Origin: Kiritimatiellia bacterium
Lineage (GTDB): Bacteria > Verrucomicrobiota > Kiritimatiellia > UBA8416
Assembly (NCBI GenBank): GCA_007129405.1
Contig: SKVN01000098.1
Location: forward strand, 1 to 34,591
Direction: 5' to 3'
Length of the DNA: 34,591 nucleotides
Part shown: positions 1-34,591 of the stretch, one piece after another
How positions within the stretch are numbered: the first letter of the stretch is position 1
Layout of the letters: every line of letters begins with the position of its first letter
The notes under the pieces: generated by a model
The model's database searches: none
Told to the model about the DNA's origin: nothing
Seen by the model: only the letters and a program-made list of their open reading frames with translations
Position numbers and translations under genes: made by a program

Positions 1-97
1 AAACGATTTATTTTGCCGACTCGTAATCCGATCTCGTCGCCGTTCTCGTAAACCAGACTCCCAACACTTCGACACCAGTTACACATCCGCATCATCC
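1..97 (-). repeat. Composite repeat, CGAGAACGG-body type, truncated by window start
   Basis: Reverse complement GATGATGCGGATGTGTAACTGGTGTCGAAGTG...ACGAGAACGGCGACGAGATCGG matches 16799-16868. Confidence 0.85.
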
Positions 98-117
98 GAG
101 CGCGATCGGCGCCGAGC

Positions 118-266
118 CTAAGCTGTAACTTCAGTTGTTTGCACACTTACTCCACCCTACACTTACTCGCCTACACTTACTCGACATTATGCGCACTGAC
201 TTTCGAGTAAGTGTAAACGATTAAGTGTGCCCGATTAAGTGTACGTAGTTTCACGCCTGCATCATC
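118..266 (-). repeat. Composite repeat, 14-nt palindromic-array type (copy A)
   Basis: Head 246-266, units ACACTTAATCG/ACACTTACTCG and inverted units every 14 nt, tail variant TGAAGTTACAGCTTAG at 118-133. Confidence 0.9.
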
Positions 267-296
267 TTGGCAGCCCAAGGTTTTACATCTAACGTT

Positions 297-2090
297 CTAC
301 TTTTTACCTTTCAACAGGACGGTGGCGGCGGGGGGCAAGTCAATTGCATGAACGCCTGCACGCAAGTTTAGCGTTTCCTGGCGGAGGCGTTCGCCCGTGC
401 AGGACCAGACGGTTAGCGTGCGTGTTCCGGCATCGACGGGCAATTCAAGAACGAGCCGATGTTCAAAGGTTCCATTCATCAGGATGATCTCGCGTTGCGT
501 TGCATCGGGCAGGGGCACAAAACCATTGGCATAGGCCGCGGCAGCAATTTTGGTATCTGTCTGGCTGATCACAACGGGATAATCGTGTTGTGGTTGCAAG
601 GGGTGAATGGTGCCGTCGAGCAGAACATCGCGATGTTCGCGCCAGAATGACAGATATCGACGGATCATGGCCACATGGGATGCAGGAATTTCGTCGAGCA
701 ATACGGAAATCTGGGGGACCGTAAAGGCGGCATGCAAGAGTTGCATGGCCGCACTTTCGACGGAATCCTGCGGGTGCCACATGACCATGTCGGAGTGGAT
801 GGCGGTGTTGCCACTGAGGGTTCGTAACAGCATGGAGCCAACACGATTGCCTGCGGCATGATTGGGTTCGTCACCCACGCGGAAAATATTGCCATATTTA
901 CGCATAGCAGGCCCAATGTAACTTTGGCGAAATTCGATCATGACGTCGGATTTGATGGCGCGTAACCGCTTACTGATATCCGTGAGCAGCTTATCGGCTG
1001 CTTCGGGTACGGACTGGAAGTCTCGTCCATTACCAAATGCATCTTTGGTCTCTTCGCGGGTATTAAAGCAATCGACGAAGTCTAACTTGAATCCATCGAG
1101 GTCGTATTCGCGCAAAGCATTTTCGTAGATGTTAATGAGGTATTCTCGTACATCGGGGAAGCGTGGGTCGAGGATGAACCACTTTTTTTTGCCTTCGGGA
1201 TCGGAATCGAGGAATTTGTCCTTAAAGCGTTTGTAGGCCTCCGTATAGATGCCGACGAATGGTACACTGTACCAGAGGAGATATTTCATGCCGAGGGCGT
1301 GTACGCGATCTACATGCGCACGGAAGTCGGGAAACTTGCCAGGGGCAGGCTGCCAGTCGCCGCAATAAGCATAACCGCGCTCATTGTCTTCGGTTTGCCA
1401 GCCATCGTCTACGATAACAGAATCCATGCCCAATGCCTTGGCAAGCTGGCATTGCTTTTCGATGGCATCCGGGGTGATGCCAAGGTGGAAACTGTACCAG
1501 CTCGAATACATCGGCAAACGGGCATGCTCCGGTACGGGCGAGGGGGTAAGGCTGGGCAGGCCTGCCCACCAGTCGGATACCTCCCGCAGAATATGTTCGT
1601 ATGGTAGCTTGCGGGAATCGAAGCGGATCGTGGTTTTGTAATGGGTCAGCGGGGGGACGGGATCTACAAATAATTGGATGCGACAGGTAAGGTTGGCCGT
1701 TTCCTCGGCATGTTGATCGCTGAGTTCGCAGGTGTTGATGGCGTCGGCAACCGCGAAGGTGAGGACGTTGGTGCCGGCATAGTCAAACATGCTCCAGACG
1801 GGCGCATTCTGTGCGGCGCTGCTCTTGATACGGGGGCGGCCCATACCGCAAAGTTGGGTTTTTCGATCGGTACTGGTGCGGTGATGCATGTCGATGGTGG
1901 GCATTTCCCAGTAGAGGGTTATGGGGTCAGGACGCACGGGCGTCTCGGATTGGAGTTCGAATGTCAGATAGGCAATGCCGTCGGTGGTGTCTTTGCGGGT
2001 CGTGAGGTTGAGTTTGCATTCGGGTAAAACGCCGTCTGCGAATATTTGTTGTCCAGCGATGGTGGCGAGGGGGATTTGTTGTTCAGGCAT
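297..2090 (-). CDS. GH36-like alpha-galactosidase / melibiase-type glycoside hydrolase
   Basis: 597-aa ORF with YSSWYSFHLGIT, VIVDDGWQT, GMKYLLWYSVP and DGFKLDFVDCF motifs typical of clan GH-D; RBS-like GGAGCA upstream of ATG. Confidence 0.85.
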   Translation of the reverse strand: MPEQQIPLATIAGQQIFADGVLPECKLNLTTRKDTTDGIAYLTFELQSETPVRPDPITLYWEMPTIDMHHRTSTDRKTQLCGMGRPRIKSSAAQNAPVWSMFDYAGTNVLTFAVADAINTCELSDQHAEETANLTCRIQLFVDPVPPLTHYKTTIRFDSRKLPYEHILREVSDWWAGLPSLTPSPVPEHARLPMYSSWYSFHLGITPDAIEKQCQLAKALGMDSVIVDDGWQTEDNERGYAYCGDWQPAPGKFPDFRAHVDRVHALGMKYLLWYSVPFVGIYTEAYKRFKDKFLDSDPEGKKKWFILDPRFPDVREYLINIYENALREYDLDGFKLDFVDCFNTREETKDAFGNGRDFQSVPEAADKLLTDISKRLRAIKSDVMIEFRQSYIGPAMRKYGNIFRVGDEPNHAAGNRVGSMLLRTLSGNTAIHSDMVMWHPQDSVESAAMQLLHAAFTVPQISVLLDEIPASHVAMIRRYLSFWREHRDVLLDGTIHPLQPQHDYPVVISQTDTKIAAAAYANGFVPLPDATQREIILMNGTFEHRLVLELPVDAGTRTLTVWSCTGERLRQETLNLRAGVHAIDLPPAATVLLKGKK

Positions 2091-2144
2091 GATTTGCTCC
2101 TTGTTGTACAGAATTAGAGGTTAATGGTATATTCGGGGTGATAA

Positions 2145-2277
2145 GATGATGTGGAGAAACTTTTTGAGGGATATATTTGCTGGAGGGACTCCTGTGCGTC
2201 CGTCTTCCAACCACCGCGACGAATCCCGGCGGCAGAGGACTGCCGCCCTCCAAAAAACAACTGAAGTTACAACCTAG
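2145..2277 (+). repeat. Composite repeat with degenerate head, GGCGGCAG hairpin body and canonical tail (copy D)
   Basis: GATGATGTGGAGAAACTTT at 2145, hairpin 2228-2247, TGAAGTTACAACCTAG 2262-2277. Confidence 0.65.
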
Positions 2278-2312
2278 CAAATATCCAATTGCCAAGTACA
2301 TATAAGCCATAA

Positions 2313-3506
2313 TTACACACTCCCATTTTTTCCTGTGGGGAGGGCTATGGCGGCGATCTGGTCGGGGTCGAGTTCGATGCCGAGTCCGAGGCCCTGCGGG
2401 ACAGGCATGCAGCCATCTTCTGCCAGGGGCAAGGCCAGTTGCTGGTCGAGTTCGCCTTTCAGCAGGGGGCCATGCAGGCCCAATTCGGTGAATTCAACAG
2501 CGCCACTGAAGTCGCCAATGGCTGCGGCCATATGCAGTTTAGCGGCAATTTTTACGCCGGTGCCAAACGCGGTTCCGATTACACATTGCAGGCCGGCTTC
2601 ACGGGCAATGTGAGCGATCCGCATGGCGGGAGCAAGTCCGCCGGCCTTGCCAATCTTTATATTGAGTACATCCGCCGCCTTGGCGCGTATCACAGCTTCG
2701 GCGTCATGTGGTCCAAAGCAGCTTTCGTCGGCTTCGATGGGCAGTTCCACTTCCTGGCAAACTCTTGCCATGCCGGGCAGATCCCATGCATCGCAGGGTT
2801 GCTCGAGCAGTTCAAGATTGATGTTGGTTTTCTCGAGCAGACGGCAAAAGTGGATGGCCTCATCGGGGCTGTACCCGCGATTGGCGTCGGCCCGCAAGGA
2901 CACATCTGGTCCTACCGTGTCGCGGATGGCTTGTAAACGCTCGATATCCTTTTCTGGAATCGAACCGATTTTGGGTTTAAAGGCCCGAACATGCATTTTC
3001 ATGTATTTGCGGCATTCGTTGGCCATGTCTTCGGGGGCCCCCCCGGCAATTTCGATGGCAACAGGGATGCGATCGCGTTTTACACCACCGAGCATTTCAC
3101 TCACAGAGAGTCCGGTGGCTTTAGCGGCTAGATCGTGGAGCGCGAGGTCAATGCCGGATTTGGCACTGCTGTTTTCGCGATAATCGATGAGGTCCATACA
3201 GGCCTCAATTTCGAGCGGATTTTTGCCTGTAAGCTGCGGGCCCATGTAATCATCGATCGCCACTTGGATTTGCTCGATGGTTTGTCCGAAGAACCCGATA
3301 TCGGCAGGCGCTTCTCCGAGGCCCTTCAAGCCTGCATCGGTTTCCACATGCACGAGAACATATTCGAGAATGGGGTTGGGGCGTTTCGGAGAAATCCGGC
3401 TGAGCCGTCCATTCCATTCCCGTTTCGTGCCCGCGTGCGTGCTGTTGTAGAAAAAGCATGTTAGCGGGATCCGTATGGGGGTGGTGTGAATTCGTGTAAT
3501 TTTCAT
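2313..3506 (-). CDS. Enolase-superfamily enzyme (mandelate racemase / muconate lactonizing type, possibly dipeptide epimerase)
   Basis: FKPKIG (KxK), LRADANRGY, ELLEQP, EADES, NIKIGKAGG motifs; ATGA overlap with the upstream gene. Confidence 0.85.
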   Translation of the reverse strand: MKITRIHTTPIRIPLTCFFYNSTHAGTKREWNGRLSRISPKRPNPILEYVLVHVETDAGLKGLGEAPADIGFFGQTIEQIQVAIDDYMGPQLTGKNPLEIEACMDLIDYRENSSAKSGIDLALHDLAAKATGLSVSEMLGGVKRDRIPVAIEIAGGAPEDMANECRKYMKMHVRAFKPKIGSIPEKDIERLQAIRDTVGPDVSLRADANRGYSPDEAIHFCRLLEKTNINLELLEQPCDAWDLPGMARVCQEVELPIEADESCFGPHDAEAVIRAKAADVLNIKIGKAGGLAPAMRIAHIAREAGLQCVIGTAFGTGVKIAAKLHMAAAIGDFSGAVEFTELGLHGPLLKGELDQQLALPLAEDGCMPVPQGLGLGIELDPDQIAAIALPTGKNGSV

Positions 3507-4528
3507 CGTTCGGCGAGAAATGTGTGCGCGCTTTCCATGAATTTGACGAGCAAATCGACGGTGGCATCCATGTCATCGGCATGACAGAGCTGCACAGTGG
3601 AATGCATGTAACGTACGGGTGCACCGACCGTGGTGGCAATGACGCTGCCGCGTGATTGCTGGATGGCGGCGGCATCCGTCCCTCCACCAATGTTGCGTTG
3701 GTAGGGAATGTTATGCGTATCGCAGAGATCGCAGAGGTATTGTACCAAACGCGGATGGCCGATGGTGAGTTTGTCGATTACGTAGATGCCTGTTCCCTGT
3801 CCAGGCTCGCACAGGTTATCTTTTTCATCAACATAGGCTGCACGCGCCATGCTGCCGTCGATGGCGATGCCAATATCGGGCTCAACAAAGAAGGCACAGG
3901 GTCTTGCGCCACGCAAGCCGACTTCTTCTTGCACGGTGCTACAGGCATATACGTCTACCTGTGTGTCGCCAACATTACGCATGGCCTCTAGCAGACAATA
4001 GGTGCCAATACGGTTGTCGAAATTACGGCCGACCCACATTTTGTCATTGAGGATGGATACATCGCTTTCGAAGGTGATGACATCGCCGGGGCGCACGCGT
4101 TTTTCGAGCTCTTCTTTGGGGAGACCGGTGTCGATGAGAAGGTCATCCAGTTTCGGGGGGGTATCACCGCCTTTGGGTACGACAACACCGCGTACGGATT
4201 CTTTGCCATGAATGATGACGCGTTGGGATTGTGCGACATGTGCACCTAATCCACCCATCTGGATAAAGTGAATATAGCCGTTGCTATTGATGTGTTTGAC
4301 CATCATGCCAACTTCGTCTGCGTGTGCAGCAAACATGAGGCGCGGTGTACGTCCATTGTATTGTACCGGATTGATTGCTTTGCGGATTCCGATTACGTTG
4401 CCGATGTTGTCTTTTTGTACCTCATCGCAGCATTCCTGCAGGACTTCGGTGGCAATATTCTGGATATTGCATTCAAAGCCGGGGACGCCGGGTGCCATAC
4501 CCACACGCTGAAGTAATTTTTGATTCAT
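3503..4528 (-). CDS. M42-family metallopeptidase (glutamyl aminopeptidase / endoglucanase-like)
   Basis: AAHADEVGMMV, GRNFDNRIG, VQEEVGLRGA, GGGTDAAAIQ, VPVRYMHS-like motifs; start chosen at MNQKLLQR. Confidence 0.9.
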   Translation of the reverse strand: MNQKLLQRVGMAPGVPGFECNIQNIATEVLQECCDEVQKDNIGNVIGIRKAINPVQYNGRTPRLMFAAHADEVGMMVKHINSNGYIHFIQMGGLGAHVAQSQRVIIHGKESVRGVVVPKGGDTPPKLDDLLIDTGLPKEELEKRVRPGDVITFESDVSILNDKMWVGRNFDNRIGTYCLLEAMRNVGDTQVDVYACSTVQEEVGLRGARPCAFFVEPDIGIAIDGSMARAAYVDEKDNLCEPGQGTGIYVIDKLTIGHPRLVQYLCDLCDTHNIPYQRNIGGGTDAAAIQQSRGSVIATTVGAPVRYMHSTVQLCHADDMDATVDLLVKFMESAHTFLAER

Positions 4529-4676
4529 GATGTATATTCCTTGGGTTGTGTTGATTTGCAGAGAAATTATCCTGCATTGTTTGGTTATCGGTTGCAAGTG
4601 AAAGTGGAAGTGTTGGTGTTTTTTGCGATTTTTGGGCGAAAGCGCGTGGCGGAGAATGCGGGATGAACGCTGATGT

Positions 4677-6017
4677 TTAGCGTCGGCCGTGTAATTCCGG
4701 GAAGGGGCTTAGGGCACGGTTGAGGATGCCAAGTGATTTGGCAATGGTGATGCCGTAGTTGGTGATGGGGACGCCGGCGGCTTCGCAACGTGTAATGCGC
4801 GTCAGGAGGTGGCGTCGGTTAAAGGTGCAGGACCCACAGTGGATGACGAGTTTGTAGGGAGAAACATCGTCGGGAAAGTCTGAACCTTGTACGTGATCGA
4901 TTTGCAGGGCGCCGCCTACGTATTGCGAAAGCCAACGCGGAATTTTGGTGCGGCCAATATCGTCGCCAATTTGATGATGGGTGCAGGCTTCGGCAATGAG
5001 AATGCGGTCACTGGGATGCAGTTGATCGATAGTTTCTGCTCCTTTGACAAACGTGGTGAGATCGCCTTTTAAACGGGCGAACAGAATCGAGAAGGATGTA
5101 AGCCGTACGTCGGGCGGCGTATCGGCATCGACTTTGAGAAAGGCTTGGGAATCGGTTACGACCAAAGCGGGAGGTTCGCGTAGTTTTTCGAGCAGTGCCC
5201 GGAGTTCGCGTTCTTTGGTAACTAGGGCACAAGCATCGTGATCGAGTAAATCGCGGATGGTTTGTACTTGCGGGAGGATGAGGCGTCCGCGTGGTGCCTC
5301 GAGGTCGATCGGTACGACGAGGACGACGAGCTCGCCGGGGCGTACAAGGTCCCCAGCAATGGCGGGCTGCTGTAAATATTCTTCCGGCAAGATGGGGATG
5401 AGGGCATCGCGGACGATGCGCCGGCATGCTTCGGGATCGTGTGCGGAGACGTGGATGGGTGGTTGATGGTTGGTGGTTGATCCTCCTTCGCTAAAGCTTC
5501 TGAGGACGAGTGGGTTGATGGGGGGTGTCGGGTGTCGGGTGTCGGGGGATATGGGAAGGTCTGTGGTCGTGCCCTGCGAAGCTGGAAGCGAAGCATGGGT
5601 CTGTAGTCTGTGGTCTGTGGTCTGTGGTCTGCAATCGGATTTGTTGAAGACGGCGAGGGTGGGAATGTTTCGTTGCAAGCATTCTGCGGCGAGCTTTTGC
5701 TCGAATTCGCCCCATGCTGCATCATAATCTGTGACAATGATGGCCAGATCGGTGCGATCGAGTATTTTTTGTGATTTTTTAATGCGTTGTTTTCCAAGTG
5801 CGCCGACATCGTCTAAACCAGCGGTATCGATAAAGAGTACGGGACCAATCGGCAGCAGTTCCATGGGCTTTTCGACGGGGTCGGTCGTCGTGCCGGGTGT
5901 GTCGGAAACAATGGCGGTTTGTTGCTGCGTGATGGCATTGATGAGCGATGATTTGCCGACATTGCGTCGTCCGAATATGCCAATGTGCAGGCGCAGTCCT
6001 TTGGGGGTGTTTTGCAT
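4677..6017 (-). CDS. hydF: [FeFe]-hydrogenase H-cluster maturation GTPase HydF, with an unusual internal low-complexity insertion
   Basis: GRRNVGKSS P-loop, DTPGTTTDPV, DTAGLDD, NKSD, C-terminal CTHHQ...HCGSC cluster-binding motif. Confidence 0.92.
   Translation of the reverse strand: MQNTPKGLRLHIGIFGRRNVGKSSLINAITQQQTAIVSDTPGTTTDPVEKPMELLPIGPVLFIDTAGLDDVGALGKQRIKKSQKILDRTDLAIIVTDYDAAWGEFEQKLAAECLQRNIPTLAVFNKSDCRPQTTDHRLQTHASLPASQGTTTDLPISPDTRHPTPPINPLVLRSFSEGGSTTNHQPPIHVSAHDPEACRRIVRDALIPILPEEYLQQPAIAGDLVRPGELVVLVVPIDLEAPRGRLILPQVQTIRDLLDHDACALVTKERELRALLEKLREPPALVVTDSQAFLKVDADTPPDVRLTSFSILFARLKGDLTTFVKGAETIDQLHPSDRILIAEACTHHQIGDDIGRTKIPRWLSQYVGGALQIDHVQGSDFPDDVSPYKLVIHCGSCTFNRRHLLTRITRCEAAGVPITNYGITIAKSLGILNRALSPFPELHGRR
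5454..5633 (+). repeat. Low-complexity / heptanucleotide repeat insertion within hydF (between G4 NKSD and G5 VSA)
   Basis: GGTGTCG x3 at 5524-5544; TCTGTAG + TCTGTGG x3 + TCTGCAA at 5600-5634; translates to CRPQTTDHRLQTHASLPASQ...PPIH with no resemblance to the GTPase fold. Confidence 0.85.
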
Positions 6018-6041
6018 AAAGGGAAGAGTAGGGGATGGGGA

Positions 6042-6072
6042 AAATGCTGAAAAGCTAAAATGCGGAAAAGCT
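6042..6072 (+). repeat. Short tandem repeat AAATGCKGAAAAGCT, two units with 16-nt period
   Basis: AAATGCTGAAAAGCT (6042) and AAATGCGGAAAAGCT (6058). Confidence 0.7.
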
Positions 6073-6194
6073 GAAAAAATGTGGGCAAGGGGAGGGATGC
6101 GACAGCCAGAGGCCGGAGGCTGATGGGCTTTGGGGGAGGGGAACCACAGACCACGCAGAATGACGCAGAAGGGGGAAGGATGGGGGGGAGGTTT

Positions 6195-6256
6195 TTGAAC
6201 TTCGAACGTTGAACTTCGAACGTTGAACGTTGAACTTCGAACTTCGAACGTTGAAC
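6195..6256 (+). repeat. Heptanucleotide tandem array built from two words, TTCGAAC and GTTGAAC
   Basis: Eight contiguous 7-mers from 6201 to 6256 preceded by a partial TTGAAC. Confidence 0.95.
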
Positions 6257-6304
6257 TTTTAAGGGGGAAGGGTGCGGGATGCGACAGCTAGAGGCCGCTT
6301 CGGC

Positions 6305-6329
6305 GGCGGCAGAGGACTGCCGCCCTCCA
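6305..6329 (+). repeat. Hairpin module GGCGGCAGAGGACTGCCGCCCTCCA, second copy
   Basis: 25-nt exact match to 2228-2252; 8-bp stem GGCGGCAG/CTGCCGCC with AGGA loop. Confidence 0.9.
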
Positions 6330-6489
6330 TGTCCTGCATTTCAACGTAACCTGGGAGAAGGGCGCATTCCCGTGCGTCCGTGATGCAACGGATTTGAACC
6401 TGCTATAGTTGGCATGGTTTAGGTGGGCCGTATGAGGGGACGCCCCGTTGGACATTGATAATCAGTCTGTTGCCTGTGCCAGAGGCGAT

Positions 6490-8022
6490 CTAGAATGCTT
6501 TAACAAGCGGGCGTTCTAGCATGCGTTCATAGATCTGGAAGTAATGCTTGGCGGTCTCATTGTGACTGAAGCGATGCACGCTTTCTTCCATAATGCGCTG
6601 TATTTGCGTTTCTTTTGTGGTGGCGGGCAAACGGTAGAATTCCATTGCCTGATCGATTGCCCATGCGAGCCCGTTGCTATCGTATGTCTCGAAGATGAAC
6701 CCGTTGCCATGGTTTCGGGATACGTTCAAGTGCGTGACGGTGTCATGCAAACCGCCCGTATCTCGCGCAATCGGCAGGGAACCGTAAATGCTACTAATCA
6801 TTTGTGGAAGACCACATGGTTCAAACAAAGAGGGAATGAGCATGAAGTCGGATCCGGCATAGCCTAGCCGGGAGAGTTTTTCTGAAAAGTCGCATACAGC
6901 AACACGACCATGAAAATCATGCTGGCTGACGATACGATGAAATACGTTTTGATAGGCGCCATTGGCGACAATTGCCACCTGCAGTCCATCTTTCCAGTAC
7001 TGGTTGACGACACGATAAAGAATGTCTGCAAATAGTTGGCAGCCTTTTTGTACGGGGTCGAGTCGCGAGGGCCAGAACAGAATCGGGGCCTGTGGGTCTA
7101 ACGTTAATCCACATCTTTCTTGAAGGGCCGCTTTGTTGATGGCTTTGCCGTCGGCGTGTGTTCCGGGTGTGTAGGTTCGCGCCAACAATGTGTCGGTTGC
7201 AGGATTGTTGGATGGATCGGGGGCATTGAGGATGCCGACGGCACATTTGTTATGTAATTTCTGGGTTATTTCGTAGCGGATGTTTTCAGGGACAAAGCTG
7301 TGCTGGCCCTGGGCAATTTCTTGCAGGAATGTGGGGCTTACGGTGTTGATGTAATGTCCGGCAAAAATACCACTGGCAAGCAAATCAATGGGATTGCAAG
7401 ACCGGGTGGATTCGTAATCATACGGTGGCCATGAGAAGAATAGGTATTTCCAGAAATTGGCGGCGTCGATGCCTGCATCTTCAATTCGTTGCAGTGTCAG
7501 TTTGTAGGTGTGGATGTTATGTACGGTAAACAAGGACGGAATGTTTAAACGCCTTGTGACAGCCGGAATGAGGCCTGTCATCCAGTCATTACAATGGATA
7601 AGGTCGGGATCCACGGAGGGAATGATGTTGTTGATGACTTCTCGTTGAAAAGCGAGTGCTACATTCACGTTCGTCCATTCATCGTTGCCATACACGCTAT
7701 CGCGATAATAGAAGCAGCGATCCTCGGCGAGATGAATCCGTGCGCGGGATAATTTGCTCATGTAGGCACGGATTTCATCGCTGATCAGGTTGGCGGCATC
7801 GATGTTGAACATGCGCCGGTAATGGGGCAGGGCGACATGGACGTCTGCTCCAAGGTCGTATAATGCTGCTACCAATGATGACGAAACGTCGGCAAGCCCA
7901 CCCGCTTTTGCGGTCATGCGGTTGGCCATATTGCCCATGCCTTGCGGAAGGTACGTGATTTCCGGTGTGACAATCAGAATCCGGGGCTTGCTGCGCTTGC
8001 GTCTTTTGCGGATCGGTAGCAT
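6490..8022 (-). CDS. glgA: Glycogen/starch synthase (GT5)
   Basis: KAGGLADV, HCNDWMTGLIP, FTVHNIHTYK, PSLFEPCGLPQM, DTGGLHDTV motifs; start set at MLPIRKRR. Confidence 0.9.
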   Translation of the reverse strand: MLPIRKRRKRSKPRILIVTPEITYLPQGMGNMANRMTAKAGGLADVSSSLVAALYDLGADVHVALPHYRRMFNIDAANLISDEIRAYMSKLSRARIHLAEDRCFYYRDSVYGNDEWTNVNVALAFQREVINNIIPSVDPDLIHCNDWMTGLIPAVTRRLNIPSLFTVHNIHTYKLTLQRIEDAGIDAANFWKYLFFSWPPYDYESTRSCNPIDLLASGIFAGHYINTVSPTFLQEIAQGQHSFVPENIRYEITQKLHNKCAVGILNAPDPSNNPATDTLLARTYTPGTHADGKAINKAALQERCGLTLDPQAPILFWPSRLDPVQKGCQLFADILYRVVNQYWKDGLQVAIVANGAYQNVFHRIVSQHDFHGRVAVCDFSEKLSRLGYAGSDFMLIPSLFEPCGLPQMISSIYGSLPIARDTGGLHDTVTHLNVSRNHGNGFIFETYDSNGLAWAIDQAMEFYRLPATTKETQIQRIMEESVHRFSHNETAKHYFQIYERMLERPLVKAF

Positions 8023-8033
8023 GGCTTTTCTCC

Positions 8034-10577
8034 CTATTGAGCCCAGGTTGTGAATCCAGGCATAGCGTGATCCCACTCATTGCCCTTCGGGGTAATGCGG
8101 GTAGTAAAGGCATAGCGCCCTGTTTGTGTGCAGGTCAACTCATGCTCGTAACGATAGACGCCATTGCCCAAGGGTTTCCCTTTCATGATAATATCTGACT
8201 GCCCATCGACGATGCGGTTTTCAGAATTAACAACACCATGAAATACTTCTACATCGACTTCTTCGGGTTTAAGAGCACCGAGGTGGACATCGGTGCTGAT
8301 CTTAAACGAGTCGTTCACGTGCAGTTTGCCCAAATCCCCATTCTGGTGAATGGGGCGCGTGAGCGATACATGCTTCCATTCGGCCCGTAGGCGTGCGTGC
8401 TGCTTTACGCGCTCTTCTGCGAGTTTTGCCTTGTCTGCCAGCAATGCATGATATGCCGATGCGGCATGCTGGTAAAAGTTGTCGTTGTATTCACTCACCA
8501 TACGGTGGCTTGAGAATTGTCCGAGCGCCATTTTGATGGAGTGGCGCATCATGGTAACCCAAGGGCGTGGCAAGTAGCCCTCGGGCCGATCATAAAAGAG
8601 CGGAATAATATCGTTTTCCAGTAAGTTGTAAAGGGCTTGGGACTCGACCGTATCCTGGAAGTCGGGATCTTCATATACATTGCCGTCGCCGATGGCCCAG
8701 CCGGTGTCCGGGGTGTAGCCCTCGCACCACCAGCCATCAAGAATGCTGGCGTTGATGGCACCATTCACGGCGGCTTTCATGCCGGATGTTCCGCTCGCTT
8801 CCATAGGACGGCGCGGCGTGTTCAGCCATACATCAACCCCTTGCACGAGTCGGCGTGCGACTCCCATGTTGTAGTTTTCGAGAAAGACGATGTGCCGGCG
8901 CACTTTCGGATTACGCGCGAAGTGTACCAGCCGGCGGATTAACTCTTTGCCTTCATGGTCGTGTGGGTGCGCTTTACCCGCGAAAAGAAATTGTACGGGG
9001 CGATCTTCGTCCATTAAAAGTGCTTCAAATCGTTCCAGGTTTTGCAGTAAGAGTGCTCCGCGTTTGTATGTTGCAAAACGCCTCGCGAATCCGATGGTGA
9101 GCGCATCGTGATCCAGGATGGATTTGGCTTGGGCAATTTCAATCCGTGTCGCATTACGTGCCTGGTATTGCTGTTCGGCATGGGCTCGAGCTGCGCGAAT
9201 CAAGCGGGAGCGTCCCAGTTCGTGCGATCGCCAAAGCTCTTCGTCCGGGATTTGGTCGACGGCAGCGATGGTTTCTTTGGCGGATGGATCCTTGCGCCAG
9301 CCGGGGCCAATGTAACGGTCAAACAAGTCGACATTTTGTGAAGATAGCCAGGTTGGTAAATGGACACCATTGGTGATATGTTTGATTGGGACTTCGTCGA
9401 TCGCTTTCTGGGGCCATAAGTGTGCCCACATTTCGCGCGCCACTTCCCCATGCAATTTGCTTACGCCATTGGCGTACTTGGCGCAACGCAATCCGAGTAC
9501 GGTCATGGATGCTTCGTGTCCCATGGGCTGATCAGCGGGATTGGCCAAATGTAGCATATCGTCAATGTGTAATCCGGTGTTTTTGAGCACGGCTTCCAAA
9601 TGGGGGCGCAACAAGTCAACGGAGAAGTATTCATTGCCAGCAGGCACGGGCGTGTGTGTGGTGAATACGCTTGTACGAGGTACAATTTCCAGCGCCTGTG
9701 CGATAGAGCAACCATGTGCCTTGGTAAGGTGTTCTAGGCGTGCCATACTAAGAAAAGCTGCATGCCCCTCGTTCATGTGGCACACGGCTGGTTCGATGCC
9801 CATTGCCAGCAGCGCATGAAAGCCTCCAATGCCTAACAGCAATTCCTGACGCAGCCGGTTTTGTTTGTCGCCGCCGTATAACTGTGAAGTAATACCGCGG
9901 AATTCATGCGAATTAGACGGCACGTTGGCATCTAAAAGGTAGAGCGGTATGCGGCCAACTTGTAGTTTCCAGATAGCTGCATGGAGAGGCCCCTCGGGCA
10001 ATTGAATGGAAACCATCAAGTCATTGCCCTCCGCATCCGTCACCTTCTCAATGGGCATCATATGTACTTCATTTTCCGGATAGGATTCTTGCTGTAATCC
10101 ATCACTATCCAAGTACTGCCGAAAATATCCTTGGCGGTACATGAGTCCGACGGCTGCCAGCGGCACGCGCAAGTCCGATGCGGATTTCAGATGATCCCCG
10201 GCGAGAGCTCCCAGTCCGCCGGAGTATATGCGCAGGGTTTCGTGGATGCCATACTCGAGCGAGAAATAGCAGACGTGCGGTTTTTCTGCGCCTTTGCCAT
10301 TGGTTGCCATATCCTCTTCGAAGCGCTCTTTGACTTGTTCGAGTTGCGCCAGAAATGCTTCGTCATTGGCAAGGGCTTCAAGGCGACTCTGTGGAACCTC
10401 TGATAATAGCTTAATCGGGTTGTTATCAACATTTTTCCAGACTTGCGGGTCGATTCTGCGGAATAGGTTAGAGGCTTGATCTTCCCAGCACCACCACAGA
10501 TTGTTGGATAGTGTTTCCAGGAAACGCAGTTTTTCAGGCACAGAGGGACAAACGGTAAACATTTGAATGTTTTTCAT
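8034..10577 (-). CDS. glgP: Alpha-glucan phosphorylase (GT35)
   Basis: NLWWCWE, YFSLEYGIHE, NMGVARRLVQGVDVWLNTPRRPMEASGTSGMKAAVNGAIN motifs; start set at MKNIQMF. Confidence 0.92.
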   Translation of the reverse strand: MKNIQMFTVCPSVPEKLRFLETLSNNLWWCWEDQASNLFRRIDPQVWKNVDNNPIKLLSEVPQSRLEALANDEAFLAQLEQVKERFEEDMATNGKGAEKPHVCYFSLEYGIHETLRIYSGGLGALAGDHLKSASDLRVPLAAVGLMYRQGYFRQYLDSDGLQQESYPENEVHMMPIEKVTDAEGNDLMVSIQLPEGPLHAAIWKLQVGRIPLYLLDANVPSNSHEFRGITSQLYGGDKQNRLRQELLLGIGGFHALLAMGIEPAVCHMNEGHAAFLSMARLEHLTKAHGCSIAQALEIVPRTSVFTTHTPVPAGNEYFSVDLLRPHLEAVLKNTGLHIDDMLHLANPADQPMGHEASMTVLGLRCAKYANGVSKLHGEVAREMWAHLWPQKAIDEVPIKHITNGVHLPTWLSSQNVDLFDRYIGPGWRKDPSAKETIAAVDQIPDEELWRSHELGRSRLIRAARAHAEQQYQARNATRIEIAQAKSILDHDALTIGFARRFATYKRGALLLQNLERFEALLMDEDRPVQFLFAGKAHPHDHEGKELIRRLVHFARNPKVRRHIVFLENYNMGVARRLVQGVDVWLNTPRRPMEASGTSGMKAAVNGAINASILDGWWCEGYTPDTGWAIGDGNVYEDPDFQDTVESQALYNLLENDIIPLFYDRPEGYLPRPWVTMMRHSIKMALGQFSSHRMVSEYNDNFYQHAASAYHALLADKAKLAEERVKQHARLRAEWKHVSLTRPIHQNGDLGKLHVNDSFKISTDVHLGALKPEEVDVEVFHGVVNSENRIVDGQSDIIMKGKPLGNGVYRYEHELTCTQTGRYAFTTRITPKGNEWDHAMPGFTTWAQ

Positions 10578-10991
10578 GTTTTCAGACTTTTCTTTCTTTT
10601 GTGTTGTGATCGAATGGTGCTTACAAAATTTATAATTTGTGCTTTCTTTATCAGATTGTGCTATTGCGTGACAAACAGAATTGCGTATGCAAACGCAAAT
10701 CTTATACATATATGGACGTGAAGGGATTGAGCCCCGAAAACATCTTATTGGCGGGGCCGACAGTTTTCTCTTGCTGGAAGGCAACAGCGTGTGCCACGCA
10801 AACGGTAAGCGGCACGTTCCTCATGTTTGATGAACTTGGGAGACCCTTATGTCTTCCTGATGGGATCGGATAAGGCCTGACAACCTGAAAGAGGGAAGTA
10901 ATACATGTCTACTCGACAACTTGCGAATTGTGTGTGAGTTTATGGGCATGTGTGTGAGCGGTGAAGTTGCAGGATTGAATAGGAGGTGTTT

Positions 10992-11474
10992 ATGGAAAAT
11001 TTATATGTGCCGTTGATGGTGGCGGTGTTTTCCTTTGCAATTGGTTGCGTTTTGGGTGAGACAAATGGCACGGAAAAGGCTGCGTCGCTACCTTGGCGTG
11101 TTATCTCACAAGGCGCGAATTCTCGTATTGAGGAGGCCACCCAGGAAGTGTTTCAATCTGAAGATGCGTGGCATGAGTGGTGGCGGCGTCATAATGCCGT
11201 GTTTGAATACGTGAATGGAAAGACCGTAGAACCAGAGCCGCCTGAAGTTGACTTTTCAAAGGAAACGGTTCTTGCCGTTACGATCGGGATGCGCTCTACG
11301 GGCGGTCATGCTGTGGCGTTTGCTAATGTTGACTACGAAGGAGATACCTTGGTTGCGACCCTTCGTTACACGTCACCAGGGCCCGATGATATGGTGACCA
11401 TGGCACTAACCGCGCCTTACGCCATTATTGCCGTGCCCAAGCACGAGGGGCCGGTACGGTTTGACGATAAATAG
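10992..11474 (+). CDS. Secreted/lipoprotein-like protein with PrcB C-terminal-like domain
   Basis: N-terminal hydrophobic signal with Cys; VDFSKETVLAVTIGMRSTGGHAV...PGPDDMVTMALTAPYAIIAVPK pattern; AGGAGG RBS at 10981. Confidence 0.65.
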   Translation: MENLYVPLMVAVFSFAIGCVLGETNGTEKAASLPWRVISQGANSRIEEATQEVFQSEDAWHEWWRRHNAVFEYVNGKTVEPEPPEVDFSKETVLAVTIGMRSTGGHAVAFANVDYEGDTLVATLRYTSPGPDDMVTMALTAPYAIIAVPKHEGPVRFDDK

Positions 11475-11513
11475 ACCGCGATTAGCCGTAGCCTTGCGTT
11501 AGGGTTGTAGGCC

Positions 11514-12593
11514 TTAACGTTGGGCGTCAGCTATAGCTTGAGCCTTCATGGAAATTTCAGCGGCCTTGAAGGCATGTTCCTGCGTCATGGCATTCTCAGT
11601 CCGGTTGAGTACATCAAGCACTAGGCGCGGGAAGTAGGGATGGCCGACCTGCCCTGCGCAATGAATTTCCTGCTCGCCTTGCTCATCGACTAGAAAAATG
11701 AGATTGCCACCCGTGTCGCGGGCAAGGTCATGATTCTTACGTATTTCGATGGATCCTTTTGTCCCGATTACAAAGGTCCGTCCATCGCCCCAGGTTTTGG
11801 AGCCTTTAGGGTTAAACCAGTCGACACGACAATAACAGGAAGCGCCGTCCGGTGACTTGAGTAGCGCTTCGCCAAAATCCTCGAGCCCGGAATACTCGGG
11901 ATTGTCGAGATTGTCTACGCGAGCTGCGAGAATTTCCATGTTGCTAGCACCGGTAAAATGCAAGAACTGTTCGAACTGGTGGGATCCGATATCGGTAAGG
12001 ATCCCGCCGTATTTTTCTTTATCGAAAAACCATTCCGGACGTCGAGATGCGGCTAGATTGTGGGGTGCCAGGTTCAGTACTTGCAGTACGCGACCAATAG
12101 CACCTTCGCGGATAATTTCGCCTGCGTGCCAGGTTGCTTCGCTGCCTAACCGTTCGCAATAGTACACCATATATTTGCGTCCGGTGCTTTTTACTACTTC
12201 GCGGGCTTCTGCTAATTGTTCTAGGGTGGTGAAAGGACTTTTGTCTGTAAAGTAATCCTTGCCGGATTCCATGACGCGTATGCCTATGGGACCGCGGTCG
12301 CAGGGGATGGCTGCTGCAGTGACCATGTGCAATGAGCTATCGTCAAGGATATCTTCGAAGCGGGTAACAACTTTTGCTTCAGGATGACTCTTGATGAAGT
12401 CAGCGATGCGGTTGGGGGTGGGATCGTAAATGTATTTGAGCACACCACCAGCTTGGATAAGGCCCTCAATTTGACCATAGATATGGCCGTGATCGAAATG
12501 GGATGCGGCAAAGGTGAATTCACCCGGTTCAACGACCGGTTTGGCTTTGGTGAACTGTGGTTTGAAACTTTGTCCGTCGCGTGCATCACTCAT
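11514..12593 (-). CDS. Gfo/Idh/MocA-family oxidoreductase
   Basis: EAKVVTRFEDIL, DKSPFTTLEQLAEA, GGILTDIGSHQFEQFLHFTG motifs. Confidence 0.85.
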   Translation of the reverse strand: MSDARDGQSFKPQFTKAKPVVEPGEFTFAASHFDHGHIYGQIEGLIQAGGVLKYIYDPTPNRIADFIKSHPEAKVVTRFEDILDDSSLHMVTAAAIPCDRGPIGIRVMESGKDYFTDKSPFTTLEQLAEAREVVKSTGRKYMVYYCERLGSEATWHAGEIIREGAIGRVLQVLNLAPHNLAASRRPEWFFDKEKYGGILTDIGSHQFEQFLHFTGASNMEILAARVDNLDNPEYSGLEDFGEALLKSPDGASCYCRVDWFNPKGSKTWGDGRTFVIGTKGSIEIRKNHDLARDTGGNLIFLVDEQGEQEIHCAGQVGHPYFPRLVLDVLNRTENAMTQEHAFKAAEISMKAQAIADAQR

Positions 12594-12643
12594 GTTGGTT
12601 CTCCTGATAATCGGTGGTCTGTGTTTGAAAGATCAGCGGATGT

Positions 12644-12684
12644 GACACTACAAGAGGCGGGGAGGTGCTTCAAGAGGGAAATGC
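12644..12684 (+). repeat. Left copy of ~40-bp imperfect direct repeat flanking the BtrH/ACP/ABC cluster
   Basis: GACACTACAAGAGGCGGGGAGGTGCTTCAAGAGGGAAATGC; about 35/41 aligned positions match 16687-16726. Confidence 0.8.
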
Positions 12685-12774
12685 TTTGCATTACAATCTG
12701 GCATACTGTAACAAAGATCTTGCATGGGTTGTTCCCGTGACTACATAAACAGGGGCAGGAGAAATGGCCCAGGC

Positions 12775-13224
12775 ATGAAAACAGATCACGTTCCGCAGGA
12801 CAATAGCCCAACGTATTATGGGCATACCCGGTTACTTTATGCTACTGACGCAGAAGGGCGCTACCGACAGGTACAGTCGACGGGGTGGGAGGCTGAGTCG
12901 GATGCCACCATGTTGGCATTGGATGATCAGCGTCGGCAAACACGATGCGCTTGGGAAGATGCGCGTGCAGGAAACATATCTCCGCTGAAGTATTATATGC
13001 TTCGGCAACGTATGGATCTGGCTTCGCTTGCTCAGGCTGTTGGTTTATGGCAATGGCGGGTGCGCAGGCATTTTCGGCCTGCCGCCTTTGATAGGCTTGA
13101 TAGCGGTATGCTAAACCGCTACAGCGAAGCACTAGGTATACCTGTTGCAGACCTTTGTCGGGTTCCTGATTCTGCAGCGCTGGATATTTGGTTAGATCCC
13201 GCACAGGAAAGGTGCTGCCCATGA
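12775..13224 (+). CDS. Small protein with XRE-like helix-turn-helix C-terminal region, coupled to the BtrH-like gene
   Basis: SPLKYYMLRQRMDLASLAQAVGLWQWRVRRHFRPAAFDRLDSGMLNRYSEALGIPVADLCRV resembles an HTH; stop overlaps the next start (ATGA). Confidence 0.6.
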   Translation: MKTDHVPQDNSPTYYGHTRLLYATDAEGRYRQVQSTGWEAESDATMLALDDQRRQTRCAWEDARAGNISPLKYYMLRQRMDLASLAQAVGLWQWRVRRHFRPAAFDRLDSGMLNRYSEALGIPVADLCRVPDSAALDIWLDPAQERCCP

Positions 13225-14219
13225 CGTTGCCAGCCCAATCCTTTGGACATCGTCAGTCTGCCCATTGTGAGAGCGGGGTAATGTCAGCATTGTTGACGCA
13301 CCATGGTTGTTCGTTGTCTGAGCCGATGGCATTTGGGCTTTCGGCCAGTCTGGCGTTTGCCTATCTTCCGGTGATCAAACTCGCGGGCCAGCCGCTTATA
13401 TCTTATCGCATGCCGCCAGGTTCAATCCGGCGAGGTTTGAGCAAGCGTATTGGCTTTCGTATGAAAACGGAGCGTTTCCGGCATGCAGCAGAGGGCACTC
13501 GTCGTTTGGATGCGCTTTTGGATCAAGGGCAGCCCGTGGGCATCCAAGCTTCCGCTTTTTGGTTGCCGTACTTCCCGCCTGAAATGCGTTTTCATTTCAA
13601 TGCACACAACTTGCTTGTTGTCGGACGTGAAAACGGAAACTATTGGGTCAGTGATCCGGTGTTCGAGACTATGCATATGTGTGCGCAAAAGGATTTGGAG
13701 AAAGCGCGGTTTACTGGTGGTGCTTTGGCACCTCAAGGTTTGCTCTACTATCCGGTAGTGCCTCCTCTTTCGATTGACTATCCGAAGGCTGTTCGTGAAG
13801 CCGTTATACGTAACATGCGTATTATGACGGCTGCCCCGCTTCCCGTGCTGGGGCTGCACGGGATCCGCTATCTTGGTCGCAATATCATGGCTCGCGAGCG
13901 CAGAGATACCCCGCACCGTTTGCGCCTTTTTCTTGCACATGTTATTCGCATGCAGGAGGAAATTGGTACGGGCGGCGCAGGTTTCCGATTCCTTTACGCT
14001 TGCTTTTTACAGGAAGCGGGCGAACTTCTGCATAACGATCTTTTACTTGATGCCTCTGATCGGATGACGCAGACGGGTGATCTTTGGCGGGAATTTGCGC
14101 TGCATGCCTCTAAAATGAGTAAAGAGCGAGAGCCGATGGATACAGCGTTACTTAACCGCTTACTTCGTGCTTGTGCAGAACAGGAACAATCTGTTTGGCG
14201 CCGGTTGAAAGATTTGTAG
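13221..14219 (+). CDS. BtrH N-terminal-domain-like protein (cysteine-peptidase-fold acyltransferase candidate)
   Basis: FGHRQSAHCESGVMSALLTHHG and HNLLVVGRENGNYWVSDP resemble the Cys and His/Asp motifs of the BtrH_N family; start by ATGA coupling. Confidence 0.75.
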   Translation: MTLPAQSFGHRQSAHCESGVMSALLTHHGCSLSEPMAFGLSASLAFAYLPVIKLAGQPLISYRMPPGSIRRGLSKRIGFRMKTERFRHAAEGTRRLDALLDQGQPVGIQASAFWLPYFPPEMRFHFNAHNLLVVGRENGNYWVSDPVFETMHMCAQKDLEKARFTGGALAPQGLLYYPVVPPLSIDYPKAVREAVIRNMRIMTAAPLPVLGLHGIRYLGRNIMARERRDTPHRLRLFLAHVIRMQEEIGTGGAGFRFLYACFLQEAGELLHNDLLLDASDRMTQTGDLWREFALHASKMSKEREPMDTALLNRLLRACAEQEQSVWRRLKDL

Positions 14220-14224
14220 CGAAG

Positions 14225-14500
14225 CTATTCGCTTGATTTGGCTTGCATCTCGAGGATCGTGTCTGCCAGCGCATGAATCGAACGTAATGCCTTGCGCACA
14301 TCAGGTCCTGCTTCAATGCGCACACCATATTTCCTGTGTACGGCGACGCAGATTTCCAGTGCGTCGAGTGAATCCAAGCCTAAACCATCCCCGATCAATG
14401 CGATATCGTCTGGAATATCTTCCGGCAGCCAGTCCGTGTCGCATTCTACGACGATCATATTTTTTAGTGCAAGTTTCAGTTCGTCATGTTCCTGCGTCAT
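14225..14500 (-). CDS. Acyl carrier protein
   Basis: IGDGLGLDSLDALEICVAVHRKYGVRI with the phosphopantetheine Ser (DSL) motif; start at MTQEHDELK. Confidence 0.88.
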   Translation of the reverse strand: MTQEHDELKLALKNMIVVECDTDWLPEDIPDDIALIGDGLGLDSLDALEICVAVHRKYGVRIEAGPDVRKALRSIHALADTILEMQAKSSE

Positions 14501-14529
14501 AAGTGGGATCCTTGTAAGTTGTAGTGATG

Positions 14530-15747
14530 CTAACGCATGCGGGCGTATACATACATAGCTCCTGTCATGCAAGCCAGACCGAATAAACCCAGTAGTCCGA
14601 CATTGTCACGGATCATGGTCCATCCGCCGTTTCGCAGTAGCACATCGAGAAAACCTTCTAATGCCCATGCCATGGGGGAGAGGTGTGAAAGCATTTGCAT
14701 GCGGGGGGGCATAATGAAAGCGGGGACCATAATGCCACCAATGGCAGCCCAGATGATATTGCCCATGCCGCCGAGCGTCACCGCTTGCTCGGGTGTACGA
14801 GCCACGACGGCAATCAGCAATGCATAACCAAGTGCTGCCCAACTTACCGCTGCTGACATGATAATCAAGCTGCCCCAGTTGGTGCCGAGCTGCAGTTGGT
14901 CGCCACCCAGCAAGGGGACCAGAAAGACCCCTGCCAGCAACATCAGTGCCACTTGAATCTGATTTACACCGAAATACGGAACACATTTTCCCAGCATGAG
15001 TGTAGCAGGGCTCACACGCATGGAGCGCATGCGATACAAAGTGCCTAGTTGCCGTTCCTGAATAAAGGTGTAGGACAGGGGTACCACAATAAAGAATATC
15101 GAGAAAATCAGCCAAGCTGGCACATTTTGCTGCACAGACGATGGTGCGTTGGCTGGATCGTTGCCGTAGAGATAGGTCGTGCTTATGGCGCTAGCCCCCA
15201 TCATTTCCTCCTCGTTTGGCAAGGAGATGCCGAGATCTTGCGCGTTAAGTGTCTCAAACAGCGTGGTCAATCGTAAGCGCCCAAGTGCTTCTTGTAGCAA
15301 TCCAGCAAAGATATGTTCCTGTTGGCGAGAGGTGTGCGCGGGAAGTTTCATTACGACGACCGGCTCTTGATCCGTGATGTTCTCGCTTTCCTGCAACTCT
15401 GCAAAAGCGTTCAATTCCGGCAGAATTTCGATCAACAGGTCTATGTTGCCACGGCGTGCAGCATCCAAGGCGGCCTCGTGTTCTCCGGGGGGAACGACCG
15501 CAAAATGGTATCCTTGGTTCCGTTGCATTGTCGCGACCAGTTCTGCTGCCGTTGCAGAATTTGCATGATCGACAACCATGACTTGCAAGGGAGCACCGGA
15601 ACGAGATGCGTAGTGATCTTGCATTGCTAGCGACATGACGAGAATGAAGACGAGCGGCATAACGAAGAGCAGCAGCAAACCGTGGAGATCACGGCTGAGT
15701 AGCAAGAGTTCCTTGCGTGCCACGGTATAGAGTTTTGCGCCAGTCAT
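14530..15747 (-). CDS. ABC-2 type transporter permease
   Basis: N-terminal KEL-type helix, large extracytoplasmic loop, IFFIVVPLSYTFIQERQLGTLYRMRSMRVSP and C-terminal TM helices; ATGA overlap with ATPase gene. Confidence 0.88.
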   Translation of the reverse strand: MTGAKLYTVARKELLLLSRDLHGLLLLFVMPLVFILVMSLAMQDHYASRSGAPLQVMVVDHANSATAAELVATMQRNQGYHFAVVPPGEHEAALDAARRGNIDLLIEILPELNAFAELQESENITDQEPVVVMKLPAHTSRQQEHIFAGLLQEALGRLRLTTLFETLNAQDLGISLPNEEEMMGASAISTTYLYGNDPANAPSSVQQNVPAWLIFSIFFIVVPLSYTFIQERQLGTLYRMRSMRVSPATLMLGKCVPYFGVNQIQVALMLLAGVFLVPLLGGDQLQLGTNWGSLIIMSAAVSWAALGYALLIAVVARTPEQAVTLGGMGNIIWAAIGGIMVPAFIMPPRMQMLSHLSPMAWALEGFLDVLLRNGGWTMIRDNVGLLGLFGLACMTGAMYVYARMR

Positions 15748-16571
15748 GACAGGGGCTCCTCCTCGATCAACTGCAAATAGACGTTCTCTAGCGCAGGTGC
15801 TATCGCATGTGTTTCCGATTGGAGCAACTCGCACATGGGTTTATGCGCAAGGACGCGACCATGATCGATGATGGCGACAGTATCGCAGAGTTGTTGCACC
15901 TCTTCCATGTAGTGAGAGGTGTAAATCACTGTAGTTCCGTCTGCTTTCAGTGTCTTGATGGCATCGAGAATAAAGCGGCGTGAGCGGGCATCGATTCCTA
16001 CCGTGGGTTCGTCGAGATATAACACACGTGGTTCGTTGAGCAGACCGATTGCCAGATTTAATCGTCGCTTCAAACCTCCGGAGTAAGCTCCTGCTAGACG
16101 ATGTATATGTTGCTCGAGTCCGCAAATGGCGATTGCCCGTTCCATTCTTTCGGCAGCCTTTGGGCCATGAAATCCGTTGATTCCGGCAAAAAAACGGAGG
16201 TTTTCCTGTCCGGTCAGGCGCGGGTAAAAGGCATAATCCTGCGGTACCAGTCCGGTCAGGGCCAGGACGCTGTCGCGTTCCTGCGACAGGGTACGTCCCA
16301 GAATATGTACATCACCGCACTGCAGGGGTAAAATGCCGGTCATCAATGAGATTAATGTTGTTTTGCCAGCACCGTTTGGCCCCAGTAATCCAAAGAAACT
16401 TCCGCACGCGATATTCAGTGTAACATGGTCAAGCGCCATGGATGTTGCACCTGCATAGGTATGACTGATCTGCTCGATGCGGATAACTTCATCTGCATTA
16501 TCACCGCATATCGTCGTGCCGATTTGTTGCAAGCTTGGAACTTTTCGCACGTATTCCCCTGCTATTATCAT
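15744..16571 (-). CDS. ABC transporter ATP-binding protein
   Basis: GLLGPNGAGKTT Walker A, YSGGLKRRLNLAIGL signature, VLYLDEPTVGID Walker B. Confidence 0.95.
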   Translation of the reverse strand: MIIAGEYVRKVPSLQQIGTTICGDNADEVIRIEQISHTYAGATSMALDHVTLNIACGSFFGLLGPNGAGKTTLISLMTGILPLQCGDVHILGRTLSQERDSVLALTGLVPQDYAFYPRLTGQENLRFFAGINGFHGPKAAERMERAIAICGLEQHIHRLAGAYSGGLKRRLNLAIGLLNEPRVLYLDEPTVGIDARSRRFILDAIKTLKADGTTVIYTSHYMEEVQQLCDTVAIIDHGRVLAHKPMCELLQSETHAIAPALENVYLQLIEEEPLS

Positions 16572-16686
16572 TCTTGGCGGATCGCAAGATTATGTTTTTT
16601 GTGTTTATCAAAACGGTTTGTGGCGATCATTTGGCTGCATCCATCGCCTCGCGTTTGCGAACTCCTTGGGCTGAACCAATTTGCAT

Positions 16687-16726
16687 GACAGTACAAGAGG
16701 CGGCTAGGGGCTTCAAGGGTAAATGC
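16687..16726 (+). repeat. Right copy of ~40-bp imperfect direct repeat flanking the BtrH/ACP/ABC cluster
   Basis: GACAGTACAAGAGGCGGCTAGGGGCTTCAAGGGTAAATGC. Confidence 0.8.
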
Positions 16727-16798
16727 GGTTTTGTGCCTTGTTGACCCAATGGACCTGATTGACGGGGGGTGTTTTGGAGAGGTGAGGATGTTGGTGAA

Positions 16799-16997
16799 GA
16801 TGATGCGCAGGTGTAACTTGTGTCGAAGTGCCGGGAACTCGGTTGAACGAGAACGGCGACGAGAACGGTGAACGATTTTCTTACTCGTAATCCGTTCTCG
16901 TCGCCGTTCTCGTCAAACGAATTGGGAAGCCTTCATTGTGTATATTGCGTTGGGAAAACCACAACATCTTGTGTTTAAAAATGAAGTTACAACCTAG
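16799..16997 (+). repeat. Composite repeat, CGAGAACGG palindromic body
   Basis: Head GATGATGCGCAGGTGTAACTT, perfect 22-bp inverted repeat 16847-16868/16892-16913, tail TGAAGTTACAACCTAG 16982-16997. Confidence 0.85.
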
Positions 16998-17018
16998 TAG
17001 GGGCACTTTGGGTGCCCA

Positions 17019-17150
17019 GATGATGCAGGCGCGAAACTATTTACACTTAATCGGAACCACTTGATCGTTTACACTTACTCGAAAGTCAGTGCTCATAATA
17101 TCGAGTAAGTGTAAGCGAGTAAGTGTTCAAACATTGAAGTTACAACCTAG
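17019..17150 (+). repeat. Composite repeat, 14-nt palindromic-array type (copy B)
   Basis: Head 17019-17039; direct units at 17043, 17057, 17071; inverted units at 17102, 17116; tail 17135-17150. Confidence 0.92.
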
Positions 17151-18220
17151 GGGGCGAGAGAGGAGGCGGGGATCCACCCACGGTTGCCATCGTAGTTGAT
17201 GAGCAGCCAGTTTGCGTGAGTTTCGAGAATACGTATGGTGGCTGTCGGGGGGATCGTAAAGGTGGATTTGCTTGTGGTGGCAGGAGCTAGATAGGCACGC
17301 GCCGCATCGGATAGCTGTACGCGACTCCGGCGCAACCCTCTGCTGCCGGGTATGAGGTCTTGTTCTGTCAGTTCCTCGCCTGCTTCAAGGTGTGAATCGT
17401 TTTTTTTATCTACATACTGCAAAGCGAACGGCCCGAATGTGTCGGTCTGATACTCGCCGGTTTGCGTGTTGAACCATACGAATGATAGGGCAGGAATATC
17501 TTGCACCCTTTCGTCCATGGGTACGACGGTTTGTGAGAAAACGTGTCGTCTTCTGCTATCTTGATCCGTAGTTGGCCTGACGCGATACGCACGCAGTTGT
17601 GGAGACGCCCCAATGGTTGGTATGGCATTTTCCGGGATCCAGCCATCCCCCTGTAGAATGGTCTTTACGGTTACGAGATCTCCAGCCTGGATTTCCAATG
17701 GTTCGGCAGCAATATCGATATCGAACTTTCCGATTACGCCAGAGAAATTGTCAGGTGCCGGCGGTAGTGGTTGCACGTCAATTATGACTTCCGGGACGCG
17801 TAAGGTTACGGGACGTTCTTCAATCGTGGAACCAAAGAAAGAGCGTATGCGTCGACGCGAGGTGAGTCTGACAACGGGTTGTAAAGATATCCGGGAGGAT
17901 TGCATGGGCCGAGCTTGTGCGCGGTAGCGTCTGCGTGTGACTTCATAGTCGCCGTCACGTTCTCGTTGCACGGCCAGCGCTTCAAAAGATCCGAGAATCC
18001 GCATGATATTGCGATCGGGAAGATTTGCCAGATCGGGCCTTGATGAAATATCGATATCACGGGTAATAATTTCCAGGGTCAACGTAATGGTCTCTTTTAG
18101 ATAGGGAGAGGGATTACTCACAGATAATCGGGCCTCTACGGCTGGAGGTGCATTTCCATATGCAGACAGGGAACATAGTGTGAGTAGTAATAGGAGTTTC
18201 GCGAACGGGTATTTGTTCAT
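17147..18220 (-). CDS. BatD-like protein with C-terminal SH3-like region
   Basis: Signal peptide, BatD-type beta domains, C-terminal TIRILETHANWLLINYDGNRGWIPASSLAP SH3-like; ATGA overlap with preceding gene. Confidence 0.7.
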   Translation of the reverse strand: MNKYPFAKLLLLLTLCSLSAYGNAPPAVEARLSVSNPSPYLKETITLTLEIITRDIDISSRPDLANLPDRNIMRILGSFEALAVQRERDGDYEVTRRRYRAQARPMQSSRISLQPVVRLTSRRRIRSFFGSTIEERPVTLRVPEVIIDVQPLPPAPDNFSGVIGKFDIDIAAEPLEIQAGDLVTVKTILQGDGWIPENAIPTIGASPQLRAYRVRPTTDQDSRRRHVFSQTVVPMDERVQDIPALSFVWFNTQTGEYQTDTFGPFALQYVDKKNDSHLEAGEELTEQDLIPGSRGLRRSRVQLSDAARAYLAPATTSKSTFTIPPTATIRILETHANWLLINYDGNRGWIPASSLAP

Positions 18221-20727
18221 AGGGCGTTCTCCTCATGATGCAATGCATAGATCCGTTGTATTTGTCTGCGCTGGAGTTGCCAATCTTGTCGACTTTGATG
18301 TTCGGCATACAGTGATGCTACGATGCTGATGGCAAGGAGCAGGAGCATACCCATGGTCGGCAGGATGAACCAGTTTATATGTCGGTATCGACGCCGGATG
18401 GTTATCCACAGCCAAAGCAGTGAGAATAAACTCGTGGCAATGGTAATGCGGTTTGGAATGGATGTGCGGTAATGCCAGAACAGGATACTACGAATCCAAG
18501 GGAGTTGAGCCGTTGGGTCGTTTGTGAGGTTGCGTTGTGCAATCAGCATGTTTCGGCGTGTGCTCCACGTGTTGGCCCCTCGCCGCTCAGCCCATTGGAG
18601 CAAGGGTAAGGCTAAGCTGGGTTGTTCGGCCAATAACAAAGCGGTTCCCAAATTATACAGCACAACCGGATGGTAATTCCCTTGATCAATTCGATCTGCA
18701 AGAGCATGGGCAACGGCTATGAATTCTTCTGGCGTTTGTGCACGCAGCAGGAGCAGGTTCGAGCGGCGTTCTTCAAACCGAGCGATCTGATCTGCCTGTG
18801 CTAAACATGTCAGCCCCGTGGTCAGCATGATCATAAAGCCAACTCCCAGTTTTCCAAGCATGTGTTTATAGAAGGGCATTTTTCGCGCGCGTTGCGCACG
18901 TGCAAGGGAATCGATGATCTTTTTGATGTGCGCTGCATCCGTTTTGTTTTGACCCGCATATGCAGTCTCTGTGAGGATTTCGATTACGGTTTCGATGTCG
19001 GATGCCGCCAGTCCCAGCCGCTGCAAATCCTGTCGCATTGCTTCAGTGTCTCCTCTTGCAAATGACTGCGTCAAGGTTGTCGTTAGATAGGTACGCAATA
19101 TGGTAACGGTATCACAATCGCTTCTCTGTAATTGCTGCATCGCGTTATCAAATGCGCGTTTGCGTTGCATGTATGCCTGTATTGCCGGAATGTGCTTGGG
19201 AACCCATTGTTTGATACATGCCAGCAGAAAGACCAAGGGGCCGAGCAGCAATAGGGGTATATGCAGAGCTGGTATGAAAAATCGTGCCGTGTCCATGCTG
19301 CGCACCCCGAAAGGAGCAGGGGGTAGATCGCCCGGAGGTGCGGTGAAGCGATGGCGCGCTTGAGCCCGTATGGGCAATCCCGAAATCATTTCATGTTCTA
19401 GATCTTCGGAAGGTGTGACGCGAATGGGAAGGGGGTCGCTTTGTACCGTTACGTAAGAGCGACTTTCTAGATCGAAATAGGCTATTTCGAGTGGGGGGAT
19501 TTCCCAGGTGCCTGCCTGACGAGGCCGGATCAAATATTCGAATCGTCTTCCTCCTGAGATAGATGAAGTTCTTATGGGCTCCGGCTGGATGCGAAAATCT
19601 GCCTCAAGGCTCGCAAGGGTTTCGGGGCGTGGGGATCTTATGCGATTGGCAGAACCATCGCCTGTTATGTCGATGGTGAGTGTGACGGGATCTCCCGCCT
19701 GGCATATTTGCGTGTCTAGAGACGTTTCCATGCTGAAGCGGCTTCCAGATGCGCCGATGAAGGTCGGAGGACGCCCTGTTCTTGGTGGGTTGCGGACTTG
19801 CACGGTTACCGGATCGCCGATGGCGTAGATCTCGGACTGTGCGGCATTCCCGTCGGGTTCTACTTGCGTGATGATATTGCCGTGGAAACGAACGGGACCG
19901 AAGGTGTAATCCCCTTCCCGGTCTGCTGACCATCGACTCTTTAGCTCGTAGCGAAAGTAATGGTTATCATCAGGATCTGTTACGCGTGGTAGGCGAAAGC
20001 GCGCTCTTTCTTCCCTGCCGAAAATCCCTCCAAAGGGATCCCGGCCTACGACACGATCATTGATGCGAAAGGATTCGCCTTCGCGGACTAAGATACGCTG
20101 CAATAATTGCGTAATGTTCTCGCTTTTGAGTCCCTCGCCGGGGTGGAGGTCCAAGTAGGGAATGCGTAGATGTGGAACCGTATGCATCGGGCTATGCGCA
20201 CGGAAGGGGGGCGGTAACTTGCGGATGCGTACAAAGAGCGTTACGTCGAATTCTTCGTCGACGATCACCGTGTTGGTAGGGGCAGATACCCATAGCTCTA
20301 CGTAAGATTGGATGGGAATCGATTTTACTTCCAGCGTGGGCGTATTCACGGGGATTGGGTTGCCATCAGGGGCCTCTAGTATGATCGGTCCTATAGCAAA
20401 GGTTCCCGTTTCATGCGGCAAGATGCGATAGGTAAAGGTTCGCCCGGTAAAGCGTGTTACCTGCTGCACGCCATTGACGATTCTTACGATTTGCTGGGAA
20501 CGGTCTTGCTGTCCGAGGAGCTCAATGTCTGCTGGCATAGCGCTGAGATCGGGCTCTCCAAATGAGGGTTGGTATCCATGGACGTGCAGAGTCAAATATG
20601 TCGGTTCGCCGAGAAAGATTTCGTCATAGGTTAGTTCAGCTTCCATACGAAGCAGTTGTTGTTCGGCCTGCAACGGGATCACGCATAGACTGCAGGCAAA
20701 TAATAATAGGTATAGGCGGTATCTCAT
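18217..20727 (-). CDS. BatD-family protein with C-terminal TPR/BatE-like region
   Basis: Signal peptide, BatD-type repeats (LTYDEIFLGEPTYLTLHVHG), TM helix, TPR-like NYHPVVLYNLGTALLLAEQPSLALPLLQWAERRG. Confidence 0.75.
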   Translation of the reverse strand: MRYRLYLLLFACSLCVIPLQAEQQLLRMEAELTYDEIFLGEPTYLTLHVHGYQPSFGEPDLSAMPADIELLGQQDRSQQIVRIVNGVQQVTRFTGRTFTYRILPHETGTFAIGPIILEAPDGNPIPVNTPTLEVKSIPIQSYVELWVSAPTNTVIVDEEFDVTLFVRIRKLPPPFRAHSPMHTVPHLRIPYLDLHPGEGLKSENITQLLQRILVREGESFRINDRVVGRDPFGGIFGREERARFRLPRVTDPDDNHYFRYELKSRWSADREGDYTFGPVRFHGNIITQVEPDGNAAQSEIYAIGDPVTVQVRNPPRTGRPPTFIGASGSRFSMETSLDTQICQAGDPVTLTIDITGDGSANRIRSPRPETLASLEADFRIQPEPIRTSSISGGRRFEYLIRPRQAGTWEIPPLEIAYFDLESRSYVTVQSDPLPIRVTPSEDLEHEMISGLPIRAQARHRFTAPPGDLPPAPFGVRSMDTARFFIPALHIPLLLLGPLVFLLACIKQWVPKHIPAIQAYMQRKRAFDNAMQQLQRSDCDTVTILRTYLTTTLTQSFARGDTEAMRQDLQRLGLAASDIETVIEILTETAYAGQNKTDAAHIKKIIDSLARAQRARKMPFYKHMLGKLGVGFMIMLTTGLTCLAQADQIARFEERRSNLLLLRAQTPEEFIAVAHALADRIDQGNYHPVVLYNLGTALLLAEQPSLALPLLQWAERRGANTWSTRRNMLIAQRNLTNDPTAQLPWIRSILFWHYRTSIPNRITIATSLFSLLWLWITIRRRYRHINWFILPTMGMLLLLAISIVASLYAEHQSRQDWQLQRRQIQRIYALHHEENAL

Positions 20728-20729
20728 GG

Positions 20730-23264
20730 TTACCAATCCCTGGCGCTTTCCTGCCGCTGAAGACGGCGACGACGTTCGTCGAGTAGTTCCTGATATTCCT
20801 GCGAACGCTGCTCTACTTGTTCGAGCATGGCATCTACATCAAAGGTGTCATCTTCCTCATCCTCCGGCTCTGGATCGTCGGGTTCATCTTCCGGATCTTC
20901 GTCGTCCATTTGGTCATCAGGCTCCGGTGGAGGCGGAAGCTGCAAGTCGGACTCTTCATCGTCCGGCTCTCCCTCTGGGGGTGGGGGCGGCGTGTCTGTT
21001 GGGTCGTCGTCTTGATCTTCTCTGTCTTCGGAATCTGAAGGAGGAGGTTTGGGTAAGATTTCCGAGAGACGGCGGAGTTTGTCACGCGCTTCTTCCTGGA
21101 CGGTGCGGGCGGACTCGATGTCATCGAGTTCGAGCATTTCTGCTGCCAGGCGCTGGAGTCGGGCTGCATCATCCGTCAGTGTATCCATTTCTGCGATCAA
21201 TTCGGGATCCGTGTCGGGAGGCGGCTGGTAGCGTTCGGCAAAGGTATCTGTTAGATTGGCGGCTTCGGTTTGCAATCGAGATAATGGCACGGGCGGCTGC
21301 GTTGTGTTGGCGGGGTCGCGTGCGATCGCATCCAGCCATTCTTGCTGCCGCAAGGACTCTGTGAGCATGGATTCAGGGCTTCCCCGTTCGCGCCATGCAT
21401 CATAGAGAGGGTGCCCGATTTCGGCTAGGTGTGTGTCTGTAAGGGGGCTAAGATCTTCTAGTGATGCCACTTGCTCTTCAAGTGTTTGTTGCTCGTCCAA
21501 AAGACGATTGAATTGTTCGGGGGGAATACCATCGGATTGCAAGAGGTGAGCAAGCGCAAGATATTGCTCTGCCAGTTCGTTACGTTCGCGCGCACGGTTT
21601 TGGAAGTGTTCGAGTCTTGCGGGACCGATGGGGGGTATCTCGTCGGATTTCCATTTGTCGTCTTGGCTGCGCTGTTTCTGCATCATATCCCAAGCTAGTT
21701 GTGCTGGGTCTTTGTCGGCATATCGTTCGAGAATATCAGCGAGGGTGGCCTCGCGGGCTGCCTGGGGCAGGATGGCATCCAGTTTCTGCAAGTCTTCTTC
21801 CGATGCAGCTTCCGCGGTTTGCTGCCAGTGTCTTTGCAGGCGTTGTGCGGCTTCCTGCCATTGTGAAACGCGTTCGCGGTAGCCTTCCACGCTTCCGTCT
21901 GCGGCACTTCTACCTTGTTCGAATGCCGCGATGGCACGTGCAAGATCAGCTTGTTGGATCGTTGGAAGCCGTTCGAGTAAGTTGACGGCTGTTTCTGTAT
22001 CTCCAGCTTGTAGGGATGCGATGGCAGCATTGTAACGATAGCGATCACGGAGACGCGCGGCTATATCGGGCGTATCGGCTGCTCGCAGATACAGTTGCGC
22101 TGCTTCTGTGAATTGGTTCTGTTGTTGCAGGTGCTGGGCCTGACGCGCGATGGCACGGTGCGATTGCCCGCTTTTGTTTTCCCCTGTTTCGCCAAATGCT
22201 GCGCCAGTGAAAAAGAGCATGATGATGGCGATATGTTGGATTCGAGCGTGTTTGCGGATGGGACCCTGCGTTAGGAAGCCCGCGATGAGAAGCAGAACGA
22301 TGGCCGGTAACAAAAAGTAGCTAAAGAGTTCGGTGTAATCGGAGGCTTCCATTGTGGTATAGGTGCGAGCTTCTACAGCACGGAGTTGCTCGCGGATGCG
22401 TTGCCCGAGAGTAATGGCTCCGGCGCCAGCGGTTTCAACGGGGATATAGGCACCTCCTGTCAGGCGGGCTAGGGTCACGAGCGATTCGTCTTCCAGTCGT
22501 GTGATTACCGGCTCTCCTTCAAAGAGGAATACGCCTTGCGGGCTATCCCGGTCCGGTATGGTTGATCCGGTGCGGCTGCCAATGCCGACGGTAAAGAAGG
22601 GAATGTTTCGTCGCGCTGCATCCTGCGCTGCTGAGATGGCCTCTCCCGCCAGATCTTCGCCATCCGATAAGAGGATAATGGCTTTGTGAGAAGGTGTGTC
22701 GTCATCAAAAATATCCAGTGCCATCCGGATGCCTGCTCCGATGTCGGTTTCACCTGCCGGAGCGCTGTCGATGGATACGCCCGCGATGGCTTGCCGGAGG
22801 AATCCTTGATCGGAGGTAAACGGGGTGATTCGGGTGGCCCGATAGCGGAACGCTACAATGGCCACACGGTCGCCGGGGCGTAATTCATCGAGGATGTCAA
22901 ACATATCTGCCTTTGCGCGTACGAGGCGGGAGGGCCTAACGTCATCGGCAAGCATAGAGCGTGAGACATCCAGCAGGAGTACGATGTCGCGTCCGCGGAT
23001 GGCTACTTTCTGCTCTTCCGGACGTGTGCTACGGGGGCCTGCAGCAGCTAGCAGCAGAAAAAAGAGCGCACCTGCAAGAGCTAACTCCTGAAACCATAGA
23101 AGCCGTTGATTGTCGGCAGGCAGTAGTTTTCCAGCAAGCAAAGATCCGGTGAAATGTAAACGTTTCTGTTGCTGCCTTCTCCGCAGAAAATGCAGTAACA
23201 GGCTCCAGAGGGGAACCAACCAGATCAGGTATAGGATCCATATGTTTGCAAATGAAAATCTCAT
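20730..23264 (-). CDS. VWA-domain protein fused to TPR region (BatB-BatC-like) with acidic/proline-rich tail
   Basis: DIVLLLDVSRSMLADD MIDAS, TPR helices, PPPPPEGEPDDEESD...EPEDEEDD tail; start at MRFSFANIW. Confidence 0.85.
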   Translation of the reverse strand: MRFSFANIWILYLIWLVPLWSLLLHFLRRRQQQKRLHFTGSLLAGKLLPADNQRLLWFQELALAGALFFLLLAAAGPRSTRPEEQKVAIRGRDIVLLLDVSRSMLADDVRPSRLVRAKADMFDILDELRPGDRVAIVAFRYRATRITPFTSDQGFLRQAIAGVSIDSAPAGETDIGAGIRMALDIFDDDTPSHKAIILLSDGEDLAGEAISAAQDAARRNIPFFTVGIGSRTGSTIPDRDSPQGVFLFEGEPVITRLEDESLVTLARLTGGAYIPVETAGAGAITLGQRIREQLRAVEARTYTTMEASDYTELFSYFLLPAIVLLLIAGFLTQGPIRKHARIQHIAIIMLFFTGAAFGETGENKSGQSHRAIARQAQHLQQQNQFTEAAQLYLRAADTPDIAARLRDRYRYNAAIASLQAGDTETAVNLLERLPTIQQADLARAIAAFEQGRSAADGSVEGYRERVSQWQEAAQRLQRHWQQTAEAASEEDLQKLDAILPQAAREATLADILERYADKDPAQLAWDMMQKQRSQDDKWKSDEIPPIGPARLEHFQNRARERNELAEQYLALAHLLQSDGIPPEQFNRLLDEQQTLEEQVASLEDLSPLTDTHLAEIGHPLYDAWRERGSPESMLTESLRQQEWLDAIARDPANTTQPPVPLSRLQTEAANLTDTFAERYQPPPDTDPELIAEMDTLTDDAARLQRLAAEMLELDDIESARTVQEEARDKLRRLSEILPKPPPSDSEDREDQDDDPTDTPPPPPEGEPDDEESDLQLPPPPEPDDQMDDEDPEDEPDDPEPEDEEDDTFDVDAMLEQVEQRSQEYQELLDERRRRLQRQESARDW

Positions 23265-23269
23265 GATGA

Positions 23270-24316
23270 CTACAGGACGTTTCTCTTGATGTTGACATTC
23301 ACAAGTGCACACGCGCACAGCAGAATCAGCGCCGTGAGGATCAGGTTGCGGTAGTGCTCCTCAAAGCGTTCCAAGATTTGTTGCTGCACGGGTGTGGTTT
23401 CCAATTCGTTAATGGCTTCGAGAGCTCGACTGAGGCCCTCCTCGTCGAGCGTGTTGAAATATACGCCCCCCGTCAGGTCGGCAATATCTTGCAGGGCTTG
23501 CTCGTCAATTTCAATATAGGCATAGCGGATGGACTGCCGGCCTGCGGCATCGGTAATGCGGACGGGGGCATGCCCGGTTGTGCCGACGCCAATGGTATAC
23601 ACGCGCAAGCCGAGTTCTTTGGCAATGCGAGCTGCTTGCATGGGCTCAAGTATGCCTGCGTTATTGAGGCCGTCACTCAGGAGTAAGATGATACGGGATT
23701 CGGTTTCGGCCTCACGCAGTCGCGAACTGGCCAGTGCCAGGGCATCTCCGATCGCTGTCATGCGCTCGTCTTCGTTGACAATAGCGCCTGAAGATGGGTC
23801 GTGGAACGGTGGGGGAATATCAACGGTATCCAGAATTTGTCGCAGCGCATTGTGATCCAGTGTAAGCGGGGAAAGAACACTTGCATAGCCACCGAATGAG
23901 ATCAGTCCGATGAGGTCATCGGGGCGATAATCGATAAATTCGGAAAAGACATCTTTTACCACATCGAGTCGTGTGAGGTATTCGACGCCGTTTTCGGTTT
24001 CACGAGATAGGTCTAAAGCTTCCATGGAACCGGATACATCGATGACCACCATAATAGAAATGGCGTTGGCTTCTCGTCGAAACTCGGAAAGGTTCCGTCT
24101 GGGGCGCGCCATGGCCAGCACAAGAAGCAGCAACACAACGAGAAAGATCCATGGCATAAGATAGTAGAGAAGCATGCGCCAGGATGACTTGTGTCGGGAG
24201 ATCGACTGCGTTCTTGCATAGGGAATAGCGGGGCGTATGCGCGGCAGGATCATGCGACCGCACACGCCGATAACGGGTATCAACAACCAGAGCCATATGG
24301 GGTTGGCAAAGTGCAT
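23270..24316 (-). CDS. VWA-domain protein (BatA-like)
   Basis: IMVVIDVSGSMEALD MIDAS motif, N- and C-terminal TM helices. Confidence 0.88.
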   Translation of the reverse strand: MHFANPIWLWLLIPVIGVCGRMILPRIRPAIPYARTQSISRHKSSWRMLLYYLMPWIFLVVLLLLVLAMARPRRNLSEFRREANAISIMVVIDVSGSMEALDLSRETENGVEYLTRLDVVKDVFSEFIDYRPDDLIGLISFGGYASVLSPLTLDHNALRQILDTVDIPPPFHDPSSGAIVNEDERMTAIGDALALASSRLREAETESRIILLLSDGLNNAGILEPMQAARIAKELGLRVYTIGVGTTGHAPVRITDAAGRQSIRYAYIEIDEQALQDIADLTGGVYFNTLDEEGLSRALEAINELETTPVQQQILERFEEHYRNLILTALILLCACALVNVNIKRNVL

Positions 24317-24317
24317 G

Positions 24318-25319
24318 CTAGTGCTTTTCCTCCGTAAAAGTCGTTTCGTCCTCTGCGAGATAATTGCGAGCTGTTTCTATTGTGTCTTGAATCGCACGTT
24401 GGGTGGGGGTCCATGCCGCAAATTTAACCAGATCGGCAGATTCCAGAAATTCTTGCAGGCGTTCCACCACGGCAGGCTTGAAGGCTGGGCGTTTGGCAGC
24501 AGCTTCCAGAAATTCAGGGGTGGTAAGTTCCGGGGCGCGAATGCCATGTTGCCGCTCGATGTAGGTTCGAATAATACCGGTGATCGCAAAGTAGAATTCC
24601 TTGAATTGGCCTTTAGCAGGAAGATCCTTGACAAGCAGTTGATCGAGTTCATAGCGTGCCCGTTCAGCGGGTGACATGCGCATTACTTCCATTTTTCGTT
24701 TCAGCTTGCTTGCCAGGAATACACCGCCGAGCAGGATAAGCAGCAGGGCAATAGAGACAAGAGCCCATCTTATGATTTCCGCTGGTGTTGGTGGAATATA
24801 CACAGGTTCCGGTGTTGCTGTGAGACTGGCGGCATCCACATCGTCAAGGCGATGGGAGGGAGGACGGATCGCGGGGGTTATAAGATATTGTGTTTCTCCC
24901 TCAATATCGTTGTTCTGGGTTATGGCAAACAACATGGGTGCGATACGATAATGGCTGCCAGGAATGGGTGTAAGTCGGAGTATCGTTTCGCTGATTTGGT
25001 ATCCTGCTTGATCGGTTGCGTCGGGTGGTGACAAGATTGCTGTCACCTCGAAACCCTCGATCGCCATTTCCACGTTCGGAAAATCAATTTGGAGGCCTGC
25101 CGGGTAGCGCGTGAGGAGCGTGAGAATGGCATCGTGGCGTGGGTCCATCATGCCGGGGGATAATGTCAGGGTGATGGCGACGCCGTGCTCCTCCACGGTA
25201 TGAACAATATCAGGCACATCGGTTATATCCGGTTTTTGGGGACGCTGACCACATCCGGTTGTTAGTAGCAATCCGGTCAGCAAAGCAACATTACTATATA
25301 ACCATGTTTTTCTATGCAT
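24318..25319 (-). CDS. Lipoprotein / DUF4381-like membrane protein of Bat operon
   Basis: LLLTTGC lipobox, internal TM helix, cytoplasmic helical C-terminus, operon position. Confidence 0.6.
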   Translation of the reverse strand: MHRKTWLYSNVALLTGLLLTTGCGQRPQKPDITDVPDIVHTVEEHGVAITLTLSPGMMDPRHDAILTLLTRYPAGLQIDFPNVEMAIEGFEVTAILSPPDATDQAGYQISETILRLTPIPGSHYRIAPMLFAITQNNDIEGETQYLITPAIRPPSHRLDDVDAASLTATPEPVYIPPTPAEIIRWALVSIALLLILLGGVFLASKLKRKMEVMRMSPAERARYELDQLLVKDLPAKGQFKEFYFAITGIIRTYIERQHGIRAPELTTPEFLEAAAKRPAFKPAVVERLQEFLESADLVKFAAWTPTQRAIQDTIETARNYLAEDETTFTEEKH

Positions 25320-25322
25320 GGA

Positions 25323-26213
25323 TTATCCTCTTTTTTGGCGTGCTTGACGTTGCATGAAGAGACGGCGAACGGCATCGATAATCGAGATATCTGTTGTGAG
25401 CGGAACGGTATCAATGCGATTCCGGCGAAACATGCGCAGCAGTGATTCTTGATGTTCATGCACCTCTCGATTGTGAGCAGCCCGAAACTGCGGATTGGAT
25501 GTATCTACCAGATACAGTTCACCGGTTTCCGCATCTTCTAGTTCGAGTAAACCTACATCGGGAAGCTTGTCTTCATGCGGATCACTGATGGGGCAGCAAA
25601 TCAAGTCATGTCGACGAGCTGCAATACTGAGGGCATCCTCAAAGCCTGTATCGATAAAATCCGATACCAGAAATACGACGGCTCTACGTTTTTGTACCTG
25701 CGCGAGGAAGTCGAGAACGCAGCGAATGTTCGTGCCTTCGCGTGTTTCCTCGGCCGCCAGAACTTCGCGCACGATGCGCAGTACGGCTTTGCGTCCTTTG
25801 CGAGGCGGGATATAGGTGCGAATGCGGTCGCTAAAGAGCATGAGCCCCACATTGTCCTGGTTTTTTACGGCGGATAGGGCCAGCAAGCAGGCCAGTTCGG
25901 CGGCGGTTTCCGCTTTGCTGCGCTGGGTTGATCCGAATATCTGTGAGCCAGAAACATCTACCGCAAAGAGAATGGTCAGCTCGCGTTCTTCCGCAAATCT
26001 TTTGATATAAGGATGGCCCATTCGAGCGGTTACATTCCAATCTATAGAGCGTACGTCATCGCCGTAGGTATAGGCACGAACTTCATCGAATTCGATTCCC
26101 TGTCCTTTAAAAGCAGAATGGTACGCCCCCGTCAAACGGTTATCGACCAGACGGCTGGTGATAATCCGTAGCCGGGCAACTTGGCGCATGAGTTCTTTTG
26201 TGTCGAGCGGCAT
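25323..26213 (-). CDS. DUF58-domain protein
   Basis: GQGIEFDEVRAYTYGDDVRSIDWNVTARMGHPYIKRFAEERELTILFAVDVSGS motif. Confidence 0.93.
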   Translation of the reverse strand: MPLDTKELMRQVARLRIITSRLVDNRLTGAYHSAFKGQGIEFDEVRAYTYGDDVRSIDWNVTARMGHPYIKRFAEERELTILFAVDVSGSQIFGSTQRSKAETAAELACLLALSAVKNQDNVGLMLFSDRIRTYIPPRKGRKAVLRIVREVLAAEETREGTNIRCVLDFLAQVQKRRAVVFLVSDFIDTGFEDALSIAARRHDLICCPISDPHEDKLPDVGLLELEDAETGELYLVDTSNPQFRAAHNREVHEHQESLLRMFRRNRIDTVPLTTDISIIDAVRRLFMQRQARQKRG

Positions 26214-26237
26214 AAGATCTCCACAAAAAGATTAGAT

Positions 26238-27224
26238 TTAAGGGACGGGGATTTCGCCGAGAATATGCGTGATGATACTGTCGCTGGTGCATTCTTCGGC
26301 TTCAGCTTCGTACGTCAATATGACACGATGACGCAGTACGTCCGGGGCCATTTCCTTTACATCTTGGGGGGTAACGTAGGCCCTGCCGCATAGCATGGCC
26401 CGCGCACGTGCCGCCATTTGGAGGAAGATGCCAGCCCGGGGTGAAGCGCCATACGATATCTGATGATCGATTGGGATACCGAATTGCGATGGGTTGCGCG
26501 TGGCCAACACGATATCGAGAATATAATCGGTAACCTTCTCATCGCAATATATTCGCGGTACCAGTTCTCGGCATGCTGCGATTTGTTCCGCGGTCATGGC
26601 AGGTTTGATGCTTTCGACGGCTTTGCCATCGAACCGATGCATGATTTCGCGTTCCTCTTCTTTGGTGGGATAGCTCACTTTACACATGAGCATAAAGCGG
26701 TCTACCTGCGCTTCCGGTAAGGGGTAGGTGCCTTCCTGTTCGATGGGATTCTGTGTCGCCAAGACCAGAAAAGGAGAGGGGAGTTTGTAGGTGCTGTCCC
26801 CGATCGTGACCTGACGTTCCTGCATCGCCTCGAGAAGCGCAGATTGGACTTTAGCGGGCGCCCGGTTGATTTCGTCGGCTAGCAGGATGTTGGTGAAAAC
26901 AGGCCCCTGTCGTGGAAGGAACTCGGATTTTGCGGGGTCATAGATCATGGTGCCAACGATGTCGGCAGGGAGTAAGTCTGGAGTAAAAGAAATGCGCTGG
27001 AAGGGTAAGCCGAGGGCATCGCCCAGGGATTTAACGGCTGTCGTTTTCGCCAACCCGGGGACCCCTTCGATGAGGATGTGTCCATCACTGATCATGGCAA
27101 TCAATAGAGAGTCGAGTAGGTGTTGTTGTCCAACGAGAACCTTGCGTACTTCTTGGCGCAAGTTTTCGATGGTAGAAGCCATTTGGGTTATTTCTTTTTC
27201 CCGTTTTTCCATGTCTGGTTGCAT
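26238..27224 (-). CDS. MoxR-family AAA+ ATPase
   Basis: GHILIEGVPGLAKTTAVKSL, FTPDLLPADIVGT, LLADEINRAPAKVQSALLEAMQERQVT, QNPIEQEGTYPLPEAQVDRF; AAGGAG RBS before ATG at 27224. Confidence 0.95.
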   Translation of the reverse strand: MQPDMEKREKEITQMASTIENLRQEVRKVLVGQQHLLDSLLIAMISDGHILIEGVPGLAKTTAVKSLGDALGLPFQRISFTPDLLPADIVGTMIYDPAKSEFLPRQGPVFTNILLADEINRAPAKVQSALLEAMQERQVTIGDSTYKLPSPFLVLATQNPIEQEGTYPLPEAQVDRFMLMCKVSYPTKEEEREIMHRFDGKAVESIKPAMTAEQIAACRELVPRIYCDEKVTDYILDIVLATRNPSQFGIPIDHQISYGASPRAGIFLQMAARARAMLCGRAYVTPQDVKEMAPDVLRHRVILTYEAEAEECTSDSIITHILGEIPVP

Positions 27225-27300
27225 ATCAAGCTCCTTGTTTCGTGATTGTAAAATCGCAGCATAGCTTTGTGCATAAACGTCGTATTGGGTTTTTCGCTCC

Positions 27301-27368
27301 ATAACGCACCAGCTATACCCATGCACGTACAATATACGCGCGACTGGTCGCGTATATTAGTGCGTTAT
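27301..27368. other. Nested inverted repeat between parB and moxR
   Basis: Outer arms ATAACGCAC 27301-27309 / GTGCGTTAT 27360-27368; inner AATATACGCG 27331-27340 / CGCGTATATT 27349-27358. Confidence 0.85.
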
Positions 27369-27419
27369 TTTGTCGGATGCAAGAGGGCTGTGGCGAGAGG
27401 GATTTTCGCAGTGACGCGG

Positions 27420-28358
27420 TTAGTCCTCGGAGAGGTCAATTCCCATGACGGAGAGAACGCGCTCCAAGTCATCGTTGGAAAAGAAGTCGATTTCAATGGA
27501 TCCTTTGCTTTTTTTGCCGTTAGCAAAGGTTTTGCAAGGTGCCAGACGTACACTTGTGCTAAAATGTTGATGTAGTTTTTCGGTTAGATCCCGCAAAAAG
27601 TCTTTGGGAAGATCAGGCTTGGTTGCACGCGGCTTGGTGGGTATGCTGGAAGTGCGTTTTACAATCTTCTCGGTGGCCCTGACGGACAGGTCTTCGGCGA
27701 CAATCCTTCGTGCGAGCAGGGTCTGTTCTTGTGGAATGGAAAGCCCAAGTAGGGCCTTGGCGTGGCCAGTGGAAATTTGTTGTTCTTTGAGCATCGCGCG
27801 AATGTCATCCGGTAATGTGAGCAGTCGCAGAGCATTGGCGACGGTGGCGCGCGAGCGACTTACACGCTTGGCAATTTCTTCCTGTGTCAGTTTGAATTCG
27901 GCCGCCAATTCCCGATACCCTTCCGCTTCTTCCACAGGGTTCAAGTCTTCGCGCTGCAAGTTCTCGATAATGGCAATTTCAAGACTTTGCAAATCTGAGG
28001 CTTCTACAAGATTTACGGGGACGATTTCCAAACCGGCCAAGCCCGCCGCACGTAACCTGCGTTCTCCGGCAATGAGTTCATATTTTCCGTCGGATTTTGT
28101 GCGTACCATCAAGGGTTGCAAGATGCCATGCTCGCGTATGCTATCTGCTAATTCTGACAGTGCTTCTTCGCGAAAGGTCTGGCGGGGTTGTCGCGGGTTA
28201 CGCACGATTTGATCAATGGGTAGATCGGTAACACGACCATCATGCGTTTCGCGCGCAAATGTATCTGCGGGAGTTGTATGTTGGTCTGATGCCGGGGTGG
28301 GGTGGCGATCCGAAATCAATGATCCGAGTCCACGTCCGAGTCCTTTACGTGCTGCCAT
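27420..28358 (-). CDS. parB: ParB-family chromosome partitioning protein
   Basis: GLGRGLGSLI start, DQIVRNPRQPRQTFREEAL, ELIAGERRLRAA, ENLQREDLNPVEEAEGY, HTH SRSRATVANALRLL. Confidence 0.95.
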   Translation of the reverse strand: MAARKGLGRGLGSLISDRHPTPASDQHTTPADTFARETHDGRVTDLPIDQIVRNPRQPRQTFREEALSELADSIREHGILQPLMVRTKSDGKYELIAGERRLRAAGLAGLEIVPVNLVEASDLQSLEIAIIENLQREDLNPVEEAEGYRELAAEFKLTQEEIAKRVSRSRATVANALRLLTLPDDIRAMLKEQQISTGHAKALLGLSIPQEQTLLARRIVAEDLSVRATEKIVKRTSSIPTKPRATKPDLPKDFLRDLTEKLHQHFSTSVRLAPCKTFANGKKSKGSIEIDFFSNDDLERVLSVMGIDLSED

Positions 28359-28362
28359 GCGA

Positions 28363-29118
28363 TTATCCTTTTGCTTGATCTTTTGAATCGTTACTGCGCG
28401 GGCTCTCTGGCTTGATGTATAGTTCTGCCCGTAATGCAGCGCCTTCTTCTACCACTAAGCCTGGTGATTGTATTTTCCCGTGGAAGACTGCGGCATTATG
28501 CATATGAACGCTTTCACGTGCCCGAACCGTAGCCCTTAAGGTCCCCATCAACTGGAGTGATTTGCAATAGATCTCGGTGTCCAAAGTCACATTCTGATCG
28601 GCGGGGATAACCACATCAACCGTTTCTAGTTGGGCGCTGTCGACGGCTGCACCTGTTTGGAGTTCAACACGCACCCCGGGGTTCAGTTGTGTTTTTTTGC
28701 ATTCTCCGGCGATCCGAATCACAGATGCCGTTATGGTGGAGTCTGTCACACTAGCACCACTATGAATCGTTACGGTGCCAACGGTTTGAATCGTTCCGGA
28801 GTAGGGACCGCAAATTGTCTTATCGCCAGAATGCAGTTGTTCTTTACATTTGGGACAAAGTAATCGTTCAAGACTGCCGGTGACCGTGAAGCGGTAGCCG
28901 CATGCGTAGCAATGAATCTCGTGTTTGGTGGGCAGAGCGGTATGCCCGAAACCATGCGGTTGGTTACGGGCTGATGTTGCGGGCTCCGCAGGTGGCGTTG
29001 GGGTGCCTTTTTCTGGCGCATCGGTATGGTCTCGTTCCTGCTGTCTGCCGCTACTGCGGCGGACAGATTGAACAGCCATATAGCCGTCGATCATACCGTT
29101 TTTATCGGCGCGCGCCAT
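28363..29118 (-). CDS. Bactofilin-like polymer-forming protein with zinc-ribbon domain
   Basis: CYACGYRF...LCPKCKEQL double CxxC followed by bactofilin-type beta repeat region. Confidence 0.75.
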   Translation of the reverse strand: MARADKNGMIDGYMAVQSVRRSSGRQQERDHTDAPEKGTPTPPAEPATSARNQPHGFGHTALPTKHEIHCYACGYRFTVTGSLERLLCPKCKEQLHSGDKTICGPYSGTIQTVGTVTIHSGASVTDSTITASVIRIAGECKKTQLNPGVRVELQTGAAVDSAQLETVDVVIPADQNVTLDTEIYCKSLQLMGTLRATVRARESVHMHNAAVFHGKIQSPGLVVEEGAALRAELYIKPESPRSNDSKDQAKG

Positions 29119-29155
29119 ACTCTCTCCCTCGAATCGCTGCTACCTGATGATGGGC

Positions 29156-29575
29156 TCAGCGCCGAAAAAGGCCTTTGGTGTCGCCACTGTCTTTGGCTGG
29201 TGGAATATCCGCTTCGGGTGCCTTGGCGTCTGATGGTTTGCTACCGGTTGCCCCGGTAGGGTTTACCTCAACCTTGCCAATAAAGGTTACGCCATCTTCA
29301 ACCGTTAATCGTTTGGCGCGGATGTCACCATGCAAGCGAGCGGTCGACTTGAGATCGATCTTGTCGCGAGCTGAGATGTTGCCGTTCAGGGCTCCAGATA
29401 GAGCAATGCTTTCCGTTTGTACATTGCCTTTGAGGGTGCATTCACGACCGATGCTGGCGAGTCCCCCACAGGTGAGGTCGCCGTTCAGTTTGCCATTGAG
29501 CTGAATGTTCGATCCGCATTTGACATTACCGGTGATTTCCACATCCGGCCCGATTACTGACTGGGTCTGATCCAT
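29156..29575 (-). CDS. Bactofilin
   Basis: VIGPDVEITGNVKCGSNIQLNGKLNGDLTCGG...GNISARDKIDLKSTARLHGDIRAKRLTVEDGVTFIGKVEV. Confidence 0.93.
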   Translation of the reverse strand: MDQTQSVIGPDVEITGNVKCGSNIQLNGKLNGDLTCGGLASIGRECTLKGNVQTESIALSGALNGNISARDKIDLKSTARLHGDIRAKRLTVEDGVTFIGKVEVNPTGATGSKPSDAKAPEADIPPAKDSGDTKGLFRR

Positions 29576-29627
29576 GTTCTCCTCCTTGTTTGCTGATGAT
29601 TACAATTATGATTCCGATATATAAAAA

Positions 29628-30683
29628 TTAGGGGAACATGCCGGTTCCTGCGATTCCTGTCGTTTCGGGGAGCCCAAAGAGCACATTCATATTCTGAACG
29701 GCAGAGCCTGCTTGGCCTTTCATCAGGTTGTCAATATAGGATACCACGCGCAGTCGATTGCAACGGTTATCTACACTGATGACGAGATTGCAATGGTTCG
29801 TTCCTCGTACGTATGCTGTGCCCGCCATGGCATCCGATGACAGTACGCGCACAAAAGGGGAGTTGGCATAATAGGCCTGATACAGTTCTGAAATCTCCTG
29901 CTCCCGTAAGGTTTCGATGCCATCGGCATACAAGCATGACATAATGCCGCGGCACAACGGTACCGCTTGTGCGGTAAATGTGATTTGCAGATCTTCGGTG
30001 TTTCCAAGGATACTCAATTCTCGTTCGATTTCGCAGACATGCTGATGTCCAGAGAGTCGATAGGCATTCATGTTTTCATGCCGCGAGGAAAAATGAAAAG
30101 AGGCGTTGAGTTTTTTGCCTGCACCCGAAACGCCCGTTTTGCAGTCGCAAATAATGCTGTTTGCCGTGACGATGTTATGGTGCATGGCAGGAGCCAACCC
30201 GAGGATACAACTCACGGCGAAACAGCCCGGATTTCCCACGAGACGCGTTTTGGGAGAGAGTTCCTTGCGATGGAGCTCGGTAAGTCCATAGATTGCTTCG
30301 GAAAGGAGTTGTGGAGCCGCATGTTCTGTTGGCAGTCCAATTCTTCCGGCATAATCAGCATAGGCTTGCGCCGTGTTGAAGCGAAAGTCACCACTGAAGT
30401 CAATTACGCGAGCCTCCGATTCCAATTCTGCGGGTGCCCGTTGCATACCGACACGATCAGGCGTGGAAAAAAATGTGATATCAGCAGGGTCTGTGGCGGA
30501 ATCTGCCGATAAAATCGGTAAGTCACAATAGCCAGCAAGATGTGGATAGAGTTCGCTAATGGGTTTGCTGGTGTTTTCGGTGGCGACCAAAGCCTGAATT
30601 TTGACTTCGGGATGTTGCGATAACAACTCGATGAGTCCAATTCCACCATAACCCGTGGCCCCAATGATCTTAACTTTGATCAT
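29628..30683 (-). CDS. argC: N-acetyl-gamma-glutamyl-phosphate reductase
   Basis: MIKVKIIGATGYGGIGLIELLSQHPEV, VGNPGCFAVS catalytic Cys motif, HQHVCEIERE. Confidence 0.93.
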   Translation of the reverse strand: MIKVKIIGATGYGGIGLIELLSQHPEVKIQALVATENTSKPISELYPHLAGYCDLPILSADSATDPADITFFSTPDRVGMQRAPAELESEARVIDFSGDFRFNTAQAYADYAGRIGLPTEHAAPQLLSEAIYGLTELHRKELSPKTRLVGNPGCFAVSCILGLAPAMHHNIVTANSIICDCKTGVSGAGKKLNASFHFSSRHENMNAYRLSGHQHVCEIERELSILGNTEDLQITFTAQAVPLCRGIMSCLYADGIETLREQEISELYQAYYANSPFVRVLSSDAMAGTAYVRGTNHCNLVISVDNRCNRLRVVSYIDNLMKGQAGSAVQNMNVLFGLPETTGIAGTGMFP

Positions 30684-30876
30684 GCCCCAAATTCTCCTGC
30701 CTTTTTTCAAACGATATTTTTGTCGAAGCTGTATTTGAGCACATCGGGGTCAGAAATTCAATCCTTGATCCGTAACCGCAATTTCTGCTCGAGCGAAAAT
30801 TCGAGGCGTTCGTCTTTCTTGCTGTTATCCAGATCTCTGGTCGATCAGCTGAAGAACCTTTCATCGCAATACAAAA

Positions 30877-31344
30877 TTATCTGCATGGAGGCAGTTGATT
30901 GTCTGTATCCAGCGTGATCGTTACGGGACCGTCATTGATCAGTTCAACTTGCATAGACGCGCGGAATTGGCCAGTTTTTGTCGATTCAGATGGCAGGAGA
31001 TCGGTGAGGTACTGTACATACTTTTGATATAAGAGTTCAGCTTCGGTTGGCGGTGCTGCATATATGAAACTCGGGCGGTTTCCTTTCCGTGTGTCGGCAT
31101 ACAGGGTAAATTGCGAGATAACGAGAGCTTCTCCGGAGATATCCAGCAACGATCGATTCATGCGGTCTTGCTCGTCTGGGAAAATGCGTAAATGGGCGGT
31201 TTTGGCAGCAAGTGCGGCCGCCCCGTCGATATTGTCGTTGATTCTCACACCAAGGAATACGACCACGCCGCATCCAATTTCATTGTAGACGCTATTTCCA
31301 ATCCAGACTTTAGCTGCAGATACACGCTGTATAAGTGCTTTCAT
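30877..31344 (-). CDS. dtd: D-aminoacyl-tRNA deacylase
   Basis: MKALIQRVSAAKV, SQFTLYADTRKGNRPSF, NDGPVTITLD motifs. Confidence 0.95.
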   Translation of the reverse strand: MKALIQRVSAAKVWIGNSVYNEIGCGVVVFLGVRINDNIDGAAALAAKTAHLRIFPDEQDRMNRSLLDISGEALVISQFTLYADTRKGNRPSFIYAAPPTEAELLYQKYVQYLTDLLPSESTKTGQFRASMQVELINDGPVTITLDTDNQLPPCR

Positions 31345-31448
31345 TCGTGCAAAATACCAGATGGAGGATCCTGGACAAGCGCGAAACGCGCATAAACCTG
31401 AATAAGGGCTGGACGCGAGGCAGAATTCTTTTCAGTATGGTCGGCACT

Positions 31449-32339
31449 ATGGACAGATTGGTTAAAGGAATAACGGAAAACACACGAATTCGCATGACAT
31501 TGGCGGACGTCACGATGACGGCGAAGGCATTGGAGGCGCGTCACTTGAGTGGTCCGGTTGCCGGTGCGGTTTTAGGGGAGGCTCTGGCTGCGGTAGCGTT
31601 GTTGGCGTCTGATGCCAGCACCGATGATGAAGCGTGGATGTTGCGGATGAATACAAGTGGGCCCATAAAAGGTGTCCTCGTAGAAGCAACCGGGGCTGGA
31701 AGCTTGCGCGGATTTACCAATCGGAAAACATTGGATACCTTGGATGGCGTGCTTCCTGTCGATACTGCTCCCGCAGTTGGCGAATCTGGTAGTGTTCAAG
31801 TGGTTAGCACCTTGCCGGGGCGGATTTTGAGTCAAGCCGTACTCAACGTGAATCCACCGCAGTTACGGTATGTTTTGGGCCGTTATTATAATCACTCCAT
31901 GCAGGTGCCAACGGGGTGTAATGTTTGGGTTGTCTCTGATGATGGAGGTCTTCATTCTGCCCGTGCCATGCTCGTACAGCGCATGGAAGATTCAGATCAG
32001 GATGCTTTTGTTAAAATGTTAGAACGTTTGGAAGATGGGCATGCGGACACCTTTATGCGTGAACGTCTCTGGCCGAAGGATGTAGCCGCTCCTTTGCAGG
32101 ATGTGTTCTCTTCTGGCCCCGTTATCGTGCGGGATGAAAAATCTCTTGCGTTTGGATGCCGTTGTAACAAAAAAAAGGTATTAGGGGTGTTGGCTTCCTT
32201 GTCGAAGGAGGAGTTGGATGTCTTGATTGGAAGTGGTCAAAGGCAGGATGTGACATGTCACATGTGTGGCCAGACTTATACCGCTGATGCAAGCGATTTG
32301 CGGGAAGTTCTCAAGAGCATGGCAAAGAATGCTGATTGA
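31449..32339 (+). CDS. hslO: Hsp33-family redox-regulated chaperone
   Basis: N-terminal Hsp33 fold motifs and C-terminal CRCNKKK...CHMC zinc/redox cysteines; start could also be 31437. Confidence 0.92.
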   Translation: MDRLVKGITENTRIRMTLADVTMTAKALEARHLSGPVAGAVLGEALAAVALLASDASTDDEAWMLRMNTSGPIKGVLVEATGAGSLRGFTNRKTLDTLDGVLPVDTAPAVGESGSVQVVSTLPGRILSQAVLNVNPPQLRYVLGRYYNHSMQVPTGCNVWVVSDDGGLHSARAMLVQRMEDSDQDAFVKMLERLEDGHADTFMRERLWPKDVAAPLQDVFSSGPVIVRDEKSLAFGCRCNKKKVLGVLASLSKEELDVLIGSGQRQDVTCHMCGQTYTADASDLREVLKSMAKNAD

Positions 32340-32341
32340 TG

Positions 32342-33265
32342 TTAGACGGTGCGCGATTGCTGCGCTAATACTGCTTCCATGATTGTTTTGTTATGTGGTG
32401 TGGATAGGTTGTTTTTGGCTGCTGCCCGAATAATGGCACCATTGATTGCTTCTATTTCTGTCGTTCGACCGGCCTGTATATCAACGAGCATCGATGAACG
32501 ATTCTCTCGTGTTGCCTGGCATATGTTTAGCAGCTCTTGCTGTAACTCGTCGTCGTTCATGTTGAGTCCTAAGCTTCTCGCCACAGCTACAGACTCTTGC
32601 AAAATAGCCATGGATGTTTGCCAAGCAGCAGGGTGGGTCAGGAGTTCGCCATTACGTAAGCCGAAGAGGGCCGTCACGGGGTTGAGGGCTGCGTTCAGTA
32701 TAAGTTTCTTCCAGAGCATGGCATCGACGTTATTGACCAACTCCACTTGAAGATGCGCTCGATGAAACATGTCTTGCCAAGACAAGCCCACAGTATCGTG
32801 TTGGGAAGAGCCAATGAGAATCTTTCCTCCACCGGTAGATCGTACCGTCTTTTCGTCTTCCAGATAAGCGCCATAACTGGTGATGCCGATTCGGAGATTA
32901 TTGATACAGGGGAGGCAAGCTAGTGCTTCCTTATTGCCCAAACCGTTCTGGAGTGTGAGTACGCAAGCGTCTGATCGTACATGCGGGGTTAGTGCTTGTG
33001 CCACATGGGGTGTGGCATGCGCTTTAACGCAAATCAGGATATAAGGATATGTCGCCACAATCGCAGGATTTGTATCTGTAGTGATGGTGGCATGATGCGA
33101 TTGGTGACCCGCCCGTAATATGATCTCGTGTAGCCGTTGCGCTCTTTCGGGCCGATAGTCTAATAGGCCAATCGCTCTGCCAGCGCGATATAGCCGAGCC
33201 GCCAGGAAAAGTCCCATAGCGCCCGGTCCCACGATTAAAAGTGCATTTCCGGGCGCGTATTTCAT
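32342..33265 (-). CDS. 2-dehydropantoate 2-reductase-like protein (ApbA/PanE family)
   Basis: VGPGAMGLFLAARL nucleotide-binding motif, VKAHATPHV, LQNGLGN, KLILNAALNPVTALF. Confidence 0.9.
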   Translation of the reverse strand: MKYAPGNALLIVGPGAMGLFLAARLYRAGRAIGLLDYRPERAQRLHEIILRAGHQSHHATITTDTNPAIVATYPYILICVKAHATPHVAQALTPHVRSDACVLTLQNGLGNKEALACLPCINNLRIGITSYGAYLEDEKTVRSTGGGKILIGSSQHDTVGLSWQDMFHRAHLQVELVNNVDAMLWKKLILNAALNPVTALFGLRNGELLTHPAAWQTSMAILQESVAVARSLGLNMNDDELQQELLNICQATRENRSSMLVDIQAGRTTEIEAINGAIIRAAAKNNLSTPHNKTIMEAVLAQQSRTV

Positions 33266-33283
33266 GAGGGTTTCTGTTGGTGA

Positions 33284-34306
33284 TTACGTTAGCAGCCCTT
33301 CTCGTGCTGCAGAAATATATTCCATGCCATATTCATCTTCACCCGTTAGCAGGGCATGCGCCAACTTGAAGGGTTCGCTAGAGGTGTCGAGTTCGTTTAA
33401 GATGGGGATATTGATTTGCATAGGATCCACAATGCCACCATCGCCACCAGCTTCGCAGCACATCCAGGTAAAGACCTGGTTAATGAGTTTGCGATTCGGC
33501 ATACCGAAGGAGATGTTGCTGAGGCCGGCTACGATATGCACTTCTGCACCAAACCTTCCCCGAAGAGCCTTCACGGTATCCAGGAAACGGATGCCATTTT
33601 CTCCGTCAGTTGAAATCGGGAATACCAATGGGTCAAAGTGCATATCGCCGTTTGAAAACCCCTCTGTCTGTAAGCGCTGATAGATAGCTTCCAGGTTTTG
33701 CATGCGTTCTTCGACGGTGTTGGGAAGACCTTCGGCACCGGCTGCAGAAGCAATGACAACCGCATTCGATTTGCGGGCGGCGTCGATTGCATTGGTCCGT
33801 TCCAAGGAGACGGAGTTTACCATGGGGCGTCCGCGGGCAGGGTCGCAAGCAGACAAGCCGGCCTCCAGGATTTCCAGATTGGACGAATCTATACTCATGG
33901 GGATTTGGGTGGCTTTTTGCGCCACGTCAACGGTCCAGCGCATCAAGGCAACGCGTTCAGCCACGTCGGTACTGTACTCATCGACATTGATGTCCAGATA
34001 GGTTGCGCCGGCGGCTTCTTGTCCGGCGGCTAAGTTGGCGATGTAGTCCTTGCCGATTTCTTGCTCTTCGGGGGATCCATTCATCCCGAGCCAGATCGCG
34101 ACGGCACAATGTTTGACTTTGCCAGCCTGCCAGTCAGCACCTTCTGTGAAGTACGGAGGCACGGGCATAAACGATGTACCCTTGGAACTATTGTACTTGA
34201 TTTGATATTTTCCGTTCGTATCGGGTTTGCAAAACAAGCCATCTACTTTGAAAATACGCGTGCAGTGGATATTCTCGCCAACAGAAATAAAGGTGTCTAG
34301 TTTCAT
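33284..34306 (-). CDS. Pterin-binding domain protein (methyltetrahydrofolate:corrinoid methyltransferase / MetH-like)
   Basis: GATYLDINVDEYSTD, PMSIDSSNLEILEAGL, VNSVSLE, GLSNISFGMPNRKLINQVF motifs; AAGGAG RBS. Confidence 0.8.
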   Translation of the reverse strand: MKLDTFISVGENIHCTRIFKVDGLFCKPDTNGKYQIKYNSSKGTSFMPVPPYFTEGADWQAGKVKHCAVAIWLGMNGSPEEQEIGKDYIANLAAGQEAAGATYLDINVDEYSTDVAERVALMRWTVDVAQKATQIPMSIDSSNLEILEAGLSACDPARGRPMVNSVSLERTNAIDAARKSNAVVIASAAGAEGLPNTVEERMQNLEAIYQRLQTEGFSNGDMHFDPLVFPISTDGENGIRFLDTVKALRGRFGAEVHIVAGLSNISFGMPNRKLINQVFTWMCCEAGGDGGIVDPMQINIPILNELDTSSEPFKLAHALLTGEDEYGMEYISAAREGLLT

Positions 34307-34468
34307 AAGGGCAATACTCCTTGCAGTGTGCCTGATGTTGATGCGCAAGAATCCGGCCAAACGATCGGACGGTTTCAATTTGACGGGGAAAGGTTAGTAT
34401 TGTGAAATTGTAGAGTCAACCCGAATAAGGCATCGTCCCGTGGTTTGTCGTATAGCAGGGGTAGCCCA

Positions 34469-34591
34469 GATGATGCAGGGGAGAAACTTTATACACTTAC
34501 TCGCGCACACTTGATCGCTCACGCTTAATCGAAAGTCAGCGCACATGATGTCGAGTAAGTGTGCGCGAGTGAGTGTAGGCGAGTAAGTGTG
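34469..34591 (+). repeat. Composite repeat, 14-nt palindromic-array type (copy C, truncated by window end)
   Basis: Units at 34493, 34507, 34521 and inverted units at 34552, 34566, 34580; conserved loop AAAGTCAGCGCACATGATGT. Confidence 0.92.

What the first reader, a model, noticed from the sequence alone, without database searches (positions are those of the whole stretch)
5454..5633. Heptanucleotide repeats inserted inside the HydF GTPase domain
About 60 codons (CRPQTTDHRLQTHASLPASQ...SFSEGGSTTNHQPPIH) lie between the G4 motif NKSD and the G5 motif VSA. The DNA contains GGTGTCG x3 (5524-5544) and TCTGTRG x4 plus TCTGCAA (5600-5634), resembling the repetitive intergenic DNA just downstream of hydF rather than coding sequence. 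All three minus frames stay open in much of this stretch. Since 7 is not a multiple of 3, gain or loss of one unit would frameshift hydF, a possible phase-variable switch of [FeFe]-hydrogenase maturation. Phase variation is inference.
Basis: partly seen in the sequence, partly recalled or inferred. Interest (0 to 1): 0.7.

Follow-up and report, generated by a model that had tools for sequence, protein, structure and literature searches.

The report
Dispersed DNA repeats inside hydrogenase-maturase HydF
In this uncultivated bacterium, short repeats of the kind usually found between genes have replaced the DNA for one helix of an otherwise intact hydrogenase-assembly protein, in frame, and unrelated repeats sit at the same spot in several other lineages; this looks like a tolerated landing site for repeat DNA, not a genetic switch.

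Summary
hydF (4677-6017, minus, 446 aa) has 68 residues from NKSD (G4) to VSA (G5), where nearly all homologues have 28. The extra DNA is a mosaic of repeats found elsewhere in this genome: three heptanucleotide arrays (GGTCTGT, GGGTGTC, TGGTTGA-like) and two copies of a GAAGC-core motif. It replaces the codons of helix alpha-4, which AlphaFold predicts confidently in a sister HydF but as disorder here. The rest of the protein is well conserved; HydG and two [FeFe]-hydrogenases are encoded, and this is the only HydF found, so a tolerated in-frame change fits better than a dead gene. Phase variation is not supported: arrays are short and imperfect, and variation could not be tested. The same genome carries a GGGTGTC array inside a sulfatase. 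Across 198 HydF reading frames, every frame-breaking tandem array in the core lies in this G4-G5 segment (three genomes, different repeats), and a genus-specific palindrome sits there in a fourth lineage. So this segment appears to be a recurrent site where lineage-specific repeats enter a conserved GTPase. In-frame repeat insertion is known (Rickettsia RPE); frame-breaking heptads replacing a core helix, repeatedly at one site, are a new variant.

The parts
4677..6017 (-). hydF, [FeFe]-hydrogenase H-cluster maturation GTPase, 446 aa
   Evidence: TIGR03918 546.8 bits against cut-off 325.55; MMR_HSR1, HydF_dimer and HydF_tetramer in Pfam
5634..5645 (-). G4 motif NKSD, residues 125-128, one border of the insert
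   Evidence: alignment
5442..5450 (-). G5 motif VSA, residues 190-192, other border of the insert
   Evidence: alignment
5454..5633 (-). repeat-derived segment replacing helix alpha-4: about 60 codons in place of about 20
   Evidence: 68 aa against 28 aa in homologues; AF2 pLDDT below 50 at residues 134-160, against 92-94 in the native protein
5598..5631 (+). heptanucleotide array GGTCTGT, 4.9 units
   Evidence: TRF score 61; further copies on contigs C90, C105, C65, C133, C136, C29 and others
5558..5568 (+). detached unit and a half of the GGTCTGT array on the other side of motif B
   Evidence: sequence; D6
5569..5597 (+). dispersed GAAGC-core motif B
   Evidence: similar copies on C38, C101, C117, C52
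5523..5546 (+). heptanucleotide array GGGTGTC, 3.4 units
   Evidence: TRF score 48; exact copies on C103, C163, C194
5482..5508 (+). dispersed GAAGC-core motif A, an inverted relative of B; encodes LVLRSFSEGG
   Evidence: similar copies on C41, C120, C117, C154, C137; pairs with B when folded as one strand, not better than shuffles
5460..5481 (+). TGGTTGA-like heptanucleotide array, 3.1 units
   Evidence: TRF score 37
6041..6258 (.). intergenic repeats 5' of hydF: AAAATGCTGAAAAGCT x2, one GGTCTGT-type unit on the other strand (6143-6154), GAACTTC/GAACGTT heptads (6195-6258)

Best explanation
Dispersed, mostly intergenic small repeats of this genome (three heptanucleotide families and a GAAGC-core motif) entered hydF between the G4 and G5 motifs and replaced the codons of helix alpha-4. 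Only an outcome that kept the reading frame survived. [Shown by sequence comparison up to here.] The segment is translated into a Pro/Thr/Ser-rich, largely disordered loop of about 60 residues on the outer GTPase domain, while the nucleotide-binding motifs and the dimer and cluster-binding domains stay intact. [Predicted.] HydF therefore probably still works as H-cluster scaffold, and the insert is neutral or mildly disturbing. [Inferred.] The G4-G5 segment of HydF tolerates such DNA: other lineages carry their own different repeats there. The route of entry (stepwise slippage and repeat insertion, or capture of a spacer fragment) is not settled; stepwise growth is slightly favoured.
For: Length and position of the insert against about 198 HydFs. 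Each piece of the insert recurs elsewhere in the genome, mostly between genes; the GGTCTGT pattern occurs 14 times and its reversed control 0 times. Intact remainder: 2 deviations at 108 otherwise invariant columns, inside the range of other HydFs (0-3), and identities to outgroups like those of sister species. Sole HydF, with HydG (545 bits) and two [FeFe]-hydrogenases present. AF2: residues 134-160 below 50 here, against confident alpha-4 (133-141) and beta-6 in the G004 protein. Recurrence: GGGTGTC array in a sulfatase, about 20 aa extra; CCGCACT x5.3 in HydF of G304 and the same heptad as a clean 10-aa insert in its carboxynorspermidine-decarboxylase-like protein; a 10-mer array in G303; a 9-mer in L069 and in a f31/f44 clade; a TTTTTCCAGGCCTTGGAAAA palindrome in genus g27, with 111-1135 copies per genome and one exactly inside hydF of G077. 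All frame-breaking arrays of 3 or more units in 198 HydF cores lie in this segment. The GTPase domain is the outermost, least ordered part of the HydF dimer (PMC6212873).
Against: No expression or activity data. alpha-4 is normally a core helix of G domains, so its loss could weaken the protein. The GTPase motifs are reported essential for maturation (PMC6212873). MAG sequence only, 76% complete. The hot-spot statistic is post hoc, rests on three genomes (two of one genus) and uses a non-random sample.
Confidence: 0.8

Rival explanations
1. Phase-variable switch: gain or loss of one 7-bp unit by slippage frameshifts hydF and turns [FeFe]-hydrogenase maturation on and off.
For: 7 is not a multiple of 3; a change of one or two units truncates HydF to 170-269 aa and three units restore it. 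Heptamer tracts mediate phase variation in Haemophilus (PMC2651432).
Against: Arrays of 3-5 imperfect units, against about 13-38 in most reported switching tracts. Mid-gene position. The same repeats are scattered over the genome, mostly between genes, with no sign of a link to surface or contingency genes.
Confidence: 0.05
2. Decaying gene: the insertion destroyed the GTPase domain and hydF is a young pseudogene or a hypomorph.
For: The insert replaces a core helix predicted confidently in the sister protein.
Against: Full-length frame over 446 codons after a 120-nt net change, all metal ligands and G motifs kept, no excess of changes at invariant sites, HydG and two hydrogenases still present, no second HydF.
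Confidence: 0.12
3. Assembly artefact: repeats joined wrongly in a metagenome bin.
For: The source is a fragmented draft of 203 contigs, probably a MAG, and repeats can break assemblies.
Against: Both sides of the insert are the two halves of one hydF in frame and order. The arrays (at most 36 bp) are far shorter than a read. Independent genomes show the same kind of insertion at the same place.
Confidence: 0.03

Closest known systems
Rickettsia palindromic elements (RPE) and other in-frame MITE insertions
   Same: Small dispersed repeats translated in frame inside conserved housekeeping proteins, with function apparently kept; an RPE-bearing guanylate kinase is still active (PMC2229807).
   Different: RPEs are single 105-146 bp palindromic elements. 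Here the insert is a mosaic of heptad arrays plus a short motif, its unit is not a multiple of 3, and it replaces a helix.
Heptanucleotide repeats: STRR of cyanobacteria, GGGNATC of Xanthomonas/Nostoc, TAACTGA of Beggiatoaceae
   Same: 7-bp units, few copies per array (often about four), dispersed, mostly intergenic; STRR also enter the RNase P RNA gene (title cited in PMC2858038).
   Different: [quoted passage not shown] Here the array is in the middle of a conserved enzyme; unit sequences differ.
Borg amino-acid tandem repeats
   Same: Tandem repeats in ORFs create intrinsically disordered regions (PMC9879509).
   Different: All in-ORF Borg units are divisible by three; these are 7 nt and their unit number is not visibly under selection.
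Phase-variable simple sequence repeats
   Same: Frame-breaking unit inside a coding sequence.
   Different: Low, imperfect copy number, housekeeping gene, no variation shown.

Membership tests
HydF (TIGR03918) | score above the curated cut-off with GTPase, dimer and tetramer domains | tested here: met
   546.8 against 325.55 bits; three Pfam domains
HydF (TIGR03918) | conserved Cys/His ligands of the cluster domain and GTPase motifs | tested here: met
   C345, H347, C394, C397 and most G-motif residues invariant or nearly so with 50 homologues
HydF (TIGR03918) | intact helix alpha-4 between G4 and G5 | tested here: not met
   usual but not universal, since some other HydFs also lack the standard segment
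In-frame dispersed-repeat insertion (RPE-like) | the inserted DNA occurs at other places of the same genome | tested here: met
In-frame dispersed-repeat insertion (RPE-like) | absent from orthologues of close relatives and reading frame kept | tested here: met
   G003, G004; open frame
In-frame dispersed-repeat insertion (RPE-like) | one palindromic element with terminal inverted repeats | tested here: not met
   mosaic of arrays; motifs A and B fold no better than shuffles
Phase-variable SSR locus | unit number varies within a population | not testable with these tools
   no reads, no conspecific genome
Phase-variable SSR locus | long uninterrupted tract | tested here: not met
   3-5 units with mismatches
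Intergenic heptanucleotide repeats (STRR-like) | 7-bp units, dispersed, mostly intergenic | tested here: met

The most novel reading that the evidence does not exclude
The G4-G5 (alpha-4) segment of HydF is a preferred landing site where lineage-specific non-coding repeats, frame-breaking heptads included, repeatedly replace a helix of a conserved GTPase; possibly they also retune its GTP switch.
Probability: 0.45. Interest if true: 0.65.

Novelty: new variant of a known kind. Interest (0 to 1): 0.5.

Why it matters
It shows repeat DNA that does not respect codons becoming protein in a conserved enzyme, and it gives natural variants that test whether helix alpha-4 of the HydF GTPase domain is needed for hydrogenase maturation. 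It also warns that repeat tracts in conserved genes of uncultivated bacteria need not be phase switches.

Tried and rejected
Phase variation: weighed and downgraded (copy number, position, dispersal). Conserved insertion domain: rejected, private to this genome. Chance repeats: rejected by codon shuffles. Hairpin/REP structure of motifs A and B: not better than shuffled DNA, so I call them dispersed motifs, not palindromes. ORF picking by length alone misled in GC-rich G304 (it chose the antisense frame of hydF), so only cases checked by homology (NspC-like, HydF, sulfatase) are used; one search was made with the same ORF picking and its intergenic calls are therefore approximate. A literature search for repeats in Kiritimatiellae gave nothing specific.

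Full report
What is there. The window gene at 4677-6017 (minus) is hydF: TIGR03918 546.8 bits, with GTPase, dimer and tetramer domains. Between the G4 motif NKSD (5634-5645) and the G5 motif VSA (5442-5450) it carries about 60 residues not seen in relatives. NKSD to VSA is 68 aa here and 28 aa in nearly all of about 100 HydFs, including the same-family genomes G003 and G004. Measured from G4 to the conserved GDLV, it is 101 aa here against a mode of 60 among about 198 sequences, the longest of all. The native alpha-4 sequence is not recognisable, so this is a replacement with a net gain of 120 nt.

The DNA of the insert. TRF reports three period-7 arrays: TGGTTGA-like 5460-5481, GGGTGTC 5523-5546 and GGTCTGT 5598-5631. 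Codon-order shuffles of hydF never give a period-7 array of score 37 or more in 1000 trials. Between the arrays lie two copies, in opposite orientation, of a motif with GAAGC cores. BLAST against the own genome finds most pieces elsewhere. The GGTCTGT pattern is found 14 times with up to 2 mismatches, its reversed control 0 times, and it occurs patchily in 15 of 57 related genomes. By ORF inspection most other copies in this genome are intergenic or at gene ends.

Is the gene alive? HydG (545 bits) and two [FeFe]-hydrogenases are encoded, and no other HydF is found. The window protein departs from 2 of 108 columns invariant in the other 50 sequences; single homologues depart from 0-3. Its identity to outgroups is close to that of its sisters. 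AlphaFold gives pLDDT below 50 for residues 134-160 and block means of 43-58 over 131-180, but high confidence for most of the rest. The G004 protein shows alpha-4 (133-141) and beta-6 at pLDDT about 92-94. Structure search returns HydF 5KH0, 3QQ5 and 5LAD first. The tolerant reading fits the literature: the GTPase domain is outermost and least ordered in crystals, its motifs are needed for maturation, but GTPase activity is not needed for cluster transfer (PMC6212873).

A wider pattern. The same genome has a GGGTGTC array inside a sulfatase, giving about 20 residues absent from the two nearest relatives found (Pfam sulfatase). In genome G304, HydF has CCGCACT x5.3 at the same G4-G5 place. That heptad pattern is found 16 times in G304 and in none of nine other genomes tested, and it also forms a clean 10-residue insert in a carboxynorspermidine-decarboxylase-like protein whose nine orthologues lack it. 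G303, of the same genus, has a different 10-bp array there. L069 (Sumerlaeota) and a clade of families f31/f44 have 9-bp repeats. In genus g27 a palindrome present 111-1135 times per genome, and absent from the other genera tested, lies in the same segment, with further growth in G036. Among 198 HydF reading frames all five tandem arrays that break frame, with at least 3 units and score 37 or more inside the conserved core, fall in this 29-residue segment (three genomes; about 4e-4 if independent, post hoc). Other heptads lie upstream of the start or in the C-terminal tail.

How it most likely works. Shown: the insert consists of dispersed repeats, is private to this genome among those compared, and the frame is kept. 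Predicted: a disordered loop replaces alpha-4. Inferred: HydF keeps its scaffold role. Motif B splits the GGTCTGT array, and G036 shows stepwise growth at this site, so stepwise accumulation is slightly favoured over capture of one spacer fragment. Phase variation needs unit-number variation, which could not be tested; the short, imperfect arrays make it unlikely.

Known relatives. In-frame insertion of small dispersed repeats is known from Rickettsia RPE (PMC2229807), heptameric repeats from Xanthomonas/Nostoc (PMC4692102) and Beggiatoaceae (PMC4679880), and disorder from tandem repeats in Borgs, whose in-ORF units are all multiples of three (PMC9879509). What is new here is the frame-breaking unit, the mosaic, the replaced helix and the recurrence at one site of one enzyme.

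Noticed in passing
143-243, 17040-17081, 34493-34591: 14-bp tandem arrays (ACACTTAATCGCGC/CGATTAAGTGTAAA types) near both contig ends and mid-contig; the contig ends inside one, so dispersed repeats may limit this assembly.
   Followed up: no
L149 609-2204 (G000 contig C194): Sulfatase with an in-frame GGGTGTC-derived insert SCLVTGDGEQVSGVGCREGSAQ.
   Followed up: partly
L301 518-1735 (G304 contig C159): Carboxynorspermidine-decarboxylase-like gene with a 10-aa heptad insert GVRSAECGVG absent from nine orthologues.
   Followed up: yes
L296 804-2252 and L304 703-2103 (G304): Prepilin-like ORFs preceded in frame by long repeat-derived leaders (HPSLPRRGYINSVGQRPT repeats); probably read-through of upstream repeats.
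   Followed up: no
genomes G036, G077, G078, G079: TTTTTCCAGGCCTTGGAAAA palindrome at 111-1135 copies per genome, absent from other genera tested.
   Followed up: partly

Follow-up and report, generated by a model that had tools for sequence, protein, structure and literature searches.

Composite repeats in the window

The window, by which we mean the whole analysed stretch of 34,591 nt, is contig C45 of a MAG of 1.97 Mb in 203 contigs, 76% complete (G000, here also called the own assembly). It holds several composite repeat units with a constant head and a constant tail around a body that differs between classes (Table 1). Two units stand in a row at 16777–17150 and are followed by a minus-strand ORF. 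A further minus-strand cluster (18217–27332) encodes proteins that by eye resemble MoxR ATPase, DUF58, von Willebrand-domain and BatD-like proteins, as in a Bat/aerotolerance-type operon. The heads and tails listed in a preliminary description of this DNA are all present in their places.

Table 1. Repeat units of the window and their parts
Feature	Position	Strand	Basis or remark
Next tandem unit after 118–288, cut by contig end	1–117	−	left end 97–117 (CGATCGCGCTCG hairpin type), head 77–96, class B body 1–76
Class A unit	118–288	−	left end 267–288, head 247–266, body 134–246, tail 118–133 (two changes); target TAG in minus-strand reading at 291–289
Class C unit (GGCGGCAG hairpin)	2118–2277	+	degenerate head from 2145, tail 2262–2277 exact; left boundary uncertain, after TTAG 2114–2117 or a few bases further
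Unit 1 left end, degenerate, boundary uncertain	16777–16798	+	no clear TAG or hairpin
Unit 1 head, GATGATGCGCAGGTGTAACT	16799–16818	+	start as in the preliminary description
Unit 1 body, class B, CGAGAACGG palindrome	16819–16981	+	clustering
Core of unit 1 body	about 16839–16923	+	also in other frames in related genera
Unit 1 tail, ending in CTAG, the target of unit 2	16982–16997	+	exact tail match
Unit 2 left end, GGGGCAC-TTTGG-GTGCCC	16998–17018	+	directly after unit 1 TAG (16995–16997); folds as hairpin
Unit 2 head, GATGATGC-variable-GAAACT	17019–17038	+	exact pattern match; coupled to tail; the right stem has its 5' foot at the end of this head
Unit 2 body, class A, 14-nt periodic palindrome	17039–17134	+	clustering (21 units in class); fold z = −6.0
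Unit 2 tail, TGAAGTTAC-AACC-TAG	17135–17150	+	exact tail match
ORF to the right of unit 2	17147–18220	−	stop codon is CTA 17147–17149 in unit 2 tail (right ORF d = −4)
Head and class A body, cut by contig end	34469–34591	+	pattern match

Copy number and coupling of the ends

A BLAST search of the own assembly with the 391-bp double unit of the window as query gave 81 matches. When up to three mismatches were allowed, the head was found 47 times in the own assembly compared with 1 occurrence of a reversed control pattern, and the tail 64 times compared with 12. The preliminary description had pointed to independent occurrence of head and tail as the result that would speak against a composite element. 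The scan of the own assembly shows coupling instead: a same-strand head lies 40–350 bp upstream of 42 of the 54 tails with upstream room, compared with an opposite-strand head for 1 of the 54, and a same-strand tail lies downstream of 44 of 62 heads, compared with an opposite-strand tail for none of the 62. The units are dispersed in more than 50 copies through one genome. Many MAG contigs stop inside units (e.g. C20, C93, C140, C154, C160 and both ends of the window), and the copy numbers in the own assembly are therefore lower bounds.

Architecture and boundaries of the units

About 21 nt ahead of the head, a TAG-like triplet is directly followed by the start of the unit, which opens with a small left hairpin. 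The head and tail positions given in the preliminary description are correct, but the extent that it assigned to the units was too short by this segment. The layout of a unit is (Y)TAG, left hairpin, GATGATGC-variable-GNAACTT, body and TGAAGTTAC-NNNN-TAG. In tandems the distance from the start of a tail to the start of the next head is nearly constant (37–42 bp, mostly 37–40 bp), and the same intervening segment also precedes many isolated heads, which identifies the apparent gap as the left end of the next unit. The junction is constant in 27 tandems, and the continuation always lies at the TAG of the previous unit. As each unit ends in YTAG, a new target, direct tandems follow; the occurrence of two units in a row, also noted in the preliminary description, is explained by one unit inserting behind the TAG end of another. 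An identity with integron attC sites (tandem hairpins) was rejected because the order of GTT and AAC at the junction is opposite to that in attC, GTT coming first, and cassette ORFs are absent.

The left hairpin has three sequence types (GGCACTTGGGNNGCC, CCCCGGGGTGCCCC and CGAGCGCGCTCG) and is recognisable before 44 of 74 heads, the other 30 being without one. At the opposite end the fixed part of the tail is TGAAGTTAC-NNNN-TAG, so that the unit end reads ...TTAC-NNNN-TAG, where NNNN is in most units AACC (18 units), TGGC (8), AGCT (5) or AGTC (4); several of these variants are used within each large body class. The body is enclosed by a right stem of GNAACTT and AAGTTAC, most units having an A-A mismatch in it. 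When unit 1 (16799–16997; z = −6.2) is folded, this stem together with AGGT/ACCT closes the structure. The complementarity of the variable parts of head and tail does not exceed that of shuffled pairs, 17% of shuffles reaching the observed level. Accepted units measure 109–316 bp from head to tail, too short for a transposase gene, and roughly 130–340 bp as whole units.

Empty sites and the insertion target

Comparison with G001, a sister species of the same genus (68% complete), provided two precise empty sites. At the first, G001 (L160) reads CTCAGATAG-CCTGTCC while G000 reads CCCGGATAG, a unit array, TGGCTAG and then the flank CCTAACAG; the ends of this array lie on different contigs, with C93 and C140 stopping inside it. 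At the second, G001 (L195) reads CCGGTCTGATGAGGTGATG (CCGGTCTGATGAGG) and G000 reads CCGGCTTAG, a unit ending in TGGCTAG, and then GAGGCGAGGG (GAGGCG); here the upstream gene's TAG stop codon is the target. In both cases the insertion lies exactly 3' of TAG or of the aligned stop codon, and there is no target duplication. At two other places a unit is missing from a gap that is otherwise diverged: L038 compared with L193 of G001, and the window unit 2118–2277, for which the orthologous gap in the genus relative G002 is about 35 bp compared with 223.

TAG occupies the left boundary in 12 of 30 isolated units, compared with about 12% expected by chance when 8 neighbouring offsets are searched, and most of the others have TCG, GAG or CAG there. 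With ORFs called mechanically, so that the counts are indicative, 4 of the 30 isolated units have as their left triplet the stop codon of an ORF with 80 codons or more, and in 11 units a minus-strand ORF to the right ends exactly in the terminal CTAG, as does ORF 17147–18220 of the window. The neighbouring genes have all orientations, and units often abut gene ends.

The presence of TAG at both junctions of many units can also be read as a 3-bp duplication, which would suit a DDE-type MITE that has degenerate terminal inverted repeats and duplicates 3–4 bp of its target, with YTAG on either side. We regard this origin as improbable. A comparison of left and right ends in 51 units showed no terminal inverted repeats (the left has its hairpin followed by GATGATGC, the right TTACNNNNTAG), the bases before TAG usually differ between the two sides, and some of the triplets differ as well (TCG, GAG or CAG on the left, TAG on the right). 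A longer duplication, NNNNTAG, was rejected since at nearly every site the left heptamer is not the same as the right one.

Bodies under constant ends

The preliminary description had reported that the bodies differ by class, and clustering of the 51 head-to-tail units bears this out: there are 6 multi-member classes (21, 11, 4, 3, 3 and 2 units) and 7 singletons, about 13 unrelated groups. Several bodies are palindromes of short tandem motifs, some with a second palindrome in the loop. A right subterminal stretch like CCACAACATCTTGTATGTAAAA recurs across otherwise unrelated body classes. A CRISPR-like array was considered and rejected because the "spacers" are themselves repeat families.

Strong folding (z < −3 against mononucleotide shuffles in 43 of the 51 bodies) and the frequent abutment of gene ends would be expected of a structured regulatory or terminator RNA family that is immobile and kept at gene ends by selection. 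We give this explanation very little probability, as precise empty sites occur beside the same genes, the neighbours have all orientations, the bodies are unrelated, Rfam yields no match in the window at the gathering score, and the units are nearly restricted to one genus. The modular regulatory element that the preliminary description offered as one option has found no positive evidence either, the gene context being mixed and Rfam without a match. Its other option, a non-autonomous mobile element, is favoured by the precise empty orthologous sites in the sister species, the recurrent TAG at the left junction and the lack of coding capacity.

Body B is abundant in other genera of the family (G003 and G004), where it stands in other frames, and frame and body are consequently separable. 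In G004 the frame is a diverged relative, with AAGTTATAGGCAAG followed by a CCACCCGGGGGTGGG hairpin and GGTAACT; the surroundings in G003 are unrelated, some of them repeated, with a frame ending in TTTTGACACTAC in several copies. A second carrier-like family containing body B was seen in the same bacterial family, in a repeated frame ending in ...TTTTGACA(C/G)TAC (L175, L178 and L180 of G003; L190 of G004), and some copies of this frame begin near CTGTCAAAAGTTGACAG.

Four orthologous sites are occupied in both genomes compared by units with different bodies (L075/L107, L039/L156, L026/L166 and L048/L167), and the tails that can be compared differ too; L127/L041 and L033/L143 were left out because the aligned stretches are non-homologous. 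In-place exchange of the body within an inherited unit was rejected as an explanation because the tail tetranucleotides also differ (AACC compared with AGCT at L075/L107 and L039/L156). Separate insertions are more likely, and repeated insertion at preferred sites fits the doubly occupied sites better than body exchange.

Y1 proteins and candidate mobilising enzymes

PF01797 detects six Y1 proteins, four of them in G000 and the others in G001. All six were inspected and are RAYT-like, most with GGGGACAG-type flanks, apart from one IS200-like protein in C174, which matches the profile only from position 25 and looks truncated. None of the six genes in these two genomes (76% and 68% complete) lies between unit ends, no TnpB was found in G000, and the fetched stretches around heads and tails of the own assembly contain no head–tail pair that encloses a transposase ORF. 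The mobilising enzyme, or a parent element, may therefore be missing from these incomplete genomes or may not have been assembled in them.

The RAYT-like proteins have about 340–370 aa; their genes, in C129 (L137) and C195 (L136) of G000 and in C152 (L138) and C174 (L139) of G001, are unrelated to the head–tail ends. Motifs of the GGGGACAG type have been described as flanks of subclass 2.1 TnpA-REP (PMC6006769). In C23 of G000 (L135, about 1270–2120) the gene of a 229-aa Y1 protein lies between two near-identical repeat copies with GGAGCCTGGCGATCCCGGGCT...GGGAACGCCACGCTCCAGCGTGGCC. A RAYT about 120 bp before a tail in C152 of G001 was rejected as a candidate partner, as that tail belongs to a deleted class B unit.

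These proteins raise the question of REP/BIME-like repeats spread by a domesticated RAYT (TnpA-REP), in which xTAG plus hairpin would be the recognised unit and the rest a mosaic between palindromes. REPs consist of a GTAG-type tetranucleotide followed by a hairpin and are common in intergenic DNA (PMC8266576), and RAYT-like proteins are present in both G000 and G001. However, the units are repeated directly and not inversely (42 same-strand compared with 1 opposite-strand), and what borders the RAYT genes is not unit ends but other motifs, in most cases the GGGGACAG known from subclass 2.1 (PMC6006769). We consider this reading unlikely, though somewhat less so than the DDE-type MITE.

Strand bias

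Third-position GC skew taken in the orientation of the element is positive in G000 for both same-strand ORFs (0.24) and opposite-strand ORFs (0.15). Counted by locus, 29 are positive and 8 negative, which gives p = 0.0004 when 1:1 is expected and p = 0.004 when the expectation is the YTAG ratio of the strands. The corresponding counts of 4:6 in G001 and 10:7 at other related loci do not clearly reproduce the bias of G000. Replication direction is here deduced from GC skew alone; if the G-rich strand is the lagging-strand template, the 29:8 ratio is as expected for single-strand insertion into that template, for which we take it as moderate evidence.

Distribution

The exact left-end/head pattern was found in 28 stretches among 85,488 species genomes, several of them chance matches in coding sequence. 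Most matches that show the full structure are from sediment MAGs, chiefly PVC bacterium T3Sed10_236R1 and Kiritimatiellae CSSed162cmB_463R1. From the sample names we take these sediments to be those of soda lakes. Among 31 genomes of the order, the strict head pattern occurs in 3 (20 matches in G000, 4 in G001 and 1 in G013). In the collections searched, the units are almost confined to soda-lake Kiritimatiellae. Contigs with units are also catalogued under unrelated phyla, L108 as Cryomorphaceae and L106 as Acetothermia. They stem from sediment samples that also yielded Kiritimatiellae MAGs and are probably misbinned.

Proposed mode of spread

We think it probable that the units are non-autonomous mobile elements working like the IS200/IS605-derived PATEs, moved as single-stranded DNA by a Y1 (HUH) transposase that would be supplied in trans. 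Insertion would take place directly 3' of (Y)TAG, leaving the target on the left and bringing the unit's own terminal YTAG on the right, so that no target duplication would arise. The terminal YTAG could in turn be the target for further units, which would insert behind it and build tandems of the same orientation. It could also provide the stop codon for a gene that runs towards the unit from the right, in which case insertion at gene ends would be harmless. The variable bodies may be palindromic repeats in their own right, which the right stem carries in its loop.

More tentatively, and with less than even confidence, we envisage gene-less mobility in two layers. A carrier would insert at TAG and offer its right hairpin as a docking place; many unrelated palindromic repeats would reach the hairpin loop by a separate route, after which the carrier would spread them. 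If so, body B, with its several frames in related genera, would be such a cargo.

Relation to known systems

The PATEs of Haloquadratum walsbyi have no terminal inverted repeats, carry palindromes near their ends, cause no target duplication and contain no gene, and they are regularly hit by SMR-A repeats of about 110 bp inside their palindromes (PMC3119063). The units likewise lack terminal inverted repeats, a gene and, at the two precise empty sites, a target duplication; they have other palindromic repeats inside a near-terminal palindrome, a conserved terminal oligonucleotide that marks the target, and heterogeneous sequences. As to palindromes near the ends, a left hairpin is recognisable before 44 of 74 heads, and the right stem has an A-A mismatch in most units. 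They differ in being bacterial (Kiritimatiellota), in their sequences, in forming same-orientation tandems, and in having at least 12 unrelated bodies under one pair of ends; moreover, no IS605-type relative with unit ends was found in G000 or G001 (76% and 68% complete). Of the known architectures that of PATEs is the nearest, and the units probably work like them, but we do not claim that they are PATEs.

With IS200/IS605 elements (IS608, ISDra2) the units share subterminal hairpins, insertion 3' of a short target, the lack of a duplication and an orientation bias, the last in one genome here. They differ in having neither tnpA nor tnpB, and guide/cleavage complementarity was not detected; because a transposase with unit ends was sought and not found, membership is not claimed. 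REP/BIME/REPIN repeats with RAYT resemble the units in the xTAG beside a hairpin, the intergenic location and the many copies, whereas the units are larger and directly oriented, and different motifs flank the RAYTs of these genomes. BOX elements of Streptococcus pneumoniae, which have been linked to an IS with inverted repeats, are also composite repeats with a constant head (boxA), a constant tail (boxC) and a variable interior, but that interior is a variable number of one module (boxB) (PMC3049150), while the interiors here are mutually unrelated.

Three points are new here: the lineage in which the units occur, how many unrelated bodies share constant ends, and the evidence that YTAG directs the growth of tandems. 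The closest description that we found is haloarchaeal; the present repeat family is bacterial. Its copy number (over 50 in one genome), its exact empty sites, its simple YTAG target and its many body classes make the spread and nesting of palindromic repeats directly testable. The units may show how a gene-less element can serve as a carrier for other palindromic repeats, and the 11 units whose terminal CTAG provides the stop codon of a neighbouring gene suggest a harmless route of insertion at gene ends.

Follow-up and report, generated by a model that had tools for sequence, protein, structure and literature searches.

The 22-bp inverted repeat at positions 16847-16913 of the window (the whole analysed stretch of 34,591 nucleotides; it makes up the entire contig C45 of a draft genome of 1.97 Mb in 203 contigs, ~76% complete) was found to be part of a single copy of a palindromic repeat that is non-coding and dispersed in genomes of PVC bacteria, lies mostly between genes and carries its loop in opposite orientations on homologous flanks. 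Our preferred reading, which we consider probable, is that template switching during replication, or else recombination or gene conversion involving the arms, turned the loop around, and that the flipped copy then spread. All evidence on the repeat comes from draft metagenome assemblies.

The first-pass annotation had reported a perfect inverted repeat at this place, and the two arms were verified as exact reverse complements of each other around a 23-nt spacer (Table 1). The complete copy consists, in order, of an end of the form GATGATGC...TGTAACTT, a flank, the hairpin, a second flank and the end TGAAGTTACAACCTAG. When the 16847-16913 region was folded as single-stranded DNA, an energy of -37.4 kcal/mol was obtained, shuffles averaging -16.8 (z -7.7), and none of 200 shuffles was equally stable; the hairpin is therefore far beyond chance. 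An Rfam scan of the window returned no match. The spacer is 28-31 nt long in most other copies, and within these 23-31 nt neither a gene, which would not fit, nor a recognised regulatory unit was seen.

Table 1. Coordinates of the repeat features in the window
Feature	Position	Strand	Remark
Full-length repeat copy, ~199 bp	16799..16997	-	spacer polarity class A
Left 22-bp arm	16847..16868	+	two decamers ACGAGAACGG linked by CG
Spacer (loop), 23 nt	16869..16891	-	~6 nt shorter than in nearest relative C182
Right 22-bp arm	16892..16913	-	exact reverse complement of left arm
Spacer of second copy	1..27	+	class B polarity; truncated by contig start
Arm of second copy	28..49	-	one mismatch (GATCGG)
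Flank of second copy	50..97	-	homologous to 16799-16846
ACACTTACTCG-word dispersed repeat, second family	17014..17150	+	joined to hairpin element; similar ends
ACACTTACTCG repeat copy	118..271	-	adjoins contig-start element
ACACTTACTCG repeat copy	34464..34590	+	at contig end

Copies in the same genome were gathered by searches. The 22-bp arm gave 31 matches with at most two mismatches, compared with none for a reversed-pattern control, and ~20 elements in total were recognised. Arm matches were also present in 22 of 57 relatives. A strict exact-match pattern run over 288 genomes of the phylum was positive in eight, and seven of these (the genome of the window included) belong to a single class; the repeat is therefore concentrated in one part of the phylum. 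The named carriers of the hairpin are mostly draft genomes of Kiritimatiellae, Lentisphaeria and Verrucomicrobia, and one Puniceicoccaceae genome holds tandem arrays of the repeat with a period of ~105 bp. Actinobacteria, haloarchaea, Enhygromyxa and others also gave exact matches; these were set aside because, judged by eye, they seem to reflect a repeated D-E-N-G coding pattern rather than the hairpin element.

Pooling 127 distinct hairpins revealed a common plan of CGGT, a two-decamer arm, a loop beginning ATTACGAGT and finishing AATCGTYCA, the second arm and ACCG. The conserved parts are the 22-bp arm of two decamers, a spacer of ~28-31 nt with unlike ends and the outer CGGT, and the half-site can be written CGGT-nn-ACGAGAACGG-CG-ACGAGAACGG-nnn-ACGAG. 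Half-sites usually stand head to head, which makes the long hairpin, and sometimes as tail-to-tail pairs, singles or tandem arrays. Arms recur across several PVC classes, and loops and flanks vary. With crude gene calls, the repeat was placed in 31 tandem, 17 convergent and four divergent gaps and in 20 cases within crude ORFs, the background gaps being 81 tandem, 27 convergent and 30 divergent; this suggests that the repeat avoids divergent promoter regions, with arrays inflating the convergent and inside-ORF counts. A literature search found families of REP and TIR repeats, some of them from the PVC group (PMC3733652), and no description of this hairpin repeat.

Other repeats accompany the hairpin. 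Enlarged loops holding other repeat-like hairpin sequence were seen at five further loci (L180, L160, L123, L147 and L099) and in contig C65 of the genome of the window, as though loops were preferred places for insertion. The ACACTTACTCG family has ~28 copies in this genome (L329-L356 among them), in which the words are arranged in tandem and inverted around a conserved middle, AAAGTCAGTGCTCATAATATCGAG, that has one polarity in all listed copies. At other loci of the genome (L362, L368, L370, L371, L377 and L381) many different short inner sequences lie between the same ends. The ends common to differing inner sequences, the hairpin among them, are GATGATGC..TGAAACTT and TGAAGTTACAACCTAG, and units often follow one another at distances of 150-230 bp, which gives the impression of one element type with exchangeable repeat cores. 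A third repeat family is represented by an identical hairpin unit, CGGCGGCAGAGGACTGCCGCCCTCCA, at positions 2227-2252 and 6304-6329 of the window.

A second copy of the hairpin element lies at the very start of the contig, on the minus strand of positions 1-97, where the same left flank and arm as at the 16847 locus had been described. The flank did prove homologous, but it is similar and not identical, and the arm, ACGAGAACGGCGACGAGATCGG, which is followed by ATTACGAGTCGGCAAAATAAATCGTTT, carries one mismatch. The second arm, predicted to lie directly beyond position 1, is unreadable in the window because position 1 is a contig end inside the repeat copy; it is present in sister copies. The last 96 bases of contig C20 are those of the window start, and C20 shows this arm; C138 shares its first 121 bases with the window start. 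The locus L182 (SLQN01000385.1) matches C138 at 100% identity over 1596 bp and extends across the whole hairpin, second arm included. L182 has been assigned to a Rhodobacteraceae bin from a sediment metagenome, and in view of this identity it is probably mis-binned. With the C138 side occupied by L182, elimination leaves C20 as the likely neighbour of the window start. The assembly of this genome is fragmented at such repeats, which account for several of its contigs ending inside the element.

To read polarity, all pairs of copies within each genome were compared in the flanks outside the palindromic core; the polarity of a loop is readable because its two ends are unlike (ACGAGT and ACGATT). 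Among the complete copies of the genome of the window, seven were of class A and five (L182 being one of them) of class B, and every cross-class pair that was comparable and reported was flipped, whereas every reported within-class pair had the same orientation. When partial and diverged copies were included, by assignment by eye, the numbers rose to ~11 of class A and ~8 of class B. Both orientations hence occur among the ~20 copies, in place of one fixed orientation, and the proposal that the spacer at 1-97 is reversed relative to its flanks was confirmed. In the frame of the flanks, the class B spacer matched seven of the eight spacers of the other polarity at 39-43% as written and at 75-86% when flipped, and none of 2000 shuffles attained the flipped score. 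The flipped class B loop was 82-86% identical to most class A loops and 75-76% to those of C182 and C45b; for the most diverged copy, C185, the values were 47% as written and 63% flipped.

The comparison extends to a genome of a sister genus (G004). Its L156 loop is identical to the class B spacer at 27 of 28 positions and stands in opposite polarity relative to its own flanks. Three loci of that genome (L156, L225 and L282) are flipped against five others (L119, L132, L143:3321, L168 and L286), and both polarities are found on its own flank types. From the two classes in the genome of the window and the two polarities in the sister genus, it follows that the loop has been inverted one or more times among the ancestors of the former copies, and probably several times in the family as a whole. 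The class B right flank of C20 and L182 is closest to that of a class A copy (C18/L016); class B copies with a class A-like right flank point to exchange breakpoints in or beside the arms.

Could the flipped form be an artefact, the hairpin arms having allowed the assembler to flip the loop? Several contigs that end within the element speak for such an error, but six contigs of the genome (C20, C90, C120, C37, C79 and C86) and L182 from the other bin read right through the flipped form, fixed differences in loop sequence separate the two classes, and flips recur in another genome. We therefore regard an artefact as extremely improbable.

The original suggestion of an invertible segment or of recombination between inverted repeats was borne out as regards a past inversion or exchange, and not as regards an invertible switch. 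The two copies that had been compared are different loci of a dispersed family, and their opposite spacers are thus evidence of past inversion or exchange and not of ongoing switching. A phase-variation switch, in which a site-specific recombinase would use the arms to invert the short segment in a programmed way, would fit the perfect inverted repeats and the real polarity differences between copies. Against it, no recombinase or transposase was found among the 30 ORFs of the window by a Pfam scan (four ORFs had no match), the 23-31 nt spacer holds no gene, and only one polarity was seen among the pairs compared in several other genomes (G003 and JAFIGD). Moreover, C138 and L182, which are one locus in two assemblies, have the same orientation, and at this single twice-seen locus no mixed loop orientation was found. 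The flipped copies in the genome of the window are a nearly uniform subfamily, in keeping with one old flip followed by spread. A programmed switch is accordingly unlikely, since the window has no annotated recombinase, the spacer is tiny and the twice-seen locus shows one orientation, and we give it very little credence. It is also very improbable that the loop even now flips appreciably in living populations through a trans-acting enzyme recognising the paired ACGAGAACGG decamers, which would make many loci of one genome tiny two-state hairpins.

We return to the preferred reading of an old inversion through the arms. Replication would have switched template between the two arms, or recombination or gene conversion would have run through them; the loop would thereby be inverted with the order of the flanks kept, and the flipped copy would then have multiplied into the class B subfamily. 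Template switching between short inverted-repeat arms is known to invert spacers and to even out the arms (PMC8604942), and the loops here are likewise reversed with their flanks in order. Small hairpin-associated inversions are also discussed for plastid genomes. The spacer inversions documented in the yeast study span only 2-5 bp (PMC8604942), and the much longer spacer here, 23-31 nt, counts against template switching. This mechanism also predicts alike arms, and arm agreement within copies was only slightly above the permuted level: 2.01 mismatches were counted within copies against 2.24 after permutation, a small effect (13 of 5000 permutations were as low), and perfect palindromes were not in excess. 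Given this weak evening, sequence recognition would account better than evening alone for the long-range conservation of the arms.

Gene conversion through the arms is a close rival of template switching. Ectopic conversion between oppositely paired copies would flip the core or loop without any local inversion, as alike arms permit pairing either way. Near-identical class B loops are indeed found on two types of right flank (C20/C45/C138 and C90/C120/C37/C79/C86), and the mosaic flanks suggest exchange through the arms; still, a single inversion, then spread and a subsequent exchange of flanks, explains the data equally, and 22-bp arms are short for homologous recombination. Such conversion in place of a local inversion is possible but rather unlikely.

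As to how the copies moved, they are likely to have been spread by a trans-acting transposase working on the hairpin. Neither an insertion matched by an empty site nor a target duplication nor a mobilising enzyme was found for the hairpin element. At the window locus no empty site was recovered from relatives, nearly all matches being the repeat itself. Terminus motifs adjacent on one contig are mostly ~150-230 bp apart, and a terminus-motif search recognised no autonomous longer element with the same termini and a transposase. No recurrent neighbour gene stood out as a mobiliser either, the neighbours being ordinary chromosomal genes.

A REPIN proper, mobilised by a RAYT transposase, was also weighed. 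Its inverted doublets form hairpins, as the 127 hairpins and the folding show here, and the head-to-head pairs, tandem arrays, singles, tail-to-tail pairs and mostly intergenic placement agree with it, as do the Y1_Tnp genes found in all ten genomes tested. Only one of the 31 Y1_Tnp loci examined (L194) lies near the element, however, and its gene has other flanking repeats; the half-site lacks self-complementarity, the folding of monomers was no better than that of shuffles (z +1.2 and -0.3), and the GTAG tag was not seen, tags being judged by eye only. With the remaining Y1_Tnp loci lacking the repeat at their flanks, a RAYT was rejected as owner of the hairpin repeat. We conclude that the repeat works like a REPIN or BIME but is not a REP, because the monomer is not a hairpin and the repeat does not accompany a RAYT gene; a true REPIN is unlikely. 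In the genome of the window, a RAYT-like Y1 transposase gene at L191 (G000:C23:10144-10392) has a different repeat, GGGAACGCCACGCTCCAGCGTGGC, on its flanks, and this repeat looks like the own REP of that gene.

Same-flank loops in opposite polarity document, in nature, how loops of an interspersed repeat of bacteria have been inverted, and the recurrence of the 22-bp arm across several PVC classes points to a sequence-specific factor, either a transposase or a binding protein. REPINs and BIMEs (PMC3116915, PMC3733652) are likewise short dispersed intergenic repeats with inverted doublets forming a single-strand hairpin, arrays and singles; unlike them, the repeat described here has a half-site of two tandem decamers without internal hairpin or visible GTAG tag, does not lie beside its own RAYT, and varies in spacer polarity relative to its flanks. 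Inversions by template switching in yeast coding sequences (PMC8604942) and the small plastid inversions also reverse a loop between perfect arms with the flanks in order, whereas here the inversion concerns a dispersed bacterial repeat with a 23-31 nt spacer whose flipped form has multiplied. MITEs share the small size, the dispersed non-coding nature and the inverted motifs at the termini, but neither an autonomous partner nor a target duplication was found here. Finally, Neisserial intergenic mosaic elements with dRS3 (PMC3733652), compared by description only, are also mosaics of short repeats with ends common to different inner sequences, the common ends in our case being GATGATGC..TGTAACTT and TGAAGTTACAACCTAG.
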